Source: Terriglobus albidus (GTDB taxonomy: Bacteria; Acidobacteriota; Terriglobia; Terriglobales; Acidobacteriaceae). Taken from it: a stretch of DNA of 64,000 nt. The translations under genes were made by a program, and so were the position numbers. Below are positions 1 through 64,000 of the stretch, piece after piece. Location: contig NZ_JAGTAS010000057.1 in NCBI RefSeq assembly GCF_025685425.1, forward strand, positions 186,001 to 250,000, in the 5' to 3' direction. How positions within the stretch are numbered: position 1 is the first letter of the stretch; each line of letters starts with the position of its first letter. The notes below the pieces were generated by a model, which saw nothing but the letters and a program-made list of their open reading frames with translations, ran no database searches and was not told the origin of the DNA.

Positions 1-932
1 CTGCCCTCGACAAGGTACTGCAGACCGGCGCGGACGTTCTGGCCAAAGGCGGATCTTCCCTCGATGCCATTGAAGCTTCTATCAAACTGATGGAAGACGA
101 TCCGCTGTTCAATGCCGGCCGGGGCGCCGTCTTTACCGCGGCCGGACGCAATGAACTGGACGCTGCCATCATGGACGGCAAGACCCTGAACGCAGGCGCA
201 GTTGCTGAAGTCACCCGCACAAGGCACCCCATCTCGCTGGCACGCACGGTCATGGAGAAGTCTCCGCACGTCATGCTGATCGGCAACGGAGCAGATGAGT
301 TCGGCGCCGAGCGGGACCTTGAGCAGGTCGATCCTAGCTATTTCTTCACCGAGCGCCGCTGGCAACAGCTTGTGAAGGCGCTCAAGGCCAAGGGCAAACC
401 GATTCCTCCGCGCCCTGCAGGCGCTCCTCCTGAGCCAAAGGAACCTATCTCTTTCCTGCAACCCGATGAACTGCCTGCCGCGGCGTGGCCTGATGAGAAC
501 CAGACACACAAGTACGGTACTGTCGGGGTCGTCGCTCTCGACCGGGATGGTAATGTGGCTGCCGGCACCTCCACCGGAGGCACAACGGCGAAGCTCTATG
601 GCCGCGTCGGCGATTCGCCCATCATCGGGGCGGGTACGTACGCTTCCAATCAGAGCTGCGCTGTTTCTGCCACGGGCACAGGCGAATACTTCATTCGCCT
701 TACGGTCGCCCGCGAGATCTGCGCGCTGGTCGAGTACAAGGGAATGAAGCTACAGGCGGCAGCCGACGAGGTGATTCAGAAGCGTCTTACTGCCCTCAAG
801 GGTGATGGTGGGATCATCGCGATCACACCCGATGGACAACTGGCATGGAGCTTCAATACTCCCGGGATGTATCGCGCCAGGCTGGCGGAAGGTGGCAAGG
901 CTCAGGTCAGCATCTATCACGATGAGCCGTAA
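1..932 (+). CDS. Isoaspartyl peptidase / plant-type L-asparaginase, 5' end missing
   Basis: Ntn-hydrolase that removes isoaspartyl residues from damaged peptides and hydrolyses L-asparagine. The frame is open from base 3 to the left edge, so the N-terminus lies outside the window; ATG at 90 is internal. Visible family features are the DDPLFNAGRGAVFT block near the start of the alpha subunit and the autoprocessing site in HKYGTVGVV, where Thr (codon 519-521) becomes the N-terminal nucleophile of the beta subunit. The GTSTGGTTAKLYGRVGDSP block and the GTGEYFIR segment that follow are also typical. The region before the Thr is rich in Pro and Glu, as expected for the linker released on cleavage. 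Family assignment is firm. Whether asparagine or isoaspartyl dipeptides are the main substrate cannot be read from sequence. Confidence 0.93.
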   Translation, partial: ALDKVLQTGADVLAKGGSSLDAIEASIKLMEDDPLFNAGRGAVFTAAGRNELDAAIMDGKTLNAGAVAEVTRTRHPISLARTVMEKSPHVMLIGNGADEFGAERDLEQVDPSYFFTERRWQQLVKALKAKGKPIPPRPAGAPPEPKEPISFLQPDELPAAAWPDENQTHKYGTVGVVALDRDGNVAAGTSTGGTTAKLYGRVGDSPIIGAGTYASNQSCAVSATGTGEYFIRLTVAREICALVEYKGMKLQAAADEVIQKRLTALKGDGGIIAITPDGQLAWSFNTPGMYRARLAEGGKAQVSIYHDEP

Positions 933-989
933 GGCTAGGAGGTATCGACGAATTCGGCGGATCTGACGCAGTCAAAGCTGACTGAAACT

Positions 990-1206
990 GGTGGGAGCAG
1001 CCGGCTTCAGCCAAGCTGATAAAAGCGTAAAAGTAGATCGGCTTAAAGCCCATTTTTATGTTGACCCACAGCTCCCACCCGGTTCGAGCTTCGCTCGAAT
1101 AGTTGACCCCAGCGAACTAAGCTCGCCGGGACCCCGAATATCCCACCCGTTGCGTTGCAATGGATGGGCACCCAGAGTGTGGGCGCCCAAATTTATGTAG
1201 ACCCAC
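990..1206. repeat. Intergenic palindromic repeat element, copy A
   Basis: The 933-1276 gap holds no gene. It contains nested inverted repeats: GGTGGGAGC (990-998) pairs with GCTCCCACC (1071-1079), then TTCGAGC-TTC-GCTCGAA, then CCCACCCGTTGC pairing imperfectly with GCAATGGATGGG near 1143-1169, followed by GCACCCAG. The last two hairpins recur at 7591-7719, so this is a dispersed family and not a one-off. A spurious frame with the peptide HPLRCNGWAPRVWAPKF runs through it. Confidence 0.75.
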
Positions 1207-1225
1207 CTACAATTTCCGGAAAATG

Positions 1226-1252
1226 AAAGAGGGGCATTCGCCCCCTCTCTTT
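1226..1252 (-). terminator. Rho-independent terminator of the ABC exporter gene
   Basis: Imperfect hairpin: AAAGAGGGGC (1226-1235) pairs with GCCCCCTCTCTTT (1240-1252), with a small bulge. It begins 24 bases past the stop codon of the minus-strand ABC gene, and T-rich sequence follows on that strand. The A/T symmetry could let it work in both directions. Confidence 0.7.
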
Positions 1253-1276
1253 ATTGAGTGCGGTAATTTCGAATGC

Positions 1277-3166
1277 CTACGCCTTTGCCTCTTCCTCGAG
1301 CTTGTCGCCTTCGCCCGGAGCCAGGAACATATTCATCTCTACGCCATGCTGCCGCATGTAGAGCTCGTAATAGCGTCCGCCAAGCGCAAGCAGTTCTTCA
1401 TGGCGTCCACGCTCACGGATGCTGCCTTGTTCTACAACCAGGATCTGATCTGCCCTGCGAATAGTTGAGAGCCGGTGAGCAATGACGAACGTCGTTCGTC
1501 CCCGCATCAGGTAGTTCAGACCTTCCTGGATCAGGGCCTCGCTCTCCGAATCAAGCGAACTGGTCGCTTCATCCAGAATCAGAATGCGAGGATCGGCAAG
1601 GATGGCGCGTGCGATCGAGAGCCGCTGTCTCTGGCCCCCGCTGAGTTTCACGCCCCGCTCGCCGACGATGGTCTCATAGCCTTCTGGGAAGCGCTCCACG
1701 AACTCGTCTACACGTGCGATGCGACAGGCTTCTCTCCACTGCTCTTCCGTTGCCTCAGGGCGTGAGAACAACACGTTCTCCCGCACTGTGCCGTCGAAGA
1801 GGAAGGTCTCCTGCAGCACCACACCTAGCTGCGAGCGATAGCTGCTCAGCTTCACTTCCGCCAGGTCGACGCCATCGACCACTACGCGGCCATGCTGTGC
1901 GGTATGGAAGGCGCACACCAGGCTGATGATGGTCGACTTGCCGGAACCGGACGAGCCCACCAGCGCCGTCGAGGTCCCGGGCCTGGCCACGAAGTCAATG
2001 TCATGCAGCACCGGTTTACCTTCTTCGTATTCGAAGCTGACGTGTTCGAATCGGACATCACCCCGCAGCGGTCCCAATTCCGCCTTGCGCTTCGAACCTG
2101 CGTCCTCCGTCAGCTCCGCCAATACTTCATTGGTCCGGTCCAGTCCGGCAGCAGCTTCTGTCAACTGCGTCCCGATCGAGACCAGTTGCACCATAGGAGC
2201 GATCATGAAGGTCAGGAACATGGTGTATTCCACGTATCCACCGACGGTCAGGCGTCCCGCGGTATGTTCCCTGCCGCCGAGGTACATCACCAGGCCACCG
2301 ACCACACCAAGCACCATGGTGCTCGACAGCGTCATCAGTGATTGTGCCCGCAATGAGCTAAGCACATTCGTCAGCAGCCGCTGCACTCCCCCGGCAAAGA
2401 CGTTTGCCTCGCTCTCCTCCGCGTGATATCCCTTCACCACGCGAACGCCACCCAGAGACTCTGTCAGACGCCCCGTTACTTCCGCAGCGATGGCCCCGCG
2501 CTGGCGGAAGATGGGACGAATCGTCCTGAAGGCCCGCATCAGGATCACGGCAAAGATCAGGAGGATCGAGAAGGTCAGAAGCGTCATCCGCGTGCTCAGA
2601 CGGATAAGGACGATAAATGCAATCAATGCCGTCATCAGTCCGCCGACGAATTCCACCAGCCCGGTACCGATAATGTTGCGCACGCCTTCCACGTCCGTCA
2701 TGATGCGCGAGACCAACACTCCGGTGCGGTTACGGTCGTAGAACTCCACGGGAAGCCGGCCAATGTGCTCCTGCACCTTCCGCCGCAACTCGGCGATCAG
2801 CTTCTGGCCTTCGGTGGAAAGTAATTGCGACAGCGCATAGGTCGTGATGCCCTGGATCATGGTTGCTGCCGCGACGATACCGATGATCTTCGGCAACAGC
2901 GATGACTGCCCGTGGTACATCACATTGTCGATCAGGTAGCGAGAGGAAGCGGGAAGCACCAGGCCGCAGGCGCGGTTAATGACCATCAGCAGAAAACTGC
3001 CAATGACTAGACCCAGCCGCGGACGAAACAGAGCCCAGATCTGCGGCAGTACCTTCTTCAGAGGAGGTTTCGGCCTCTTCTCTCCTCCTGAAAGAGTCTT
3101 ATGACCGCGGACCGGCCGATCGCCGGCGTGCATCCGCGGTGCTCCTAATGACGATATACCGCCCAT
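1277..3166 (-). CDS. ABC exporter half-transporter (fused membrane and ATPase domains)
   Basis: MsbA/LmrA-like homodimeric exporter for lipids, drugs or peptides in the inner membrane. The N-terminal half carries six predicted transmembrane helices with the type-1 ABC fold. The C-terminal half is the nucleotide-binding domain: Walker A GSSGSGKST (near residue 405), signature LSGGQRQRLS (near 507), Walker B ILILDEATSSLD (near 528) and H-loop IAHRLSTI. The chosen ATG at 3166 has a GGAG about 8 bases upstream and gives 629 aa. A GTG at 3211 with GAGGT upstream would add 15 residues and cannot be excluded. The gene lies 23-68 bases behind the small membrane-protein gene on the same strand, so the two are probably co-transcribed. 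Substrate unknown. Confidence 0.9.
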   Translation of the reverse strand: MGGISSLGAPRMHAGDRPVRGHKTLSGGEKRPKPPLKKVLPQIWALFRPRLGLVIGSFLLMVINRACGLVLPASSRYLIDNVMYHGQSSLLPKIIGIVAAATMIQGITTYALSQLLSTEGQKLIAELRRKVQEHIGRLPVEFYDRNRTGVLVSRIMTDVEGVRNIIGTGLVEFVGGLMTALIAFIVLIRLSTRMTLLTFSILLIFAVILMRAFRTIRPIFRQRGAIAAEVTGRLTESLGGVRVVKGYHAEESEANVFAGGVQRLLTNVLSSLRAQSLMTLSSTMVLGVVGGLVMYLGGREHTAGRLTVGGYVEYTMFLTFMIAPMVQLVSIGTQLTEAAAGLDRTNEVLAELTEDAGSKRKAELGPLRGDVRFEHVSFEYEEGKPVLHDIDFVARPGTSTALVGSSGSGKSTIISLVCAFHTAQHGRVVVDGVDLAEVKLSSYRSQLGVVLQETFLFDGTVRENVLFSRPEATEEQWREACRIARVDEFVERFPEGYETIVGERGVKLSGGQRQRLSIARAILADPRILILDEATSSLDSESEALIQEGLNYLMRGRTTFVIAHRLSTIRRADQILVVEQGSIRERGRHEELLALGGRYYELYMRQHGVEMNMFLAPGEGDKLEEEAKA

Positions 3167-3234
3167 ATTTCGCTCCACTCCGCTGTTGCCGCAGTAGTCC
3201 ACACCAGCCACGGCCGTACCTCAGAAAATCGACG

Positions 3235-3603
3235 CTACGCTACCCGTGCACGGCGTGCCGCAATGAACGACCGCACACACAGCAGCGTGTAAATCAGGCA
3301 GATCACTGCCATCAAGACCTCTTCGCGAAACGCTAACGGACGAAGGATCGGACCAGCCAGGTAGGCGTTCAGGGCGCGAATCGCCGGGAACAAAAAGCCC
3401 AGCAGACCGATCGTCACCGCGATATGCATGACGATCATGCGCATCTTGGCATCTTCTGTACGGGCGACCATTCCCAGGATCGCCAGCGCAATTCCGAACC
3501 ATGCCGGGATGAGTGCCGTGTACGCGGTGTGTCCGGTGATCCAGAAGAAGATCGCTCCAAGCAGAATCAGCAACACGCCAAACCGAATTGTTACATTTGC
3601 CAT
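3235..3603 (-). CDS. Small four-helix integral membrane protein, unknown function
   Basis: 122-aa hydrophobic protein with four likely transmembrane helices and a basic C-terminus (FIAARRARVA), so a plain inner-membrane protein. No catalytic motif is visible. ATG at 3603 is preferred over the in-frame TTG at 3606 because GAGAGGAAAC lies just upstream. It sits between the CusF-Sco gene, which ends 12 bases before it, and the ABC exporter on the same strand, suggesting a three-gene unit running from about 4500 to 1277. I do not recognise the family beyond uncharacterised acidobacterial membrane proteins. Confidence 0.75.
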   Translation of the reverse strand: MANVTIRFGVLLILLGAIFFWITGHTAYTALIPAWFGIALAILGMVARTEDAKMRMIVMHIAVTIGLLGFLFPAIRALNAYLAGPILRPLAFREEVLMAVICLIYTLLCVRSFIAARRARVA

Positions 3604-3615
3604 CAATGTTTCCTC

Positions 3616-4497
3616 TCAGGCCGCACGGGCCAGCTCTTTCATCCGTGCTGCGACCTGCGCAGCCGTCCAGTCATTCCCCGGATACCATTCGGCCACACGT
3701 CCGCTTTTGTCTACGACTACCGTAGATAACGAATGAGTGAACGATTTATTGTCGTCCGAGGTCACTCCAAGGTCGAAAAACTCCTCCATGGGCCGCAGAT
3801 CGCTCTGGGAGGGTGTTGCAAACTCCCAGTGCCGGAAGTCCGTCTTCCCGGCATAGATTTCGCCATAGCTCTTCAATATCTTCGGAGAATCGAAGGCCGG
3901 ATCGAAGCTGATGCTCAGCAGGTGCGTCCTTGCCGCAGCGTCTTTATCCGTTGCGAGCGTCTTCTCGATCTCCGCAAAGTTGCGGCTCATCTTCGGGCAG
4001 TAGTCGTCCAGCGGGCAGCGGGTGTAGACAAAGGTGATCAACAGAACCCGGCCCTGGAACTCGTTCAGGTGAATCGCCTTACCGTTCTGGTTGGTCAGCT
4101 TGAAGTCCGGAACGACGTCGCCTTTCGCCGGTGCATGAAATTGCATCGTCGGTTTATAGTCCGGTTTCCCCTGGGCGATTACAACAATCTGATCGAGCTT
4201 GGCGTTCTTGTAGATCTCACCGTCGTACTCAACAAAGAGCTTTGCCGTAATCCGGTCCCCCGGATGAAGTTCCTTCAGTACCGCAGGATCCTTCACCTTG
4301 TACGGCATGATCATGGCTTCCATAAAGCCTGGAATAGCTTCATGATCCAGAGTCACCTCGCTGCGGGCGGGATTCGTCTCGATCACCTTACCGCGAACGT
4401 CAAACGTCTTCGCCGCGGTCGAGGGTTGCGGGGGCTTTTTGCACCCGGCTATGCAGACCACGACAGCCAGCAGGATCGCAAAGGAAATCTTTCTCAC
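3616..4497 (-). CDS. CusF-like copper-binding domain fused to SCO1/SenC thioredoxin fold; lipoprotein
   Basis: Periplasmic copper chaperone thought to help metallate cytochrome oxidase. The protein starts with a lipoprotein signal (RKISFAILLAVVVCIAGC) with Cys at the lipobox. A CusF_Ec-type beta-barrel follows (residues about 30-105; GKVIETNPARSEVTLDHEAI, then the Met-rich FMEAMIMPY). Residues about 125-290 are an SCO1/SenC domain with the paired cysteines in TRCPLDDYCPK and the conserved His in FTHSLSTVVVD. The cysteine spacing is longer than the classical CxxxC of Sco1. The start is GTG at 4497 with GAGGAC upstream; the longer frame to 4539 would bury the signal peptide. No oxidase subunits are nearby. 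Confidence 0.88.
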   Translation of the reverse strand: MRKISFAILLAVVVCIAGCKKPPQPSTAAKTFDVRGKVIETNPARSEVTLDHEAIPGFMEAMIMPYKVKDPAVLKELHPGDRITAKLFVEYDGEIYKNAKLDQIVVIAQGKPDYKPTMQFHAPAKGDVVPDFKLTNQNGKAIHLNEFQGRVLLITFVYTRCPLDDYCPKMSRNFAEIEKTLATDKDAAARTHLLSISFDPAFDSPKILKSYGEIYAGKTDFRHWEFATPSQSDLRPMEEFFDLGVTSDDNKSFTHSLSTVVVDKSGRVAEWYPGNDWTAAQVAARMKELARAA

Positions 4498-4555
4498 ATC
4501 TTCATGATAGTCCTCGGCCCCTGCCGTCCTGCGTGACACACTGGAGAGGTGCGTT

Positions 4556-4672
4556 CTAGAGCATTTTCCCTGTTGCTGGGTATCCCGGAAGAGGAGCGCA
4601 GCGGCGTTTTCATTGCGGAAAACGTCAATAGATGCGGAAACCCTACACTACACCCACAGGGAAAACCTTCTA
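4556..4672 (+). repeat. MITE-like palindromic element D1
   Basis: Left end CTAGAGCATTTTCCCTG (4556-4572). The right end CAGGGAAAA...TCTA (4657-4672) is the degenerate inverted partner. An internal hairpin GCGTTTTC-ATTGC-GGAAAACG is shared with copies at 33366, 38869 and 53644. The right end abuts the ATG of the MFS gene and contributes AGGG at a plausible Shine-Dalgarno distance. Confidence 0.85.
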
Positions 4673-5802
4673 TGGCTCAGGCACCTTCACTTCCACTGCT
4701 CGCCTATGGATTTTTACTGACCGGCCTGGGCACGGCTCTGCTGGGCCCCATCCTTCCCCTGCTTGCAGCCAGACACCATCTCTCGGACGCTTCCGTTGGC
4801 CTGCTGCCATTGGCACAGTTTCTGGGCGCTACCGTCGGCGGCATGACGGTCCTTCGCCGGCCGCAATACAGCTTCGGAGCCGGAGCCTTGGCTGCTGCCG
4901 CTGGGCTTGCTCTTTTCGCGATCTCGCCCGCTCTTCCGATCCTCATGACTGTGCTTTTTGGCGGAGCCTGGGGCATCGGCCAGATGATCGCCTCGTCCAA
5001 TGTGATTGCAGGCTCACGCTATACCCAGAACCGCGCCTCCGCCCTCACGCTGCTCAATGCCCTCTTCAGCGCCGGTGCGCTGCTGTCTCCGCTGCTCGCC
5101 TCCTGGCTCACACCTCACATGCCTCTGCGATCGATGCTGTTGGGTTTCGCGGCTCTTTTTGCGATTGCAGCGCTGCTGTTTGGATTCGAACGCGGCCGGA
5201 GTCCCATCGCCGTCGCAGAAAGCACCTCCGCGGGCGCCTCGGACGCTCCATCGGTCGGTTTTCCTCTCTTCCTTTTCTTCGCGCTTCTGCTTGCGCTGTA
5301 CGGAGCGTATGAAAGCAGCCTCAACGTCTGGCTTACTACCTACATGCTCCGCTATGGAGGGCGTTCGCTTTCTGAAAGCCAGGCCGTGACCTCTGCGTTC
5401 TGGGTCGCTCTCGCCTGCGCCCGTCCCCTCTCTTCGGCGGTCCTTCTGCGTGTGAAGGACACGTTCCTGCAGCGTGTTGCGCTGGTGGCGTTGGTGATCA
5501 GTACATTGGCGCTGCTGTTTGCTCACACTACCATCGCAATCACTGCCGCGGCTATCGTTCTGGGGCTCTCGCTTGGTCCGGTATTTCCCGTGACCTTCGC
5601 CCTGATCCTAGGCCGCAAACCATCTCCACGGCAGGCAGGAATCATCCTTGCCGCCTCCGGCCTGGGAGCAGCCCTTCTGCCATGGCTTATGGGAGTTGTT
5701 TCACGGCAGGCGGGCTCACTACGTATGGCCTTTCTGCTTCCGCTCGCTGTCGCTGTGAGCCTGTTGCTGTTCTCTTTCCGCCTTGCTAGTTCGGAAGAAT
5801 AG
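4672..5802 (+). CDS. Major facilitator superfamily permease
   Basis: 376-aa polytopic protein with about 12 hydrophobic helices and the MFS gene-duplication pattern. It resembles the fucose/glucose-type and YbjJ-like branches (LLAYGFLLTGLGTALLGPI at the start), but the substrate is not identifiable. ATG at 4672 is chosen because the 41 codons upstream in the same frame lie inside repeat D1 and encode no membrane or signal sequence. Its ribosome-binding site appears to be the AGGG (4658-4661) in the terminal repeat of that element. The gene converges on the secreted-protein gene at 5818 with only 15 bases between them and no clear terminator. Confidence 0.82.
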   Translation: MAQAPSLPLLAYGFLLTGLGTALLGPILPLLAARHHLSDASVGLLPLAQFLGATVGGMTVLRRPQYSFGAGALAAAAGLALFAISPALPILMTVLFGGAWGIGQMIASSNVIAGSRYTQNRASALTLLNALFSAGALLSPLLASWLTPHMPLRSMLLGFAALFAIAALLFGFERGRSPIAVAESTSAGASDAPSVGFPLFLFFALLLALYGAYESSLNVWLTTYMLRYGGRSLSESQAVTSAFWVALACARPLSSAVLLRVKDTFLQRVALVALVISTLALLFAHTTIAITAAAIVLGLSLGPVFPVTFALILGRKPSPRQAGIILAASGLGAALLPWLMGVVSRQAGSLRMAFLLPLAVAVSLLLFSFRLASSEE

Positions 5803-5817
5803 GGACATGCCAAAGCG

Positions 5818-6789
5818 TTATCGGCTGCCCGCTGAAAGCTCCCCAGAAATCTCCGCCTCCCGCGTGGCCTCCAGGTCCTCGATACGGAAGACATGTGTTT
5901 CCTTCGGAGGCTCGAATCGTCCCGAGCCCAGATAGGCAGCAACAATACCCGCCGTCAGCTCCGGATGCAGGACCACTAGAGGAAGCAGATATTTCTTCGA
6001 CTTCACCAATGACTCGGCAACCCCGTTCACTCGTGTACTGCGAGGGATATCGCCCGGCACCTGCGGAATGACGAAGGTCGTCAGTTCCAGCTCATCGTGT
6101 TTGCGGGCATACTTCACGAAGGATTTTGCAATCTGTTTCGGTGTGGTGACACCACCATCCGCCAAAAAATTGCGATGAACCGCCTTCGGGAAGTACAGGT
6201 TCAGCAGCTTGCGCGAGAAGTCAGCACAGTTCTGAAACAACAGATTGAAGTGGCTACGATTGCGACCTTCGTTGTATGCCGTAATCAGCTCCGCATCCTG
6301 CGCAGCCGTGGTTCTTACCTGGAAGCCGTAGATCTTGCGGTCGTACGAAGATCCCACCATCTGGATCCAGTCGCCTTCCGGTGTGCCTCCATCCGCCTCA
6401 TCCGGCACGATCTCACGCAGGTGGCGACGCCGATATGCATCCCGGAGGTCTGACTCCAGCTGAGCTGTGGCCGCTAGCGGGATATCGCTTTTGTCTTCCA
6501 CGGCGTACAGATATGGAATCAAGGGAATGGCTACCCAGTCGTAGTGATTCACCTTGTAGTAGCGGCTGACCACTACTCCCAGTTCGCCAGGCCTGCATCT
6601 CCGAAGGCTCACGGGCGTTTCAGCGCAGACATGGTCAAGATAAATGGCAGCGTGGCCAGTCGGATTCATCTCTCCGAACCGGCCAAAAGGTTCCTCCACG
6701 AGCAGTGCGACACTGCCCTGCGCGGCAAAAGAGGCAAAAAAAAGTGCCGCATACAGTCCCCAACGGAAAAAATTCCCAGGTAAGCTCAT
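5818..6789 (-). CDS. Secreted NlpC/P60-superfamily-like (permuted papain-fold) protein
   Basis: 323 aa. The N-terminal hydrophobic segment (WGLYAALFFASFAAQGSVA) reads as a Sec signal or anchor, putting the protein in the periplasm. Two blocks suggest the circularly permuted papain fold: NPTGHAAIYLDHVC with a candidate catalytic His, and LLFQNCADFSRKLL with a candidate catalytic Cys, the order (His before Cys) seen in permuted families such as DUF4105-like and LRAT-like domains. This is motif reading, not a confirmed family match. Substrate unknown; peptidoglycan or lipid amides are possible. It stands alone on the minus strand, 106 bases from the divergent ubiX. Confidence 0.6.
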   Translation of the reverse strand: MSLPGNFFRWGLYAALFFASFAAQGSVALLVEEPFGRFGEMNPTGHAAIYLDHVCAETPVSLRRCRPGELGVVVSRYYKVNHYDWVAIPLIPYLYAVEDKSDIPLAATAQLESDLRDAYRRRHLREIVPDEADGGTPEGDWIQMVGSSYDRKIYGFQVRTTAAQDAELITAYNEGRNRSHFNLLFQNCADFSRKLLNLYFPKAVHRNFLADGGVTTPKQIAKSFVKYARKHDELELTTFVIPQVPGDIPRSTRVNGVAESLVKSKKYLLPLVVLHPELTAGIVAAYLGSGRFEPPKETHVFRIEDLEATREAEISGELSAGSR

Positions 6790-6895
6790 CAGTCCCGTAT
6801 CTATTTCGATGCAAATGCAAACAACCTGTTTAGGCTTCGACCGTTACAACAGAAAAAAGTCGCGATAGGATGCGTTACCCGTATCGCCTGAGATA

Positions 6896-7519
6896 ATGAT
6901 TGCTGTGAGCGAAGTTGTTGCGCAAGAACGGGTTATCACCCTTGCAATCACCGGCGCGAGCGGTGCGATCTTCGCACGGCTGGCTCTTCAGATGCTGGAT
7001 GCCGACGCTCGCGTTCGCCGCATCCACCTGATGGCGTCGGATGCCGCCCTTCGTGTTTTTGCCCAAGAGCTACAACTCGCCGGCCGCACACAACTCGTGG
7101 AACGTCTTCTGGAGCGGAGCTCAGAGAAGATCGTGCATCACGGACAGGACGACATTGGCGCAGCAATCGCCAGTGGAAGTCATCTCACCCACGGCATGAT
7201 TGTGCTTCCCTGCTCCATGGGTACCCTGGCGGGCATCGCTAACGGCCTGGCCTCAAATCTCATTGAACGTGCCGCGGATGTCACCCTGAAAGAGCGCCGT
7301 CCGCTGGTACTCTGCGTACGAGAGACGCCGTTCAACCGCATCCATCTGCGGAATATGCAGCTCGCGGCGGAAGCCGGTGCGACGATCTATCCGGTGATTC
7401 CAACCTTCTACAACCATCCGCAAAGCGTCGAGGATATCGCTCGCAACTTTGTTCATCGCGTTCTGGCGCATATCGGTCTGCCGCAGGCTGGGGCGTATGA
7501 ATGGAAGGCGGAAGAGTAA
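6896..7519 (+). CDS. ubiX: Flavin prenyltransferase UbiX
   Basis: Makes prenylated FMN from reduced FMN and dimethylallyl phosphate, the cofactor of UbiD-type decarboxylases. 207 aa, normal family length. Visible motifs are the FMN-binding TLAITGASGAIFA near the N-terminus, VLPCSMGTLAGIANGLA, the conserved KERRPLVLCVRETPF and the IHLRNMQLAAEAGATI block. Start taken at ATG 6896; a GTG at 6908 would trim four residues without touching the nucleotide-binding loop. A ubiD-family gene lies about 1.2 kb away on the opposite strand, the expected partner. In acidobacteria, which generally use menaquinone, the pair more likely serves menaquinone or aromatic acid metabolism than ubiquinone. Confidence 0.93.
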   Translation: MIAVSEVVAQERVITLAITGASGAIFARLALQMLDADARVRRIHLMASDAALRVFAQELQLAGRTQLVERLLERSSEKIVHHGQDDIGAAIASGSHLTHGMIVLPCSMGTLAGIANGLASNLIERAADVTLKERRPLVLCVRETPFNRIHLRNMQLAAEAGATIYPVIPTFYNHPQSVEDIARNFVHRVLAHIGLPQAGAYEWKAEE

Positions 7520-7590
7520 GGCAGCATCGCGCTGTCCAAATAGACAACACACAGCAATAGGTACATCGACCAAATTTGAGAGCCCATGCC

Positions 7591-7719
7591 CTGGGTGCCC
7601 CATTCACGCATAGCGTGAGTGGGAAATTCGAGCGAAGCTCGAACCTGCTTTTTGTGACTTCAGTAGACGATTGGGGCTTCAGATCCCACCCATTGCTACG
7701 CAATGGATGGGGCACCCAG
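7591..7719. repeat. Intergenic palindromic repeat element, copy B
   Basis: Bounded by a perfect 12-bp inverted repeat, CTGGGTGCCCCA (7591-7602) and TGGGGCACCCAG (7708-7719). Inside are CCCATTCACGC/GCGTGAGTGGG, TTCGAGC-GAA-GCTCGAA and CCCACCCATTGC/GCAATGGATGGG hairpins. The last two hairpins match copy A at 990-1206. The element fills the gap between the convergent ubiX and hydrolase genes. Confidence 0.78.
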
Positions 7720-7765
7720 TTCAGTGGTCATTTATCGAATCCGCCCCAACAACCAGCAACTCGCT

Positions 7766-8716
7766 TTACTTGGGCCATTCTCTGCGGCCACCGGCAGTTG
7801 CTGGTTCTGATGCGAGAAACTCCTTCGTCGCGGCGAAGACCGGCACAGGGCATTCGCGCGGAGCAAGGTGTCCGCAGCCATCCACAATCTCCAACCGGGC
7901 CTGCGGTACTAGTTGCTGCAGCCGCTCTCCGGTCACGGGCGGAATCAGACGATCCATCTTTCCCCACACGACCAGTACTGGCAATTTCAGACCGTTCAAG
8001 CGGAAGTCCATCAGCTCTCGTCCGATGGTCATCGCGTGAATACTCCGCTGCGTCACCCAGCCGTTCTCGGCGGCACGCCGTACGACATCGCGAGACACAA
8101 AGTCCGGCAGGCGTGTCGGCACCGGCTCCAGAACACGCAGAAGCTCGGTTACCTCGTCAATGCTCTTCGGCGTGAAGTTGTCGAACGAGAAATCCACCTG
8201 GAAATAGAGCCCTGCGGTGTCATACAGCACCAGACGACGGACGCGCTGCGGATAATCGACGGCGAGGCGCATGCTAACCCAGCCACCCATCGACCAGCCG
8301 ATCACGTCGGGCCGCGCCAGGTGCATGGCATCCATGAACTTCGCCACCATCTTCTCTTCCTCAACGATGGAGTAGTCGGAGTCCTTCGGCTTTTCGGAGC
8401 GGCCGTAGCCTAGCAGATCCGGAGCGTAGACGTGATACCCCTCACCGGCGAAACGAGGAATCAACTCGGCCCAGTCCTCGACACGGCTTCCCAGGCCGTG
8501 AACCAGCAAGAGCTGCTTCCCGTTCCCAGGTCCGGCTTCGACGTAGTGAATCCGATGGCCGTCAAGCTCGATGTAATGGCTGCGTACGCCCTGCCGCCAC
8601 ATCTTGTAGCGCAGCAGTTGATCGCTCACCCACAAGGGTCGCAGGTAAAATACTGCTCCAGCGACGAGAACCACCAGCAGAAGACTTCCAAGAATGCGTA
8701 AGAACCAGCGCTTCAT
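7766..8716 (-). CDS. Membrane-anchored alpha/beta-hydrolase
   Basis: 316 aa. Residues about 5-28 form one transmembrane anchor (LRILGSLLLVVLVAGAVFYL), with the rest in the alpha/beta-hydrolase fold, probably on the periplasmic side. Catalytic triad candidates are Ser in GWSMGG, Asp in WGKMDRLIP and His in DGCGHLAP. The oxyanion motif is LLLVHGLGS, and DLLGYGRSEKP is typical of lipase/epoxide-hydrolase-like members. It starts 4 bases after the ubiD-family stop codon, so the two are an operon. That hints at, but does not prove, a role linked to aromatic or quinone metabolism. Confidence 0.85.
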   Translation of the reverse strand: MKRWFLRILGSLLLVVLVAGAVFYLRPLWVSDQLLRYKMWRQGVRSHYIELDGHRIHYVEAGPGNGKQLLLVHGLGSRVEDWAELIPRFAGEGYHVYAPDLLGYGRSEKPKDSDYSIVEEEKMVAKFMDAMHLARPDVIGWSMGGWVSMRLAVDYPQRVRRLVLYDTAGLYFQVDFSFDNFTPKSIDEVTELLRVLEPVPTRLPDFVSRDVVRRAAENGWVTQRSIHAMTIGRELMDFRLNGLKLPVLVVWGKMDRLIPPVTGERLQQLVPQARLEIVDGCGHLAPRECPVPVFAATKEFLASEPATAGGRREWPK

Positions 8717-8720
8717 TCGA

Positions 8721-10286
8721 TCAGTTGAACCCCAGCTTGCGGCAGAGACTGTCGACCCTTGTCTTTATCTCTGACGGCATCTCCAGCATTTCCGGCCATT
8801 CGCGGGTGAAGCCTTCGGCGGCCCACTTCCGCGTTGCGTCGATTCCCATCTTGCTGCCGTAGTTCGGCAGGCGTGATGCGTGATCCAGAGAGTCCAGAGG
8901 ACCCAGTGTGAACTGGATATCGCGCTCCGGATCGATATTATTGGTCACCCGCAGCGCCACCTCGGCCAGGTCCTGCACATCGCAGTCCTCATCCACCACG
9001 ATTACGATCTTGGTGAACATTGCCTGCCCCATCGACCAGATGGCGTTCATCACCTTGCGCGCCTGTCCGGCGTAGCTCTTCTTGATGGAGACGATCATCA
9101 GGTTATGGAAGACACCTTCTGGCGGCAGATTCACGTCCACAATCTCGGGACAGGTCAGCTTCATCAAAGGCAGGAAGATACGCTCTACAGCCTTCCCCAT
9201 CCATGCATCTTCCATTGGAGGCTTGCCGACTACAGTGGCAGCATACACGGGGTCCCGGCGATGCGTGATGCACGTAATGTGAAATACGGGATACTCATCC
9301 TTCATGGTGTAGAAGCCGGTGTGATCTCCGAACGGCCCCTCGGTACGCAGCTCCGTCAGGTCTACATAGCCTTCCAGCACGATCTCCGCATGTGCCGGCA
9401 CCTCCAGATCGACGGTCTCGCACTTCACCAGTTCCAACGGTTGCTGACGCAGAAAGCCGGAGATCAGATACTCTTCCACCTCGGGCGGAGCGGGCACAAT
9501 CGCTGCGAAGGTCGTCGCCGGATCGGCGCCGATCGCTACCGCGACCTCCATCCGGCTGCCGCGAATCTTCGCCAGCACTTGCTGTGGCACGCTGCTTACA
9601 TCGGCAGCCGCTGCCGTTCCCCCCTGCGTCAGGGCCATCACATTCACCGCATCGGGGGTGTTACCGGCGGCATGACGCAACAACTCACGCAGATGCTCTG
9701 CTGCATTTTTCTGCCGCTGCCAGTGCATGCCGGTCGTCTGACCGTCATAAACCTGCATACGGTACATGCCAAGGTTGCGCTTGCCGCTCTTGGGATCTTT
9801 CGTGGTGACCAGGGGCAGTGTAATAAAGCGGCCGCCGTCCTGCGGCCAGGTCTGCAACACCGGAAACTCCAGGACGTTGAAGTTTTCGCGGCGGATCACC
9901 TCTTTGCACGGAGCGTCTTTACTACTGACAACCTTCGGGAAGAACCGGCCTACCTCTGCCAGCTTGGGCAGCATCTTCAGCTTGTCCATCAGGCCACCGG
10001 GCATGGGCGGATGCAGAAGCTCTTCAATGCGTCCGGCGACTTCATCGAGCGAGTTCACACCCAGCGCCATCATCATGCGGCGTTCCGAACCGAACTGGTT
10101 CATCAGAACGCGGCTTCCGGGATGTCCCTTCACGTTCTCGAAGAGAAGCGCCGGACCATCATTCTTGACCGCGCGGTCGGCGATCTCGGCCATTTCCAGG
10201 ATCGGATCGACCTGCTCCCGGATCCGCACAAGTTCCCCAGCCTGCTCCAACGCCCTGATCCAATCCCGCAAATCTCGAAATGCCAC
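8721..10286 (-). CDS. UbiD-family prenyl-FMN-dependent decarboxylase
   Basis: 521 aa, full length for the family. It catalyses reversible decarboxylation of aromatic or alpha,beta-unsaturated acids using the cofactor made by UbiX. Supporting features are FRDLRDWIRALEQAGELVRI at the N-terminus, GPALLFENVKGHPGSRVLMN, the TEGPFGDHTGFYT block with the conserved Glu/Arg region, and EDAWMGKAVERIFLPL. The alternatives are a 4-hydroxybenzoate-type decarboxylase, the menaquinone (futalosine pathway) decarboxylase, or an aromatic acid degradation enzyme; sequence reading cannot decide. Start at ATG 10286. The acetyltransferase gene at 10337 is divergent, with about 50 bases between. Confidence 0.92.
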   Translation of the reverse strand: MAFRDLRDWIRALEQAGELVRIREQVDPILEMAEIADRAVKNDGPALLFENVKGHPGSRVLMNQFGSERRMMMALGVNSLDEVAGRIEELLHPPMPGGLMDKLKMLPKLAEVGRFFPKVVSSKDAPCKEVIRRENFNVLEFPVLQTWPQDGGRFITLPLVTTKDPKSGKRNLGMYRMQVYDGQTTGMHWQRQKNAAEHLRELLRHAAGNTPDAVNVMALTQGGTAAAADVSSVPQQVLAKIRGSRMEVAVAIGADPATTFAAIVPAPPEVEEYLISGFLRQQPLELVKCETVDLEVPAHAEIVLEGYVDLTELRTEGPFGDHTGFYTMKDEYPVFHITCITHRRDPVYAATVVGKPPMEDAWMGKAVERIFLPLMKLTCPEIVDVNLPPEGVFHNLMIVSIKKSYAGQARKVMNAIWSMGQAMFTKIVIVVDEDCDVQDLAEVALRVTNNIDPERDIQFTLGPLDSLDHASRLPNYGSKMGIDATRKWAAEGFTREWPEMLEMPSEIKTRVDSLCRKLGFN

Positions 10287-10336
10287 TTCGACTCTCCCTT
10301 ACCACCCCCTATCCTACCCTGCGCTACGCTGAAGGC

Positions 10337-10828
10337 ATGCTCCTTCAGCCCGCCCTGCGTGACGATATCCCGGCCATCTGTGCGATCGAGTCACTCTACC
10401 CCGCATACATCACCGTGCAACCGGCGGAGCAACATCTCGCCGCACTCGATGATCCGAACACGGCCTACCTTGTTGCGCGTGATGCGGTTGGTAACGTTGC
10501 AGGGTACGTCATCATGGCTGGGCGTCGCTCGCCGCACCGCATCGTCGAACTACGCCGCATTGCCGTCCGCAACCCAGGCGAGCGACTGGGCCGTCCGATG
10601 CTGCTCGAAGCCATGCGGCGTGCCTTTCACGAGTTTGGTGCGCATCGGCTATGGCTGGATGTCGCCATAGAGAATGAGCGAGCACAAGCGCTCTACCGTT
10701 CCGTAGGCTTCCGCCAGGAGGGAATTCTGCGAGAAGCCCACTATCACAACGGGAGCTATAGCTCGCTGCTGCTGATGTCGATGCTGGAACAGGAGTACAA
10801 GGAACTGGAGAGCAAGGAACAAACTTAG
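10337..10828 (+). CDS. GNAT-family N-acetyltransferase (RimI-like)
   Basis: 163 aa. The GNAT fold is shown by the acetyl-CoA loop region RRIAVRNPGERLGRPMLLEA (the Q/RxxGxG/A variant here reads ERLGRP), preceded by AGYVIMAGRR, and by the C-terminal ALYRSVGFRQEGILR block typical of RimI/RimJ-like protein acetyltransferases. ATG at 10337 is preferred; the open frame continues to 10280 but those codons overlap the start region of the divergent ubiD-family gene and add no domain. The acceptor could be a protein N-terminus, ribosomal protein or small molecule. Confidence 0.8.
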   Translation: MLLQPALRDDIPAICAIESLYPAYITVQPAEQHLAALDDPNTAYLVARDAVGNVAGYVIMAGRRSPHRIVELRRIAVRNPGERLGRPMLLEAMRRAFHEFGAHRLWLDVAIENERAQALYRSVGFRQEGILREAHYHNGSYSSLLLMSMLEQEYKELESKEQT

Positions 10829-10898
10829 AACCGGCAGTGTCTATGGCAGCGTACGCATTCCTCGCTGGATGCGCACTCACACGAAGGAGAGTGCCACC

Positions 10899-11630
10899 AT
10901 GCTTGAGTCTGCCCTGATCGAATCCACAGGACGCATTCACACCGCCCGCCGCTATACCGCCATCGCTTCCATCGGTTTTCAGGTTCTTCTTGGAGCAGCC
11001 TGCATCAGCTATCCGCTGCTCTACCCCGAGGCGCTTCCCAAGTCGGTGATGACACCGCTGCCGCTTCAGCCGCCGATGCTTGCCAAAGCGCCTCTGGTCG
11101 TTGCACAGAATACGGCGAGAGCCGTGTCGCAAACGACACCGACGATAGACCGTGCTTTTACCGCGCCGCCAAGCATTCCGAAGACTATCGACACGACGCC
11201 TGATCCAGGTGTAGCGAAACTTGGGGTTTCTGATATGGGAATGAAGACACCCGGTAACACAAATGAGGTCATCGGCGGCATCCTCCGGGACACAGGCCCA
11301 ACACCTTCCATTGTGAGCGTCGTGCCAAAGCCCAAACCTGCTGCCCAACCTGTCTCGGAAGGCATCACGCGCGGCCTTCTGCTGAAGCCGATCACTCCTG
11401 TCTATCCGCCTATCGCCCGTGCGGCGGGAGTCCATGGCACCGTGATCGTAACTGCCGTGATCTCAAAATCGGGAATGATTGAAAGCCTGCAGGTTGTCAG
11501 CGGACCAGAGATGCTGCGCGGCGCAGCGCTCGACGCCATCCGCGCCGCACGCTATCGGCCTTATCTTCTGAACGGAGACCCAACGGAAGTACAAACCACT
11601 ATCACTATCAACTTCACTATGGGCAGCTAG
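10899..11630 (+). CDS. TonB-like energy transducer
   Basis: 243 aa. One N-terminal membrane helix (about residues 21-45), a Pro-rich periplasmic linker (PPMLAKAPLV, TPTIDRAFTAPPSIPKT, KPKPAAQPV) and a C-terminal TonB_C domain (YPPIARAAGVHGTVIVTAVI, GAALDAIRAARYRPY). It would carry proton-motive force from ExbB/ExbD to outer-membrane receptors. ATG at 10899 follows GAAGGAGAG, a strong ribosome-binding site; the upstream ATG at 10869 lacks one. No exbB/exbD or receptor gene is adjacent, so it is either an orphan TonB paralogue or works with an ExbBD pair elsewhere. The nearest receptor in the window is at 55.9-59.4 kb. It ends in TAG immediately before repeat C1. Confidence 0.85.
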   Translation: MLESALIESTGRIHTARRYTAIASIGFQVLLGAACISYPLLYPEALPKSVMTPLPLQPPMLAKAPLVVAQNTARAVSQTTPTIDRAFTAPPSIPKTIDTTPDPGVAKLGVSDMGMKTPGNTNEVIGGILRDTGPTPSIVSVVPKPKPAAQPVSEGITRGLLLKPITPVYPPIARAAGVHGTVIVTAVISKSGMIESLQVVSGPEMLRGAALDAIRAARYRPYLLNGDPTEVQTTITINFTMGS

Positions 11631-11635
11631 AAAAA

Positions 11636-11751
11636 CAGTTGCCAGTTAACAGTTACCAGTTGACGAGGTACGGCATAGCGTGAGCAACATCAGCAACACA
11701 CCCGGAGGAGGCAACCCATCGCTGTATTGGTTGTCCAAACTCGCAACTGGC
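11636..11751. repeat. Heptamer-flanked intergenic element C1
   Basis: Left end is a run of imperfect 7-mers (CAGTTGCCAGTTAACAGTT..., 11636-11662). Right end GCAACTGGC (11743-11751) is inverted relative to it. The core begins TTGACGAGGTAC, as in copy C4 at 41627. It lies between the convergent TonB-like and DedA-rhodanese genes. Confidence 0.7.
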
Positions 11752-11752
11752 T

Positions 11753-12742
11753 TTAAGCGCTCACTGCAAGCTTTGATCCGGTGGGAGCCGGCTCGACGTA
11801 TTCTTCCAGGGGATATCCGGCCTGCTTCCACCCGTCAAAGCCACCCTTCAATGGCCTGACGCGGTAGATGCCCAGCTTGTGTAACCGTAGCGCCACTTTC
11901 GCACTGGTCTCCTCGCTTGGGCAGGTGCAGTACAGCACTACGTCCCGGTCCCGCGGAATCTGGCTATGCTGCTTCTCCAGCTCTGCCGGTTGAATGCGGA
12001 CGGCGCCTGGCAGCACCCGAGGATCCGGGAGGTAGTCCAACGGATGCCGGAGATCCACGATGAACGGCGCCACCGTTCCGTCTTCCGAAGCAGTGTCGAT
12101 CATCTTTTTCAGTTCGGAAGCGTCCAGGCGGAGTTCGCGCACGCTCAAAAGGAACTTGCGCTGCCTCCAGACCTTCTGCACGAGGAAACCGATAACCAGC
12201 AGCACGAACAGAACCCCTGCGAACCGTCCCATCCAATGGAAGAACGTTGCATTCCTCTTGGCGATGTCGCCGAAGAACCGGCCGGCAAAGATGTACGCGC
12301 TTCCCCAGATCAGTGCCCCCAGTCCATCCATGGTCAGGAACTTCGGATAGGACATACCGGTCTGCCCGGCAACGGGTGGCGCCAGGGTATTCAGGCCGGG
12401 TACAAATTTGGCGAAGAGCAGGGTCACGCCGCCGCGGCGGCCGAAGTATCCTTCGGTCTTCTTGACACAAGCGCTTGCCTCCAGGCTCAGCCGGCAGACC
12501 AGTTTTACTACTCTGCCCCCGAACCGGCGTCCAAGCCACCACCAGACAGAGTCCGCCAGAAGGCACGCTATGACCACTGCAGCCAAAGAGATGGAGGCAT
12601 GCAGCTTGTGGGCAGCCGAAAGGGTTCCCACAGTGAGCAGTGCGGGCGTCGTCGGAATGGGTATGCCGAGCTGCTCCAGCAGGACCCACGTGAACAGGAT
12701 CACGTAGGCGTACTGCACAAAGAACTCGATGGCGATAGGCAT
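11753..12742 (-). CDS. DedA-family membrane protein fused to a C-terminal rhodanese domain
   Basis: 329 aa. Residues about 1-200 are a DedA/SNARE-associated membrane domain: LGIPIPTTPALLTVGTL at the re-entrant loop, FGRRGGVTLLFAKFVPGLNT with the conserved acidic/Arg motif region, and several transmembrane helices. DedA proteins act in lipid carrier (undecaprenyl phosphate) flipping and envelope homeostasis. Residues about 220-315 are a rhodanese-like domain with the active-site loop LYCTCPSEETSAKVA carrying the Cys. The fusion occurs in other bacteria, but the link between the activities is unclear. Start ATG 12742; a terminator for the preceding dps unit lies just upstream. Confidence 0.88.
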   Translation of the reverse strand: MPIAIEFFVQYAYVILFTWVLLEQLGIPIPTTPALLTVGTLSAAHKLHASISLAAVVIACLLADSVWWWLGRRFGGRVVKLVCRLSLEASACVKKTEGYFGRRGGVTLLFAKFVPGLNTLAPPVAGQTGMSYPKFLTMDGLGALIWGSAYIFAGRFFGDIAKRNATFFHWMGRFAGVLFVLLVIGFLVQKVWRQRKFLLSVRELRLDASELKKMIDTASEDGTVAPFIVDLRHPLDYLPDPRVLPGAVRIQPAELEKQHSQIPRDRDVVLYCTCPSEETSAKVALRLHKLGIYRVRPLKGGFDGWKQAGYPLEEYVEPAPTGSKLAVSA

Positions 12743-12818
12743 GAGAGTGGCCCCGGAGGAGGTTACATCCTAACTCACTAGATGTCTGGATGGGTAACGA
12801 AGGTGCAAAGCAGCAAAA

Positions 12819-12847
12819 AGAGCCCGCCCCGGCAGGGACGGGCTCTC
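12819..12847 (-). terminator. Rho-independent terminator of dps
   Basis: Read on the minus strand, GAGAGCCCGTCCCTGCC pairs with GGGCGGGCTCT and is followed by TTTTT. It begins about 27 bases after the dps stop codon. A textbook intrinsic terminator. Confidence 0.88.
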
Positions 12848-12873
12848 ACATTTTATAGCTCCCGGGGTGAGGT

Positions 12874-13467
12874 TTACTCCGCGAAGGTCAAAGGCATCTC
12901 TACCAGATGCTGGCTGAGGAACCAGCTTTGCAGTTCGTTCGGGCGGAGCACATCGCTGACCGCAAGGTCATTGGTGCCATCATCACCCGCCTCATCAGCA
13001 GCCTCGGCCAGCTTGCGGCACTCCTCGATGATGACCCGGTGGGCATCCAGCAGACGTGAGATCTGCACTGGAACCTCTTCCCGGCCACGCGGCGGACGCT
13101 GAATCTGCGATACCTCGGCGACATCGGCTCCCATCGCAATGGTGACGCCGCCCAGCAACTGGATGCGCTCGGCGATCACATCGACGATCTCCACCTGCTC
13201 TTCGAAATGCTTATCAAACAGAAGGTGAAGCTGATAGAAAGTAGGTCCCGCCACCTGCCAGTGATGCTTTTTATACATGTCACGGAGGGTGATCGAGTCT
13301 GCCAGAAGCTGGTTCAACCTGGCACACATCGCTTCACGAACATCGGACTCCAGAGCGTTCGGAAGATCCTTCACCACCGAACCGTACTTCTGGATTTCCT
13401 TTGCCTTCTCATGCCAGTGGGGCGTGATCAGGTCTTTGTTCTCAACCTTCTTCATAGCAACAGCCAT
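12874..13467 (-). CDS. Dps-like ferritin-family DNA protection protein
   Basis: 197 aa. Dodecameric mini-ferritin that oxidises ferrous iron with peroxide and stores it, often binding DNA. The ferroxidase signature is visible in KKHHWQVAGPTFYQLH followed by LFDKHFEEQVEIVDVIAER, giving the intersubunit His, Asp and Glu ligands. The protein is about 30 residues longer than E. coli Dps, with a Lys-rich N-terminus and a C-terminal extension (LRPNELQSWFLSQHLVEMP) found in a distinct Dps subfamily. ATG at 13467 follows AAGGAGAGATAAC. A 38-base inverted repeat lies 14 bases upstream of the start. Confidence 0.92.
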   Translation of the reverse strand: MAVAMKKVENKDLITPHWHEKAKEIQKYGSVVKDLPNALESDVREAMCARLNQLLADSITLRDMYKKHHWQVAGPTFYQLHLLFDKHFEEQVEIVDVIAERIQLLGGVTIAMGADVAEVSQIQRPPRGREEVPVQISRLLDAHRVIIEECRKLAEAADEAGDDGTNDLAVSDVLRPNELQSWFLSQHLVEMPLTFAE

Positions 13468-13481
13468 TGTTATCTCTCCTT

Positions 13482-13519
13482 GGGGAATCCCACATCCTGC
13501 TTAGGATGCGGGCTTCCCC
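13482..13519. repeat. 38-base near-perfect inverted repeat between hlyD-like gene and dps
   Basis: GGGGAATCCCACATCCT pairs with AGGATGCGGGCTTCCCC around a 4-base loop. It occupies most of the 67-base gap between the HlyD stop and the dps start. No T-run follows on the minus strand, so it is a weak terminator candidate. It could instead be an mRNA-processing or stabilising hairpin, or a relic of the palindromic repeats elsewhere in the window. Confidence 0.65.
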
Positions 13520-13534
13520 AATTCGGGATTGCCG

Positions 13535-14803
13535 TTACTTGATCCGTACTTCCGGCACTACCGAGTAGCCCGGACGGAGGGAGAGGTCTTTGTTTTCTTC
13601 TTTCAGGTTGGTGAAGTCGATGCGCACGGGGATACGCTGCACTACTTTTACGTAATTTCCCGTTGCGTTCTCGGGCGGAAAGAGGCTCAGTCGCGATCCG
13701 GTAGCTCCGCCAATCTGGGATACCTTACCTTGGTACTCACGTCCCCCCAGAGCATCAACCTTGATCACGACCTTCTGGCCGGGATGCATCTTTTCAAGCT
13801 GGGTCTCCTTGAAGTTTGCAGTCACCCAGAGGTTCTCCAGCGGCACAATCGTCAGCAGATTCTGTCCGATGGACAGGTTCGCTCCCACCTGGACGTTCTT
13901 CTTGTTTACGATGCCAGTTACCGGAGCCACGATTTTGGTGTAGCTCAGGTTCAGCTTGGCCTGATCGACCCGGGCCTGGGCCTGCTTGACCTCGGCAGCG
14001 GCAGCAGAGGCACGAGCTTCCTGCACTTTGACCTGCTGAGGACCGTTCTTGGCGGCTTGCGTGGCGCTGGCCTGAGCCTGCACCAGCTTTTGCTGGGACT
14101 GCCGGACAGCTTCCTGCTGGGCTACCAGGGATGACTGAGCTTCGAGGTACTGTGCTTTCTGCGCGGCAGCGGTTGCTACGGCCGCATCGAACTGCTGCTT
14201 CGAGATCACATCCTTAGCCACCAGAGGCGTATACCGCTGCACGTCCAGATCAGCCTTGGTCAGGTTAGCCTTCGCCTGTTCCACGCGTGCCTCGGCAGCA
14301 GCTACCTGCTTCTGGGACTGCGCCACACCGGCGACGGCCGCTTGTACATCCGAACTCGTGGTCGACGTCTGAGTGCGAACATCCAGGCTGGTAATCGGTA
14401 CATTCACCGTTGCCTGCTCATAGGAGGCCTGAGCATTTGCCAACTGCGCCTCGGCCTGCTGCAGTGCTACCTGGTAGTCCTTCGGATCGATCTCTGCCAG
14501 CACCTTGCCGGCTTCGACGGTTTGGTTGTCTTCCACGTAGACCTTGATGACCTGGCCGGTCACACGCGAACTCACCTGGTACAGATCGCCGTCTACCTGG
14601 GCGTCATCGGTATCTTCGGTGAAGGTGCTGCGCCAGTAGAACAAGCCGCCTGCCAGTGCCAGCAGCACCAGCACCGCAATTACAATGACGCGCCGCTTGG
14701 CCTTCTTTTCCGGCTGCTCGGGCGCTGTGTCATCGCTGCGCTCCTGCACAGCCGGCGGCTGAATCCTCTGCTGTTCCTGAGTTTGTTGTCCCGCCACGGT
14801 CAC
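13535..14803 (-). CDS. HlyD/EmrA-type membrane fusion protein
   Basis: 422 aa periplasmic adaptor of a tripartite efflux or secretion pump. It has a cytoplasmic Pro/Glu-rich tail, one transmembrane helix (about residues 38-58), a lipoyl-like half-motif (GQVIKVYVEDNQTVEAGKVL), a long Ala/Gln-rich coiled-coil hairpin (about 105-290), the second lipoyl half (YTKIVAPVTGIVNKKNVQVG) and a beta-barrel (LENLWVTANFKETQLEKM). The start is GTG at 14803 with GGGAGGAAA just upstream, overlapping the stop codon of the TolC-like gene as GTGA, so translation is likely coupled. EmrA-like sequence implies an MFS partner (EmrB), but none is adjacent; dps follows. Confidence 0.9.
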   Translation of the reverse strand: MTVAGQQTQEQQRIQPPAVQERSDDTAPEQPEKKAKRRVIVIAVLVLLALAGGLFYWRSTFTEDTDDAQVDGDLYQVSSRVTGQVIKVYVEDNQTVEAGKVLAEIDPKDYQVALQQAEAQLANAQASYEQATVNVPITSLDVRTQTSTTSSDVQAAVAGVAQSQKQVAAAEARVEQAKANLTKADLDVQRYTPLVAKDVISKQQFDAAVATAAAQKAQYLEAQSSLVAQQEAVRQSQQKLVQAQASATQAAKNGPQQVKVQEARASAAAAEVKQAQARVDQAKLNLSYTKIVAPVTGIVNKKNVQVGANLSIGQNLLTIVPLENLWVTANFKETQLEKMHPGQKVVIKVDALGGREYQGKVSQIGGATGSRLSLFPPENATGNYVKVVQRIPVRIDFTNLKEENKDLSLRPGYSVVPEVRIK

Positions 14804-16302
14804 TTTCCTCCCACGTAATCTTTGTAGTTCGTCTGCGCTACACCCAAAGCACGCGCCAGCTCCAGCTTGGCGAGGTTGTGCTGATACAGCGCACTGATGT
14901 ACTGATCGTTTGCCTGCGCGGACTGTGCCTGCGCTTGCGACACCGCAAGGTTATCGCTCACTCCGGACTTGAACCGCTCCTGAGCTTCGCTCAGAGCCTC
15001 ATTCGCCGTAAGCACGTTGGTATGCGTCGCCTCTACCAGCTTCGCCGCGGACTGAATATCCAGAATCGCCGTGCGAATGTCCTGATTGACCTGCTGCACC
15101 TTATCGGAAAGCTGAGCCCGTGCCGTCTGGTAACTCGCGTCGGCTACTTCTTCATCGCCGTGAGTCTTCGCAATCTGAAGCAGAGGAGCCTTGACATTGC
15201 CGCTCGCCGTATAGGTCCCGTGTGAGTGGCCTGGCGTAGGTCCGATGTCGCCATAATCACCGCTCACAGTTACAGCCGGAAGCTGCTGCGCCCATGCTGC
15301 CGTCTTTTGGGCCCCCGCACCTTTCAGTGTCTCTTCAGCAGCCGCCAGATCCTTCCGGTTCTTCAACGCCTGCTGGAAAGCTACATCTGCATTCAGATTC
15401 TCCAGCGGAGCGAACGGAGCGGTATCCGTAAGCCGGAACTCCTGTTCCAGCGGCAAGCCGATCGTGCGTGCGAGAGCGAGTTTGTCCTTTGCCAGATCGT
15501 TCTTCGCCGAGATCAGCTGCTGCTGTTGGTTCTGGTAGTCCACCTGGGCCCGCAGAACATCGAGCTTCGGGCTCGTACCGGCATCGTGGGCAGCTGTAGC
15601 CTGATCCAGGCTCACCTTCGACGAGTCCACCTGGGCCTGCACGCTCTCCACGCGAGAGGCATCCGCGATGCATAACAGATACGCATTGCCTACCGTCAGC
15701 GTGACCATGTCGCGGGCATCTTCCGCGTTCAGCTTCGATGCCGCGAAGTTATGCTTCGCAGCCAGATAGTTCTCCAGCGACTGAACATTGATCACGGACT
15801 GTGACAAGTATCCGCGGAAATCGAAGACTTGAAATGGTCCGACGATCGGGCTCACACCGGGAAAGCTCAGGCCGAACGCCGCAAGGTTAACCTGCTGCAC
15901 GTTATAAGTCGCCTCACCGCGTGCTGTTGGCAACAGAGCCTGCAGCTCCTGCAGCCGCTTGCCTCCGGACTCTTTCACCGAAGAGGTTTCCAGAATCAGT
16001 CCAAGGTTGGTCTTCAGTCCACGTTGGATAGCGTCACCGAGGCTCAAATCGAGCACCCCGTCAGTGGCTTTCCCTTCGACGACTGAGCCCTTGAAGTTGT
16101 CTTGCCCGCTCGTCCCTGTCGTGCTCCGCGACTGCTGTTGCAGCACACCTTGTGCCGTCTGCACCGCCGCGGCGCCGGAACCCGGCGAAGTATTACCGCT
16201 ACCTGAAGGCGCCACGCCGCTGCGCGATTGCTGCGCACCGAGGGCTCCAGCCAGGAGCATCGCCGGCAAAATCAAGATCTTTCTCTGCGCCATTGTCCTC
16301 AT
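14800..16302 (-). CDS. TolC-family outer-membrane efflux protein
   Basis: 500 aa with a Sec signal (KILILPAMLLAGALGAQQ) followed by a Ser/Gly-rich stretch. Two repeated OEP halves rich in Ala/Gln helices form the trimeric outer-membrane channel and periplasmic tunnel. The second half has the typical NQDIRTAILDIQSAAKLV and YISALYQHNLAKLELARALG helices. It is translationally coupled to the HlyD-like gene. ATG at 16293 (MAQRK), preceded by AGGA, is an alternative start that removes three residues. It is divergent from the oxidoreductase at 16509, with a 206-base shared promoter region in which I see no clear operator. Confidence 0.9.
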   Translation of the reverse strand: MRTMAQRKILILPAMLLAGALGAQQSRSGVAPSGSGNTSPGSGAAAVQTAQGVLQQQSRSTTGTSGQDNFKGSVVEGKATDGVLDLSLGDAIQRGLKTNLGLILETSSVKESGGKRLQELQALLPTARGEATYNVQQVNLAAFGLSFPGVSPIVGPFQVFDFRGYLSQSVINVQSLENYLAAKHNFAASKLNAEDARDMVTLTVGNAYLLCIADASRVESVQAQVDSSKVSLDQATAAHDAGTSPKLDVLRAQVDYQNQQQQLISAKNDLAKDKLALARTIGLPLEQEFRLTDTAPFAPLENLNADVAFQQALKNRKDLAAAEETLKGAGAQKTAAWAQQLPAVTVSGDYGDIGPTPGHSHGTYTASGNVKAPLLQIAKTHGDEEVADASYQTARAQLSDKVQQVNQDIRTAILDIQSAAKLVEATHTNVLTANEALSEAQERFKSGVSDNLAVSQAQAQSAQANDQYISALYQHNLAKLELARALGVAQTNYKDYVGGK

Positions 16303-16508
16303 GCTAATCGCAACCGCACCTCACACCTTGCCGGTCTTGATCCGCCGGCCTTTTCTTACGACTGGAACGGTTGTTCTTTCCTTTGGATGCAGCCCCCTGC
16401 GCCGAACGCTTCAAAAAAGTTGCATTTCACCTTCCATTCCGCCGAATCCCTCTGACATACCAACCTGGCATCTTGCACACAGGCCCCTTTCCCCTGCACC
16501 CTATACCC

Positions 16509-17594
16509 ATGATTCGCACCGGACTCATCGGCTTTGGCCTCGGCGGCCGTGTTTTTCACGCGCCCTTTATCTCCGTTACCCCCGGCATGGAACTTACCGC
16601 GGTTGTGCAGCGCGGCCCGTGGAAGCAATCCTTCCCCTCGGCCTCAGAACAGTATCCAGGCGTCCGCATCGTCAGCTCCGTCGAAGAACTCCTTGCCATT
16701 GAGGAGCTCGACCTTATCGTCATCTCTACGCCGAACGAATCTCACTTTTCTCTATGCCACGCCGCACTCTCCGCCGGGAAGCACGTCGTCATCGACAAAC
16801 CTATTACGACCTCATCCGAGGAAGCGAGGCAGCTTATCGACCTTGCCGAATCGAAGAACCTCATCTTCGCCCCGTTCCAGAACCGGCGCTTTGATGCGGA
16901 CTTCCGTACAGTCGAACGTATTCTGGACTCGGGCCGTCTCGGCCGCCTGGTTACCTTCCGCGCTCACTTCGACCGCTTCCGCCCCGGCATTCGTCCGAAT
17001 ACCTGGAAAGAGAGCGGCGCCCCAGTCAACGGCCTGCTCTTCGATCTCGGTCCTCACCTCGCCGATCAGCCACTTGCACTGTTCGGTAAACCGGACTTCG
17101 TCACCGGCTCAGTCCGTACAGACCGCGACAATTCTGCGATTGAGGACGCCTTCGACATTCGCCTCGACTATCCACGCCTGACGGTTCATCTCTCGTCGAG
17201 CATGATCGCTGCCTCCGCTTCGCCGCGTTTTCTGTTGCACGGTACGGATGGCAGTTTCGTGAAGTATGGTCTCGATCCGCAGGAGCCCGCCCTGCTCGCG
17301 GGCCAGCAGCCCACAGTGGACGGAGAATGGCTCTGCGAACCGGAATCGGCCTGGGGCACCCTGGTTCTTGCCGATCCAGCATCCGGCGGTACGGTTTCTG
17401 AAACTGTTCCATCTGAGACCGGCGACTATCGTCTGTTCTTCGCAAATGTACGCGATGCCATCACAGGTAAGGCTCCGCTGACTATTTCAGCTATTCATGG
17501 CCTGCGCATCATCCGTACTCTCGAACTGGCCCGCCAGAGCAGCGCGGAAAAGCGTTCCATCCCGTTTACCGAAGATGAATGGAATTACAGGTAA
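16509..17594 (+). CDS. Gfo/Idh/MocA-family NAD(P)-dependent oxidoreductase
   Basis: 361 aa. Rossmann motif GLIGFGLGGRVFHAP at the N-terminus, then DLIVISTPNESHF, HVVIDKPITTSSEEA (the EKP-like motif, here DKP) and the C-terminal GFO_IDH_MocA_C alpha/beta domain with LLFDLGPHLADQPLALFG carrying the catalytic-region Asp/His. The overall pattern is closest to YdgJ/YvaA-type scyllo-inositol or sugar dehydrogenases. Substrate not determined. ATG at 16509 puts the nucleotide-binding loop at residues 5-15 as expected; the longer frame from 16371 adds unrelated sequence. It ends 13 bases before argJ on the same strand. Confidence 0.88.
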   Translation: MIRTGLIGFGLGGRVFHAPFISVTPGMELTAVVQRGPWKQSFPSASEQYPGVRIVSSVEELLAIEELDLIVISTPNESHFSLCHAALSAGKHVVIDKPITTSSEEARQLIDLAESKNLIFAPFQNRRFDADFRTVERILDSGRLGRLVTFRAHFDRFRPGIRPNTWKESGAPVNGLLFDLGPHLADQPLALFGKPDFVTGSVRTDRDNSAIEDAFDIRLDYPRLTVHLSSSMIAASASPRFLLHGTDGSFVKYGLDPQEPALLAGQQPTVDGEWLCEPESAWGTLVLADPASGGTVSETVPSETGDYRLFFANVRDAITGKAPLTISAIHGLRIIRTLELARQSSAEKRSIPFTEDEWNYR

Positions 17595-17607
17595 ACTCAA
17601 CCGAGTA

Positions 17608-18825
17608 ATGAACGAATCACAGCCTTCCTCACTTCCTGCCGGCTTTCTGTGGTCTGCCACGAAAGCCGGTATAAAGGCCTCCGGGAATCCCGATCTGGCC
17701 CTGGCTCTAGCGCCCGAAGGCGCGACCGCAGCCGCAGCTTTTACCAGCAATCAGGTAGTCGCTGCTCCCATTGTTATTGGGAGGCAGCATATCGCCGCCT
17801 CCGATGGCCGCGTCACGGCGCTGCTGGTGAATGCAGGCAATGCCAACTGTGCTACCGGCCAACAAGGGCTGGATGCCTGCGTCACATCCTGCGATACGCT
17901 GGCGGCTCTCGCCAATTGCGGCAGCGAAAATGTCTTTCCCTCTTCCACCGGCATCATCGGGGTTCCCCTCCCGGTCGAGAAGGTTACCGCCGCTCTCCCC
18001 ACCGCCTTCGCTGCTCTTGCCGGAACCGAAGAGGGCGCAGACAGCTTCCGCCGCGCCATTATGACGACGGACACCAAACCGAAGTCGGCACGCGCCACAG
18101 TGATCTATAAGGGCAAGTCAGCCTCTATCTTCGGAGTCTGCAAGGGAGCAGGCATGATTGGCCCTCAGCTTGGGCCGCCGCACGCCACCATGCTGGTGTA
18201 CTTGTTTACAGATATCGCCGCCACGCCTGCTCAGCTCCGCGAAGCCCTGGGACCGGCGGTAGAAGCCAGCTTCAACTCGATCTCGATCGACGGCGATACC
18301 TCCACAAACGACACCGTGCTCCTGCTTGCCTCCGGCGCCAGTGGTCTGACACTGGACTGCGACACCACGGATGCCTTCCGGAGTGCTCTGAACCGGGTCA
18401 CCCAGGATCTGGCTCACCAGATCGTCGACGACGGCGAAGGCGTCACACATGTGGTGACGTTGCACATCACCGGAGCTGCCTCGGTTGCAGATGCCCAGGC
18501 GATCGCTCGCACGATCGCCAATTCTCCGCTCTGCAAGACCGCCTGGTCCTCCGGCGACCCGAACTGGGGACGCATTATCGCGGCTGCAGGCCGTTCGGGA
18601 GTCATCTTCGACCCTGCGCTAGCGTCGATCCATATCGGCGATCAGCCTGTCTTTGAAGCAGGCACCTGCTCTCCTCATTTCGATGAGGCTGCCGCACATG
18701 CCGTCATGCTGCAGCGCGAGTACACCATCTTGCTGAATCTCAATGCCGGCCAGGCCGAGACTCGCTTCCTGACCTGTGATCTCACGCACGAGTACGTCAG
18801 CATCAACGCCGACTACTCCACCTAG
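17608..18825 (+). CDS. argJ: Bifunctional ornithine acetyltransferase / N-acetylglutamate synthase
   Basis: 405 aa, family length. It transfers acetyl from N-acetylornithine to glutamate, recycling the acetyl group in arginine biosynthesis. The proenzyme cleaves itself before a Thr: here GPPHATMLVYLFTDIA with Thr194 as the new N-terminal nucleophile. The upstream block FGVCKGAGMIGPQLG replaces the common GMAKGSGMIAPNMAT, a mild deviation. TSTNDTVLLLASG and SGDPNWGRIIAAAGRSG in the beta chain are strongly conserved. ATG at 17608 is chosen because the earlier frame overlaps the oxidoreductase. No other arg genes are adjacent. Whether it is monofunctional or bifunctional depends on whether an argA-type enzyme exists elsewhere. 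Confidence 0.93.
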   Translation: MNESQPSSLPAGFLWSATKAGIKASGNPDLALALAPEGATAAAAFTSNQVVAAPIVIGRQHIAASDGRVTALLVNAGNANCATGQQGLDACVTSCDTLAALANCGSENVFPSSTGIIGVPLPVEKVTAALPTAFAALAGTEEGADSFRRAIMTTDTKPKSARATVIYKGKSASIFGVCKGAGMIGPQLGPPHATMLVYLFTDIAATPAQLREALGPAVEASFNSISIDGDTSTNDTVLLLASGASGLTLDCDTTDAFRSALNRVTQDLAHQIVDDGEGVTHVVTLHITGAASVADAQAIARTIANSPLCKTAWSSGDPNWGRIIAAAGRSGVIFDPALASIHIGDQPVFEAGTCSPHFDEAAAHAVMLQREYTILLNLNAGQAETRFLTCDLTHEYVSINADYST

Positions 18826-18839
18826 TAATTCCCCTCACT

Positions 18840-18863
18840 CCGCTCCCGGAAACCCGGGAGCGG
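18840..18863 (+). terminator. Hairpin after argJ, probable terminator
   Basis: CCGCTCCCGG (18840-18849) pairs perfectly with CCGGGAGCGG (18854-18863). Only a broken pyrimidine run (ATCTTTCCCTTCTT) follows, so intrinsic termination may be partial. Confidence 0.6.
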
Positions 18864-19017
18864 ACCTCATCTTTCCCTTCTTCCTGTAAGTACCCCAAAA
18901 CTTCGCACATCCGTGCGGTGATCGCACGGGAACGGTGACGCGCGTATGGGTAACGGTTTATCGTGGTAGGCGGCAGGCTGATATCCGCCCAAACTTCTAC
19001 TTATAGGGGTGCCCCGA

Positions 19018-21696
19018 ATGTCCACGAAGCTTGATAACCCACCGGCGACCGCCAATCCGGATTTCCTGGCTGAAGTTTCCGAGTGGATTGAAGCATTTGA
19101 CGAGCTCGTCGTCGCCGAAGGTCATGAGCCCGCCGCCGAGCTGCTGTCTGCGCTGAAACAGCGCGCTGCTGAAGCCGGCGTGGCTGCTACCGGTGAACTG
19201 ACGACCCCGTACCGTAACACCATTCCCGCCCATGACGAGGTTCCCTATCCCGGAGATCGCAGTCAGGAGCGCCGCGTCGAGGCCCTGATCCGCTGGAACG
19301 CCATGGCCATGGTGCACGGCCAGAACAAGAAGGATGCCGGCATCGGCGGTCATATTTCGACCTACTCCTCGCTCTGCACGCTGCTTGAAGTCGGGTTCAA
19401 CCACTTCTTCCGAGGCAAGTACGGCGACCAGCCCGGCGATTTCATCTACTTCCAGGGCCATGCCTCGCCTGGCGTCTACGCCCGCGCCTTCCTCGAAGGG
19501 CGATTGAGCGAAGACCACCTGAAGAACTTCCGCCACGAGCTCCGCGACAAGCCTGGTCTATCCTCGTATCCCCATCCATGGCTGATGCCGGAGTTCTGGA
19601 ACTTCCCCACCGTTTCCATGGGCATCGGCCCGCTGAACGCCATTTACCAGGCGCGTTTCATGCGCTATCTGGAGAACCGCAACCTGATCCAGAAGACCGG
19701 CCGTAAGGTCTGGGCCTTCGTCGGCGACGGCGAATCGGACGAAGTGGATACCCTGGGCGCAATCGGTCTTGCCTCCCGTGAGAAGCTCGATAACCTGATC
19801 TTCGTCGTCAACTGCAACCTGCAGCGCCTGGACGGTCCGGTCCGTGGCAACAAGCGCATTATCGACGAGCTGGAAGGTGTCTTCCGGGGCGCCGGTTGGA
19901 ATGTCATCAAAGTGGTCTGGGGCGCGGACTGGGATGAGCTCTTTGCCCGCGACTACAAGGGCCTGTTGCTCAAACGTATGGAAGAGTGTGTCGACGGCGA
20001 CTTCCAGACCTTCAAAGCCAAGGGTGGCGCCTATCTTCGCCAGCACTTCTTCGGTAAATATCCGGAGCTGCTGGAGATGGTTGCCGACAAGACGGATGAG
20101 CAGCTTGCCCGCCTGCACCGCGGCGGTCACGACCCGGCGAAGATCTTCAACGCCTACAAACGCGCGACCGAGTACACCGGCGGCCCGACCGTCATCCTGG
20201 CCAAAACCGTCAAGGGTTATGGCCTGGGAACGACAGAAGCTCGTAATGCGAGCCATCAAGAGAAGAAACTCACCGATGAGGGTCTGGCGGCCTTCGTCAA
20301 GCGTTTCGATATTCCTGTATCGGAGCAGACCGCCAAGGATGCCGGTCTCTATCACCCCGGACAGGATGCTCCGGAGATCCAGTACATGCAGGCTCGCCGG
20401 AAAGAACTTGGCGGCTATCTGCCGGTTCGCGAAGTTCCGGCACTGAACTTCAAGGCACCGACACTCGACTTCTTCAAAGAGTGGATGGCCGGCAGCAAGG
20501 GCCGCGAGGTCTCCACCACGATGGGCTTCGTCTCCATGCTCCGTTCCCTGCTCAAGGAGCCGAACTTCGGCAAGTATGTTGTGCCGATCGTTCCTGACGA
20601 AGGCCGCACCTTCGGTCTGGAGTCTGTGATCAAGCAGGTAGGCATCTATGCCTGTGAAGGCCAGAAGTACACGCCGCACGATGCAGACATGCTTCTGAGC
20701 TATCGCGAAGAGAAGGATGGCCAGATCCTTGAGGAAGGCATTACCGAGGCGGGCTCGATGGCCAGCTTCACCGCCGCGGGAACCGCCTATTCCAACTACG
20801 GCATTCCTTCGATCCCGTTCTACATGTACTACTCGATGTTCGGGTTCCAGCGCGTCGGAGACATGGCCTGGGCATTTGCGGACTCTCGCGGCAAAGGTTT
20901 CCTGATGGGCGGGACGGCTGGACGCACCACCATGCTGGGCGAAGGTCTACAGCACCAGGACGGCCACTCTCCCGTGCTGGCAAGCACCGTCCCCACCTGT
21001 CTGAGCTATGATCCTGCCTTCCTCTTCGAGATGGCGGTCATCATTCAGGATGGCCTGAAGCGCATGTACGAACAGGGCGAGAACGTCTTCTACTACATCA
21101 CCATGTACAACGAGGACTATGTTCAGCCTGAAGCGCCGGCAAATCTGGACATCAACGGTATCCTCAAGGGCCTGTACCTGTACCAGCCTGCTGCCGGCGA
21201 AGCTACGGTGCAGCTCTTCGGCTCGGGGACCATCCTGAACGAGGTGGTCAAGGCACAGCAGATTCTTGCCGACGAGTACAAGATCCAGGCAAACGTGTGG
21301 TCCGTGCCCAGCTATGTCGAGCTTCGCCGCGATGCACTTGCGATTGAGCGGTGGAATCGCCTGCACCCAGCAGAACCGGAAAAGAAACCGTATCTGCTTG
21401 AGGCTCTCGGCAACGCCCAGGGTCCGATCGTCGCTGCCTCGGATTACATGAAGGTCATGCCGGATGCTCTGGCGCCATGGCTTGGCCAGCGTCTAGTCGC
21501 TCTTGGGACGGACGGCTTTGGCCGCTCTGACAATCGTGAGTATCTGCGTGCGCACTTCGAGATCGGCGCCAAGGATATCGTCGCCGCTGCGCTCTCCAAG
21601 CTCGTTCGCGACGGCAAGGTGAAAGCCAAAACCGCGCTCAAGGCGTTTGCTGATCTCGGTATCAACACCGAGAAGAAGGACGCTGCTCGCGCCTGA
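19018..21696 (+). CDS. aceE: Pyruvate dehydrogenase E1 component, homodimeric type
   Basis: 892 aa, the usual length for AceE. Thiamine-diphosphate enzyme that decarboxylates pyruvate and acetylates the lipoyl groups of E2, feeding acetyl-CoA to the TCA cycle. The ThDP motif GDGESDEVDTLGAIGLAS leads into LIFVVNCNLQRLDGPVRGN and GAGWNVIKVVWG, near-identical in layout to the enterobacterial enzyme. The C-terminal half carries VPIVPDEGRTFGLES and GRTTMLGEGLQHQDGHSPV. ATG at 19018 has AGGGG 9 bases upstream; a GTG at 19009 in frame is less likely. No E2 or E3 gene follows. Instead a short E1-alpha-like gene comes after a terminator. Confidence 0.95.
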   Translation: MSTKLDNPPATANPDFLAEVSEWIEAFDELVVAEGHEPAAELLSALKQRAAEAGVAATGELTTPYRNTIPAHDEVPYPGDRSQERRVEALIRWNAMAMVHGQNKKDAGIGGHISTYSSLCTLLEVGFNHFFRGKYGDQPGDFIYFQGHASPGVYARAFLEGRLSEDHLKNFRHELRDKPGLSSYPHPWLMPEFWNFPTVSMGIGPLNAIYQARFMRYLENRNLIQKTGRKVWAFVGDGESDEVDTLGAIGLASREKLDNLIFVVNCNLQRLDGPVRGNKRIIDELEGVFRGAGWNVIKVVWGADWDELFARDYKGLLLKRMEECVDGDFQTFKAKGGAYLRQHFFGKYPELLEMVADKTDEQLARLHRGGHDPAKIFNAYKRATEYTGGPTVILAKTVKGYGLGTTEARNASHQEKKLTDEGLAAFVKRFDIPVSEQTAKDAGLYHPGQDAPEIQYMQARRKELGGYLPVREVPALNFKAPTLDFFKEWMAGSKGREVSTTMGFVSMLRSLLKEPNFGKYVVPIVPDEGRTFGLESVIKQVGIYACEGQKYTPHDADMLLSYREEKDGQILEEGITEAGSMASFTAAGTAYSNYGIPSIPFYMYYSMFGFQRVGDMAWAFADSRGKGFLMGGTAGRTTMLGEGLQHQDGHSPVLASTVPTCLSYDPAFLFEMAVIIQDGLKRMYEQGENVFYYITMYNEDYVQPEAPANLDINGILKGLYLYQPAAGEATVQLFGSGTILNEVVKAQQILADEYKIQANVWSVPSYVELRRDALAIERWNRLHPAEPEKKPYLLEALGNAQGPIVAASDYMKVMPDALAPWLGQRLVALGTDGFGRSDNREYLRAHFEIGAKDIVAAALSKLVRDGKVKAKTALKAFADLGINTEKKDAARA

Positions 21697-21713
21697 GATC
21701 CACTATCATCGGT

Positions 21714-21738
21714 AAAAGCCCGGCTGTCGCCGGGCTTT
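21714..21738 (+). terminator. Rho-independent terminator of aceE
   Basis: AAAAGCCCGGC, loop TGTC, GCCGGGCTTTT. It is a perfect 10-11 bp stem that ends in T-residues, 17 bases after the aceE stop. Confidence 0.9.
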
Positions 21739-21808
21739 TGCTTGCCATGCACAAGCACCATCTTGCTCTTTTGGCGGTGTGTGCTACCTTGCAGAGAAAC
21801 AGGTCGAA

Positions 21809-22435
21809 ATGTCTGCCGCTACTTTTGAAAACCCACTGATTCCTAATCAGCGTCTCAAGCAGCTCTACAATGCCATGCGCGATCTGCGCTCCGGCAGCAA
21901 ACGTACGCGCGGCCTGGAGGCCGGCATCGCGGCTACGGCGAATCACCTGCGGCCGCAGGACACGATCGCTGCCTCCGCGGGGCTGGCACCGGCTGTCGGC
22001 ATCGTGCAACAAAGCAGCGGCAATCTTCTACCCAGCACGCTGGATGCCGCGCAACAGTTCGCCGCTGCACATGGCGCCGCCTTTGCGAACATGCACTTCA
22101 CTCCCGGCTCTGTGGCTGTGCTCTATCTGGATAGCGCACTCCCTGCCGGATGTGAAAGGTTCATTGAAATGACTGCGAAGCGCGAGTTACCGGTGCTGTA
22201 TCTCCAGCTTCCAGGACAGAACCCTCATCCTTCCGTGGCGAAGCATAAGATCCCGGTTATTCCTGTTGATGTACACGATGCGGTCGCATGTTACCGCGTG
22301 GCACAGGAGGCGTTTACACGCGCTCGTACACTGCATCTGCCCACATGGATCAGCTTCCAGCAGATTGGTCATGAAGATTCTCTCGACACAATGCGCGCCT
22401 ATCTTAAGGCCAAAGGCCTGCTGGCGCGTTCGTGA
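21809..22435 (+). CDS. Short E1-alpha-like protein lacking the ThDP-binding motif
   Basis: 208 aa. It shows the outline of the alpha subunit of heterotetrameric 2-oxo acid dehydrogenase E1: LKQLYNAMRDLRSGSKR and GLEAGIAATANHLRPQDTI at the start, IPVIPVDVHDAVACYRVAQEAFTRAR in the middle, then PTWISFQ and DSLDTMRAYLKAKGLL at the end. Normal E1-alpha is about 320-370 aa and contains a GDG...N ThDP motif between the first and second blocks. Here that part is reduced to a short VAVLYLDSALPAG segment and the motif is absent. The gene is intact with no internal stop and starts at ATG 21809. Catalysis as an E1 is therefore unlikely; a regulatory or structural role is possible. Family reading is by eye. 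Confidence 0.55.
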   Translation: MSAATFENPLIPNQRLKQLYNAMRDLRSGSKRTRGLEAGIAATANHLRPQDTIAASAGLAPAVGIVQQSSGNLLPSTLDAAQQFAAAHGAAFANMHFTPGSVAVLYLDSALPAGCERFIEMTAKRELPVLYLQLPGQNPHPSVAKHKIPVIPVDVHDAVACYRVAQEAFTRARTLHLPTWISFQQIGHEDSLDTMRAYLKAKGLLARS

Positions 22436-22457
22436 GCACGGGTAAACTGAGAGCAGC

Positions 22458-24368
22458 ATGCGCCGCTTCCCTATAGCACTCTCCCTCGCTTTCGGTTTCG
22501 TCGTTTTATATTCCGCAAGTGCGCAGCAGAATGATCCGGCGCAGCAGACCCTTCCTGCGCAACAACCGGGCTACAAACAACAACAGGAGACCAATCCGCC
22601 GGCTCTTCCTCCCTATAATCCCGATCAGAAGCAGGTCCCGGCGCTCCCACAACCTCAGCCGGTATCTCCTCCTGTCGTTGCGCCACAGCCAACAGAGACA
22701 CATCCGTTCACGGCGCGCAATCAGTATGGGCCACCGGCAACGATCCGCAAGATCGACTTCCTGGGATCGGTCTACATCCCGGTCGATAGCTGGATCTACC
22801 CAGCCATGCTGCGTCTGCACACATTCGGATATCTGAACACGGCGTTCATCAGTATGCGGCCATGGACCCGGCGCAGCGCGATCAACATGCTGGTTGATTC
22901 AGAGCAGGACATTCGCGCCAGCGACAACGAAGAAGCGAAGGCTATTCTGGATTCGCTGCTTCATGAGTTCGATGCGGAGCTAGCCGCGAACTTTGATGGA
23001 ATCGGCGCGGTGAATGGACTTTATTCGGCGTACACCCGCCTCGGTTATATCTCCGGGCCTGTCCTCCGCGACAGCTTTCATCTGGGCCAGACCGTCAGCA
23101 ATGACTATGGACGTCCTTACCAGAGCGGCTTCAACAACATCATTGGATTCTCTACGGTCAATGAGATCGGCCGGCTCTCGCTGTCGGTGCGCGGAGAGTA
23201 CCAGCACGCGCCGTCCGCAGATGGATACAGCTACGCGCTGGCGCAGCAGCTCGCGGCGATCGACAGGATTCCGTACAACGGATTCAATCGCCCCCAAAGC
23301 ACGATTCCTGAGGGTCCTATCTCCGCAACGAATACGTTTCGAATTCAGGAAGCAAATCTCTCGTTTCACCTTGCCAAGCACGAGTTCTCGTTCGGAAAGT
23401 CCGATGCCTGGAACGGTCCGGGGCTAGGCAGTGCGTTCTCCTGGACCAACAATGCCGAGAATATCTATTCCTTCCGCATCAACCGCGTCGAGCCCATGTA
23501 TATTCCATTCATCCGCAATGTCCTGGGACCTCTTCGCTATGACATCTTTGTCGGCAGCCTGAAGGGACACACGTATCCGAATTCTCCGTGGGTCCATTCC
23601 ACTACTTTCAGCTTCGCGCCCACGAAGAACTTCCAGTTTGGATTTTCCCGTACCGCGATCTGGGGAGGTAAAGGGCATACGCCCATCACCATCCACACAT
23701 TCCTTAAGAGCTTCTTCCATTTCCAGGATACGAATGACGCTGAAAAATTCTCCCGCTCCGATCCGGGAGCTCGTTTCAGCATGTTTACGGTCTCGTGGCG
23801 CCTTCCCGTTCCGAAGCACCTCGTGACCTTCTATCTCGATTCCATGGTGCACGATGACGTCACACCGATAAGCGCACCGCATCGCTCTGCAATCCGTCCG
23901 GGGATTTATCTGGCGCAGCTTCCCTATCTCCCTAAGCTTGACCTGCGTCTCGAGGGCGTCAGCACCGATCCTCCGGTCGTCAACAGCGGAAACGGCGAGT
24001 TTATGTACTATGAAACTGTTCAGCGTCAGGGTTACACCAACAAAGGTTTCATTATGGGAGACGCCATCGGCCGTGAAGCCAAAGGAGGCCAGGCATGGCT
24101 TACATGGCACTTCTCCGGCAATGAATGGTTGCAATTGCAGTACTTAAATAAGAAAACCGCTAAAGACTTTGTCCCCGGCGGCACGACCCAGAATCAATTT
24201 TCCGTCAATCTCGTCAAGCGCTTTGCCAAAGAAGTGGAGCTGAATGCGACCTTGCAGCACGAGATTTGGAAGGCGCCCGTCTACAAGCAAGGCCAGCAGA
24301 ACAATACACTGGTCCAGTTCCAGCTCACCTGGTATCCGCGTCTGCGTCAGGGACTCGGCATGCACTAG
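22458..24368 (+). CDS. Wzi-like capsule assembly outer-membrane protein
   Basis: 636 aa. Signal peptide (FPIALSLAFGFVVLYSASAQ), then a low-complexity Gln/Pro-rich linker of about 55 residues, a small helical region (DSWIYPAMLRLHTFGYLNTAF) and a long beta-rich region with alternating aromatic strands, as in the 18-stranded Wzi lectin barrel. The blocks HEFSFGKSDAWNGPGLGSAF and NVLGPLRYDIFVGSLKGH match the conserved part of that family. Wzi anchors capsular polysaccharide at the surface. It starts 22 bases after the E1-alpha-like gene, and the exopolysaccharide genes on the far side of the next terminator support the call. Confidence 0.85.
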   Translation: MRRFPIALSLAFGFVVLYSASAQQNDPAQQTLPAQQPGYKQQQETNPPALPPYNPDQKQVPALPQPQPVSPPVVAPQPTETHPFTARNQYGPPATIRKIDFLGSVYIPVDSWIYPAMLRLHTFGYLNTAFISMRPWTRRSAINMLVDSEQDIRASDNEEAKAILDSLLHEFDAELAANFDGIGAVNGLYSAYTRLGYISGPVLRDSFHLGQTVSNDYGRPYQSGFNNIIGFSTVNEIGRLSLSVRGEYQHAPSADGYSYALAQQLAAIDRIPYNGFNRPQSTIPEGPISATNTFRIQEANLSFHLAKHEFSFGKSDAWNGPGLGSAFSWTNNAENIYSFRINRVEPMYIPFIRNVLGPLRYDIFVGSLKGHTYPNSPWVHSTTFSFAPTKNFQFGFSRTAIWGGKGHTPITIHTFLKSFFHFQDTNDAEKFSRSDPGARFSMFTVSWRLPVPKHLVTFYLDSMVHDDVTPISAPHRSAIRPGIYLAQLPYLPKLDLRLEGVSTDPPVVNSGNGEFMYYETVQRQGYTNKGFIMGDAIGREAKGGQAWLTWHFSGNEWLQLQYLNKKTAKDFVPGGTTQNQFSVNLVKRFAKEVELNATLQHEIWKAPVYKQGQQNNTLVQFQLTWYPRLRQGLGMH

Positions 24369-24386
24369 ATAGACAAATGGTTAAAC

Positions 24387-24423
24387 AGAAAGGCCCACGC
24401 GCATGAAGTGCATGGGCCTTTCT
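24387..24423. terminator. Bidirectional terminator between wzi-like and UDP-xylose synthase genes
   Basis: AGAAAGGCCCA (24387-24397) pairs with TGGGCCTTTCT (24413-24423), with A-rich and T-rich flanks on both sides. It serves two convergent genes. Confidence 0.85.
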
Positions 24424-24432
24424 TCTTTTACG

Positions 24433-25395
24433 TTAGATAGAAGCTGCGACCTTTTCGGCCTCGACACAGCTTTTGAAATACGGCAGCGAGAGTCCAAGCC
24501 CCTCATGCAGCATCACCTTAGGTTCCCACCCCAGCAATGTCTTTGCCTTGGTGATGTCCGGACGGCGCTGCTTGGGGTCGTCCTGAGGAAGTGGCTGGAA
24601 GCTGATCTCACTCTTCGAGCCCGTAATAGCCAACACCTCTTTGGCACACTCCAGGATCGTCCACTCCACCGGATTGCCGATATTCGTTGGCAGGTGCTCG
24701 TCGCTCCATGCCAATTTAACAATTCCGTCGATCAGGTCGGAGACATAGCAGAAGCTGCGCGTCTGGGACCCATCACCGTAGATCGTGAGTGGCTCGCCGC
24801 GAAGTGCCTGCATCATGAAGTTTGAGATGACACGTCCATCATTTGCCTGCAGACGCGGACCATAGGTGTTGAAGATACGCACCAGGTGCGTATTGACGCC
24901 GTGGTAGCGCTCGTACGCAGCAACGGCAGCCTCGCTGAAGCGTTTAGCTTCGTCATATACGCTGCGCGGGCCAATTGGATTGACGTTGCCCCAATACGTC
25001 TCTACCTGTGGATGCACAATGGGGTCTCCATAGCACTCCGAGGTAGAGGCATGAAGATATCCAGCCTTGTATTTCTTCGCCAGTTCCAGTGTGTTAAGCG
25101 TGCCGGCAGAACCAACCTGCAGCGTTTCGATGCCGAGACGCATGTAGTCGGCTGGGCTGGCAGGCGATGCCATGTTGAAGATGTAGTCGAACGGGCCAGG
25201 ATCGAAGCTCTGGCAGATGTCCTGCTCGGCAAAAGAAAACCGTGACTCGCCGGCAAGATGGGCCAAATTGGCCATCTTGCCGGTCGCGAGGTTGTCGATG
25301 CCGTGCACGTCATGCCCTTCGCTCAGAAGCACATCGCATAGGTGCGATGCCAGAAATCCTGCGGCTCCGGTGACAACAATGCGGCGTTTGCCCAT
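24433..25395 (-). CDS. UDP-glucuronate decarboxylase (UDP-xylose synthase)
   Basis: 320-aa extended short-chain dehydrogenase. Converts UDP-glucuronate to UDP-xylose with tightly bound NAD. The NAD loop is [10 protein letters not shown], the catalytic set is STSECYGDP plus YDEAKR (Tyr-xxx-Lys), and the diagnostic block [19 protein letters not shown] matches the UXS family and not the 4-epimerases. The gene is 39 bases downstream of UDP-glucose dehydrogenase on the same strand, so the two genes give a UDP-glucose to UDP-glucuronate to UDP-xylose route. The product would be a donor for the glycosyltransferases encoded at 30-34 kb. Confidence 0.92.
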
Positions 25396-25434
25396 GCTTT
25401 TGGGTCTTCTCCTTGTGCGCGTTACGTTCGAGGT

Positions 25435-26823
25435 TTAGTGGGCTGGATGAGCCGAGGGGCGTCCAACACTGGTGTAGTGGAAACCAGCCTCAGCCATCGC
25501 TTCCGGCTCGTACATATTGCGGCCGTCCACAATGATGGAATAGCGCATCGACTTATTCAGCCGCGCCAGATCGAGCTGGCCGAACTCCGCCCAGTCGGTA
25601 AGGATCAATAGTGCATCGGCATCGTTTGCCGCTTCATAGGGATCGCACACATACTTGCAGTTCGGCCCCTCAGGCAACTCAAGCTTAGCGCGGCCCATGG
25701 CAGCCGGATCGAATGCCGCAATCGAGCAGCCCTCGGCCAGCAACGTCTGTACCAGATCAATCGCCGGACTCTCGCGGATATCGTCAGTGTCCCCCTTGAA
25801 GGCAAGTCCGAGCACCCCCAGCTTCTTGCCGCGCAACGTCCAAAGGGTAGAACGAACCTTGGCGATAAAGCGCTTCTTCTGTTGCTCGTTGATCCGCTCG
25901 ACCTCTGCCAGCAGATTAAAACCAAGGCCCATCTGCTCAGCCACCGAGCGGAATGCCGAAACATCCTTCGGGAAGCAGGAGCCGCCGTAACCAATGCCAG
26001 GCCGCAGGAAGCGGGGTCCGATACGCGCGTCCAGCCCCATGCCTTTTGCTACCTGCTCGACATTTGCGTCAGCTTCCTCGCAGATATTGGCCACTGCGTT
26101 GATAAAGCTGATCTTCAACGCCAGAAAGGCATTGGAGGCATGCTTGATGATCTCCGCGCTCTTGGTTGAAGTAAGAAGAATCGGGGGGAGTTCCTCTGTA
26201 TTGCAGATACCTTTAATGTGCCCATCCTGCTTGTAATAGGCGCCTTCCGTCAGAGGAGCATAGATGGCTTTGAGAAGCTCGGCCGCACGTGGACTGTCAG
26301 AACCGACGACAATCCGGTCTGGATGGAGGAAGTCCTCAACCGCAGTGCCTTCGCGCAGGAATTCGGGGTTTGATACGACATCAAAGAGGTGCTTATCCAC
26401 TCCATTGCGCTCGATGACCCGACGGATCCACTCATTAGTGTAAACAGGCACAGTGCTCTTCTCGACAATGACCTTATACCCATTGATGGAACGTGCGATC
26501 TCAGCCGCAACAGCTTCGACATAGGAAAGATCGGCGTCGCCCGTCTCGCTTTGCGGCGTTCCTACAGCAACAAATATGACATCCGAGTTCTTAGTGGCTT
26601 CTCCCAGGTCGGTCGTAAAGGTGACCCGGTCATTTCGATACTTACCCAGCAGTTCGGGCAAGTGGTTTTCGTGGATCAGCGTGTCGCCGCCCTGTAATGC
26701 CTTCACCTTGCGCTCGTCGTTGTCGACACATACGACCGAGTGCCCGATCTCAGCGAAACAGACCGCCGCCACCAGCCCCACATACCCTGAACCGACTACT
26801 GCGATGCGAACGTTTTGCGCCAT
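25435..26823 (-). CDS. UDP-glucose 6-dehydrogenase
   Basis: 462 aa. Two-step NAD-dependent oxidation of UDP-glucose to UDP-glucuronate in the cytosol. Rossmann motif VVGSGYVGLVAAVCFAEIGH at the N-terminus, VEKSTVPVYT, NPEFLREGTAVEDFLHPDR in the substrate domain, and the catalytic Cys in GIGYGGSCFPKDVSA. GLAFKGDTDDIRESPAI marks the C-terminal UDP-binding domain. ATG at 26823 lies back to back with the kinase gene at 26955, so a 131-base region drives both sides of the exopolysaccharide locus. Confidence 0.95.
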   Translation of the reverse strand: MAQNVRIAVVGSGYVGLVAAVCFAEIGHSVVCVDNDERKVKALQGGDTLIHENHLPELLGKYRNDRVTFTTDLGEATKNSDVIFVAVGTPQSETGDADLSYVEAVAAEIARSINGYKVIVEKSTVPVYTNEWIRRVIERNGVDKHLFDVVSNPEFLREGTAVEDFLHPDRIVVGSDSPRAAELLKAIYAPLTEGAYYKQDGHIKGICNTEELPPILLTSTKSAEIIKHASNAFLALKISFINAVANICEEADANVEQVAKGMGLDARIGPRFLRPGIGYGGSCFPKDVSAFRSVAEQMGLGFNLLAEVERINEQQKKRFIAKVRSTLWTLRGKKLGVLGLAFKGDTDDIRESPAIDLVQTLLAEGCSIAAFDPAAMGRAKLELPEGPNCKYVCDPYEAANDADALLILTDWAEFGQLDLARLNKSMRYSIIVDGRNMYEPEAMAEAGFHYTSVGRPSAHPAH

Positions 26824-26954
26824 AGGCTCCCTATCAAAATTTGATCTACTGGCTCCAGTCTAGGGCATGGCGGGGCTTTTTTAATCATTTGCAGCACTAG
26901 ATGCAGTACTTTTCAAATTCCATGAACGTAGGGTCTCGGTTAGACTGAATACAC

Positions 26955-29201
26955 ATGGGTCCGCAAAATCCTCAGCAACCTCTCCCGCCGACGACGGATT
27001 ACCGTGCTGCTGCGTCTGCACCAACGGATGCATCGCTTTCTGAAGCAATCCTCGTACTGCGAAAACGCCGTTGGGTTCTGCTCATTGCCATTGCAGTTGG
27101 TTTAATGTATGGCATTTACCGCTCAGTTTCGCAACCCCGCTTATATGTGGCTACCGGCCGTATTGAGGTGCGTTCGGGCGCCTCGAACGAGTACCGGCTC
27201 ACGACCATCAGCTCTACGGATACAAGTAGTCATCTCACCACGCAATCGTCCATCCTAAGCAGCGAAACCCTGCTGCTAACGGTTGCTCGCGAGTTGAACC
27301 TGAATAACGAACCGGCTTTTCTAGGAGTGCGTCCCCCCGTACCTGTAACATCCCTCGATACGCCGAAGATCCGTCAGGCCACATTAAGCCGGTTAAAGGC
27401 GAATCTCACAGTATCGATCGTGACCCATACGAACCTGATCACGATCAACTATCGCAGTCTCGACGCGCACCTGTCGGCTAATATCGTCAACACGCTGATC
27501 AAAGACTATATCCAGCGTAGCTACCAGACCCGGTTTAACTCAGCGCAACACGCCAGTCAGTGGCTCACCGGTCAGCTTGATGATCTCAAACAGCAGGTAG
27601 AGACTTCACAGGAACAGCTTCTTGAGTTACAACGCCGCCTAGGTTCTGTAGGCGTAAGCATCGATCCGACTCACAGCCAAAGCGAGATTACCTCCCTGAT
27701 CGACAGCCTCACGAAAGCAGCCGGAGATGCACGCATCAATCGCATCATCGCGGAGTCTCGCTATCGCGCGCTGGCCCAGGCGGACCCTGCTTCGATGGAA
27801 GGTCTGATCGATGCAACCCCCAGCATCCAGCCGGCACCGCTGAATAGTTTGCGCAGTGAGCTTGCTACAGCCCGTGCGCACTTTGCGGAACTGACATCGC
27901 AGCTTGGTCCGAACCATCCCCAGGTCAAGGCAGCCAAAGCGCAGATGGATGAGCTGAGCACCGAGATCAATACCGAGCAGGGACGTCTGCTCAATCAGGC
28001 AAAACAAACGTATCTCGCCTCCAAAGCCACCGAAGAGCAGACCCAGGCCGCACTCGAAGCGCAGAAGGCCGATGCCTACAAACTACGCGACGAATTGGTC
28101 GAATATACCTTGCGTCAGCGTGAGTTCGAATCGGGACGACAGCTTTATGACAGCCTGCTGCAGCGCTTGCGTGCGGCGGGTATTCAGGCGGGTCTCGAAT
28201 CCCTGGAGATTGACGTCGTCGACCAGGCGCTGATTCCGGCAGCGCCTACGCTGCAGTCAGCAACCACCATCATTATCGTGACGCTCCTGTTCAGCCTGTT
28301 CGGTGGCATCGTCATTGCCTTCCTGCTTGAGAGCCTCGACACAGGCCTGCGTACGATTGCTGAAGTAGAAGGCATCACCGAACTGCCGGCACTGGCCATC
28401 ATCCCGCGGTCACGCCGCACCGTCAGCGAATTACCTGCCGGTATGAGCGTCTCACAACTCAATATGGGCGTGCTCACCATGCCCAAATCTCAGTTCGCTG
28501 AAGCCTTCCGTTCGCTTCGAACCTCTATCCTGCTGGCCGACACGTCTCATCCTCCCCGTACGATCCTGTTTACCAGTGCTACGCCGTCGGAAGGCAAGAC
28601 AACCTGCTCCACAAACCTGTCCTGCATTCTGGCTCAACGCGAGACCAGGGTGCTTCTAATCGATGCCGACCTTCGGCGTCCCAGCGTCCATCATCGTTTT
28701 GGGTTGAATGGCAAGGTCGGTCTCTCTACGGTACTGAGTGGAGCGACCAGCCTGGATGAAGCTGTGCAACAGGTGGCTGACGTACCGAACCTTGACATTC
28801 TGGCCAGCGGCCCGGTTCCTCCCTTCCCGACCGAGATGCTCAGCTCAGAAGGCATGACGCATCTCATTGAGGACGCGAAGACGAAATACACCCATGTCGT
28901 CATCGACTCTCCCCCGGTTCTTTCCGTTACAGATGGTGTAATCCTTGGCCGCCAGACGGATACCGCCGTACTCGTCATTCGCCACGGCAAATCAAGCAAA
29001 CAGGTCGTTCGGCGCGCAAGAGACCTTCTCATCCGTTCTGGTATCCGAGTAACTGGTTTTGTGTTGAACGCAGTCGATATCAACTCGCCTGAATACTATG
29101 GCTACTACGGCTACTCGGGTTACTCCTACGCGAACCTCGACTCTGACACGTGGGAGACAGCAGCAGCCACACCCAAGAAGCGTCAGGGGGAAGGAGAGTG
29201 A
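26955..29201 (+). CDS. Wzc-type polysaccharide co-polymerase with tyrosine autokinase domain
   Basis: 748 aa inner-membrane protein controlling chain length and export of polysaccharide. N-terminal Wzz domain with two membrane helices (about residues 38-55 and 435-458) around a long periplasmic coiled coil with PNHPQVKAAKAQMDEL. The cytoplasmic BY-kinase domain has Walker A SATPSEGKTTCSTN (near residue 540), Walker A' LLIDADLRRPSVH and Walker B HVVIDSPPVLSV. A Tyr cluster near the C-terminus (EYYGYYGYSGYSYANLD) is the expected autophosphorylation site. The stop codon overlaps the GTG start of the export gene. Confidence 0.94.
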   Translation: MGPQNPQQPLPPTTDYRAAASAPTDASLSEAILVLRKRRWVLLIAIAVGLMYGIYRSVSQPRLYVATGRIEVRSGASNEYRLTTISSTDTSSHLTTQSSILSSETLLLTVARELNLNNEPAFLGVRPPVPVTSLDTPKIRQATLSRLKANLTVSIVTHTNLITINYRSLDAHLSANIVNTLIKDYIQRSYQTRFNSAQHASQWLTGQLDDLKQQVETSQEQLLELQRRLGSVGVSIDPTHSQSEITSLIDSLTKAAGDARINRIIAESRYRALAQADPASMEGLIDATPSIQPAPLNSLRSELATARAHFAELTSQLGPNHPQVKAAKAQMDELSTEINTEQGRLLNQAKQTYLASKATEEQTQAALEAQKADAYKLRDELVEYTLRQREFESGRQLYDSLLQRLRAAGIQAGLESLEIDVVDQALIPAAPTLQSATTIIIVTLLFSLFGGIVIAFLLESLDTGLRTIAEVEGITELPALAIIPRSRRTVSELPAGMSVSQLNMGVLTMPKSQFAEAFRSLRTSILLADTSHPPRTILFTSATPSEGKTTCSTNLSCILAQRETRVLLIDADLRRPSVHHRFGLNGKVGLSTVLSGATSLDEAVQQVADVPNLDILASGPVPPFPTEMLSSEGMTHLIEDAKTKYTHVVIDSPPVLSVTDGVILGRQTDTAVLVIRHGKSSKQVVRRARDLLIRSGIRVTGFVLNAVDINSPEYYGYYGYSGYSYANLDSDTWETAAATPKKRQGEGE

Positions 29202-30208
29202 AACTGACTATGCCGTTTCTCAAGGTTAAGATCGGATCTCCGCTTCTGCTGGCTATCATCATGGCCGCAGCGGTTCCCTCGACTCGCGCACAATTCGCAG
29301 GCCCGGCACCCGGGAATGATAGCGGTGTGAATCATCCGCTAAAGATCACTACGGACCCAGCTCTCCTCTTCCCCCCGGAGCGCGAACCAACGATCGCCGG
29401 CGGCGATTTGCTGATGGTTCATATCTACGGAGCCACGGACTACAATCCGACAGCTCGTGTTTCCCTGGATGGCTCGATTGCCCTTCCTCTGGCCGGCGTC
29501 ATCCGCATACAGGGATTAACGCTGAGCCAGGCTGAACACGCTATTGCCGAGCACCTGGTTGCGGGAGGGATGTATGTTGACCCGCAAGTTTCGATCCAGG
29601 TCATGGAAACTCCCAATCAGATCATTACCGTTACCGGTGAGACGAAGGGTCCCACAGGTATCGTGCCGGCATTGGGACGACGGCGTCTTCTTGATGTTAT
29701 TGCAGCAGCCGGAGGGCTTCCTTCCACAGCAAGCCATGTGGTCACCGTTCTGCGCCCCGGCCAGGATGCGCCTCTGGTGATCGATCTCGGCAATAACCCG
29801 GCGAACGGCGCCATGGCAAATGTGCCCCTCTTCGCGGGTGACACTGTTGTCCTCGCAAGAACTGGCGTGGTCTATGCTCTTGGAGCGTTCAAGTCGCAAA
29901 GTGCGATTCCACTCGTCAGCAACTCGCCTCTCACGGTGTTGCAGGCAATCACGATTGCAGGCGGTCCGAACTATGAAGGTAAGCGTGAGGATACCCGCAT
30001 TATCCGCACAGAGGGAACACGCCGCATTGAGGTAAAGGTCAACATGGCTCGTGTGATTGCAGGTAAGGATCCCGACCCCGTCCTGCAACCGGATGACATC
30101 CTTTACCTGCCAACAAGCGCCCTCAAGGCCGCAATTCGAGCAGGCGGTATCGCTACTCTGATGGGTGTTGCACAGCTTTCGTCGTATATCACCCTCAACC
30201 AGCGCTAA
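29198..30208 (+). CDS. Wza-like polysaccharide export protein
   Basis: 336 aa. Signal peptide, then a Poly_export domain (GDLLMVHIYGATDYNPTARVSLDGSI split across the first beta-strands, LPLAGVIRIQGLTLSQAE) and two SLBB domains (ITVTGETKGPTGIVPALG; VVYALGAFKSQSAIPLVS). It forms the outer-membrane exit channel together with the Wzc-type kinase. The classical Wza lipobox Cys is absent: the signal ends in STRAQF, so it is a signal-peptidase-I substrate. GTG at 29198 overlaps the kinase stop by 4 bases. ATG at 29210 is an alternative; AAGGAG at 29191-29196 is too close to the GTG and rather far from the ATG. Confidence 0.88.
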   Translation: MKLTMPFLKVKIGSPLLLAIIMAAAVPSTRAQFAGPAPGNDSGVNHPLKITTDPALLFPPEREPTIAGGDLLMVHIYGATDYNPTARVSLDGSIALPLAGVIRIQGLTLSQAEHAIAEHLVAGGMYVDPQVSIQVMETPNQIITVTGETKGPTGIVPALGRRRLLDVIAAAGGLPSTASHVVTVLRPGQDAPLVIDLGNNPANGAMANVPLFAGDTVVLARTGVVYALGAFKSQSAIPLVSNSPLTVLQAITIAGGPNYEGKREDTRIIRTEGTRRIEVKVNMARVIAGKDPDPVLQPDDILYLPTSALKAAIRAGGIATLMGVAQLSSYITLNQR

Positions 30209-30248
30209 ACACCACGACGTTCATTCAGGAAAGGAGTTCCACGTCCGC

Positions 30249-31478
30249 ATGATGGGTGACCGTCAAGTGTCCTCCAGGCGCAAGCTCCGGCTCGCATACC
30301 TGGTTACGCATCCGATCCAATATCAGGCCCCGTTGCTCCGCCGTATCGCTCAGGAGCCGGACATCGACCTGACTGTTTATTTCGGTTCGGACTTCTCGGT
30401 TCGTGGCTACAAAGACCAGGGGTTCGGCGTCGAGGTGAAATGGGACGTTCCTCTGCTCGAGGGTTATAAATACGAATTCCTACCCCGGATTCTCGACAAC
30501 GTCGCTTCACCAGGTCATTTGCGCCCCCTGAATCGAGGTTTTTTCTCCAGAATCGCCCGGCATGACGTCCTTTGGACCCATGGGTACTCCAGCGTAAATG
30601 CTCTCCATGCCATGGTGGCTGCAAGGGCGCTGGGGGTACCGGTCCTGCTACGGGCCGAGCCATGGCTGGCGGACCGGCCAAGAGCCGGATGGAAGCTGGC
30701 TGTAAAGAAAGCCTACTTTGCGGTTCTGTCGCATCTGATCGATGCGACCCTGCCGATCGGAACGCTGAATAGCCAGTATTGGAGCTATTACTTCGGGGAG
30801 GATGTTCCTCAGTTCCTTTTCCCGTATGCGGTCGATAACAGTTATTTCCAGCAGCGCGCCATTCCCGCCCGGGAGAATCGAGCGCAATTACAACAGGAGT
30901 TCAACCTCGATCCATCGCGGCCGGTGATCCTGTTCGCCTCCAAACTGCAACAACGCAAACACTGTGACCATCTGCTGGAAGCCTACCTCCGGCTTTCGCC
31001 AGGGCAAGGAGCTGATCCGCATCCCTACTTCGTCATCGTCGGAGACGGAGAACAGCGGGCGCAACTGGAAGCGCGAGTCAAAGAGTCCGGATGCACTAGT
31101 GTCCGCTTTGCCGGTTTCCGCAACCAGACAGAACTGCCCCGTTTCTTCGATCTCGCCAGCGTCTTCGTCCTCCCCTCACGCCATGAACCCTGGGGGCTGA
31201 TTGTCAACGAGGTTATGAATGCGGGACGGGCAGTGATCGTTTCGACCGATGTGGGTTCTCAACCGGACCTTGTAACCGACGGTGTCGAAGGATGCGTCTT
31301 TCCGGTTGGTAATATCGATGCACTGACCGATGCTCTGCGGCGTGTTTTCGCAACACCAGACACGCCCGCGGCAATGGGCAGAGCTGCTCTGGAACGCATC
31401 AACCACTGGAGTTTTGAAGAAGATGTGCAGGGACTGCGGCAAGCGCTCGCGCATGTTACCGGCAACTTTATTGCCTGA
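30249..31478 (+). CDS. Glycosyltransferase family 4
   Basis: 409 aa GT-B enzyme. N-terminal half with YLVTHPIQYQAPLLRRIA, the C-terminal Glycos_transf_1 half with VILFASKLQQRKHCDHLLEA and the EX7E nucleotide-sugar motif EPWGLIVNE followed by GRAVIVSTDVG. Likely adds one sugar to the exopolysaccharide repeat unit at the cytosolic face; donor and acceptor unknown. ATG at 30249 (or the adjacent ATG at 30252) follows AAAGGAG by 12 bases. It is 40 bases downstream of the export gene, in the same operon. Confidence 0.9.
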   Translation: MMGDRQVSSRRKLRLAYLVTHPIQYQAPLLRRIAQEPDIDLTVYFGSDFSVRGYKDQGFGVEVKWDVPLLEGYKYEFLPRILDNVASPGHLRPLNRGFFSRIARHDVLWTHGYSSVNALHAMVAARALGVPVLLRAEPWLADRPRAGWKLAVKKAYFAVLSHLIDATLPIGTLNSQYWSYYFGEDVPQFLFPYAVDNSYFQQRAIPARENRAQLQQEFNLDPSRPVILFASKLQQRKHCDHLLEAYLRLSPGQGADPHPYFVIVGDGEQRAQLEARVKESGCTSVRFAGFRNQTELPRFFDLASVFVLPSRHEPWGLIVNEVMNAGRAVIVSTDVGSQPDLVTDGVEGCVFPVGNIDALTDALRRVFATPDTPAAMGRAALERINHWSFEEDVQGLRQALAHVTGNFIA

Positions 31479-31520
31479 ACTGTTTTATTACTGTTATCCC
31501 CTGAGAATCTTTGCCAGACC

Positions 31521-32696
31521 ATGCGCATTCTGCACATTATCCGGACGATCAATCCCGAAGCTGGAGGACCGGCTGAGGCTGTCCGTACACTGATCAGCTA
31601 TAAGAATCTCGGTTATGAGGGAGAGGTCCTTACACAGGATGCCCCGGATGCGCCGTACCTGAAAGGACTGAACTTCCCCGTGCATGCGCTGGGACCGGTC
31701 CATTCCACCTACGGATATACCGCAAAGATGATTCCCTGGCTGAAGAAAAATGCCTCGCGCTTCGACGGCGCGGTCGTCAACGGGCTCTGGAACTACGGGG
31801 GAATTGCCGCGTACCAGGCGCTCCGCGGCCAGATTCCGTATGTTGTCTTTCCCCACGGCATGCTTGACCCTTACTTCAAGGCGGCATATCCGCTCAAACA
31901 TTTCAAGAAGCTCTGCTACTGGCTTTCGGCCGAGTATCGGGTACTGAAAGAGGCCAACTACGTCCTCTTCACCTCGAACGCGGAAAAAGATCTCGCCGAG
32001 AAGACCTTTCCGATTTACCGCTGGAATCCGCACGTCGTTCCCTACGGCGCCGATCATCCGCACATCCAGAGATCGGAAGCGCTCCGGGCTTTTTATGAAG
32101 CCGCACCCTATCTTGAAGGCAAGCGTTTTCTCCTGTTCCTTGGTCGAATTCACCCCAAAAAAGGCGTGGATCTTATGCTTGAGGCCTTCGCCAAGACTGC
32201 GGCTCTCGATCCGGATCTGCATCTGGTGATTGCAGGCCCGGACCAGGTGGGATGGCGCCAGGAATTGCAGACCGTTATTGACAAAGCCGGTCTGACCAGC
32301 CGTGTCCACTGGCCCGGCATGCTCAAAGGAGCGCTCAAATGGGGCGCGTTCTATGCCTGCGAGGCATTTATTCTGCCGTCGCACCAGGAAAACTTTGGGA
32401 TTGCTGTCGCAGAGGCCCTCGCTTGTGGAAAGCCCGTGCTGCTCTCCGATCAGGTGAACATTGCCCCTGACATCAAAGCCGATAATGTCGGCTTGGTAGA
32501 GCCGGACACCCTGGAAGGAACCCTAAACCTGTTTCGCCGCTGGCACGGCCTTTCTCAGGAAGAACGAGCGCGGATGTATGCGCAAGCACCGGTCACCTTT
32601 CGTACACGGTACGATATGAAAGAAAACGCGAAGACAATCCTGCGTCTATTCGAAGATGCGCGGACAAATGGTTCACGCGACAGCTCAGGCAAATAA
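31521..32696 (+). CDS. Glycosyltransferase family 4, second copy
   Basis: 391 aa GT-B enzyme. The N-terminus MRILHIIRTINPEAGGPAEA is typical of WcaI/WbuB-like transferases. The C-terminal domain has FLLFLGRIHPKKGVDLMLEA and the EX7E motif ENFGIAVAE followed by CGKPVLLSDQVN. The sequence differs enough from the preceding transferase to imply a different linkage. It follows that gene by 42 bases and is followed after one base by the acyltransferase start, so the order kinase, export, GT4, GT4, acyltransferase forms one operon. Confidence 0.9.
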   Translation: MRILHIIRTINPEAGGPAEAVRTLISYKNLGYEGEVLTQDAPDAPYLKGLNFPVHALGPVHSTYGYTAKMIPWLKKNASRFDGAVVNGLWNYGGIAAYQALRGQIPYVVFPHGMLDPYFKAAYPLKHFKKLCYWLSAEYRVLKEANYVLFTSNAEKDLAEKTFPIYRWNPHVVPYGADHPHIQRSEALRAFYEAAPYLEGKRFLLFLGRIHPKKGVDLMLEAFAKTAALDPDLHLVIAGPDQVGWRQELQTVIDKAGLTSRVHWPGMLKGALKWGAFYACEAFILPSHQENFGIAVAEALACGKPVLLSDQVNIAPDIKADNVGLVEPDTLEGTLNLFRRWHGLSQEERARMYAQAPVTFRTRYDMKENAKTILRLFEDARTNGSRDSSGK

Positions 32697-32697
32697 C

Positions 32698-33300
32698 ATG
32701 GCTCGACAGCTCGATTACAAATCGACCACGGCGCTGACCGCAGACCAGAACGGCGATCCGTATTTGCGGCCTTCCTTCTCGCTCAGCAATCGCCTGATGC
32801 GCCTGACGTGGAATATCACCTGGCTGTTGCTCTACCGCCCATCTCCACGCCCGTTCCATGGATGGCGCAGCCTGCTGCTTCGCCTCTTCGGCGCGAAGGT
32901 CGGCCCCAATTGTCATTTCTATCCGGGTTCCCGGGTCTGGGCGCCGTGGAACCTGGTCTGCGGGGAACAGGTCACTCTGGGGGATGGAGCCGAGGTCTAC
33001 AACCCCTCCATCATTACCTTTGGCTCTCATGCTATCGTCTCGCAGCAGGGATACATTTGCGGAGCAACACATGATTATGACGATAAGAACTTTCCCCTGC
33101 TGAGTTACCGTATGACCTTTGGCGCGTATTCCTGGATATGCGCTCGCGCCAATGTCAGTCCCGGCGTCAATGTCGGCGAAGGAGCCATCCTCGGCCTTGC
33201 CTCAACGGCAACTCGCGACCTTGAGGCATGGGGTATCTATGCCGGCTCGCCTGCGGTGAAGGTAAAAGAACGCAGAAACTTCCTGTCCGAGATCGAGTAA
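32698..33300 (+). CDS. WcaF-like hexapeptide-repeat acyltransferase
   Basis: 200 aa. The left-handed beta-helix is seen as repeated hexapeptides from LFGAKVGPNCHFYPGSRVWA to ANVSPGVNVGEGAILGLAS. The His in CGATHDYDD is the likely catalytic base, as in WcaF/NodL-type acetyltransferases. It would O-acetylate a sugar of the exopolysaccharide. ATG at 32698 sits one base after the stop of the glycosyltransferase, and a weak CAGG is upstream. It ends the operon; repeat D2 begins 66 bases downstream. Confidence 0.88.
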   Translation: MARQLDYKSTTALTADQNGDPYLRPSFSLSNRLMRLTWNITWLLLYRPSPRPFHGWRSLLLRLFGAKVGPNCHFYPGSRVWAPWNLVCGEQVTLGDGAEVYNPSIITFGSHAIVSQQGYICGATHDYDDKNFPLLSYRMTFGAYSWICARANVSPGVNVGEGAILGLASTATRDLEAWGIYAGSPAVKVKERRNFLSEIE

Positions 33301-33365
33301 GCGAGACAAAAAGGTCCTTCTCTCTCTTCGGTCAGGATGAGCGTCCTCATAAAAGGGGGGATGAT

Positions 33366-33454
33366 CTAGAGCATTTTCTTGCAGCGGCGTGTTCATTGCG
33401 GAAGATGCTCATAGATGCGGAAGCCGGCACTACGCCTACAGGGAAAAGGCTCTA
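33366..33454 (+). repeat. MITE-like palindromic element D2, internally shortened
   Basis: Left end CTAGAGCATTTTCTTG, right end CAGGGAAAAGGCTCTA. 89 bp against about 117 in the other copies; the segment around the GGTATCCCG motif is missing. The final CTA (33452-33454) is, on the minus strand, the TAG stop codon of the neighbouring GT2 gene. Confidence 0.82.
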
Positions 33455-34276
33455 TTCGCGGCGAAGGTTCCGGGCTTCCCATAGCTTGGCATCAATCAGA
33501 AACCGGAACCAGAAAGTCTGCAGGGTATAGAAGATAAAGCCCTCCATGCCATCCAGAAACCCGAGCCGGACAACGTACCGGTAGAACCAAAGGCCGAAGG
33601 GACGGACGAAGTACGGCAGATTGTTATACATCTGCCGCAGGGCACGTTTCTTTTCAATCACGTTGCCGGACAACTTTGCGCCTACCCGTCCCGCAGTCTC
33701 TCCCTTCAACTGCTCGCGGACCTCGGCATCGGCCCAGCGGTTATGGCGGAAGGTCCATTCGGAGAGAGACATCCGGATATCGTCGATCATGGAATACTTC
33801 AGTTGCGCCGTGGTGCCAGTGCAGATGAAGTGCTGATCGTATTCGCGTACCTCACAGCTTCCCTTGCCCGACTTGAACAGGCGCATGTGCCAGGTCGGCG
33901 ACATGGCGCCGTGACGCAACACACGACCCAGAAACTGCAGGTAACGCGGCAAAAAGAAGCCGTCCGTCGCCTGTTCTTCAGGAAGAGCGGCGATCTCTGA
34001 GGCCAGTTCAGGCGTCAGCCGTTCGTCAGCATCCAGGTGAAGCTGCCAGCCATATCGAATGGGGCAGTTGGCTATCGACCAATTCCGCTGGGCGCCATAG
34101 CTTTCAAAGGGATGGTAGAGCACCTGGGCGCCGGCAGCCTTTGCCAGGTCCGGTGTGCCGTCAGTGCTTCCGGAGTCGACAACGTGAATGTCATCTGTCA
34201 ACGCGGACACGCTGGCCAGCGTAGCTGGCAACGAGTCGGCGGAGTTATACGCCAGGATAATTACCGAAGGCCGCAA
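33452..34276 (-). CDS. Glycosyltransferase family 2 (WaaE/KdtX-like)
   Basis: 274 aa GT-A enzyme. Nucleotide-sugar-binding start VIILAYNSADSLPATLAS, VVDSGSTDGTPDLAKA, and the metal-binding DXD equivalent in LHLDADERL. The arrangement resembles WaaE/KdtX beta-1,4-glucosyltransferases and related GT2 proteins. The start is TTG at 34276, supported by AGGAG about 6 bases upstream; no ATG fits the conserved N-terminus. The TAG stop lies in the terminal repeat of element D2. It lies 54 bases behind the receiver-domain gene on the same strand and points toward the exopolysaccharide operon. Confidence 0.87.
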   Translation of the reverse strand: MRPSVIILAYNSADSLPATLASVSALTDDIHVVDSGSTDGTPDLAKAAGAQVLYHPFESYGAQRNWSIANCPIRYGWQLHLDADERLTPELASEIAALPEEQATDGFFLPRYLQFLGRVLRHGAMSPTWHMRLFKSGKGSCEVREYDQHFICTGTTAQLKYSMIDDIRMSLSEWTFRHNRWADAEVREQLKGETAGRVGAKLSGNVIEKKRALRQMYNNLPYFVRPFGLWFYRYVVRLGFLDGMEGFIFYTLQTFWFRFLIDAKLWEARNLRRE

Positions 34277-34330
34277 ACCGTCTCCTCATCCAAGACGAAA
34301 ATTTCTACAGATTTTTGATTTCCGATCGCG

Positions 34331-34711
34331 TCAGCCGCGCAGCTTCGCCAGCAGGTCGGTGGGGTGCACGGGCTTTGCCAGAATCTCGAATTCATGTCCC
34401 TGGCTCCGTGCCTTGTCCAACAGGTCGGCCGTGGCGGCCTGTCCGCTGAAAAGCAGAATCTTGCAGTGAGGAAGACGCATACGCGTCTCAATTGCCGCTT
34501 CGATACCAGTCATCCCGGTCATAATGACATCACTGATCAGCATGTCCGGGCGGAAAGAGTCCAACGCCTCCACGGCTTTTTCGCCGCTATAAACAGCCTT
34601 TGCCTCGAAACCGGCCTGGTTGAGAATGATCGCCAGCGTATTCGCAATCACCTGCTCATCGTCCGCTACCAGCACCTTGGCGCGTGGCTGATTCCCTGTG
34701 GTCTCTGTCAT
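34331..34711 (-). CDS. Single-domain response regulator (CheY-like receiver)
   Basis: 126 aa with only a receiver domain. Acidic pair Asp17/Asp18, phospho-acceptor Asp61 in LISDVIM, Ser89 in LLFSGQ and Lys113 in LAKPVHP are all present, so phosphorylation should work. There is no output domain and no histidine kinase nearby. It must act by protein-protein contact or as a phosphorelay intermediate. The position upstream of the GT2 gene suggests but does not prove control of polysaccharide. AAGGA lies 8 bases before the ATG. Confidence 0.9.
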   Translation of the reverse strand: MTETTGNQPRAKVLVADDEQVIANTLAIILNQAGFEAKAVYSGEKAVEALDSFRPDMLISDVIMTGMTGIEAAIETRMRLPHCKILLFSGQAATADLLDKARSQGHEFEILAKPVHPTDLLAKLRG

Positions 34712-34895
34712 GGGGTGAGTCCTTACCTCAAAGTCAAAAAATTTCCACCGGCAGCTTGCACAACCTATTATCTGCGCAAAAGCGTCTGACGCGCCCGCTG
34801 AAACAATGATACGCTGTCCGCAGCGTTGCCGCTTGCAAGTTGTGAATTTTCAGCAACAAACGGCTTATCAAACTCAACATTAAAAATCAAGAAGC

Positions 34896-36278
34896 ATGCA
34901 GCCAGCCATCATTCGCGCCGAGCGCGTCGAGAAATATTATTCCCAACCGAGCGAGAACCGCATCCAGGTTATCTCGCCGACGGACCTCTCCATCGTCCAG
35001 GGAGAGATCATCGCCTTGCTTGGGCCTTCAGGCTCCGGCAAGTCGACCCTGCTGCGCATGCTCACCGGTCTGTCCACGCCTTCGGCCGGGCAAGTGTACT
35101 GGCACGAAGCGCCGATCCAGAGCGCTGACGTGAATGTCAGCATTGTCTTTCAGTCGTTCGCACTCTTTCCATGGCTCACGGTTCTCGAAAACATCGAGGC
35201 GCCATTGAAAGCACGCGGTGTCGATGCGGCTACACGCCGCAAGCGCTCTATCAAGATCCTCGATACCGTTGGTCTCGACGGCTTCCAGGCAGCTTATCCC
35301 AAGGAGCTTTCGGGAGGCATGCGCCAGCGCGTCGGCTTTGCCCGTGCCCTGGTCGTTGAGCCCGAGGTCCTGTTTATGGATGAGCCGTTCTCCGCCCTTG
35401 ATGTCCTTACGGCGGAGAACCTGCGCTCAGAACTGCTGGAACTGTGGCACAAGAAGACGATCCCGACGAAGTCGATTTTCCTTGTGACCCATAACATTGA
35501 AGAGGCGGTCCTGCTGGCAGACCGCATCATCGTGCTTGGCCGTAACCCGGGCCATATCCGTACGGACTTCCGCGTCAATCTGGCCCACCCTCGCGACCGC
35601 AAGGCAGCCGCGTTTACACAGCTTGTCGACTATATCTACAAGGTACTCACTCAACCTGAGGCCCCCGCGCCGGCACTTCCGAATATCAATGGCCGCCGTG
35701 TTCGCGACCAGCGCGAGATGAAGTACCAGATGCTGCCGCACGCACGTCCCGGCGGCATCGCGGGTCTGCTTGAGTTTCTGCTCGACCACGGCGGCAAATC
35801 CGATATCTATCGCCTGGCCGATGATCTTGCCTTCGAAATCGATGACCTATTGCCCATCGTCGAAGCTGCATCGATCCTGAAGTTCCTCACGGTAACCGAA
35901 GGCGACGCCGCCATCACCTCTTTGGGCGCCGAGTATGCCAACGCGGAGATCCTTCGCCAGAAAGAGATCTTCCGTGAAGCCGCGGTAGAGAACGTGCTGC
36001 TGTTACGGCAGATCGTTCGCGCACTGCAATCGAAGTCTGACCACACCGTGCCGGAGGACTTCTTCCATGACACGCTCGACGAGGTCTTTTCTGAAGAGGA
36101 GACTGTCCGGCAACTGGAAACCGCGATTAACTGGGGCCGTTATGCGGAGATCTTCGACTTCGACTCGACGCGCCGCCGCTTTACCCTTCCCGAGTCGGCT
36201 CTGGCCGAGCCGGAGAGCGCCTTCGCCGATGCTTCCGAGGCAGAGGAGGAGAAAGACAAGCAGGAGACCGGTCTATGA
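34896..36278 (+). CDS. NitT/TauT-type ABC transporter ATPase with C-terminal AAA-associated domain
   Basis: 460 aa. Residues 1-250 form the ATPase: Walker A GPSGSGKST, Q-loop VFQSFALFPWLTVLENI, signature LSGGMRQRVGFARA, Walker B VLFMDEPFSALD, H-loop THNIEE. The nitrate/sulfonate/bicarbonate class is indicated by LTVLENIEAPL and the HPRDRKAAAF tail. Residues about 270-440 are an extra acidic domain of the AAA-associated C-terminal type, with a winged-helix-like start (GGIAGLLEFLLDHGGKSDIYRLADDL). That could sense substrate or regulate the ATPase. The stop codon overlaps the permease start as ATGA. Confidence 0.9.
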   Translation: MQPAIIRAERVEKYYSQPSENRIQVISPTDLSIVQGEIIALLGPSGSGKSTLLRMLTGLSTPSAGQVYWHEAPIQSADVNVSIVFQSFALFPWLTVLENIEAPLKARGVDAATRRKRSIKILDTVGLDGFQAAYPKELSGGMRQRVGFARALVVEPEVLFMDEPFSALDVLTAENLRSELLELWHKKTIPTKSIFLVTHNIEEAVLLADRIIVLGRNPGHIRTDFRVNLAHPRDRKAAAFTQLVDYIYKVLTQPEAPAPALPNINGRRVRDQREMKYQMLPHARPGGIAGLLEFLLDHGGKSDIYRLADDLAFEIDDLLPIVEAASILKFLTVTEGDAAITSLGAEYANAEILRQKEIFREAAVENVLLLRQIVRALQSKSDHTVPEDFFHDTLDEVFSEEETVRQLETAINWGRYAEIFDFDSTRRRFTLPESALAEPESAFADASEAEEEKDKQETGL

Positions 36279-38035
36279 TCCAGCTGCCCGCCGGCTTCCA
36301 TCTGCGGCGTGAGACTCTCGCTCGCTCTGTCGTTGTCCGCCGCAGCTGGCCGGTCTTCCTTGACCTATGCGTTGCAGGGATTCTGTTGGCCTGCTTCTAT
36401 GCCATCGTGCAGGTTGCCCGTTACTGGAACTCGTCTCCACGTACGGATTTCGCCATCTCCCTCTCGCCGCATGCATTGCCGATGTACGCCTTCTTCTCGA
36501 TTGTGCGCATCGGCTTTGCCTATGTGTTATCGCTCGCCTTCGCGCTGATCTACGGCTATATCGCTGCCTACACACCGCGGCTCGAGGGCCTGATGCTGGC
36601 GTGCCTGGACATTTTGCAATCGATCCCGGTACTCAGCTTCCTGCCAGGAGTCATGCTCGCGATGGTGGCGCTGGTTCCAGGTCATCAGCTCGGAATTGAG
36701 ATGGGCGCGATCATCCTGATCTTCACAGGACAGGCGTGGAACATTGCGTACAGCTTCTATGCATCTCTCAAGTCGATTCCACGTGAGCTGACTGAGGCGG
36801 CACGCATCTACAACTTCTCTCCGATACAGCGTTTCTTCCATCTGGAGCTGCCGTTTGCCACCATCGGTCTGATCTGGAACTCGATGGTCTCAGTCGCAGG
36901 GGGATGGTTCTTCCTGATGGCCTGCGAGATGTTCATCCTCGGCAGCCGCGACTTCCGCCTGCCGGGCCTTGGATCCTATCTGCAGACAGCGGCAGCGAAT
37001 GGCGACTTCCGCGCCATCACCTACGGCCTGCTCACGATGATTGCGATCATCGTCGCCACCGATCAGCTTCTGTGGAGACCGCTGATCGCATGGAGCGATA
37101 AGTTCAAGTTCGAGCAGACGGAGAGCTCGAACCGCGTCTCCTCACCGTTACTCCATCTGCTGCAACACTCCTCCGCAATTCGTCACCTGCGGCAGCGTAC
37201 GCTACGTCCGATCAGCGAACTTTTCTATCGCACGTCGCACAAACGCCGCGCAGCACAGCACCTGCAATCTGCTTCGAACTCCAGGGTGCAGAAGATGCTG
37301 CGCTATGTCGCTGCAGGTTTGTTTATCGGCATCGTGCTATTTGCTGCCACCCACGCCATCGTCCTGTTACGAGAGGTGCGGCTGCGTCAGATTGGCATGA
37401 TCTTCCTCGGCGCGGGCGCGACCTTCCTGCGCGTCTTTGCTGCACTGCTGATCGGGTCCGCCTGGACCATCCCGGCCGGTGTAGCGATTGGCTTGCATCC
37501 GCGCCTGGCCCGTATCGCCCAACCCTTGGCTCAGATCGCGGCATCCGTGCCCGCGACGGCCGTCTTTCCGGTACTGCTGCTTGCGATCGTGAAGGCGGGC
37601 GGCGGACTCGGTATCGGATCTATCGCACTGATGCTGCTGGGAACCCAGTGGTACATTCTGTTCAACGTGATTGCCGGAGCGATCGCTATTCCGAGCGATC
37701 TGCGCGAGGTAGGCCGCCTGTTCCGCTTCTCCACAGTCGAGAAATGGAAGGTGATTATTCTGCCGTCGATCTTTCCCTACCTGATTACCGGTCTGGTGAC
37801 AGCGTCCGGCGGCGCATGGAATGCCTCCATCGTGGCCGAGTACTTCCGGTTGAAGAATCAGACTTTATCTACGTTCGGCCTGGGAGCGCAGATCTCCGCA
37901 GCGACGGATGCCGGCCAGTTCCCGGTTCTGCTGTGGGCAACCATCGTGATGGCGTTGATTGTCGTCACCATCAATCGCCTGCTGTGGCGGCCGATCTACC
38001 GGATTGCGGAGACCCGCTACAAGCTCAGCGCGTAG
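36275..38035 (+). CDS. ABC transporter permease with two fused BPD_transp_1 domains
   Basis: 586 aa. Two tandem permease modules: residues about 70-270 (EAA-like loop ELTEAARIYNFSPIQRFFHLELP) and about 380-580 (EAA-like loop IPSDLREVGRLFRFSTVEKWKVI). They are joined by a cytosolic segment (HKRRAAQHLQSASNSR), so one polypeptide supplies both halves of the membrane channel. Most NitT/TauT systems use a homodimer of a single-module permease. It is translationally coupled to the ATPase gene. No periplasmic binding protein is encoded beside them, so specificity is unknown; nitrate, sulfonate and bicarbonate are the family range. Confidence 0.9.
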   Translation: MIQLPAGFHLRRETLARSVVVRRSWPVFLDLCVAGILLACFYAIVQVARYWNSSPRTDFAISLSPHALPMYAFFSIVRIGFAYVLSLAFALIYGYIAAYTPRLEGLMLACLDILQSIPVLSFLPGVMLAMVALVPGHQLGIEMGAIILIFTGQAWNIAYSFYASLKSIPRELTEAARIYNFSPIQRFFHLELPFATIGLIWNSMVSVAGGWFFLMACEMFILGSRDFRLPGLGSYLQTAAANGDFRAITYGLLTMIAIIVATDQLLWRPLIAWSDKFKFEQTESSNRVSSPLLHLLQHSSAIRHLRQRTLRPISELFYRTSHKRRAAQHLQSASNSRVQKMLRYVAAGLFIGIVLFAATHAIVLLREVRLRQIGMIFLGAGATFLRVFAALLIGSAWTIPAGVAIGLHPRLARIAQPLAQIAASVPATAVFPVLLLAIVKAGGGLGIGSIALMLLGTQWYILFNVIAGAIAIPSDLREVGRLFRFSTVEKWKVIILPSIFPYLITGLVTASGGAWNASIVAEYFRLKNQTLSTFGLGAQISAATDAGQFPVLLWATIVMALIVVTINRLLWRPIYRIAETRYKLSA

Positions 38036-38059
38036 AAAAGCGGCCTTCCGGCCGCTTTT
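38036..38059 (+). terminator. Rho-independent terminator of the ABC operon
   Basis: AAAAGCGGCC-TTCC-GGCCGCTTTT directly after the permease stop. Perfect 10-bp stem with T-tail. Confidence 0.92.
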
Positions 38060-38060
38060 C

Positions 38061-38194
38061 AGTTGCTAGTTCCTAGTTCCTAGTTCCTAGTTTCTGGTTG
38101 CCAAAAAACAACTTCTCTCCAAACAACAACCGGAAGAACAACGGCATTCCGCGCCTGCCTCAACTAGCAACCAGGAACCAGCAACCAGCAACTA
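38061..38194. repeat. Heptamer-flanked intergenic element C2
   Basis: Left flank is a tandem array of 7-mers (AGTTGCT, AGTTCCT x3, AGTTTCT, 38061-38102). Right flank is the inverted array (CAACTAGCAACCAGGAACC..., 38161-38194). The A-rich core between them is unlike the cores of C3 and C4. The right array ends at the TAG stop of the redoxin gene. Confidence 0.75.
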
Positions 38195-38797
38195 GTTCAC
38201 GTACTTCACGGCACATCCATAGGGCCGCGTCGACGTTACAGCAACCGGCTGGCCCGCCATTGCCGCCGTCAAGGCATCGTTGAGATAGTTCTTCGCACCC
38301 TTCAGCGTTGCCGGATCGGGTGATGGTTTATCGTCAATCGCTCCCATATACACGAGCTTCCCCTGGGGATTGATCACAAACATATGCGGAGTCGTCCTGG
38401 CGTCGTACAGGTGGCCGATTGAGCCCGATGGGTCGAGAACGACTGCCGATGCAGCAACCTTCATCTTCCTGATGTAGTCATTCTCCTGCGCGGCGGTGAC
38501 ATATCCCTGCTCCCCAGGAGCGGACGAGATAATGCTCAGCCAAACCACACCTTTATCCGTCCATTGTTTCTGCAGGGCTTCCATGTTGCCGCTCTCGTAG
38601 TGCTTTCTCTCGAACGGACATCCCTGGTTATGCCACTCCAGCACGATCCACTTGCCTTTGTACTGTGAGAGCGACTGCGTTTTGCCGTTGGAGTCCGTTC
38701 CCTTGAAGTCCGGAGCGGTCTCCCCCGGCTTCACAGCCATCGCAGGCAGCGTCAATCCTGCTGCCAGGCCCAGTACCGCTAGTCGACGAGCTATCAT
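38192..38797 (-). CDS. Secreted thioredoxin-fold redoxin (AhpC/TSA-like)
   Basis: 201 aa. Signal peptide (RRLAVLGLAAGLTLPAMA), then a thioredoxin-fold redoxin domain starting KPGETAPDFKGTDSNGK. The reactive-site block is WHNQGCPFERKHY with a single Cys where TlpA-like proteins have CxxC, so a peroxiredoxin-like or one-Cys mechanism is more likely than disulfide exchange. PHMFVINPQGKLVYMGAID is the cis-Pro region. A second Cys sits near the C-terminus (YGCAVKY). ATG at 38797 has GGAGGT upstream. Location periplasmic. The stop TAG abuts repeat C2. Confidence 0.87.
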   Translation of the reverse strand: MIARRLAVLGLAAGLTLPAMAVKPGETAPDFKGTDSNGKTQSLSQYKGKWIVLEWHNQGCPFERKHYESGNMEALQKQWTDKGVVWLSIISSAPGEQGYVTAAQENDYIRKMKVAASAVVLDPSGSIGHLYDARTTPHMFVINPQGKLVYMGAIDDKPSPDPATLKGAKNYLNDALTAAMAGQPVAVTSTRPYGCAVKYVN

Positions 38798-38868
38798 ACG
38801 CACCTCCGCGTGGCCAATATTTTGCGCTGGGTAGAGTAGCCCCCGCAAGTCCCGGCATTAGACACTCA

Positions 38869-38986
38869 CTAGAGCATTTTCCCTGCAGGTGTAGAGTCGG
38901 GTTTCCGCATCTATGGGCGTTTTCCGCAATGAAAACGCCGCTGCACGGCCCCTTCCCGATACCCAGCAACAGGGAAAATGCTTTAG
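38869..38986 (-). repeat. MITE-like palindromic element D3, inverted orientation
   Basis: Ends CTAGAGCATTTTCCCTG and CAGGGAAAATGCTTTAG. The internal hairpin GGCGTTTTC/GAAAACGCC is retained. It is the reverse complement of D1/D4 in orientation. It lies between the divergent redoxin and glutaredoxin genes, 12 bases from the glutaredoxin ATG, and so occupies most of its promoter region. Confidence 0.85.
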
Positions 38987-38998
38987 TACACTGAAAGT

Positions 38999-39253
38999 AT
39001 GGAGCTTACTGTTTACTCCGCCGGCTGGTGCCGGGACTGCCGCGAAGCCAAGCGCTTCCTCACCAAGCACAATATTCCCTTTACCGAGATTGACATCGAG
39101 AGCACACCTGGAGCTTCTGACGAAGTGATCCGCAATGTCGGTAAACGCGCCATTCCACAGTTCGTACTCAATGGACAGTGGATCCAGCCCTATCGCCCGG
39201 GTGAAGGTTTCCTGCACGACGAGATGTCAGAACTCTTCGGCGTTACAGGCTAA
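38999..39253 (+). CDS. Glutaredoxin-family protein
   Basis: 84 aa, the size of a minimal glutaredoxin. Active site CRDC at residues 11-14 (SAGWCRDCREAKRFL), cis-Pro in KRAIPQFVLNG. Likely a thiol-disulfide oxidoreductase similar to NrdH/Mrx1-like proteins. Only a weak ribosome-binding site (GAAAG) is visible before the ATG, and the upstream region is almost entirely repeat D3, so the promoter may lie in the element. The 3' end overlaps the convergent DUF2007 gene by 11 bases. Confidence 0.88.
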   Translation: MELTVYSAGWCRDCREAKRFLTKHNIPFTEIDIESTPGASDEVIRNVGKRAIPQFVLNGQWIQPYRPGEGFLHDEMSELFGVTG

Positions 39254-39680
39254 GTTCGGGCTCTTTGCCATCATCGATCCATTCCACGCGGCAGCTCTCG
39301 CAATGCCAGCGGTCACTGGGGACGGGCACCGGAAAACCGAGCCAGAGCAGGAAATAGCTCCAGCCTTTGCGGATGCCTGGATGGGAGACATCCAGAGAAC
39401 CGCACTGCGGACACCGAGGCTGCGGTTCAGGATCTTCTCCATCCGCCACGTCTAGCAATTCCGGAATAGGTGCAGCCAGCAGCTCCCTCGCCCGCTCGAG
39501 GTCAGCAGGCGCTACCTGCAGCCGAATCCATCCGATGAACTGTGAGTAGCCCCAGTCCATCCGGACAAAGTTTTCATCCTGCAGAAAACACTGAATACCA
39601 TCGCTCTCCAGCAAGCTGCGCGCGATCATGGCAGCGGTCAGATCGCGGAACTTCTCGACATTTACCAGGGCTTCATCCAT
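39243..39680 (-). CDS. DUF2007-like protein with C-terminal zinc ribbon
   Basis: 145 aa. The N-terminal 70 residues match the DUF2007 (putative signal-transducing) pattern: LTAAMIARSLLESDGIQCFLQDEN and IRLQVAPADLERARELL. The C-terminal part has two CxxC pairs (CPQC, CESC), so a zinc ribbon. No catalytic residues are apparent. It converges on and overlaps the glutaredoxin gene by 11 bases. Function unknown. Confidence 0.75.
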   Translation of the reverse strand: MDEALVNVEKFRDLTAAMIARSLLESDGIQCFLQDENFVRMDWGYSQFIGWIRLQVAPADLERARELLAAPIPELLDVADGEDPEPQPRCPQCGSLDVSHPGIRKGWSYFLLWLGFPVPVPSDRWHCESCRVEWIDDGKEPELSL

Positions 39681-39738
39681 GTGCTGCCCAATCTTACCCT
39701 TAGGACGCTCATCGGGATGACAACGCCACGTCCCGGAC

Positions 39739-40131
39739 TTATTTGCTCATGACCTTTTCCAAAGCCACCTTGATCTGGGGTCCGACGCGTTCAAGTTCCA
39801 GGAGGTGCCGATCGACAAGACGCATGAGGATCCTTTCTCCGCGCGGTGTTAGCTTTAACACAACCCTGCGGGCGTCAATCAGATCACGCTTGCGAAGCAA
39901 CAGCCCTTCTTCGACGGCGCGGCCGACCAGCTCCACCGCGGAGTTGTGCTTCAAGTACATCCGCTCGGCAACGTAGGCGATCGTTGGCTCCGTTGCCGCA
40001 AAGACAACCTGCATAAGCTGGTACTGCTGGGCATGAATTCCCTCTTCAGCAGCGGCTTCCTCACTGAAGAAGAGAAAGCCCCGCAGGGTGTGACGGAACT
40101 CGACCAGACGTTCAAGGCGATGTGCGTTCAT
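39739..40131 (-). CDS. MarR-family transcriptional regulator
   Basis: 130 aa, normal MarR size. Winged helix: GIHAQQYQLMQVVFA, PTIAYVAERMYLKHNSAVELVGRAVEEGLL as helix-turn-helix, then RRVVLKLTPRGERIL as the beta-hairpin wing. The open frame extends to 40236, but the extra 35 codons run through repeat C3; ATG at 40131 is right for the family. A perfect inverted repeat 5 bases upstream of the start is a likely self-binding site. Effector unknown. Neighbours (DUF2007, redox proteins, purB) do not point to one pathway. Confidence 0.88.
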   Translation of the reverse strand: MNAHRLERLVEFRHTLRGFLFFSEEAAAEEGIHAQQYQLMQVVFAATEPTIAYVAERMYLKHNSAVELVGRAVEEGLLLRKRDLIDARRVVLKLTPRGERILMRLVDRHLLELERVGPQIKVALEKVMSK

Positions 40132-40136
40132 ATTTA

Positions 40137-40151
40137 TATCGTAACACGATA
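40137..40151 (-). promoter_or_regulatory. Probable MarR autoregulatory operator
   Basis: Perfect palindrome TATCGT-AAC-ACGATA (6-bp arms, 3-bp centre), 5 bases before the MarR ATG. MarR proteins commonly bind such sites over their own promoters. No second copy was seen in the window. Confidence 0.6.
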
Positions 40152-40164
40152 CAAAAGAGGTTAA

Positions 40165-40272
40165 AAGTTGCAAGTTGCAAGTTGAAGAGGTACTGGATGG
40201 GCGGCTTATGCATTCTCGACACACCCAATCAGACAACCCGACGCTACCTCGCTAGTCCAACTGGCAACTGGC
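40165..40272. repeat. Heptamer-flanked intergenic element C3
   Basis: Left array AAGTTGCAAGTTGCAAGTTG (40165-40184), right inverted end CCAACTGGCAACTGGC. The core GCGGCTTATGCATTCTCGAC...CGCTAGTCCA is closely similar to C4 at 41627-41740 in the same orientation. The two copies bracket purB. Confidence 0.8.
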
Positions 40273-40312
40273 TCTCCGGTAAACTAGTGTTTTCAGGGAG
40301 AAATTCACAGAA

Positions 40313-41623
40313 ATGATCGCGCGCTATACCCGCCCGGAGATGGGCAAAATCTGGTCTGACGAGAATAAGTTTGCCTCCTGGCTGAAGGTGGAGCTGGCGG
40401 CCACGGATGTACTGGCCGAGCACGGCATTGTTCCCAAAGAGGCAGCGGTTGAGCTGCGCGCCAAGGCGAAGTTCGATGTCGCCCGCATTCGTGAGATCGA
40501 GCTGGACACGCGCCATGATGTCATTGCGTTTACAACCAACGTCGCCGAGAACGTGGGGCCTGCTTCGCGCTGGCTGCACTATGGCCTGACCTCGACCGAC
40601 GTGGTCGATACCGCCCAGGCGCTGCAACTGGCGTCCGCCAATGCGATTCTCCGCGAAGGCATCCTGAAGCTGATCCTGGTGTTGAAACGCCGCGCGCTTG
40701 AGTTCAAGCACACGCCGATGGTTGGCCGCACCCACGGTGTCCACGCAGAGCCGACGACCTATGGCCTGCGCCTTTTGCTCTGGTACGCCGAGATGCATCG
40801 CAACCTCAAGCGTTTCGACGCGGCAGCCGAAGATATGCGTATCGGCAAGCTCTCCGGAGCTGTGGGGAGCTTTGGCCACCTGAAACCCGAACACGAAGAG
40901 CGCATTTGCGCCTTTCTGGGCCTGCAGTCTGCTTCCGTTTCGACCCAGGTGCTGCAGCGCGACCGTCATGCGGCCTACATCGCTACTCTGGCCGTCATTG
41001 CCAGCACCCTGGACAAGATCGCCCTCGATATCCGTCATCTGCAGCGCACCGAGGTGCGTGAAGCGGAGGAGTTCTTCTCTGCCAAGCAGAAGGGATCGAG
41101 CGCCATGCCGCACAAGCGCAATCCAATCACCTGCGAGAACATCTGCGGCCTGGCCCGCGTGATCCGCGGCAATGCGCAGGTAGCGCTGGAGAACGTCGCC
41201 CTGTGGCACGAGCGGGATATCTCGCATTCATCAGCGGAGCGCGTCATTCTGCCCGATACGACCATCGCGCTGGACTACATTCTGGACAAGACCTCTAACC
41301 TGATCGACAAGCTGCTGGTCTATCCGCACCGCATGATGAAAAATCTGGAATTGACGGGCGGCCTCGTCTTCTCTGGCCAACTCCTGTTGGATCTGGCCGA
41401 GTCCGGAATGCTACGCGAGGATGCATACAAGCTGGTTCAATCGCACGCCATGGCCGCATGGGCGAGCGAAGGCGAAGGACCTACCTTCAAGGAAAGAATT
41501 GCCGCCGATCCTGAGGTTACAAAACGTCTATCGCCCGAGAAGATTGCGTTGGCATTCACGTTCGAACGGCAACTCGCGAATGTCGACACCATCTTTGAAC
41601 GGGTATTGAACGAATACGCTTAA
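40313..41623 (+). CDS. purB: Adenylosuccinate lyase
   Basis: 436 aa, family length. Cleaves SAICAR and adenylosuccinate with release of fumarate in purine synthesis. Signature loop GSSAMPHKRNPITCEN (contains the catalytic Ser), TSTDVVDTAQALQL and VGRTHGVHAEPTTYG with the conserved His. The start MIARYTRPEMGKIW matches the short bacterial (B. subtilis-type) PurB. GGGAG lies 12 bases before the ATG. No other pur gene is adjacent, and the gene is flanked on both sides by similar C-type repeats in direct orientation. Confidence 0.96.
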   Translation: MIARYTRPEMGKIWSDENKFASWLKVELAATDVLAEHGIVPKEAAVELRAKAKFDVARIREIELDTRHDVIAFTTNVAENVGPASRWLHYGLTSTDVVDTAQALQLASANAILREGILKLILVLKRRALEFKHTPMVGRTHGVHAEPTTYGLRLLLWYAEMHRNLKRFDAAAEDMRIGKLSGAVGSFGHLKPEHEERICAFLGLQSASVSTQVLQRDRHAAYIATLAVIASTLDKIALDIRHLQRTEVREAEEFFSAKQKGSSAMPHKRNPITCENICGLARVIRGNAQVALENVALWHERDISHSSAERVILPDTTIALDYILDKTSNLIDKLLVYPHRMMKNLELTGGLVFSGQLLLDLAESGMLREDAYKLVQSHAMAAWASEGEGPTFKERIAADPEVTKRLSPEKIALAFTFERQLANVDTIFERVLNEYA

Positions 41624-41626
41624 AAG

Positions 41627-41740
41627 CAGTTGCCAGTTAACAGTTTCCAGTTGACGAGGTACTGCATGCGCGGTTTATGCATTTTCGACACAACCAGCCA
41701 GGCAACGCGACGCTGCATCGCTAGTCCACCGGCAACTGCC
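41627..41740. repeat. Heptamer-flanked intergenic element C4
   Basis: Left array CAGTTGCCAGTTAACAGTT... (41627-41653), core similar to C3, right end GGCAACTGCC. It starts 3 bases after the purB stop. Confidence 0.8.
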
Positions 41741-41831
41741 AGAATTGGTCAGTCCACTTATTGACTGTCGACCATTCGAGCCGATAGGATTTCCTGCGGA
41801 AACATCCAATTCTCCCGAAAGTGGTCTCCGC

Positions 41832-43091
41832 ATGTCGAAATCTCTCTTGGCCATGGCCCTACCAATTCTGATGACGGGAGCTGCGTATGCGGCCCCGGTC
41901 TGCAATGTGACCCAGTACGGCGCGAAGGCCGATGGGACGACGAAGAACACCGCCGCGATTCAGAAGGCCATTGATGATTGCTCTGCGAAGAAGGGCACGG
42001 TTGTGCTCTCGGGTGGAACCTTTGTCTCCGGTCCTCTGGTGCTGAAGAGCGATATCACCTTCCGCGTGGAGAAGGGCGCGACGCTGCTGGGATCCGCGGA
42101 CCACGAGGATTATCCGAAGATCGAGGTGTTGCGCGCCGCGGGCCGGCAGTCGCTGATCTCGTCTGATCACGCGGAGAACATCATCATTACCGGCGGCGGC
42201 ATAATTGACGGCAACGGCGAGAGCTGGTGGAAGGAAGCGCGAGCGACCAAAAACGCCGGTTTCGTTGGCGGCGATACCATCTTCCGTCCGCGCCTGGCGG
42301 TCTTCAACTACTCCAAGCACATCAAGATGGAGGACATCACCTTCCAGAACTCACCCTCGTGGCAGGTGGTTCCCTACTACTGCGACGACGTGATCATCCG
42401 CAACGTCCGCATCCTTGCGCCGGAGCATTCGCCGAACTCTGACGCGGTCGATCCCTTCTCGACCTCGAACATGATCATCGATCACCTATACGCCGATGTG
42501 GGCGATGACAATATCGCCATCAAGTCCGGCCTGGTGAACTCGCCCGGTCCGGATGCTCCATCGAAGAACATCACCATCACTGATTGCACCTTCATGCACG
42601 GCCACGGGCTTTCGATCGGCAGCGAAATCGCTGGCGGCGCGCAAAACATCCGTGCCGAGCGCATCCACTTTGATGGCACCGATCAGGCGCTGCGCATCAA
42701 GGCCAACCGCGACCGCGGAGCCGATGTCTCGAATATCGTCTTCAAGGACATCGATATCAAGAACGTCGGCATGGCCATCCTGATCTCGGAGTATTACCCG
42801 AAGGTGCTTCCGCCCGAGGGCGATTCGGCCCAGCCGGTAACCCGCCTGACACCGCTCTTCCACGACATCACCATCGAAAACGTCACTGCAACCAATGCCA
42901 AGACTACTGGCGTCATCATCGGCCTGCCGGAATCGCCGGTGAAGAACGTGGTGCTGAAGAATGTGCATCTGGAGGGCGGCGCGGGCTTCCGCATCAGCGA
43001 TGCCACCGTCACGGCGGAGAACTTTACTGTCAAGGCCGAGAAGGGTGAGGCGGTCACTGTTCTGCCTTCCGCGAAGCTGACGAAGAAGTAA
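41832..43091 (+). CDS. Secreted polygalacturonase-like glycoside hydrolase, family GH28
   Basis: 419 aa. Signal peptide (SLLAMALPILMTGAAYA), then the right-handed beta-helix of GH28. Diagnostic motifs are in order: SPNSDAVDP (NxD), VGDDNIAIKS (DD pair), HGHGLSIGSE (G-H-G) and LRIKANRDRG (RxK). These carry the three catalytic Asp residues and the substrate-binding His/Arg/Lys. It would hydrolyse pectic galacturonan or rhamnogalacturonan in the periplasm. ATG at 41832 gives the signal peptide at the N-terminus. The protein lacks extra binding modules. It stands alone; no pectate transporter or uronate genes are next to it. Confidence 0.92.
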   Translation: MSKSLLAMALPILMTGAAYAAPVCNVTQYGAKADGTTKNTAAIQKAIDDCSAKKGTVVLSGGTFVSGPLVLKSDITFRVEKGATLLGSADHEDYPKIEVLRAAGRQSLISSDHAENIIITGGGIIDGNGESWWKEARATKNAGFVGGDTIFRPRLAVFNYSKHIKMEDITFQNSPSWQVVPYYCDDVIIRNVRILAPEHSPNSDAVDPFSTSNMIIDHLYADVGDDNIAIKSGLVNSPGPDAPSKNITITDCTFMHGHGLSIGSEIAGGAQNIRAERIHFDGTDQALRIKANRDRGADVSNIVFKDIDIKNVGMAILISEYYPKVLPPEGDSAQPVTRLTPLFHDITIENVTATNAKTTGVIIGLPESPVKNVVLKNVHLEGGAGFRISDATVTAENFTVKAEKGEAVTVLPSAKLTKK

Positions 43092-43110
43092 GTCTGCTCA
43101 GGCATCCACG

Positions 43111-43134
43111 AAGGCCCGGCAGATGCCGGGCCTT
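43111..43134 (+). terminator. Rho-independent terminator after the GH28 gene
   Basis: AAGGCCCGGC-AGAT-GCCGGGCCTT, followed by TGGCTTT. Perfect 10-bp stem, 19 bases after the stop. Confidence 0.85.
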
Positions 43135-43162
43135 TGGCTTTAAACTGGTAACAGGCAATCCC

Positions 43163-43732
43163 GTGACTGACCAGGAACTCATCCAGATTACGACGGCGGC
43201 GCTGGCCTCATCTGCGCAGCGGGCAGGACATCGTCTTGCATGCCGTCCTGGATGTCATCAGTGCTGCGTCGGTGTCTTTCCCATTTCACAACTCGATGCG
43301 CATCGTCTGCGTGTGGCGTATGAGGCGTCTCCAAAGCGAGCAGTGATCGAAGCGCGTGTGCGGGATGCTATTGTTCGCCTGAGCCCCGAATTTCCGGGAG
43401 ACGCGGCGACCGGCCTGCTCGATCCGGACGATCCTGCATTTGAGGACTTTGGCAACGATGAACCCTGTCCGGTGCTCGATCCGGCGACCGGGACCTGCGA
43501 TCTCTACGAAGCTCGCCCGATCCCTTGCCGGACCTTTGGTCCTCCGATGCGTACTGAAGATGATGGTCTTGCTGTATGTGAGTTGTGTTTTACGACAGCG
43601 ACTCCCGAGGAGATTGCAGCTGCGGAGGTAGATCCGACGTTCCTGTCACTGGAAGAAGAGATCAACGCGCAGTATGAACAAAAGACAGGCAAACGTGGAC
43701 CTACGTTGATTGCCTGGGCGTTGCGAGAATAA
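43163..43732 (+). CDS. YkgJ-family cysteine-cluster protein
   Basis: 189 aa. The N-terminal cluster CRPGCHQCC (Cys27, 31, 34, 35) and later cysteines in PCPVLDPATGTCDLYEARPIPCRTFG match the YkgJ/UPF0153 zinc- or iron-binding pattern. The biochemical role of the family is unclear; a metal-dependent role is inferred from the cysteines. Start is GTG at 43163; no ATG fits before the cluster. It is preceded by a terminator and followed by REP-like repeats, so it is monocistronic. Confidence 0.85.
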   Translation: MTDQELIQITTAALASSAQRAGHRLACRPGCHQCCVGVFPISQLDAHRLRVAYEASPKRAVIEARVRDAIVRLSPEFPGDAATGLLDPDDPAFEDFGNDEPCPVLDPATGTCDLYEARPIPCRTFGPPMRTEDDGLAVCELCFTTATPEEIAAAEVDPTFLSLEEEINAQYEQKTGKRGPTLIAWALRE

Positions 43733-43755
43733 GTGCCACTCCTTGCGACAGCTCT

Positions 43756-43870
43756 ATAGCGCGGGCCTTCAGCCCGCCATTCTTCACTTGTATTCATACC
43801 TGGGGCGTTGCCCCAGGTTGGTATAGAACGCGCCTTCAGCGCTTCAAAAAGCGTTTCCCAAATAGCGCCG
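43756..43870. repeat. REP-like cluster of hairpins
   Basis: The gap between the YkgJ gene and the nuclease gene holds GCGGGC-CTTCA-GCCCGC (43761-43777), CCTGGGGC-GTT-GCCCCAGG (43799-43817) and shorter AGCGC/GCGCT stems. Sequence of this style (GGGCTTCAGCCC, GGGGCGTTGCCCC) is common between acidobacterial genes. No coding frame is credible. Confidence 0.75.
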
Positions 43871-43957
43871 GGAAGCAATCTCGCTACGCGCAGAATGACA
43901 GGTTTGGGGTTCTCCCTAGGTCGGCAAGACTGTTAGAAACCATCTAAGCTAGAACCA

Positions 43958-46597
43958 GTGCCTTTCACCGCGATTCTGGAAGCGCTGCAGCGCGGCGCGA
44001 CAATTCTGACGGGCAACCAGCGTGCTGCCCGTTCGCTTTCGCGCGAGTTTGCACGGCATCAGCGTGCGCAAGGCCTGCGTGCGTGGCAGGCGCCAGTCAT
44101 TCTTCCGTGGTCGGCCTGGACACGTACTCTGTGGCAGCAGCTTCTTGTAGATGGTCATGAACACCGCCTTTTGCTCAATCCGTGGCAGGAGTCGGAGTTG
44201 TGGCGGCGGATCATTGCTGATGACGAGCGGCTTTCCACGCTGCAATCTGCAGTATCTCTGGCTCCGCTGGCGCAGAGAGCCCACACGCTGCTGCATCGCC
44301 ATCGTGCCCGGCGCAATCTCGAGTTCCATGATCTGAATGCCGACCAACAGGCTTTTCTTCGCTGGCTCCATGCCTTCGAACGTACTTGCCGCACAGATGC
44401 CTGTCTCTCCTCGGCCGAGCTTGAAACTACCCTTCTCACTCAGGCCGGCAACCTTCGTCTGGTCCCGGAGTATCTGCTGCATGGCTTCGATGGCCTGACG
44501 CCCGCACAGCAGGCGCTGCTGGATGCGCTGAACGCACGAGCCACTTTCTCTGAGACATCACCTACCGGAACCACCGCGCAGGCATCGCTTCATGCGGCCA
44601 ACAGCCCCGACGATGAACTGCGTTACCTCGCGCAACAGGTGCGGGATCGACATGCAGGGGAGCCTGACGCGCGAATTGCCGTCATCGTGCCCGATCTGCA
44701 GTCCCAGCGCTCCATTGTTGAACGCGCCTTCCGCAATACAGTCGCTCCCTGGCTCAACCGTGTTGGCAACACATCTCCCGCCCCTTTTGAGTTCACGCTT
44801 GGCACACCACTTGCCCAACAGCCCGCGATCATTGCCGCTCTGCGGCTAATCCGCTGGACCAACCGGCCGCTGCCGCTCGACGAAGTTTCAGGTCTCCTGC
44901 GCTCTCCTTTCCTGAAGGGAGCCGAAGAAGAGTTGCTGGCGCGTGCCGACTTCGATGCTCGTGTCCTGCATGAACAGGCTCTGGTGGAACCGACACTGTC
45001 CGCCGACCGCCTGCTCTCACTGATCCGGACACGGCATGCTCCGCGGCTCGATCGCCTGGAAGAGGTGCTCCAGGCCGTCCGTCGCTCAAGTACGCGCGCA
45101 CGCAGCTTCTCCCAATGGTCCACCAGTCTTCGTGCCCTGCTTGAGGCCTGCGGCTGGCCGGGAGACCGCTCGCTGGACTCGGCCGGCTTCCAGCTCATAG
45201 AACGCTGGCAGGAACTGCTCGACGATCTGACGAGCCTCGATTTCATTGGCGGAACGTACAGCTTCAGCCACATGCTCGGCGCCCTGGAACAGGCCGCGCA
45301 CAACACGCTCTTTTCGCTGCGCTCGCTTGATGCGCCGATCCAGATCATGGGCGCTCTTGAGTCCGCCGGCAGCACCTTCGATGCGATCTTCTTCCTGAAC
45401 GCAACCAATACGGCATGGCCTGCGCCAGTCTCCGCACATCCTCTTCTGCCCTTCGCGCTGCAACGCATCAACACCATGCCCGGAGCCGATGCTGCAGCTG
45501 ATATCGCTCAGGCACAGCGCATCACAGCTCGGATCCTTAGCAGTGCTCCTACGGTGGTAGTGACCTATGCTCGCGAGTTCGCCGAGGGGGAGCAGCTTCC
45601 CTCTCCGTTGTTTAGCCATCTGCCGCAAGTCGACGCTGTACCACAGCCGATCTCATCGCCTGACGTGAAGATGGAACCGGTTGACGACACGGAACCGATC
45701 CCCGTTCCACATGGGCCGCTACGTGGCGGCAGCAGCCTTCTGCGCAACCAGGCAGCATGTGCATTTCGCGCCTTTGCCGAGGGACGCCTGCATACGCGCG
45801 CCATTAACGATGACTCGCCTGGACTGACGCCACGTTCCCGAGGCAATGTGACCCATGCGGTGCTTGAGCACTTCTGGAAAGAAACTCTCAGCCAGGCGGC
45901 ATTGAAGACGATGTCCGCTACAGAGCTTGCGGCGCGTGTAGATCAGGCCATCGACCAGGCCTTTGCGCAGATCGCGGCCGATGCCTCTTCCTGGAACCTC
46001 GCCTATCTGGACGTGCAGCAGGAGCGATTGCGGAAGCTGATATTGCAGTGGCTGGAATACGAGAAGAAGCGGAGTGACTTCACCGTCGCCGGCGTCGAAG
46101 AGAAGCGCGAGAACGTCGCATTTGGCCCACTGGAGCTGACCCTTCGTGCCGACCGTATCGATCGCACAGAAGCGGGTCTGGTACTCATCGATTACAAGAC
46201 CGGTCAGGCGAAACCGAAGTTTTGGCTGGGAAACCGCCCGGACGAGCCGCAGCTTCCTCTCTATGCCTCGCTTCCTTCGGAAGAGCCTGTTGCAGCAGTT
46301 GCTTTCGCGACATTGCGCACCGGCAAAGAGTTACAGCTCGCGGGCTTTGAGATCGCCGCGAATGTACTGCCGAAGCACAGCAAAGATCAGCCAAAGGAGC
46401 CTTTCCAGAAGACGCTTGCCGGGTGGAAAGAAATCCTGCTGCGACTGGCCGAGGAATTCTATGCCGGACACGCCGAGGTGAATCCGAAAAACTATCCCGC
46501 CACCTGCGAGTTCTGTGAACAGCGGCTTCTCTGCCGGTTGAACCCTGCAAACCTCGACCGGGACGAAGAAGACGCAACGGAGGACGAGGATGAGTAA
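43958..46597 (+). CDS. AddB-like PD-(D/E)XK nuclease family protein
   Basis: 879 aa. The N-terminal region resembles an inactivated UvrD-like fold without a Walker A motif (GATILTGNQRAARSL at the position where AddB has its nucleotide-loop relic). The C-terminal nuclease domain has the metal ligands in GLVLIDYKTGQAK and an iron-sulfur cluster pattern of Cys601 (NQAACAFRAF) with CEFCEQRLLC at 850-859, the same layout as AddB. It probably works with the next gene in processing double-strand breaks for recombination. Start is GTG at 43958. The 3' end overlaps the helicase gene by 8 bases. Confidence 0.88.
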   Translation: MPFTAILEALQRGATILTGNQRAARSLSREFARHQRAQGLRAWQAPVILPWSAWTRTLWQQLLVDGHEHRLLLNPWQESELWRRIIADDERLSTLQSAVSLAPLAQRAHTLLHRHRARRNLEFHDLNADQQAFLRWLHAFERTCRTDACLSSAELETTLLTQAGNLRLVPEYLLHGFDGLTPAQQALLDALNARATFSETSPTGTTAQASLHAANSPDDELRYLAQQVRDRHAGEPDARIAVIVPDLQSQRSIVERAFRNTVAPWLNRVGNTSPAPFEFTLGTPLAQQPAIIAALRLIRWTNRPLPLDEVSGLLRSPFLKGAEEELLARADFDARVLHEQALVEPTLSADRLLSLIRTRHAPRLDRLEEVLQAVRRSSTRARSFSQWSTSLRALLEACGWPGDRSLDSAGFQLIERWQELLDDLTSLDFIGGTYSFSHMLGALEQAAHNTLFSLRSLDAPIQIMGALESAGSTFDAIFFLNATNTAWPAPVSAHPLLPFALQRINTMPGADAAADIAQAQRITARILSSAPTVVVTYAREFAEGEQLPSPLFSHLPQVDAVPQPISSPDVKMEPVDDTEPIPVPHGPLRGGSSLLRNQAACAFRAFAEGRLHTRAINDDSPGLTPRSRGNVTHAVLEHFWKETLSQAALKTMSATELAARVDQAIDQAFAQIAADASSWNLAYLDVQQERLRKLILQWLEYEKKRSDFTVAGVEEKRENVAFGPLELTLRADRIDRTEAGLVLIDYKTGQAKPKFWLGNRPDEPQLPLYASLPSEEPVAAVAFATLRTGKELQLAGFEIAANVLPKHSKDQPKEPFQKTLAGWKEILLRLAEEFYAGHAEVNPKNYPATCEFCEQRLLCRLNPANLDRDEEDATEDEDE

Positions 46598-49500
46598 GCG
46601 GCCTTCGGATTTTGCGCAGCGCCAGGCGGCGCTGAATACGCGCGCGTCCGTGCTCGTGGAAGCGCCTGCCGGCTCCGGCAAGACCGGTCTGCTGATTCTG
46701 CGCTATCTGAAGCTGCTGGCGGATGCTTCCGTCGAGCAGCCGGAGCAGGTACTCGCCATCACTTTCACCCGGAAAGCAACGGCAGAGATGAAGGCTCGGG
46801 TGCTGGGAGCTCTGGCGGCTGCGCAATCTGGGCCGGAACCCGAAGCCGAGGAGTGGGAGCACAAGGCGCAGGTACATCGCACCGCGATGCAGGTGCTGGA
46901 ACGTGATGCGCAGCTTGGATGGCATCTGCTGGACCATCCGGGACGGCTGAATATCCGCACCATCGATTCCGTCTGCACGGAGCTGGCGCGAGCATTGCCG
47001 GTGCTGGCCGGAGCCGGCGCGCTGCAGCAGCCCGTCGATGATGCGTCAGCGCTTTATCGTGAGGCAGGGTCACGCACGCTGCGCCAGCTGGGCGGTGAAG
47101 ATACCGTACTCAACGATGACATTCGCCTGTTGCTGCTGCACCGCGACGGCAATCTCTCCGACTGCGAGGCGTTGCTGGCAGAGATGCTGGCTCTCCGTGA
47201 ACAGTGGGGACACATCATTCCGCTGACAGGTGATCTGACCGATGAGGCTCTGGATACAGAGGTCCGTCCCCGTTTGGAAGAGGCGATCGAACGCCTGATC
47301 TGCCAGGAGCTGAGCAAGCTACTGGAGCTGCTTGGCAGCGAGCTGGCGAATCGGATTGCCCGACTGGCTGCTGCTTTCGGCGACGAGCCGGCGTATGAGT
47401 CGATCCCCAATCCGTACGTTCTGTGTCTCGGGCTCACCGGACATCCAGAGGCGTTACCGCATGCCGTCGAGCACTGGAAGACCTTCGCCAGCATGTTTAC
47501 AACGGGCGAAGGGAAGGCGTGGCGCTCCGGATCGAGCTTCAACCGAAAGAACATGAAGGTAGCGGCTTCGAAGCCGCTACAGCAGCAGTTTCAGTATCTT
47601 CTAGCGGATGTATCGCGGAACGATGCCCTATTGCCCCAGTTCAAAGCCGTGCTGCGGCTTCCCGATGCGGCCTATCCTGACGATCAATGGCAGGTGGCAA
47701 AGGCTCTCTTCCGTCTGCTGCGAGCAGCGATGGTGGAGCTGCGGCTGCTCTTCGCCGAACGCGGACAGTGCGACTTCTCTGAGCTCTCGCTGGCGGCACG
47801 CGCCGCACTGGATCAGGATGCCGAAGCGGCTTCGCTGGCGGCAGGACTGGGCATGCGGCTGCAGCATCTTCTGGTGGACGAGATGCAGGACACCTCCACC
47901 TCGCAGTACGACCTTCTGGAGAAGTTGACCGAGGGCTGGGACGGCGCCAGCCAAACGCTCTTTCTGGTTGGAGACCCGAAGCAATCGATCTATCTCTTTC
48001 GCCAGGCACGCGTGGAGCGCTTCCTGGAGACGATGCAGCAGAAGAAGCTGGGAACCATCCCGCTGGAGGTGGTTCAGCTCACAACGAACTTCCGATCGCA
48101 GCATCATCTGGTCAAGGAGTTCAATCGCCACTTCACGCCGATCTTCGCAGAAGACGCCATCGCCTACACAGAGGCTGCGCCGCATCTTGAGGCCAACAGC
48201 AAGGATCCCTTCCACTGGCATGCCTGGGTAAGCGCAGCAACCCAGCTCTCGCCCGAGGGCAAACGGGAGGCACGGCAACAGACCCGCGCTTTTGCCAGGG
48301 AGATTGCAACTCTGGCACGGGATGAGGCCGGATCAAAGGCAGTCCTGGTCCGCGACCGCAAGCATTTGCTGGAGATCATCGCAGCCTTCCGAGCCGAGGG
48401 TATCCCCTACCGCGCGGTCGAGATCGACTCGCTGGCCGAGCGCATCGAAGTTCTGGATCTGCTCGCCCTGACGCGGGCCCTGCTGCACCCAGCGGATCGC
48501 CCCGCATGGTTCGCGGTACTGCGCGCTCCGTGGTGCGGTCTGTCGCTGCCTGAGATGCATCTGCTGGCCGGGCAGGACGATCACTCCTGGCGGCATATGT
48601 CGGTTCCCCGGCTCCTCGCCGAGCGAATCGCGCTCCTGGCTCCCGATGCCGGCGCACGTGCCCAGCGGACCTGGGAGGTGCTGAAAACCGCCATCGCGGA
48701 GCGTGGAACTCAGTCCACCTCCCGCTGGGTCGAACGAGCCTGGAGGTCATTGGGGGGAGATGTCGGCCTGACGCCAGAGGCTCTGACGAATGCCGAGGCC
48801 TTCTTTCGTCTACTCGATAACCTGGAGTCGACAGGAGCATCTCTGACGACGTTGCCCGACCGTCTGCAGAAGCTCTACGCGACACCGGAGCATCGGCCCG
48901 ACGCGGTCGACCTGCTCACGATCCACAAGTCCAAGGGACTGGAGTGGGATGTGGTCTTCGTGCCTGCGCTGGAGCGGAGATCTGGTATTACCGGCTCGCG
49001 CGCGCTCTCCTGGCTGGAGCTGGAGTCGAACAGCCACCTGGTTCTGCTCTCACCAATTGCTCCTCGGGAGGAGGAGAAGGACGCCCTTACATCCTGGATT
49101 AAAAACATTCACAATCAGCGAGAAGCTTCTGAAAGAAAAAGGCTTTTCTATGTCGCTGCAACTCGAGCAAAGCAAAGCCTGCATCTGTTCGCAGTTACCC
49201 ATACGAGCGCGAAGAATACAGTTGAACCCCAGGCTGGGACCCTGCTTCAGGCCGCATGGCCGGCTGCACAGATGCACTTTGCTCCCGTACTCGATCCTGA
49301 GCTTCCCTTCCCAACGCTCGATGAAATAGAACTGGAAACCTCTATCGGCGAGACTGGAAGCCGACTCCTTCGGCTGCCTGCATCGTTAAATCCGATGGAA
49401 TGGTTAGCCCGGACAGGTAAGCCGGGGATACCGCTGGAGCCGAGCTACCAGCGCCCTCAGGGTGGTATCGAAGCAAGGGCTTTCGGCAATGTCGTTCATT

Positions 49501-50042
49501 TGCTCGTCGAATCCATGGCGAGCACCATCGCGAGGGGAGAAGAACCGGATGTCACCCAATGGCATCCTCGGGCATACGCGCTGCTGCGTACCGAAGGCAT
49601 TGCACCGGGAGATCTGCCGCAGCAAACCCAGCAGGTAGTGAGAGCCCTGGAAACGATGCTGATGGATCCTGAAGGTCGCTGGCTGCTGCAACCACATGTC
49701 GGGGCGGCAAGCGAGTCGGCCCTGGAGGACGAGACCGGAAGACATTTGCGGACCGACCGGACGTTCTTTGCCGGTACTTCTCCATTGGGTCCAGGAGAAG
49801 AGACTCTCTGGATCGTGGACTTCAAATCTTCGGAAAACTCTGGAAGCGACGTGGCCGCTTTCCTTGCCGCGCAGAAAAAACTGTATGCGCCCAAGATGGT
49901 GGAGTATGCCCAGACGAAACGTGCGCAGTTAGGGCCAGAGACGCCGATCATTCTGGCGCTGTACTTCCCGCTACTACCCGCCCTTATCTATTGGCGAGCG
50001 GAAGAGAGTTCCGGGTCGTTAGGCAGCCTTGATATGCACTGA
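46590..50042 (+). CDS. AddA/RecB-like UvrD-family helicase-nuclease
   Basis: 1150 aa. SF1A helicase motifs: Walker A EAPAGSGKTGLL near residue 25, motif Ia AITFTRKATAEMKARV, Walker B VDEMQDTSTSQY, motif III VGDPKQSIYLFRQA, motif V TIHKSKGLEWDVVFVP, motif VI VAATRAKQSLHLF. The C-terminal 250 residues form a second RecB-like nuclease domain, with LWIVDFKSSENSG carrying the Asp and Lys of the PD-(D/E)XK site. It pairs with the AddB-like protein as a two-subunit AddAB-type complex. Its 3' end overlaps a convergent small gene by 24 bases. Confidence 0.92.
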   Translation: MSKRPSDFAQRQAALNTRASVLVEAPAGSGKTGLLILRYLKLLADASVEQPEQVLAITFTRKATAEMKARVLGALAAAQSGPEPEAEEWEHKAQVHRTAMQVLERDAQLGWHLLDHPGRLNIRTIDSVCTELARALPVLAGAGALQQPVDDASALYREAGSRTLRQLGGEDTVLNDDIRLLLLHRDGNLSDCEALLAEMLALREQWGHIIPLTGDLTDEALDTEVRPRLEEAIERLICQELSKLLELLGSELANRIARLAAAFGDEPAYESIPNPYVLCLGLTGHPEALPHAVEHWKTFASMFTTGEGKAWRSGSSFNRKNMKVAASKPLQQQFQYLLADVSRNDALLPQFKAVLRLPDAAYPDDQWQVAKALFRLLRAAMVELRLLFAERGQCDFSELSLAARAALDQDAEAASLAAGLGMRLQHLLVDEMQDTSTSQYDLLEKLTEGWDGASQTLFLVGDPKQSIYLFRQARVERFLETMQQKKLGTIPLEVVQLTTNFRSQHHLVKEFNRHFTPIFAEDAIAYTEAAPHLEANSKDPFHWHAWVSAATQLSPEGKREARQQTRAFAREIATLARDEAGSKAVLVRDRKHLLEIIAAFRAEGIPYRAVEIDSLAERIEVLDLLALTRALLHPADRPAWFAVLRAPWCGLSLPEMHLLAGQDDHSWRHMSVPRLLAERIALLAPDAGARAQRTWEVLKTAIAERGTQSTSRWVERAWRSLGGDVGLTPEALTNAEAFFRLLDNLESTGASLTTLPDRLQKLYATPEHRPDAVDLLTIHKSKGLEWDVVFVPALERRSGITGSRALSWLELESNSHLVLLSPIAPREEEKDALTSWIKNIHNQREASERKRLFYVAATRAKQSLHLFAVTHTSAKNTVEPQAGTLLQAAWPAAQMHFAPVLDPELPFPTLDEIELETSIGETGSRLLRLPASLNPMEWLARTGKPGIPLEPSYQRPQGGIEARAFGNVVHLLVESMASTIARGEEPDVTQWHPRAYALLRTEGIAPGDLPQQTQQVVRALETMLMDPEGRWLLQPHVGAASESALEDETGRHLRTDRTFFAGTSPLGPGEETLWIVDFKSSENSGSDVAAFLAAQKKLYAPKMVEYAQTKRAQLGPETPIILALYFPLLPALIYWRAEESSGSLGSLDMH

Positions 50043-50195
50043 CTTTGCATCCTTAATTTGACGGTGCACACGCGCCAGATCCCGCAACTGCTCCGCCTCA
50101 TGACGCTCGGCAGGAGGCATTTGACTGGCTTCGGCTTCAAGCAATCGGGCGATATACTCCCCCATCGTCATGCGAACTTCGTATCTGGCTGCCAT
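50019..50195 (-). CDS. Small 58-aa protein, unknown
   Basis: ATG at 50195, TAA at 50019-50021. Protein begins MAARYEVRMTMGEYIARLLE and continues with Glu/Arg-rich helix (PPAERHEAEQLRDLARVHRQ), so a small amphipathic alpha-helical protein. Codon use looks ordinary for the window. Only a weak purine-rich AGAAAGA precedes the start. The 24-base overlap with the helicase gene end is antisense. Two palindromic boxes lie just upstream. I do not recognise it. It is below the length usually reported and may be missed in annotation. Confidence 0.5.
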   Translation of the reverse strand: MAARYEVRMTMGEYIARLLEAEASQMPPAERHEAEQLRDLARVHRQIKDAKSVHIKAA

Positions 50196-50212
50196 AATTC
50201 GATCTTTCTGTT

Positions 50213-50257
50213 GAAAACGTTTCCCACAGGAACCATTCCGAGCCGTAACGTTACCGC
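50213..50257. promoter_or_regulatory. Two palindromic LacI-type-looking boxes
   Basis: GAAAACGTTTCC (50213-50224) and GTAACGTTAC (50246-50255) lie between the small gene and the PPOX gene. Both have the central CG palindrome usual for LacI/GalR-family sites. The second reads CGGTAACGTT on the minus strand, a decamer that recurs in the promoter region at 59.5-59.7 kb. Confidence 0.4.
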
Positions 50258-50357
50258 TTACGTACGTATCGGCGGCTTTGCTCCAGGCTTTAGTTTTATT
50301 TCGTACTATTTTTCGGCGCTCGAGATGTCCGTGTTTCCCAGGATCTGGAAAGCCGCG

Positions 50358-50909
50358 CTATTCGCCGATTCCGGTCGGAAATCCGTCGATACTACGGGCG
50401 TTCTTGAGCCTGCGGTACTCCTCAAGCTCAGCTTCACTTCTAGACTCCGCCCAGCGAGTTAACGTAGTTCGGTCTTCGCGGTACTCAAATCTGGGGACGC
50501 CATACCCGCATGAGGTTTGCACCGTATCAATGCTGAGCATGATCATCTGTCGCGCTCCGGAACGCTCACAACCTGCAAAATGTAGGGCGAGCAGATCGCG
50601 GTACTCTTTCGATCCGCGCGGAATGATGCGTCCCTTTCCGTAGAGCCGCAGAATCGTTGGTGCCCCATTCAGAGCGCAAAACATCAGGGTGAGCCGGCCA
50701 TCGCGAAGGAGATGCGCTGCAGTTTCGTTGCCGCTGCCCGTCTGGTCCAGATAGAAGACAGTATTGGAATCAACTACGCGTAAGGCAGCGGCATCCTTTG
50801 GCGACAGATTGACGCGCCCGTCCGCCGCAGCCGATGCGGTGAAAAAGATTCGCTGCTTTCCGATGAACTCGCGATGGATCGGCTCCATGGATGGAAACTG
50901 CTTCGCCAT
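50358..50909 (-). CDS. Pyridoxamine 5'-phosphate oxidase-like flavoprotein
   Basis: 183 aa with the split-barrel FMN-binding fold: IGKQRIFFTASAAADGRVNLSPKD, DSNTVFYLDQTGSGNETAAHLL (FMN-contacting Gly-Asn-Glu-Thr) and LTLMFCALNGAPTILRLYGKG. The class includes PNPOx-like and F420-dependent reductases; the true substrate is unknown. ATG at 50909 is favoured (AGGTG upstream); the frame stays open to 51008. It is divergent from the GH27 gene and shares the 266-base region containing its operator, though its own control is not evident. Confidence 0.83.
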   Translation of the reverse strand: MAKQFPSMEPIHREFIGKQRIFFTASAAADGRVNLSPKDAAALRVVDSNTVFYLDQTGSGNETAAHLLRDGRLTLMFCALNGAPTILRLYGKGRIIPRGSKEYRDLLALHFAGCERSGARQMIMLSIDTVQTSCGYGVPRFEYREDRTTLTRWAESRSEAELEEYRRLKNARSIDGFPTGIGE

Positions 50910-51043
50910 AACACCTGATTCTAGCGATGCGCCCTTCATCCCATCCTGGGGCGAAGGGCTCGATTCAACCTTCAAAACTGGATCAAGAAAGGTTTGGCTT
51001 TCGTACACGCAATATATTCAACGAACAAATAGGAGAAAATATA

Positions 51044-51073
51044 TTGACAACACGTTATCGTACACGTTTTCAT
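51044..51073 (+). promoter_or_regulatory. Candidate promoter and repressor operator of the GH27 gene
   Basis: TTGACA (51044-51049) and TTTCAT (51068-51073) form a sigma-70-like pair with an 18-base spacer. The spacer holds ACGTTATCGTACACGT (51052-51067), 14 of 16 bases identical to the perfect palindrome ACGTGTTCGTACACGT upstream of the TonB-dependent receptor. A half-site TCGTACACG lies at 51001-51009. A repressor bound here would block RNA polymerase. Confidence 0.55.
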
Positions 51074-51175
51074 GTTAGCCGCTATCGACGGCCTGAGAAT
51101 CCGGCACGTCGAACTGATCCAACAACCTCTCCCTCGTCTGCTGAGGCATATATCGGTAATAGAGGAAGTGATCGC

Positions 51176-53647
51176 ATGAGACGTAGTTCCCTCCCCTCTC
51201 TTGTCCTGCTCGCAGGACTGACTACCCTCCTTCCCCACGCCAGCGCACAGGTCAACGGCTCAGGGCACAAACCCTACCTTGGCTGGAGCAGCTTCAGTCA
51301 ACAGACCCTTGACGGCAATTTTCTGACGCAGGCGAACATGATCGCCCAGTCCGATGCACTCAAGACATCGGGGCTGCAGGAACATGGCTTCGTCTATATC
51401 AATCTCGACTCCGGCTGGCAGGGCAGCTTCGATCAGAACGGACGGCCGATTCCCAACACGACAACCTTCCCCGACATCAAGGCGCTTGTCGATCACATCC
51501 ATGCCAATGGACAAAAGGCCGGCCTTTACTGGATTCCCGGTATCGAGCAGCCTGCCGTTGACGGCAACTATCCAATCCTCGGCACGCAATATCACACACA
51601 GGACATAGTCGTAACGCCGCTCGCCAAGGGCAATGCATTCGCTGGGAATCCGCCGAATCCCTACCACGACAAGATCGACTTCACGAAGCCGGGCGCGCAG
51701 GAGTACATCGACTCGGTCGTCGCACTCTTCTCTTCCTGGGGCTTCGACTTCATTAAGCTGGATGCCGTGACACCTGGCTCCTACTCCAACGATCTCTCCA
51801 TCGATAACCGCGCTGACGTCGAGGCGTGGTCCAAGGCGATCGCCAAAACCGGTCGACCGATCTGGCTCACGGTCTCCTGGCAGCTCTCACAGGACTATGC
51901 CTCTGTCTGGCAGCAGTGGTCCAACGCGCGCCGCATCGACGACGACGTGGAGTGCGAAGGCCGCTGCGCAACGCTCACTAACTGGCCGCGTATCGTGTTA
52001 CGTGAATACGACAATGTGGGTTGGCAGCATGAGACCGGCGCCACACTTGGATGGAACGACATGGACACGCTCGACGTAGGCGATGGCGCGCTCGATGGTC
52101 TTTCCGATGATGAGAAGCAGACCGCGATCACCATCTGGGCCGTGGCGAGCTCTCCCATGTATCTGGGCGGCGACCTCACCAAGCTCGACGACTTCGCCAA
52201 GTCTGCCTTCACAAACGATGAGCTCATCGCCGTCGATCAGTCCGGGCGGCCCGCAGTACAAGTGACCGGAGGCCCGCAGCCGGTGTGGATGTCAAAGCAG
52301 GCAGACGGCAGCATCTATGTCGCGCTTTATAACCTGAACGGATTGCCCAGCAAGATCACCGTACGGTGGAGTGATCTTGGCTTCCGCAGTGCGATAGCGG
52401 TGCGTGATGTATGGAATCGCATTGACCTCGGGGCCTCTCCGGCCGTCTTCACCACAACCATTCTCGGTCACGGTTCACGCCTGCTGAAGGTGACACCCTT
52501 CGGGACGGTCTCCGCACCCGCCGGCCGTGTTTATGAGGCTGAATCCGCAACCCTCAGCGGTTCCACCTACGTCTCGCAGTGCTCTGCCTGCTCCGGCGGC
52601 GCGAAACTAAGCTATCTCGGAGCTTCGCCGACGACGAACAATGCGACCTTCAACGTCTACGTGGAGGAGGCAGGAACCTATCGCATGGAGGTGGACGCCA
52701 TGACGCAAGGGCCCCGCGCCCTGGTTTATACCGTCAATGGAAGCCATCCTGCGACGCTGAACATGGGTGGAGGCAGCTTCAACCTGCCCCAGGCCACAAC
52801 GGTTCCGGTGACGCTGCTCGCTGGTAATAACACCATAACCTTCGGCAATCCGGGAACCTATGCCGCGGATCTCGATCGCATCGTGATCTCCGGCAACGGC
52901 AATGCGATTCCAGCGGACTTCACCACCTACGAAGCAGAAGCCGCGCAGCTCAGCGGCACGGCCAGTGTTGGTGGATGCAGCTTCTGCTCCGGCGGAGCCT
53001 ATGTCGGCAACTACGGCGATGGCAGCCAGAACGCGGTCACCTTCCCTAATGTCACTGTCGCGCAAGCAGGCAGTTATCAGCTTGAGATCGACTACACTAC
53101 CAGCGGTCTGCGCACCTTCTACATCTCCGTCAACGACGGCCCGGCGACCCCACTGGAAGTGAACGGCAGCACCTTCGATTCACCCGTGCCCGTCCTGCTC
53201 CCGGTGCAGTTGCATGCGGGCAGTAACAAGATCGTTATCGGCAACCCCAACTCCGGTGGATACGCTCCCGGTCTCGACAGTATTACCGTTGGACCGATCG
53301 TCGGTTCATCCAATCTGACGGCTGCGATTACCAACAAGACCGGCCCGGACCTGCTCCGCGTCTGGCAGCTTTCGCTCACGAATGCGGGCAATGCCACCGC
53401 ACAGAACGCTCATCTGAATAGCTTCATGCTGTTTCCCTTAACCGCCGGCACAGGATGCTATGCCAAACCACTGCTTCCGACGCCACTTCCTGTGGGTAGC
53501 ATCTCCACCGGATCGACACGCAGCATCAACATGCCCGTTGTCTTGTCGCCGCTTTGCCACGATGACGATACGTACCATCTGCAAGCCATCTTCTCCGCGA
53601 ATAACGGAGCTGATGTCGGCAACCTGACTTCCACGGAAACTCACTAG
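51176..53647 (+). CDS. Secreted GH27 glycosidase (alpha-galactosidase-like) with two CBM modules
   Basis: 823 aa. Signal peptide (LPSLVLLAGLTTLLPHASA), GH27 barrel (about residues 28-330): GWSSFSQQ, YINLDSGWQ, FIKLDAVTPG with the Asp nucleophile and RIDDDVEC with the acid/base. A beta-sandwich follows, then two similar CBM35/CBM6-type modules (each opening YEAE..., each with a CxxCSGGA pair) and a C-terminal domain of about 110 residues. GH27 members cleave alpha-galactosides; some act on beta-L-arabinopyranosides. ATG at 51176 has AGAGGAAG upstream and starts the signal peptide; the frame from 50927 runs through the promoter. The TAG stop lies inside the terminal repeat of D4. Confidence 0.9.
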   Translation: MRRSSLPSLVLLAGLTTLLPHASAQVNGSGHKPYLGWSSFSQQTLDGNFLTQANMIAQSDALKTSGLQEHGFVYINLDSGWQGSFDQNGRPIPNTTTFPDIKALVDHIHANGQKAGLYWIPGIEQPAVDGNYPILGTQYHTQDIVVTPLAKGNAFAGNPPNPYHDKIDFTKPGAQEYIDSVVALFSSWGFDFIKLDAVTPGSYSNDLSIDNRADVEAWSKAIAKTGRPIWLTVSWQLSQDYASVWQQWSNARRIDDDVECEGRCATLTNWPRIVLREYDNVGWQHETGATLGWNDMDTLDVGDGALDGLSDDEKQTAITIWAVASSPMYLGGDLTKLDDFAKSAFTNDELIAVDQSGRPAVQVTGGPQPVWMSKQADGSIYVALYNLNGLPSKITVRWSDLGFRSAIAVRDVWNRIDLGASPAVFTTTILGHGSRLLKVTPFGTVSAPAGRVYEAESATLSGSTYVSQCSACSGGAKLSYLGASPTTNNATFNVYVEEAGTYRMEVDAMTQGPRALVYTVNGSHPATLNMGGGSFNLPQATTVPVTLLAGNNTITFGNPGTYAADLDRIVISGNGNAIPADFTTYEAEAAQLSGTASVGGCSFCSGGAYVGNYGDGSQNAVTFPNVTVAQAGSYQLEIDYTTSGLRTFYISVNDGPATPLEVNGSTFDSPVPVLLPVQLHAGSNKIVIGNPNSGGYAPGLDSITVGPIVGSSNLTAAITNKTGPDLLRVWQLSLTNAGNATAQNAHLNSFMLFPLTAGTGCYAKPLLPTPLPVGSISTGSTRSINMPVVLSPLCHDDDTYHLQAIFSANNGADVGNLTSTETH

Positions 53648-53759
53648 AGCATTTTCCCTGTTGCTCGGTATCCCGAAAGAGGAGGCAGCGGCGTTTTCAT
53701 TGCGGAAAACGCCCATAGATGCGGATGCTCTGGACTACACCTACAGGGAAATGCTCTAG
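53644..53759 (+). repeat. MITE-like palindromic element D4
   Basis: Best-preserved copy: CTAGAGCATTTTCCCTG at the left, CAGGGAAATGCTCTAG at the right, internal GGCGTTTTC-ATTGC-GGAAAACGCC. The left CTAG includes the TAG stop of the GH27 gene. Confidence 0.88.
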
Positions 53760-53763
53760 CGAC

Positions 53764-53802
53764 AAAGAAGAAGAGCAGCCCATTGAGCTGCTCTTCTTCT
53801 TT
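53764..53802. terminator. Bidirectional terminator between GH27 and GH97 genes
   Basis: AAAGAAGAAGAGCAGC pairs perfectly over 16 bp with GCTGCTCTTCTTCTTT around a 7-base loop. It separates two convergent genes. Confidence 0.92.
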
Positions 53803-53827
53803 ATGTCGAGAACGAACATCTCGATCC

Positions 53828-55822
53828 CTAGTTCTCCTTTTTGAAGCGAATCGCGGCTCCCCCGCCCGGCGCCAACCGAAGCGAGAAGGTCTCCTTGCTC
53901 GATACAGATCTGGACGAGATATTGAGATGCTTTGGCTCTGACGCTGTATCCTGAGCATCTTCATACATCTGTGCCACGTAACGGCCATTGCCGAGGAAAC
54001 TAAGCGGTACCTGTAATGTTCTTGCCTGCCAGTTGGTCATGGCGCCCAGATACCAGTCGTCACCGTGACGGCGTGCGATCACAGCCTCTTCTCCGGGCGT
54101 GCTCGACAACACATGGGTCTCGTCCCACTCGACAGGGACATCCTTCAGGAACTGAAAACCAGGCTGGTTGGTGTAGTTCTGGGGACTGTCGGAGAGCATG
54201 GGGAAAGGCGTCTCGTAGATAACATAGAGCGCGAGCTGCTGTGCCCGGGTTCCCATGGCCATGGGAGCTTCGTTCCGCGCAACGAACTTATCTTCGGTTG
54301 CATTGTCGAAGGCTCCGGCGGTGAAATCCATTGGCCCGGCGAGCAAACGAGTAGAGGCAAAGGTCGTGCGGTCGACTGGGCTATCGCGCCGCCCGACCTT
54401 GTTATTTTCCAGCCCTAAGACAGCCTCATAGCTCAGAACATTCGGATAAGTGCGGAGGAGGCCCCAGGGCGTGTGACATCCATGAAAATCGACCATGAGG
54501 TGGTGCTCCGCCGCCAGCTTCGCAACGTCGTAGTAGAACTGAATGCCCTGCTGGTCATCGCGGTTGACGAAATCGATCTTCAAGCCGGCGACGCCCCATT
54601 TCTCATAGAGCGGAAATGCTTCCTGCATCTGCTTCATCACCGATGTGGAATAGAGCCAGATCCAGACCTTCACGTTTTTGGTCGCGCCGTAGCGAACCAG
54701 TTCTGGAACATCGACCTTGCCGTTCAACTGCGTTATATCTCCGGACTTTGACCAGCCGGCGTCGAGCATGAAATACGGCAGCCCGTTCGCTGCTGAAAAA
54801 TCGATGTACTCCTTCATTACTTCAGTAGTGAAAGCGGAGTGTCCTGTTTTGCTGACATTGTCGACCCACCAGTTCCAACTGGCCTTGCCGCCATGGATCC
54901 AGCTTGTGTCCGTCAAGCGCGACGGAGGATTGAGATCGGTCAGCAGATTAGACTCGACCAGCGGTCCGGGATCGTCAGCAATACCCAGCACTCTCCAGGC
55001 GGAGTGATGCGGCAGTGTGCCGAGGACGGCGTATTGGGGATCATCCCAGCGCGGAGAGAGCTTGACTGAAAGATAGTGGCCGGCCCAGTTTCCCGATGGG
55101 TTGGTCAGATACATGGAGCTGTTGGTCTCGAGATCAGCCTCCATCAGTGACAGCCATGCCACACCTGGCTGATGCAGCAGGACCGGGGTTCCGATCAGGA
55201 AGTTACTGGAGACGCCGCCCTGATTGCTCAAGGCCGAGAGGTTCAGGCGGACGTATTCGCTTTCATAACTACTGCGATAGTTCGGCAGGGCCAATACCCA
55301 GGCGGTATCATCTTCGGCGAATCGGAACTCGGTTCCTTCCGACTTCAGCTTGAGATCCTGCAAGCCATCCTGGGCGGGAACAAGATAGCGAAATGCGATG
55401 CCGCTGTTATAGGCGCGCGCTTCGACATCGAGCTTCCGATGGGTACCGCCAGCCTCTACTGCATGAACGACCACAGCGTTATACGGGTCGTGGACTTTGC
55501 TTGTCTTGGTATTGCGCAGACCGTAGTCGTCGATACCCGATGACGGCTCCGCTCTTTCGATTCGTACCTCTGATCCGAGCATCGGTCCGGAATCCAGATC
55601 GAGACCGAGCGCCGACTCATTCAATACGCGCTTTCCCTTGAAGGTAACCGAATAGCCGAGGGCGCCGGCGCCTTCATGAGCGTCTTTTCCCTGCTTCAAG
55701 ATGAAGGTCATTTTGAGGCGGCCATCGGGAGATGTCACAGAGGGCGACTCTTGCGCGAGGACTGGTGTAACGACGGTTAGAGCGAGAGCGGCACAAACGG
55801 GGGCGATAGAACGCAATTGCAT
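53828..55822 (-). CDS. Secreted GH97 glycosidase, retaining-type active site
   Basis: 664 aa. Signal peptide (IAPVCAALALTVVTPVLA), N-terminal beta-supersandwich (SPSVTSPDGRLKMTFIL, GLDLDSGPMLG) and a (beta/alpha)8 barrel with SWNWWVDNVSKTGH, YFMLDAGWS and GLKIDFVNRDDQQG. The Asp in KIDF is where retaining GH97 alpha-galactosidases have their nucleophile; inverting SusB-type alpha-glucosidases have Gly there. SYEAVLGLENNK gives the conserved Glu. An alpha-galactosidase-like role fits the GH27 neighbour. ATG at 55822 with GGAG upstream opens the signal peptide; an ATG at 55882 is possible. It follows the receptor gene on the same strand, so the two form an operon. Confidence 0.9.
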   Translation of the reverse strand: MQLRSIAPVCAALALTVVTPVLAQESPSVTSPDGRLKMTFILKQGKDAHEGAGALGYSVTFKGKRVLNESALGLDLDSGPMLGSEVRIERAEPSSGIDDYGLRNTKTSKVHDPYNAVVVHAVEAGGTHRKLDVEARAYNSGIAFRYLVPAQDGLQDLKLKSEGTEFRFAEDDTAWVLALPNYRSSYESEYVRLNLSALSNQGGVSSNFLIGTPVLLHQPGVAWLSLMEADLETNSSMYLTNPSGNWAGHYLSVKLSPRWDDPQYAVLGTLPHHSAWRVLGIADDPGPLVESNLLTDLNPPSRLTDTSWIHGGKASWNWWVDNVSKTGHSAFTTEVMKEYIDFSAANGLPYFMLDAGWSKSGDITQLNGKVDVPELVRYGATKNVKVWIWLYSTSVMKQMQEAFPLYEKWGVAGLKIDFVNRDDQQGIQFYYDVAKLAAEHHLMVDFHGCHTPWGLLRTYPNVLSYEAVLGLENNKVGRRDSPVDRTTFASTRLLAGPMDFTAGAFDNATEDKFVARNEAPMAMGTRAQQLALYVIYETPFPMLSDSPQNYTNQPGFQFLKDVPVEWDETHVLSSTPGEEAVIARRHGDDWYLGAMTNWQARTLQVPLSFLGNGRYVAQMYEDAQDTASEPKHLNISSRSVSSKETFSLRLAPGGGAAIRFKKEN

Positions 55823-55892
55823 CCGGCAGACTCCATCGAACGAAGAACAGAGCAGAGTGACGAGCCCCGCTCTGTTCCTCATATTCAGTTAC

Positions 55893-58800
55893 CTAAAAAA
55901 CATACTTCAGAGAGAGCTGAAGGAAGCGAGCGTCAGGTGCATTTGCCTGAAGATTCTTGGGGCCGGTGATCTGGCCGCCATTGCTTCCGTTGCTGGTGTT
56001 AGATGGGCTGCCAAGTGTCGGGTGGTTGAAGAGGTTGAAGGCATCGGCGCGGAACTGGAGGAACTGCTCGCGGAAGGTGGTGAAGTTCTTGAAGAGGGAC
56101 GAGTCCGCGCGCCAGAAGCCCGGACCATAGATCAGGTTCTGCTTATCGCCGAGATAGGCGAGCACCTGGCTCGGATTGGTGATAAGGGTTCCTGCCGGGA
56201 TGGTATTCCCCGGGAGTGGGTTGGCAAAGGCGCAGGGGTTATACCAGTTGTCTTTGGTCCGCACCTGCGATGGACAGGAGCTGGCGCCACCTGTGGGAGG
56301 CGTGCCTCCCGCCTTGAACGGATCGCCTACGCGGACGGCACGAGCAGAACCGCCCGACGCTGTAGAGCCGATCGGGCTGATGCCACCCAGCGGAAGACCG
56401 CTCTGGCCGGTAAAGGTAGCGCTGACCTGCCATCCTCCAACCGCGAGATCGAGCCAGCGTGAGTTGTTCAGGTAGCTACGCCCATGTCCGAAAGGAAGCT
56501 GATAACTGCCGTTGAAGGTAAAGCGGTTGCGGATGTCGTAAGAGGAGTTCGTGTACTCCGAGCCAAGGCCAAGGAGATAGTACGAACGCACACCGATGCC
56601 ATTCGAGAGACCACCGGCGGAACTCGAGTTATCGAGCGCGTGCGCCCAGGTGTAGGTTGCCAGGAAGGAGAGCCCGTGCGAGAACCGTTTCTCCAGCTTG
56701 GTCTGTAGCGAGTTGTAATCGCTGACACCGCTGTACTGAATCTGACCGGTCCATCCAAGGGTGGGAAAGGGGTTGAGATTGTTGGTATTCGTTCCTGCCG
56801 TAGTGAGCGCCAGGGACGAATTGGGCGCCCAGTAGGTGGAGAGATGACGGCTCACATTGCCGACATAAGCGACGGAAGCCACAAAGTCAGGGTTAAGCGC
56901 GTATTGAAATGAGAGGCTGTAGTTCTGCGTATATGGCGTCTTGATCCTTGCATCCGTGGCATGGAATCCCGGCTGCGTTGGAACAGCACTTGCATTCAGC
57001 GCCGGCAGCCCCGACTGCAGCGTATACGGAAGCGGGCTGCAGCTTATGGCATTGCAGGTGGGCTGGTTATAGCTCGAGTTCAGAGTAAAGGGATAGTTTG
57101 CACCCAGGTTGCCGTTGCCATGGCTCTGCAGGCCGCCGTAGAAGATCCCGTAGCCTCCGCGGATGACCGACTTCGGGCTGAGCTGATAGGCAAAGCCGAA
57201 GCGCGGTGCAAAGTTCACCTTTTGAGCTTCGAGCAAGCGAGCGTTATCGACGTACTGCACCGCAACATTATTCGCCGCCAGCAGAGAGACAAATGCCGGG
57301 CTTAATGAGTAACGCTGGGCTCCTGCCGGTAGCTGATACACCGCTCTTCCCGTGCCAACGCCGGAGCTGTTGAGCCCCACTGGGGCGGTGAGGACAAAGT
57401 TCGCCTGCTGATCACGTGACTCCGCATAGGGTTGATACCAGTCCCAACGGAGTCCGAGATTGAGTGTCAGCTTCGACGTGGCGCGCCAGTCGTCCTGAAA
57501 GTAGGCGGAGTCGTACCACTGCTGATCGTGCACAGCGGGAACATTGGAAATATACGCGCTCGACATCTGGTTCGCGAGGAAGTCTGCGGTGCCACTGGTT
57601 GCGCTGGATCCGGGGACAGAGGTGTAGCTGCCGTTGAAGTTGTACTGACCACGCGGAGCCTCCGCGTAGGTGTAGTAGAAGCGCACATTCTGGAAAGCAA
57701 CACCGAACTTCATGGAGTGGTTGCCGGCGATCTTCGTGATGTTGTCGAGGATCTGGTAGACGTTCTGAGACTCGTTCGAAGTACCAACCGATCCCCAGTA
57801 GCTTGCACCAACAGTTCCCTGCAACTGCCCCTGTGGAAGTCCGCCCTGGAAGGGACTGAAGGGTACATTGCCCAGGCCAAGGCTGGAAGCCAGCGTCGAG
57901 TTGTTCGCGTTCGGTTGCAGGAATCGGAAGACGCCCCAGTTGTAGCCGGCACGGAACTCATTCGTTAGCGAGGGGCCGAAGACATGAGTCTCGCTGAACA
58001 TCCCATTCTGAGAAAGATTCGTGTCCCGTTCGCCGCCATAACCGCTGCCGTCGAGAATCGAGCCGAGCGGCAAACCGTTGTTGATGATCTCGTGAGCATA
58101 GCTGTAGCGACCGTAGAGCTGATCTTTCGAGCTGATGTTCCAGTCGAGGCGCTGATCCCATTGGATAGTGTTATCGCGCTTGCCAATGTTGGTGTTGTAG
58201 TTGTTGTATGTCTTGCCGTTGTTGACGTTCGGCGATGGATACAGGTTGAGAATGTTCTGCGCGGTCGCATTGATGTCCGCGGAGCAGAAGACATTCTGCG
58301 GACGGCCGCATGGCTGGCCGAGAGGTATGGTACCCCGTGATCCGGGCTGATAGAGGTTGATGGGTCCGCTGTAACCGGTCAGCGAAGGGTTCAGAAGCTC
58401 CGTGAAGTCTCCGGTACGCATTCTTGCTGTCGGCACAGTAAAGACCCCGGGACTGCCAAAGGAAACGCGGTTGGCTTCAATGTCTCCGAAGTAAAAGAGC
58501 TTGTTTTTGAAGATGGGAAATCCCAGCGTGGCTCCGAACTGATTCTGATGGAATGCCGGAACGGTCAGCGCATTCCAGTTACGGGCATTCATCTTGTCAC
58601 TACGAAAGTACTCCCAAAGGCTTCCGTGGATAGCATTGGTTCCGGATTTGATACTCGCGTTCAGGACGGCGCCTGCGGAATGGCCAAACTCCGCGCTGTA
58701 GTTGCTGGTCTGCAGGTTGAACTCGGCAAGGGCATCCGGCGGCGGCCGCATGACAAAGGTCGCACCGTTCAAGAAGTCGACGAGATTGGTGTTGTTATCC

Positions 58801-59411
58801 ACGCCGTCGAGGATGAAGTTGTTCTGCTCTGCGCGCTGACCGTTGGCGACAAAGTCTCCCTTGCCTGAGCCACGCGTCTGTCCCTGAGGCGGCGCGACTC
58901 CGGCTGAGAGCTGTGCGATAAAGACCCAGTTGCGACCGTTAAGCGGGGTTTCATTAATAGTCCTGGAATCGACAACCTGCCCTACCGCTCCGGTCTGGGT
59001 ATCGAGAAGAGGCGGCGCCGTATCCACCGTGACATTCTCAGTGACTGCACCGGGCTTCAACTCGAAGTTGATGCCCAGGCGGGCCTGGACATTCAATAGC
59101 AGGTTGTCGCGCTTCGATGTTTGAAAACCGTCCGCCGTCACCGTAACCGAGTAGCGGCCGATCTTCACCGGAGAAAAGACATAGATCCCGCTCTCGTTGG
59201 TCCGCCGTTCTAAGCTCAGGCCAGTGTCAGTGGCATTGAGCGTGACCCTTGCGTTGGGAATCGTTGCGCCACTGTTATCACTTACAACTCCGGTGATGGT
59301 TCCTTGATCCATTTGGGCTTCTCCCTGGCGGAGAGATAGCCCGAAGACAAGTCCGACGATTGCGATAAGCGGGCGTAACCGCACCCAGATATTTTGCTTC
59401 GAGACGCACAT
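55893..59411 (-). CDS. TonB-dependent receptor, Oar-like with carboxypeptidase-regulatory domain
   Basis: 1172 aa outer-membrane transporter. Signal peptide, then a CarboxypepD_reg/CNA-B-like fold (GTITGVVSDNSGATIPNARVTLNATDTG split over two strands), a plug domain (NETPLNGRNWVFIAQLSAG, GVDNNTNLVDFLNG) and a large barrel ending in ...LQLSLKYVF with the C-terminal aromatic residue. Oar-like receptors of this kind are abundant in acidobacteria. Position next to the GH97 and GH27 genes suggests uptake of oligosaccharide. AAGGAAGG lies before the ATG. The TonB-like protein at 10.9 kb could energise it, though no link is shown. Confidence 0.92.
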   Translation of the reverse strand: MCVSKQNIWVRLRPLIAIVGLVFGLSLRQGEAQMDQGTITGVVSDNSGATIPNARVTLNATDTGLSLERRTNESGIYVFSPVKIGRYSVTVTADGFQTSKRDNLLLNVQARLGINFELKPGAVTENVTVDTAPPLLDTQTGAVGQVVDSRTINETPLNGRNWVFIAQLSAGVAPPQGQTRGSGKGDFVANGQRAEQNNFILDGVDNNTNLVDFLNGATFVMRPPPDALAEFNLQTSNYSAEFGHSAGAVLNASIKSGTNAIHGSLWEYFRSDKMNARNWNALTVPAFHQNQFGATLGFPIFKNKLFYFGDIEANRVSFGSPGVFTVPTARMRTGDFTELLNPSLTGYSGPINLYQPGSRGTIPLGQPCGRPQNVFCSADINATAQNILNLYPSPNVNNGKTYNNYNTNIGKRDNTIQWDQRLDWNISSKDQLYGRYSYAHEIINNGLPLGSILDGSGYGGERDTNLSQNGMFSETHVFGPSLTNEFRAGYNWGVFRFLQPNANNSTLASSLGLGNVPFSPFQGGLPQGQLQGTVGASYWGSVGTSNESQNVYQILDNITKIAGNHSMKFGVAFQNVRFYYTYAEAPRGQYNFNGSYTSVPGSSATSGTADFLANQMSSAYISNVPAVHDQQWYDSAYFQDDWRATSKLTLNLGLRWDWYQPYAESRDQQANFVLTAPVGLNSSGVGTGRAVYQLPAGAQRYSLSPAFVSLLAANNVAVQYVDNARLLEAQKVNFAPRFGFAYQLSPKSVIRGGYGIFYGGLQSHGNGNLGANYPFTLNSSYNQPTCNAISCSPLPYTLQSGLPALNASAVPTQPGFHATDARIKTPYTQNYSLSFQYALNPDFVASVAYVGNVSRHLSTYWAPNSSLALTTAGTNTNNLNPFPTLGWTGQIQYSGVSDYNSLQTKLEKRFSHGLSFLATYTWAHALDNSSSAGGLSNGIGVRSYYLLGLGSEYTNSSYDIRNRFTFNGSYQLPFGHGRSYLNNSRWLDLAVGGWQVSATFTGQSGLPLGGISPIGSTASGGSARAVRVGDPFKAGGTPPTGGASSCPSQVRTKDNWYNPCAFANPLPGNTIPAGTLITNPSQVLAYLGDKQNLIYGPGFWRADSSLFKNFTTFREQFLQFRADAFNLFNHPTLGSPSNTSNGSNGGQITGPKNLQANAPDARFLQLSLKYVF

Positions 59412-59735
59412 ATTGGCCTTCCTTTACTGAACCCGTCCGGTTAGTCTCATTGAAAAACGTGTTCGTACACGTAATAGCACTCATGTATGAAGCGCCGGTA
59501 ACGCTAATACAAGCCGTGAACGTATGTCAAATTCCATAAATAGTCGCTGGAAACGGTGATTGAACGGCGGATCCCTAACGCACTCAAAGCGAAGGAGAGT
59601 CAAAGTGAATCCTGTAGAAATACAGAAATCAAACCAAAATCCAGATGAGAATTGTTTTCTCCTGTGGTACGGTAACGTTCACGAAATCTTTGCGTTTATC
59701 CGCAATACCGGGTAACTTTCCACGAGGTAGTTGTT
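59412..59735. promoter_or_regulatory. Divergent promoter region of receptor and DUF5107 genes with repeated operator motifs
   Basis: This 324-base gap holds no credible gene. It contains the perfect palindrome ACGTGTTCGTACACGT (59457-59472), shared with the GH27 promoter, and CGGTAACGCT (59496-59505) and CGGTAACGTT (59670-59679). On the minus strand TTGACA (complement of 59525-59530) precedes TATTAG by 15 bases; the first CGGTAACG motif overlaps that -10. The second overlaps a weak -10 of the plus-strand promoter. AAGGAAGG and ACGAGGTAG are the two ribosome-binding sites. Confidence 0.55.
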
Positions 59736-62700
59736 ATGGCTTACGAGTCGATTTCAGACCCGCACCTGGCGCCGCACTCCCAGTCAGAGCTGGTTCTGCC
59801 AGAAGCGCCCAGCTCTGAGACCGGTCCGGTAAAGGTCTGGAACGAGGCCGTCACCATGCTGACGTATGAGCCAGCGGCGCCTGACAAGAATCCCCTCTTT
59901 CTAGAGAAGCGTGTTTACCAGGGCAGCAGCGGACGGGTCTACCCGCTGCCGGTGATCGATTACATCGCTACAAAGCCCAAGCCCAAAGCATGGGAAGCAG
60001 TCCATCTCGAAAACGAATATCTACGCCTGATGGTCATGCCAGAGATTGGTGGACGGATCCACCTTGGTCTCGACAAGCGGACGGGATACGACTTCTTCTA
60101 CCGCCAGAATGTGATCAAACCCGCTCTCGTGGGACTTGCGGGACCATGGATCTCGGGCGGCGTGGAATTCAACTGGCCTCAGCATCATCGTCCTGCCACC
60201 TTTATGCCCGTAGAGGTCAGCGTGGAGCGTGCATCCGACGGCAGCATTACCGTCTGGTGTTCGGACCATGACCCTATGTCTCATCTGAAGGGAATGCATG
60301 GCATCTGCCTGCGGCCAGGGTCTGCGGTAGTGGAAGTAAAGGTTCGCTTATATAACCGGACGCAGGATACGCAGACCTTTCTCTGGTGGGCCAATGTTGC
60401 GACCAAGGTCCATGAGAAATACCAATCGTTCTTTCCGGAAGATGTTCGCTTCGTTGCTGACCACGCAAAGCGGGCGGTTACGGAGTATCCCCTCAGCCAG
60501 GGAACGTACTACGGTGTGAACTACAAGCAGCGCGCGCTTGAGGGGGTTCCTCCAGAAGAGATGCCATCCTGCTTTGTGCCCGACGGCTCCTACCCTGCCA
60601 ATGACCTTGGCTGGTATGCCAACATTCCTGTGCCGACCAGCTACATGATCGTCGGTTCGCAGGGTGACTTCTTTGGTGGCTATGATCACGCACGCAAGGC
60701 AGGAACCGTCGCTGTCGCCAATCACCATGTTGCTCCCGGCAAGAAGCAGTGGACATGGGGCAATCACGAGTTCGGCTACGCCTGGGACCGCAGCTTGACG
60801 GACCGTGATGGTCCTTATGTCGAACTTATGTCCGGTGTCTATACCGACAATCAACCGGATTTCTCGTTCCTGGCTCCGGGTGAGACCAAGACCTTCAGCC
60901 AGTTCTGGTATCCCATCGGAGAGATCGGAGTTCCGAACCTGGCGAATGTCCAGGGAGCCCTCCGTGTCGAACGTGATCCTGAAGCCATCATCGTGCACGT
61001 TCAGTTGGCCACAGCGAAGGAGAATTGCGTGGTCGTGGCGCGGACAGCGGCCCGCGAGCTCGGCCGCTGGTCAGGAGCTCTGACGCCGGAGACGACATGG
61101 TCCGGAAAATTTGAGCACAGTGGCTCGCTGCGAGGCCTTGAAGTAAGCGTACAGGCCGGAGAGGTGACGCTCCTGCGTTATGCCCCCGACGAGACGGTTC
61201 CGGTTCAGGCTCCCGAGGTGGCAACCGAGCCGCCGCTGCCGCAAGATGTCGAGAGCGTGGATGAGCTGTTCCTCACCGGTCTTCATCTCGAACAATATCG
61301 CCATCCGACGCGCAGCCCTGAAGCTTATTGGCTTGAAGCTATCCAACGCGATGCCGGGGACAGCCGCTGCAACCACATGCTGGGACGGTGGCACCTGCGG
61401 CGGGGAGAGTTCGAAAAGGCGGAGCAGCACCTGCGCACCGCCATCGCCCGCATGACCCGTCGCAACCCCAATCCTTACGACGGCGAACCGCACTACAACC
61501 TCGGACTCACCCTGCGATATCAGCAGCGAGTTGCCGACGCCTATGACGCCTTCTACAAGTGCACGTGGAATGCTGCCTGGCGTGGCCCGGGATATCACTG
61601 CCTGGCGGAGATCGATTGCCTACGCGGAGAATGGCCGAAAGCGCTCGATCACCTCAACCGGTCCCTCTGTGCAGACACAGACAACCTGAATGCACGCGAT
61701 TTGAAGACGATAGTGTTGAACCGGCTGGGGAGAAACGAAGAGGCGCAGCGGCTTCTGGATGAGACGCAGGCCCTCGACCCTCTCGATGTCTTCGCCCGTT
61801 TCCTGAGGCATGGGGAAATACCCAATAATCCCCAGATGCAGCTTGATCTTGGCTTTGACCTCACACGCGCCGGACTCTTCGAAGAAGCTCTCCGAGCACT
61901 ACCTGCCGATGCCACATCTACGATGGTGAGATATGCGCGCGCCGACGTTTTGCGACAGATGGGAAGAACAAATGAGAGCACTGAAGCGTATCGTCGCGCT
62001 TCCGAGGGAGATCCCGACTATCTGTTCCCGGATCGACTGGAAGAACTGGCTGTTCTTGAACAGGCCCTGGAGATCAATCCGAAGGACGCACGTGCGGCTT
62101 ACGCGTTGGGCAATCTTTTATACGATCGCCGGAGACACCGCGAGGCCATTGCGCGCTGGGAACAGAGTGTCGCTGCAGAGCCTGACTTCCCGGTCGCATG
62201 GCGAAATCTCGGAATCGCATACTTCAATATCCACTCCGACAGCCGCAGCGCTGTTGATGCCTTTGAATGCTCACGTCGGTGCGCTCCGGACGATGCACGG
62301 CTTCTTTACGAACTGGATCAACTTCGCAAGCGCACAGGGACGCCACTCGCAGCGCGCGAGAGAGCACTTCTTGATGAACCCGACCTGGTCGAGAAGCGCG
62401 ACGATCTCTCCCTAGAACTGGCTTCGCTGCACAACAGTCTCGGCAGACCTGAAGAAGCGCTACGGATTCTTCGTCAGCGGCAATTCCAGCCGTGGGAAGG
62501 TGGAGAGGGGCTGGTGCTCTCAGAGTATGTCCGCGCCAACGTGCTTCTGGCGCAGGATGCGCTTCCCGCAGAGCCACAGAAAGCTCTGGAGTTTCTCGAT
62601 GCCGCGAGCTCCCCTCCCCGCAACCTCAGCGAAGCGAAGCATCTGCTGATGAACCTAAGCATGATCGATTACTGGTACGGGGTTGTCTATACGGCACTCG

Positions 62701-63131
62701 GCAACGTGAAGAAAGCCCAGGAATCCTGGTCACGAGCGGCCCGGTATACAGGCGACTTCCAACAGATGCAAGTGCAGCCCGTCTCTGAGATGACCTACTG
62801 GAGCGCGATGGCCTTACGGCAGCTGGGACAGGAACAGGAAGCAACTGATCTTTTCCGCACGATTGAGACGTACGCATCCGTCCTGGAGCACCAGACACCT
62901 AAGATTGATTACTTCGCCACATCATTGCCCGCAATGCTGCTGTTCGAGGTCGACCTGAAGGAGCGCCAAACGATCACTGCCCGCTTCCTCGAAGCACAGG
63001 CGGCATTCGGAATGGGAGATCGGCAACGCGCGGTAGAGCTTCTCGATCAGGTTGAAGCCATGGATCGCAGTCATAGCGGCGCCATCGATATGCGCAGGCT
63101 GGTTATGGGTGAATCATGCACGGTCCGATAG
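59736..63131 (+). CDS. DUF5107 domain protein with long TPR repeat tail
   Basis: 1131 aa, no signal peptide. Residues about 30-400 are a DUF5107-type domain that reads like the galactose-mutarotase beta-supersandwich: ENEYLRLMVMPEIGGRI, LDKRTGYDFFYRQNV, GGVEFNWPQHHRP with His/Glu positions and WCSDHDPMSHL. From about 510 on there are roughly ten TPR repeats (NHMLGRWHLRRGEFEKAEQHL, YNLGLTLRYQQRVADAYDAF, YALGNLLYDRRRHREAIARW). The domain is expected to bind or act on sugars in the cytosol, with TPRs for partner binding. It overlaps the sugar porter gene by 16 bases, so import and this protein are coupled. The biochemical activity is unknown to me. Confidence 0.85.
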   Translation: MAYESISDPHLAPHSQSELVLPEAPSSETGPVKVWNEAVTMLTYEPAAPDKNPLFLEKRVYQGSSGRVYPLPVIDYIATKPKPKAWEAVHLENEYLRLMVMPEIGGRIHLGLDKRTGYDFFYRQNVIKPALVGLAGPWISGGVEFNWPQHHRPATFMPVEVSVERASDGSITVWCSDHDPMSHLKGMHGICLRPGSAVVEVKVRLYNRTQDTQTFLWWANVATKVHEKYQSFFPEDVRFVADHAKRAVTEYPLSQGTYYGVNYKQRALEGVPPEEMPSCFVPDGSYPANDLGWYANIPVPTSYMIVGSQGDFFGGYDHARKAGTVAVANHHVAPGKKQWTWGNHEFGYAWDRSLTDRDGPYVELMSGVYTDNQPDFSFLAPGETKTFSQFWYPIGEIGVPNLANVQGALRVERDPEAIIVHVQLATAKENCVVVARTAARELGRWSGALTPETTWSGKFEHSGSLRGLEVSVQAGEVTLLRYAPDETVPVQAPEVATEPPLPQDVESVDELFLTGLHLEQYRHPTRSPEAYWLEAIQRDAGDSRCNHMLGRWHLRRGEFEKAEQHLRTAIARMTRRNPNPYDGEPHYNLGLTLRYQQRVADAYDAFYKCTWNAAWRGPGYHCLAEIDCLRGEWPKALDHLNRSLCADTDNLNARDLKTIVLNRLGRNEEAQRLLDETQALDPLDVFARFLRHGEIPNNPQMQLDLGFDLTRAGLFEEALRALPADATSTMVRYARADVLRQMGRTNESTEAYRRASEGDPDYLFPDRLEELAVLEQALEINPKDARAAYALGNLLYDRRRHREAIARWEQSVAAEPDFPVAWRNLGIAYFNIHSDSRSAVDAFECSRRCAPDDARLLYELDQLRKRTGTPLAARERALLDEPDLVEKRDDLSLELASLHNSLGRPEEALRILRQRQFQPWEGGEGLVLSEYVRANVLLAQDALPAEPQKALEFLDAASSPPRNLSEAKHLLMNLSMIDYWYGVVYTALGNVKKAQESWSRAARYTGDFQQMQVQPVSEMTYWSAMALRQLGQEQEATDLFRTIETYASVLEHQTPKIDYFATSLPAMLLFEVDLKERQTITARFLEAQAAFGMGDRQRAVELLDQVEAMDRSHSGAIDMRRLVMGESCTVR

Positions 63132-64000
63132 AGGTTGCCACAACAGGAAGTTCTGCCGAAGCAGAAAAGACGACGTATGTGTGGGGTATTGCAATCGTAG
63201 CAGCGTTAGGTGGCCTGCTCTTCGGTTATGACTGGGTGGTGATTGGCGGCGCGCGAGAGTTCTATGAGATTTACTTTCATCTCACCTCCGCCAATCTTGT
63301 GGGATGGGCGAATAGTTGCGCGCTGGTAGGCTGTCTCGCCGGTTCTTTGATCGCAGGCTCGCTGGCGGATGGGTTTGGAAGAAAGCCAGTCTTGCTGATC
63401 TCTGCCCTGCTATTCGCTGTCTCGTCTATTCTTACGGGCTGGGCATATTCATTTACGAGCTTCATTGCGTGGCGAATCGCCGGAGGAGTGGCGATTGGAC
63501 TCAGTTCCAACGTCTCGCCTCTTTATATCGCTGAGGTCAGTCCGTCATCGCTTCGCGGGCGCCTCGTGAGCCTGAATCAGTTCGCGATCGTGGTCGGAAT
63601 TCTCCTTGCCCAGGTCGTCAACTGGCTTGTGGCAAAGCCTATTCCGGAACATGCTTCCGCGGACATTCTTTTTGCATCATGGAATGTCCAGTATGGCTGG
63701 CGCTGGATGTTCACCGCGCTCGTCATTCCATCCGCGATCTTTGCGTTTGCCGCTTCATGGATTCCGGAAAGTCCGCGCTGGCTGGCGGCCCGTAGACGTC
63801 AAGAGGATGCGCAGCGAACGCTCGCGAGGGTTGGCGGCCAGGCTTACGCCCAGGCAGAGTTGGCCAATATTGACCGCACGCTAAGCCTTGAACACAAGGT
63901 TGCGACCAGCCTCTGGCAGGAGCTGGCGGCTCCTGCCGTTCGCCGCATTCTGCTTGTTGGAATCGGTCTCGCTGTCCTGCAGCAATGGACGGGGATCAAT
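63116..64000 (+). CDS. Sugar porter MFS transporter (XylE/GalP-like), 3' end missing
   Basis: 295 codons to the right edge, frame still open. Starts at ATG 63116 inside the DUF5107 gene. Family signatures: LGGLLFGYDWVVIGG in helix 1, SLADGFGRKPVLL (the RxGRR/K motif), WRIAGGVAIGLSSNVSPLYIAEVSPSSLRGRL (split here over helices 4-5, with the PLYIAE and RGR motifs), WIPESPRWLAARRR (PESPRWL) and LQQWTGIN just before the edge. H+-coupled uptake of a monosaccharide such as galactose or xylose is likely; arabinose is also possible given the GH27 neighbour. The end lies outside the window. Confidence 0.93.
   Translation, partial: MHGPIEVATTGSSAEAEKTTYVWGIAIVAALGGLLFGYDWVVIGGAREFYEIYFHLTSANLVGWANSCALVGCLAGSLIAGSLADGFGRKPVLLISALLFAVSSILTGWAYSFTSFIAWRIAGGVAIGLSSNVSPLYIAEVSPSSLRGRLVSLNQFAIVVGILLAQVVNWLVAKPIPEHASADILFASWNVQYGWRWMFTALVIPSAIFAFAASWIPESPRWLAARRRQEDAQRTLARVGGQAYAQAELANIDRTLSLEHKVATSLWQELAAPAVRRILLVGIGLAVLQQWTGIN

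Follow-up and report, generated by a model that had tools for sequence, protein, structure and literature searches.

A probable LacI-type operator shared by putative galactoside uptake and cleavage genes in Terriglobus albidus and its relatives

In Terriglobus albidus, which probably lives in soil, a GH27 gene and the gene of a TonB-dependent-receptor-like protein on the opposite strand are preceded by nearly the same inverted repeat, which raises the question of whether both belong to one carbohydrate regulon with a common operator, as the original prediction had claimed, and of which regulator reads it. The stretch of DNA analysed here, the window, comprises 64,000 nucleotides (C39:186001-250000 of the 6.1 Mb genome). 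A single regulon is supported, as orthologues of the receptor, GH27, DUF5107 and lacI genes in relatives are again preceded by operators, and it is wider than GH27 and the receptor, including also GH97 and the DUF5107-MFS-lacI operon, to which galactokinase can probably be added (Table 1). The motif is very probably the operator of a LacI repressor that is encoded 616 bases past the end of the window.

Table 1. Sites and genes of the cluster; positions refer to the window unless a contig (C39) or locus (L023) is named.
Feature	Position	Strand	Details
Operator 1	51052-51067	+	ACGTTATCGTACACGT, core CGTTATCGTACACG at 51053-51066; 109 bases 5' of GH27 ATG; core conserved in 3 of 3 near relatives
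Operator 2	59457-59472	-	ACGTGTTCGTACACGT, core CGTGTACGAACACG on - strand; 46 bases 5' of receptor ATG
Operator 3	59670-59683	+	CGGTAACGTTCACG; 52 bases 5' of DUF5107-MFS-lacI operon
Auxiliary half-site, GH27	51002-51009	+	CGTACACG; centre 57 bases 5' of operator 1 centre
Auxiliary half-site, receptor	59515-59522	-	CGTTCACG; centre 57 bases 5' of operator 2 centre
TTGACA, candidate -35 of GH27, without clear -10	51044-51049	+	
TTGACA adjoining receptor half-site	59525-59530	-	
GH27 enzyme (alpha-galactosidase-like) with CBM35 modules	51176-53647	+	Pfam; solved-structure comparison
GH97 enzyme, predicted retaining alpha-galactosidase type	53828-55882	-	Pfam; 3' of receptor gene
TonB-dependent-receptor-like outer-membrane barrel with carboxypeptidase-regulatory domain	55893-59411	-	Pfam
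DUF5107 and TPR protein, operon gene 1	59736-63131	+	Pfam; divergent from receptor
MFS sugar porter, operon gene 2	63116-64000, on to L023:4546	+	Pfam; 16-base overlap with DUF5107-TPR gene
lacI, operon gene 3	C39:250617-251714 = L023:4617-5714, outside window		70 bases 3' of MFS gene

Operators 1 and 2, the pair from which the original prediction started, lie where they had been placed and are identical at 14 of 16 positions. Operator 2 had been described as a perfect palindrome, but only 7 of its 8 pairs match and it differs from its own reverse complement at 2 of 16 positions; by eye, 4 of 7 core pairs match in operator 1 and 5 of 7 in operator 3, and the central CG is kept in both. The even palindrome with central CG that is typical of LacI sites is found in operator 2 and in sites of relatives. 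Operator 3 and the half-site before the receptor gene had been overlooked. In a wider frame given by a weight matrix, operator 3 is a mixed site, TACGGTAACGTTCACGAA at 59668-59685, with the halves CGGTAACG and CGTTCACG; this matrix was built from 11 seed sites of the window and its relatives, one of which (the GH27 site of the window) had a wrong outermost base and a right core, and it was not used for the pattern, footprint and co-occurrence tests. If as many as 3 mismatches are allowed, the window contains 3 matches to the 16-mer, of which two are the same site on opposite strands, versus a mean of 0.18 in dinucleotide shuffles, and none of the 100 shuffles reached 3. The half-site TCGTACACG at 51001-51009 was found again, whereas the claim that this 9-mer occurs at three places only does not hold, as the window has four copies. 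The fourth copy, at 32600-32608, lies within a listed ORF and is there probably by chance.

The GH27 operator had been assigned to the spacer of a promoter, of which one half is supported: TTGACA precedes the operator by 2 bases and has been retained in 3 of 3 near relatives as well as in the window, but a sigma-70 scan found no promoter pair at this operator. When the window is aligned with these three relatives, TTGACA, the operator core and TTTTCAT are conserved in all of them, and so is the half-site CGTACACG, the surrounding DNA of which has diverged; judged from this alignment, the extra half-site looks real. The operators altogether appear as conserved blocks amid diverged DNA (near relatives aligned: three for GH27, two for the receptor). 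In both promoters the conserved half-site (CGTACACG at GH27, CGTTCACG at the receptor) has the orientation of the full operator and lies upstream of it, and the distance from centre to centre is 57, 57, 58 and 58 bases for GH27 in the window, G128, L071 and L072, and 57 bases for the receptor in the window, G128 and L072. Of the 26 sites examined, 7 have such a half-site at about 57 bases; these come without exception from the window and three near relatives, and none of the other 19 has one. Upstream of the DUF5107 gene, a half of the CGGTAACG or CGTTAACG type lies on the side far from the gene in 18 of 31 rows, the window included; in two distant relatives (L102, L110) the CGGTAACG half is on the side near the gene, and an additional site in this near-side orientation, more than 300 bases off, is present in L125 and L128. 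In three receptor promoters of other relatives (L133, L134, L135), the site is accompanied by another site or half-site at a distance of 32-33 bases, a spacing at which PMC4052901 reports a peak.

The genes behind these sites fit a sugar-related function, albeit with some latitude as to the substrate. In the GH27 protein, PF16499 and PF17801 cover the catalytic and the C-terminal domain, and the pocket motif of the window's protein and its orthologues is NLDSGW or NIDSGW, in contrast to NIDDCW in 5 of 5 aligned GH27 structures. The Asp-Asp pair of NIDDCW presumably binds galactose, and with NLDSGW in its place the substrate and the exact linkage are not fixed by the family domains. In the GH97 protein, comparison with solved structures aligns an Asp with that of the alpha-galactosidase 3a24, while 5e1q has a Gly at this position; this Asp is assumed to be the nucleophile of the catalytic domain, and the protein is predicted to be of the retaining alpha-galactosidase type. 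The DUF5107-TPR protein is uncharacterised, and its gene is found beside an MFS porter gene in the loci of many relatives. To the right of the window, ORFs at L023:19250-19770 encode a peptide repeat a few dozen residues long (CSSRIFPVAGYP...), which points to a DNA repeat array.

A LacI- or GntR-type gene had been expected just right of the window, and the lacI gene is indeed located there. Its product has the LacI HTH (PF00356) and the periplasmic-binding-protein ligand domain (PF13407), both above the cut-off, and is one of 16 LacI-domain matches in the genome. The HTH of the clade reads SI(G/A)TVDRA(L/F). Its AA-20 is Arg and NT-6 of the sites is G, the combination that is described for LacI-type proteins in PMC2978694. 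TVDR stands in 45 of 45 HTH rows (two rows being one gene), which places the clade outside the TVSR subgroup. The positions of the sites agree with this assignment as well, since the grammar of LacI sites, as given in PMC4052901, comprises a central CG and a distance of 30-140 bases from the start codon, and the three operators are 109, 46 and 52 bases away.

It is thus most likely, as far as the sequences tell, that the regulator is a self-regulating LacI-type repressor responding to galactose or a galactoside; its binding to the DNA, its action as a repressor and not as an activator, and its inducer are predictions. The LacI dimer would recognise two half-sites that meet at a central CG, approximately CG[TG][GT][TA][TA]CG[TA][AT][CA][AC]CG, and it would do so at three places: after TTGACA before GH27, before the receptor and GH97 genes, and before the DUF5107-MFS-lacI genes. 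Because operator 3 precedes the operon of lacI itself, LacI would regulate its own synthesis. All three transcription units would be off without inducer, and galactose, or a galactoside freed by the enzymes, would release LacI, whereupon uptake by the TonB receptor and the MFS porter and cleavage by GH27 and GH97 would go up together. A LacI paralogue with the same operator code beside galactokinase would tie the cluster to galactose breakdown.

In the genome of T. albidus, the degenerate pattern CGKKWWCGTWCACG has only four matches, which lie before GH27, before the TonB receptor and GH97 genes, before the lacI operon and before galactokinase. Scattering of the motif within genes, named in the original prediction as contrary evidence, is therefore absent for this pattern, but these same four sites, three in the window and one at galactokinase, had served to build the pattern. 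As the reversed pattern has one match on each strand of the genome, the count of four is no enrichment, and it is the places of the matches that make the argument. A second gene with a galactokinase signature (C39:601586) has no CGKKWWCGTWCACG match. A search of the whole genome for CGTGTNCGNACACG with 2 mismatches is uninformative (232 matches versus 342 on each strand in the control).

Relatives were searched with a consensus that had not been trained, CGTGTWCGWACACG, in the 350 bases before orthologues, which were defined by identity cuts of 40-50% depending on the gene; left out were the genome of the window together with its near copies (G128, L071, L072), L073 as a duplicate, and the paralogue loci in G000 and G128. 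With up to 3 mismatches, a site is found before 17 of 21 receptor genes, 4 of 4 GH27 genes, 17 of 28 DUF5107 genes and 13 of 36 lacI genes, as compared to 1 of 26 MFS and 0 of 5 DUF4432 genes; among coding pieces it is 97 of 1878, and among other upstream regions of the same loci (counting any that share DNA with regulon genes) 28 of 291. In Edaphobacter modestus DSM 18101 (L074), both the receptor gene and the GH27 gene are preceded by a site with the exact core. The figure for GH97 is 4 of 19, or 3 of 18 without one slicing artefact (G180, L091, with a negative coordinate). At this threshold 11 of 28 DUF5107 promoters and 23 of 36 lacI promoters are without a site. When only 2 mismatches are tolerated, the receptor (10/21), GH27 (3/4), DUF5107 (3/28) and lacI (7/36) stand against MFS (0/26), GH97 (0/19), coding pieces (8/1878) and other upstream regions (16/291).

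The sites also go together with the regulator. Among 200 genomes of the family, 65 have the LacI clade, defined by a match at E 1e-60, and CGGTAACGTACACG is found in 24 of these 65 versus 2 of the 135 others, with a p-value (1e-11) that is overstated because related genomes are not independent; the reversed control gives 4/65 versus 6/135. Of the 33 CGGTAACGTACACG sites, 29 are no more than 21 kb from a clade lacI, for which the 47 of 72 clade matches with at least 42% identity were considered. CGTGTWCGWACACG is present in 10 of the 15 genomes whose LacI has at least 60% identity and in 9 of the 185 others (p=1e-8, overstated for the same reason), the reversed control in 1/15 and 13/185, and with a cut at 58% the numbers are 11/20 versus 8/180; both cuts were chosen by the analyst. 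Over the whole clade the CGTGTWCGWACACG signal is weak, as the reversed control does nearly as well (12/65 versus 7/135, p=0.004, and reversed 8/65 versus 6/135, p=0.04). There are 21 CGTGTWCGWACACG sites, 13 of them up to 21 kb from lacI, and of the eight far ones seven are in genomes without the clade and one is in G158. In G158, a GH27 gene with 67% identity to that of the window lies about 2 Mb away from lacI and has the operator 94 bases upstream, which tells regulation apart from mere neighbourhood. In genomes without the LacI clade, 6 of 7 exact CGTGTWCGWACACG sites are inside called ORFs, as chance would give, and three sites in LacI genomes (L155, L157, L170) likewise overlap called ORFs. 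ORFs were called as the longest frame, and where sites overlap the drawn starts (L178, L182, L183, L185, L186), these starts were taken as over-long. What the sequences as such show is that the sites exist, where they lie, that they are conserved and that they co-occur with the LacI clade.

The genes found downstream of the sites in relatives indicate what the regulon is about, namely galactose and alpha-galactosides. They include galactokinase in G015, an aldose-epimerase-like gene and GH30_2 in G064, GH97 in G056, and GH36 followed by GH95 in G031, G095 and G166; that three relatives have GH36 in the same position speaks for alpha-galactosides. Less fitting targets are a sulfatase in G114, a DUF4861/GH88 gene in G015 and a weak GDSL-lipase match in G070. 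The site of G123 (L190) apparently lies within the signal peptide of an aldose epimerase and may therefore be due to chance; in G152 and G087 the sites fall within called ORFs, and in G142 a site is at a contig end. G183 has a second GH27-like gene (L178:4150-6257) that directly follows an exact operator and aligns in two pieces. In G031, a GH27 remnant (L123:601-825) adjoins the operator, with GH36 and GH95 on the other side, and alpha-galactosidase families have likely been swapped at this one operator. That the G031 operator (L083:18883) is a leftover of GH27 loss does not need to be assumed, as the GH36 gene lies on its far side.

Not every part of this evidence singles out the lacI gene next to the window. 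The fourth CGKKWWCGTWCACG match is on C28, between galactokinase and a LacI paralogue (C28:220303-221334) with 48% identity, and it would be conceivable that this paralogue is the main reader of the operators, or that both proteins read them. The recognition helices are nearly identical (ISIGTVDRALHGR versus ISIGTVDRALHNR), the galactokinase site CGGTAACGTACACG is one base apart from operator 3, and the one LacI match of G194 at the E-value used is of the paralogue type, with the same site as CGGTAACGTACACG before galK-galT. Three of the four paralogue-type proteins adjoin galactokinase. However, in a midpoint-rooted tree of 43 LacI proteins these four, one of which carries a long-branch warning, are separate from the other 39 that include the window's LacI, and in many loci lacI lies beside receptor, GH97, GH27 or DUF5107 genes, so that the paralogue is unlikely as the main or joint reader, albeit worth considering. 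Far less probable is a regulator of another family (such as a GntR/AraR-like protein) with LacI as a bystander. AraR-type operators also have a GTACGTAC core, but the presence of the operator tracks the LacI clade over the 200 genomes, and G at NT-6 fits the recognition rule of LacI proteins.

The inverted repeats could also function at the RNA level, where they would form a weak leader terminator or attenuator, and the receptor site with TTTT was in fact scored as terminator-like, with TTTT following the GH27 site, too. The stem has only 6 pairs, though, of which 3 are G-C, and in L073, L083 and L104 the site is not directly followed by a run of T on either strand, judging by two flanking bases on each side. 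An RNA terminator was rejected on the grounds of the short stem and these missing T runs, which leaves a function in the RNA with a very slight probability, marginally below that of a regulator from another family. Chance as the reason for the match at 14 of 16 positions is the least credible account and close to negligible. The genome-wide count of the 16-mer, 23 versus 55 for the reversed control when 3 mismatches are allowed, is no enrichment and could be cited in its favour, but chance would not account for conserved blocks in diverged promoters, the co-occurrence, the footprints before orthologues and the GH27 operator of G158. The LacI encoded next to the window thus remains the most probable reader of the motif.

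For the family as a whole, it may tentatively be proposed that two groups of paralogous TVDR-type LacI proteins with one operator code wire galactoside foraging (TonB receptor, GH27/GH97/GH36) to galK, galT and the epimerase, and that half-site variants are fixed. The operon that regulates itself would then have mixed CGGTAACG/CGTACACG sites that mostly point one way, and the genes for uptake and cleavage would have near-symmetric sites, accompanied in the window's lineage by a half-site 57 bases further upstream. If this is true, the fixed half-site variants would give graded responses. For sugar foraging in Acidobacteria, the analysis provides a regulator, an operator and a set of targets that can be tested, and it ties an uncharacterised DUF5107-TPR protein to galactoside use via common control. 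New operator data are also gained for LacI proteins with a TVDR helix, a set outside the treatment in PMC2978694 as far as its main text goes.

The system is a LacI-type sugar regulon of a known sort, although a literature search for such a regulon in Acidobacteria found none, and 'Acidobacteria' occurred in none among the matches listed. Sus-like polysaccharide utilization loci place a TonB-type receptor and glycosidases under one switch. The same combination under one switch is found here, but the regulator is a LacI and there is no SusD among the proteins scanned by Pfam. GalR, LacI and MsmR, as listed in Table 1 of PMC4052901, are comparable in that the sites described here precede galactokinase, galT, aldose-epimerase-like and GH27/GH36 genes; unlike in these regulators, the helix is IG-TVDR instead of TVSR, and the ligand domain is best matched by PF13407. 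The recognition code of the TVSR set (PMC2978694) has Arg at AA-20, G at NT-6 and the central CG in common with the present clade, whereas it covers TVSR proteins, and 'TVDR' is absent from the main text of that source. In its organisation the system resembles the local sugar regulons of the LacI family in PMC4052901, the main text of which does not contain the word 'Acidobacteria': there, as in T. albidus, lacI lies beside its targets, CG-centred sites are located 30-140 bases out, the genes are sugar catabolic and sites can be paired, while a TonB-type receptor and GH27/GH97 as targets and one class of operators with mixed sites set the present regulon apart.
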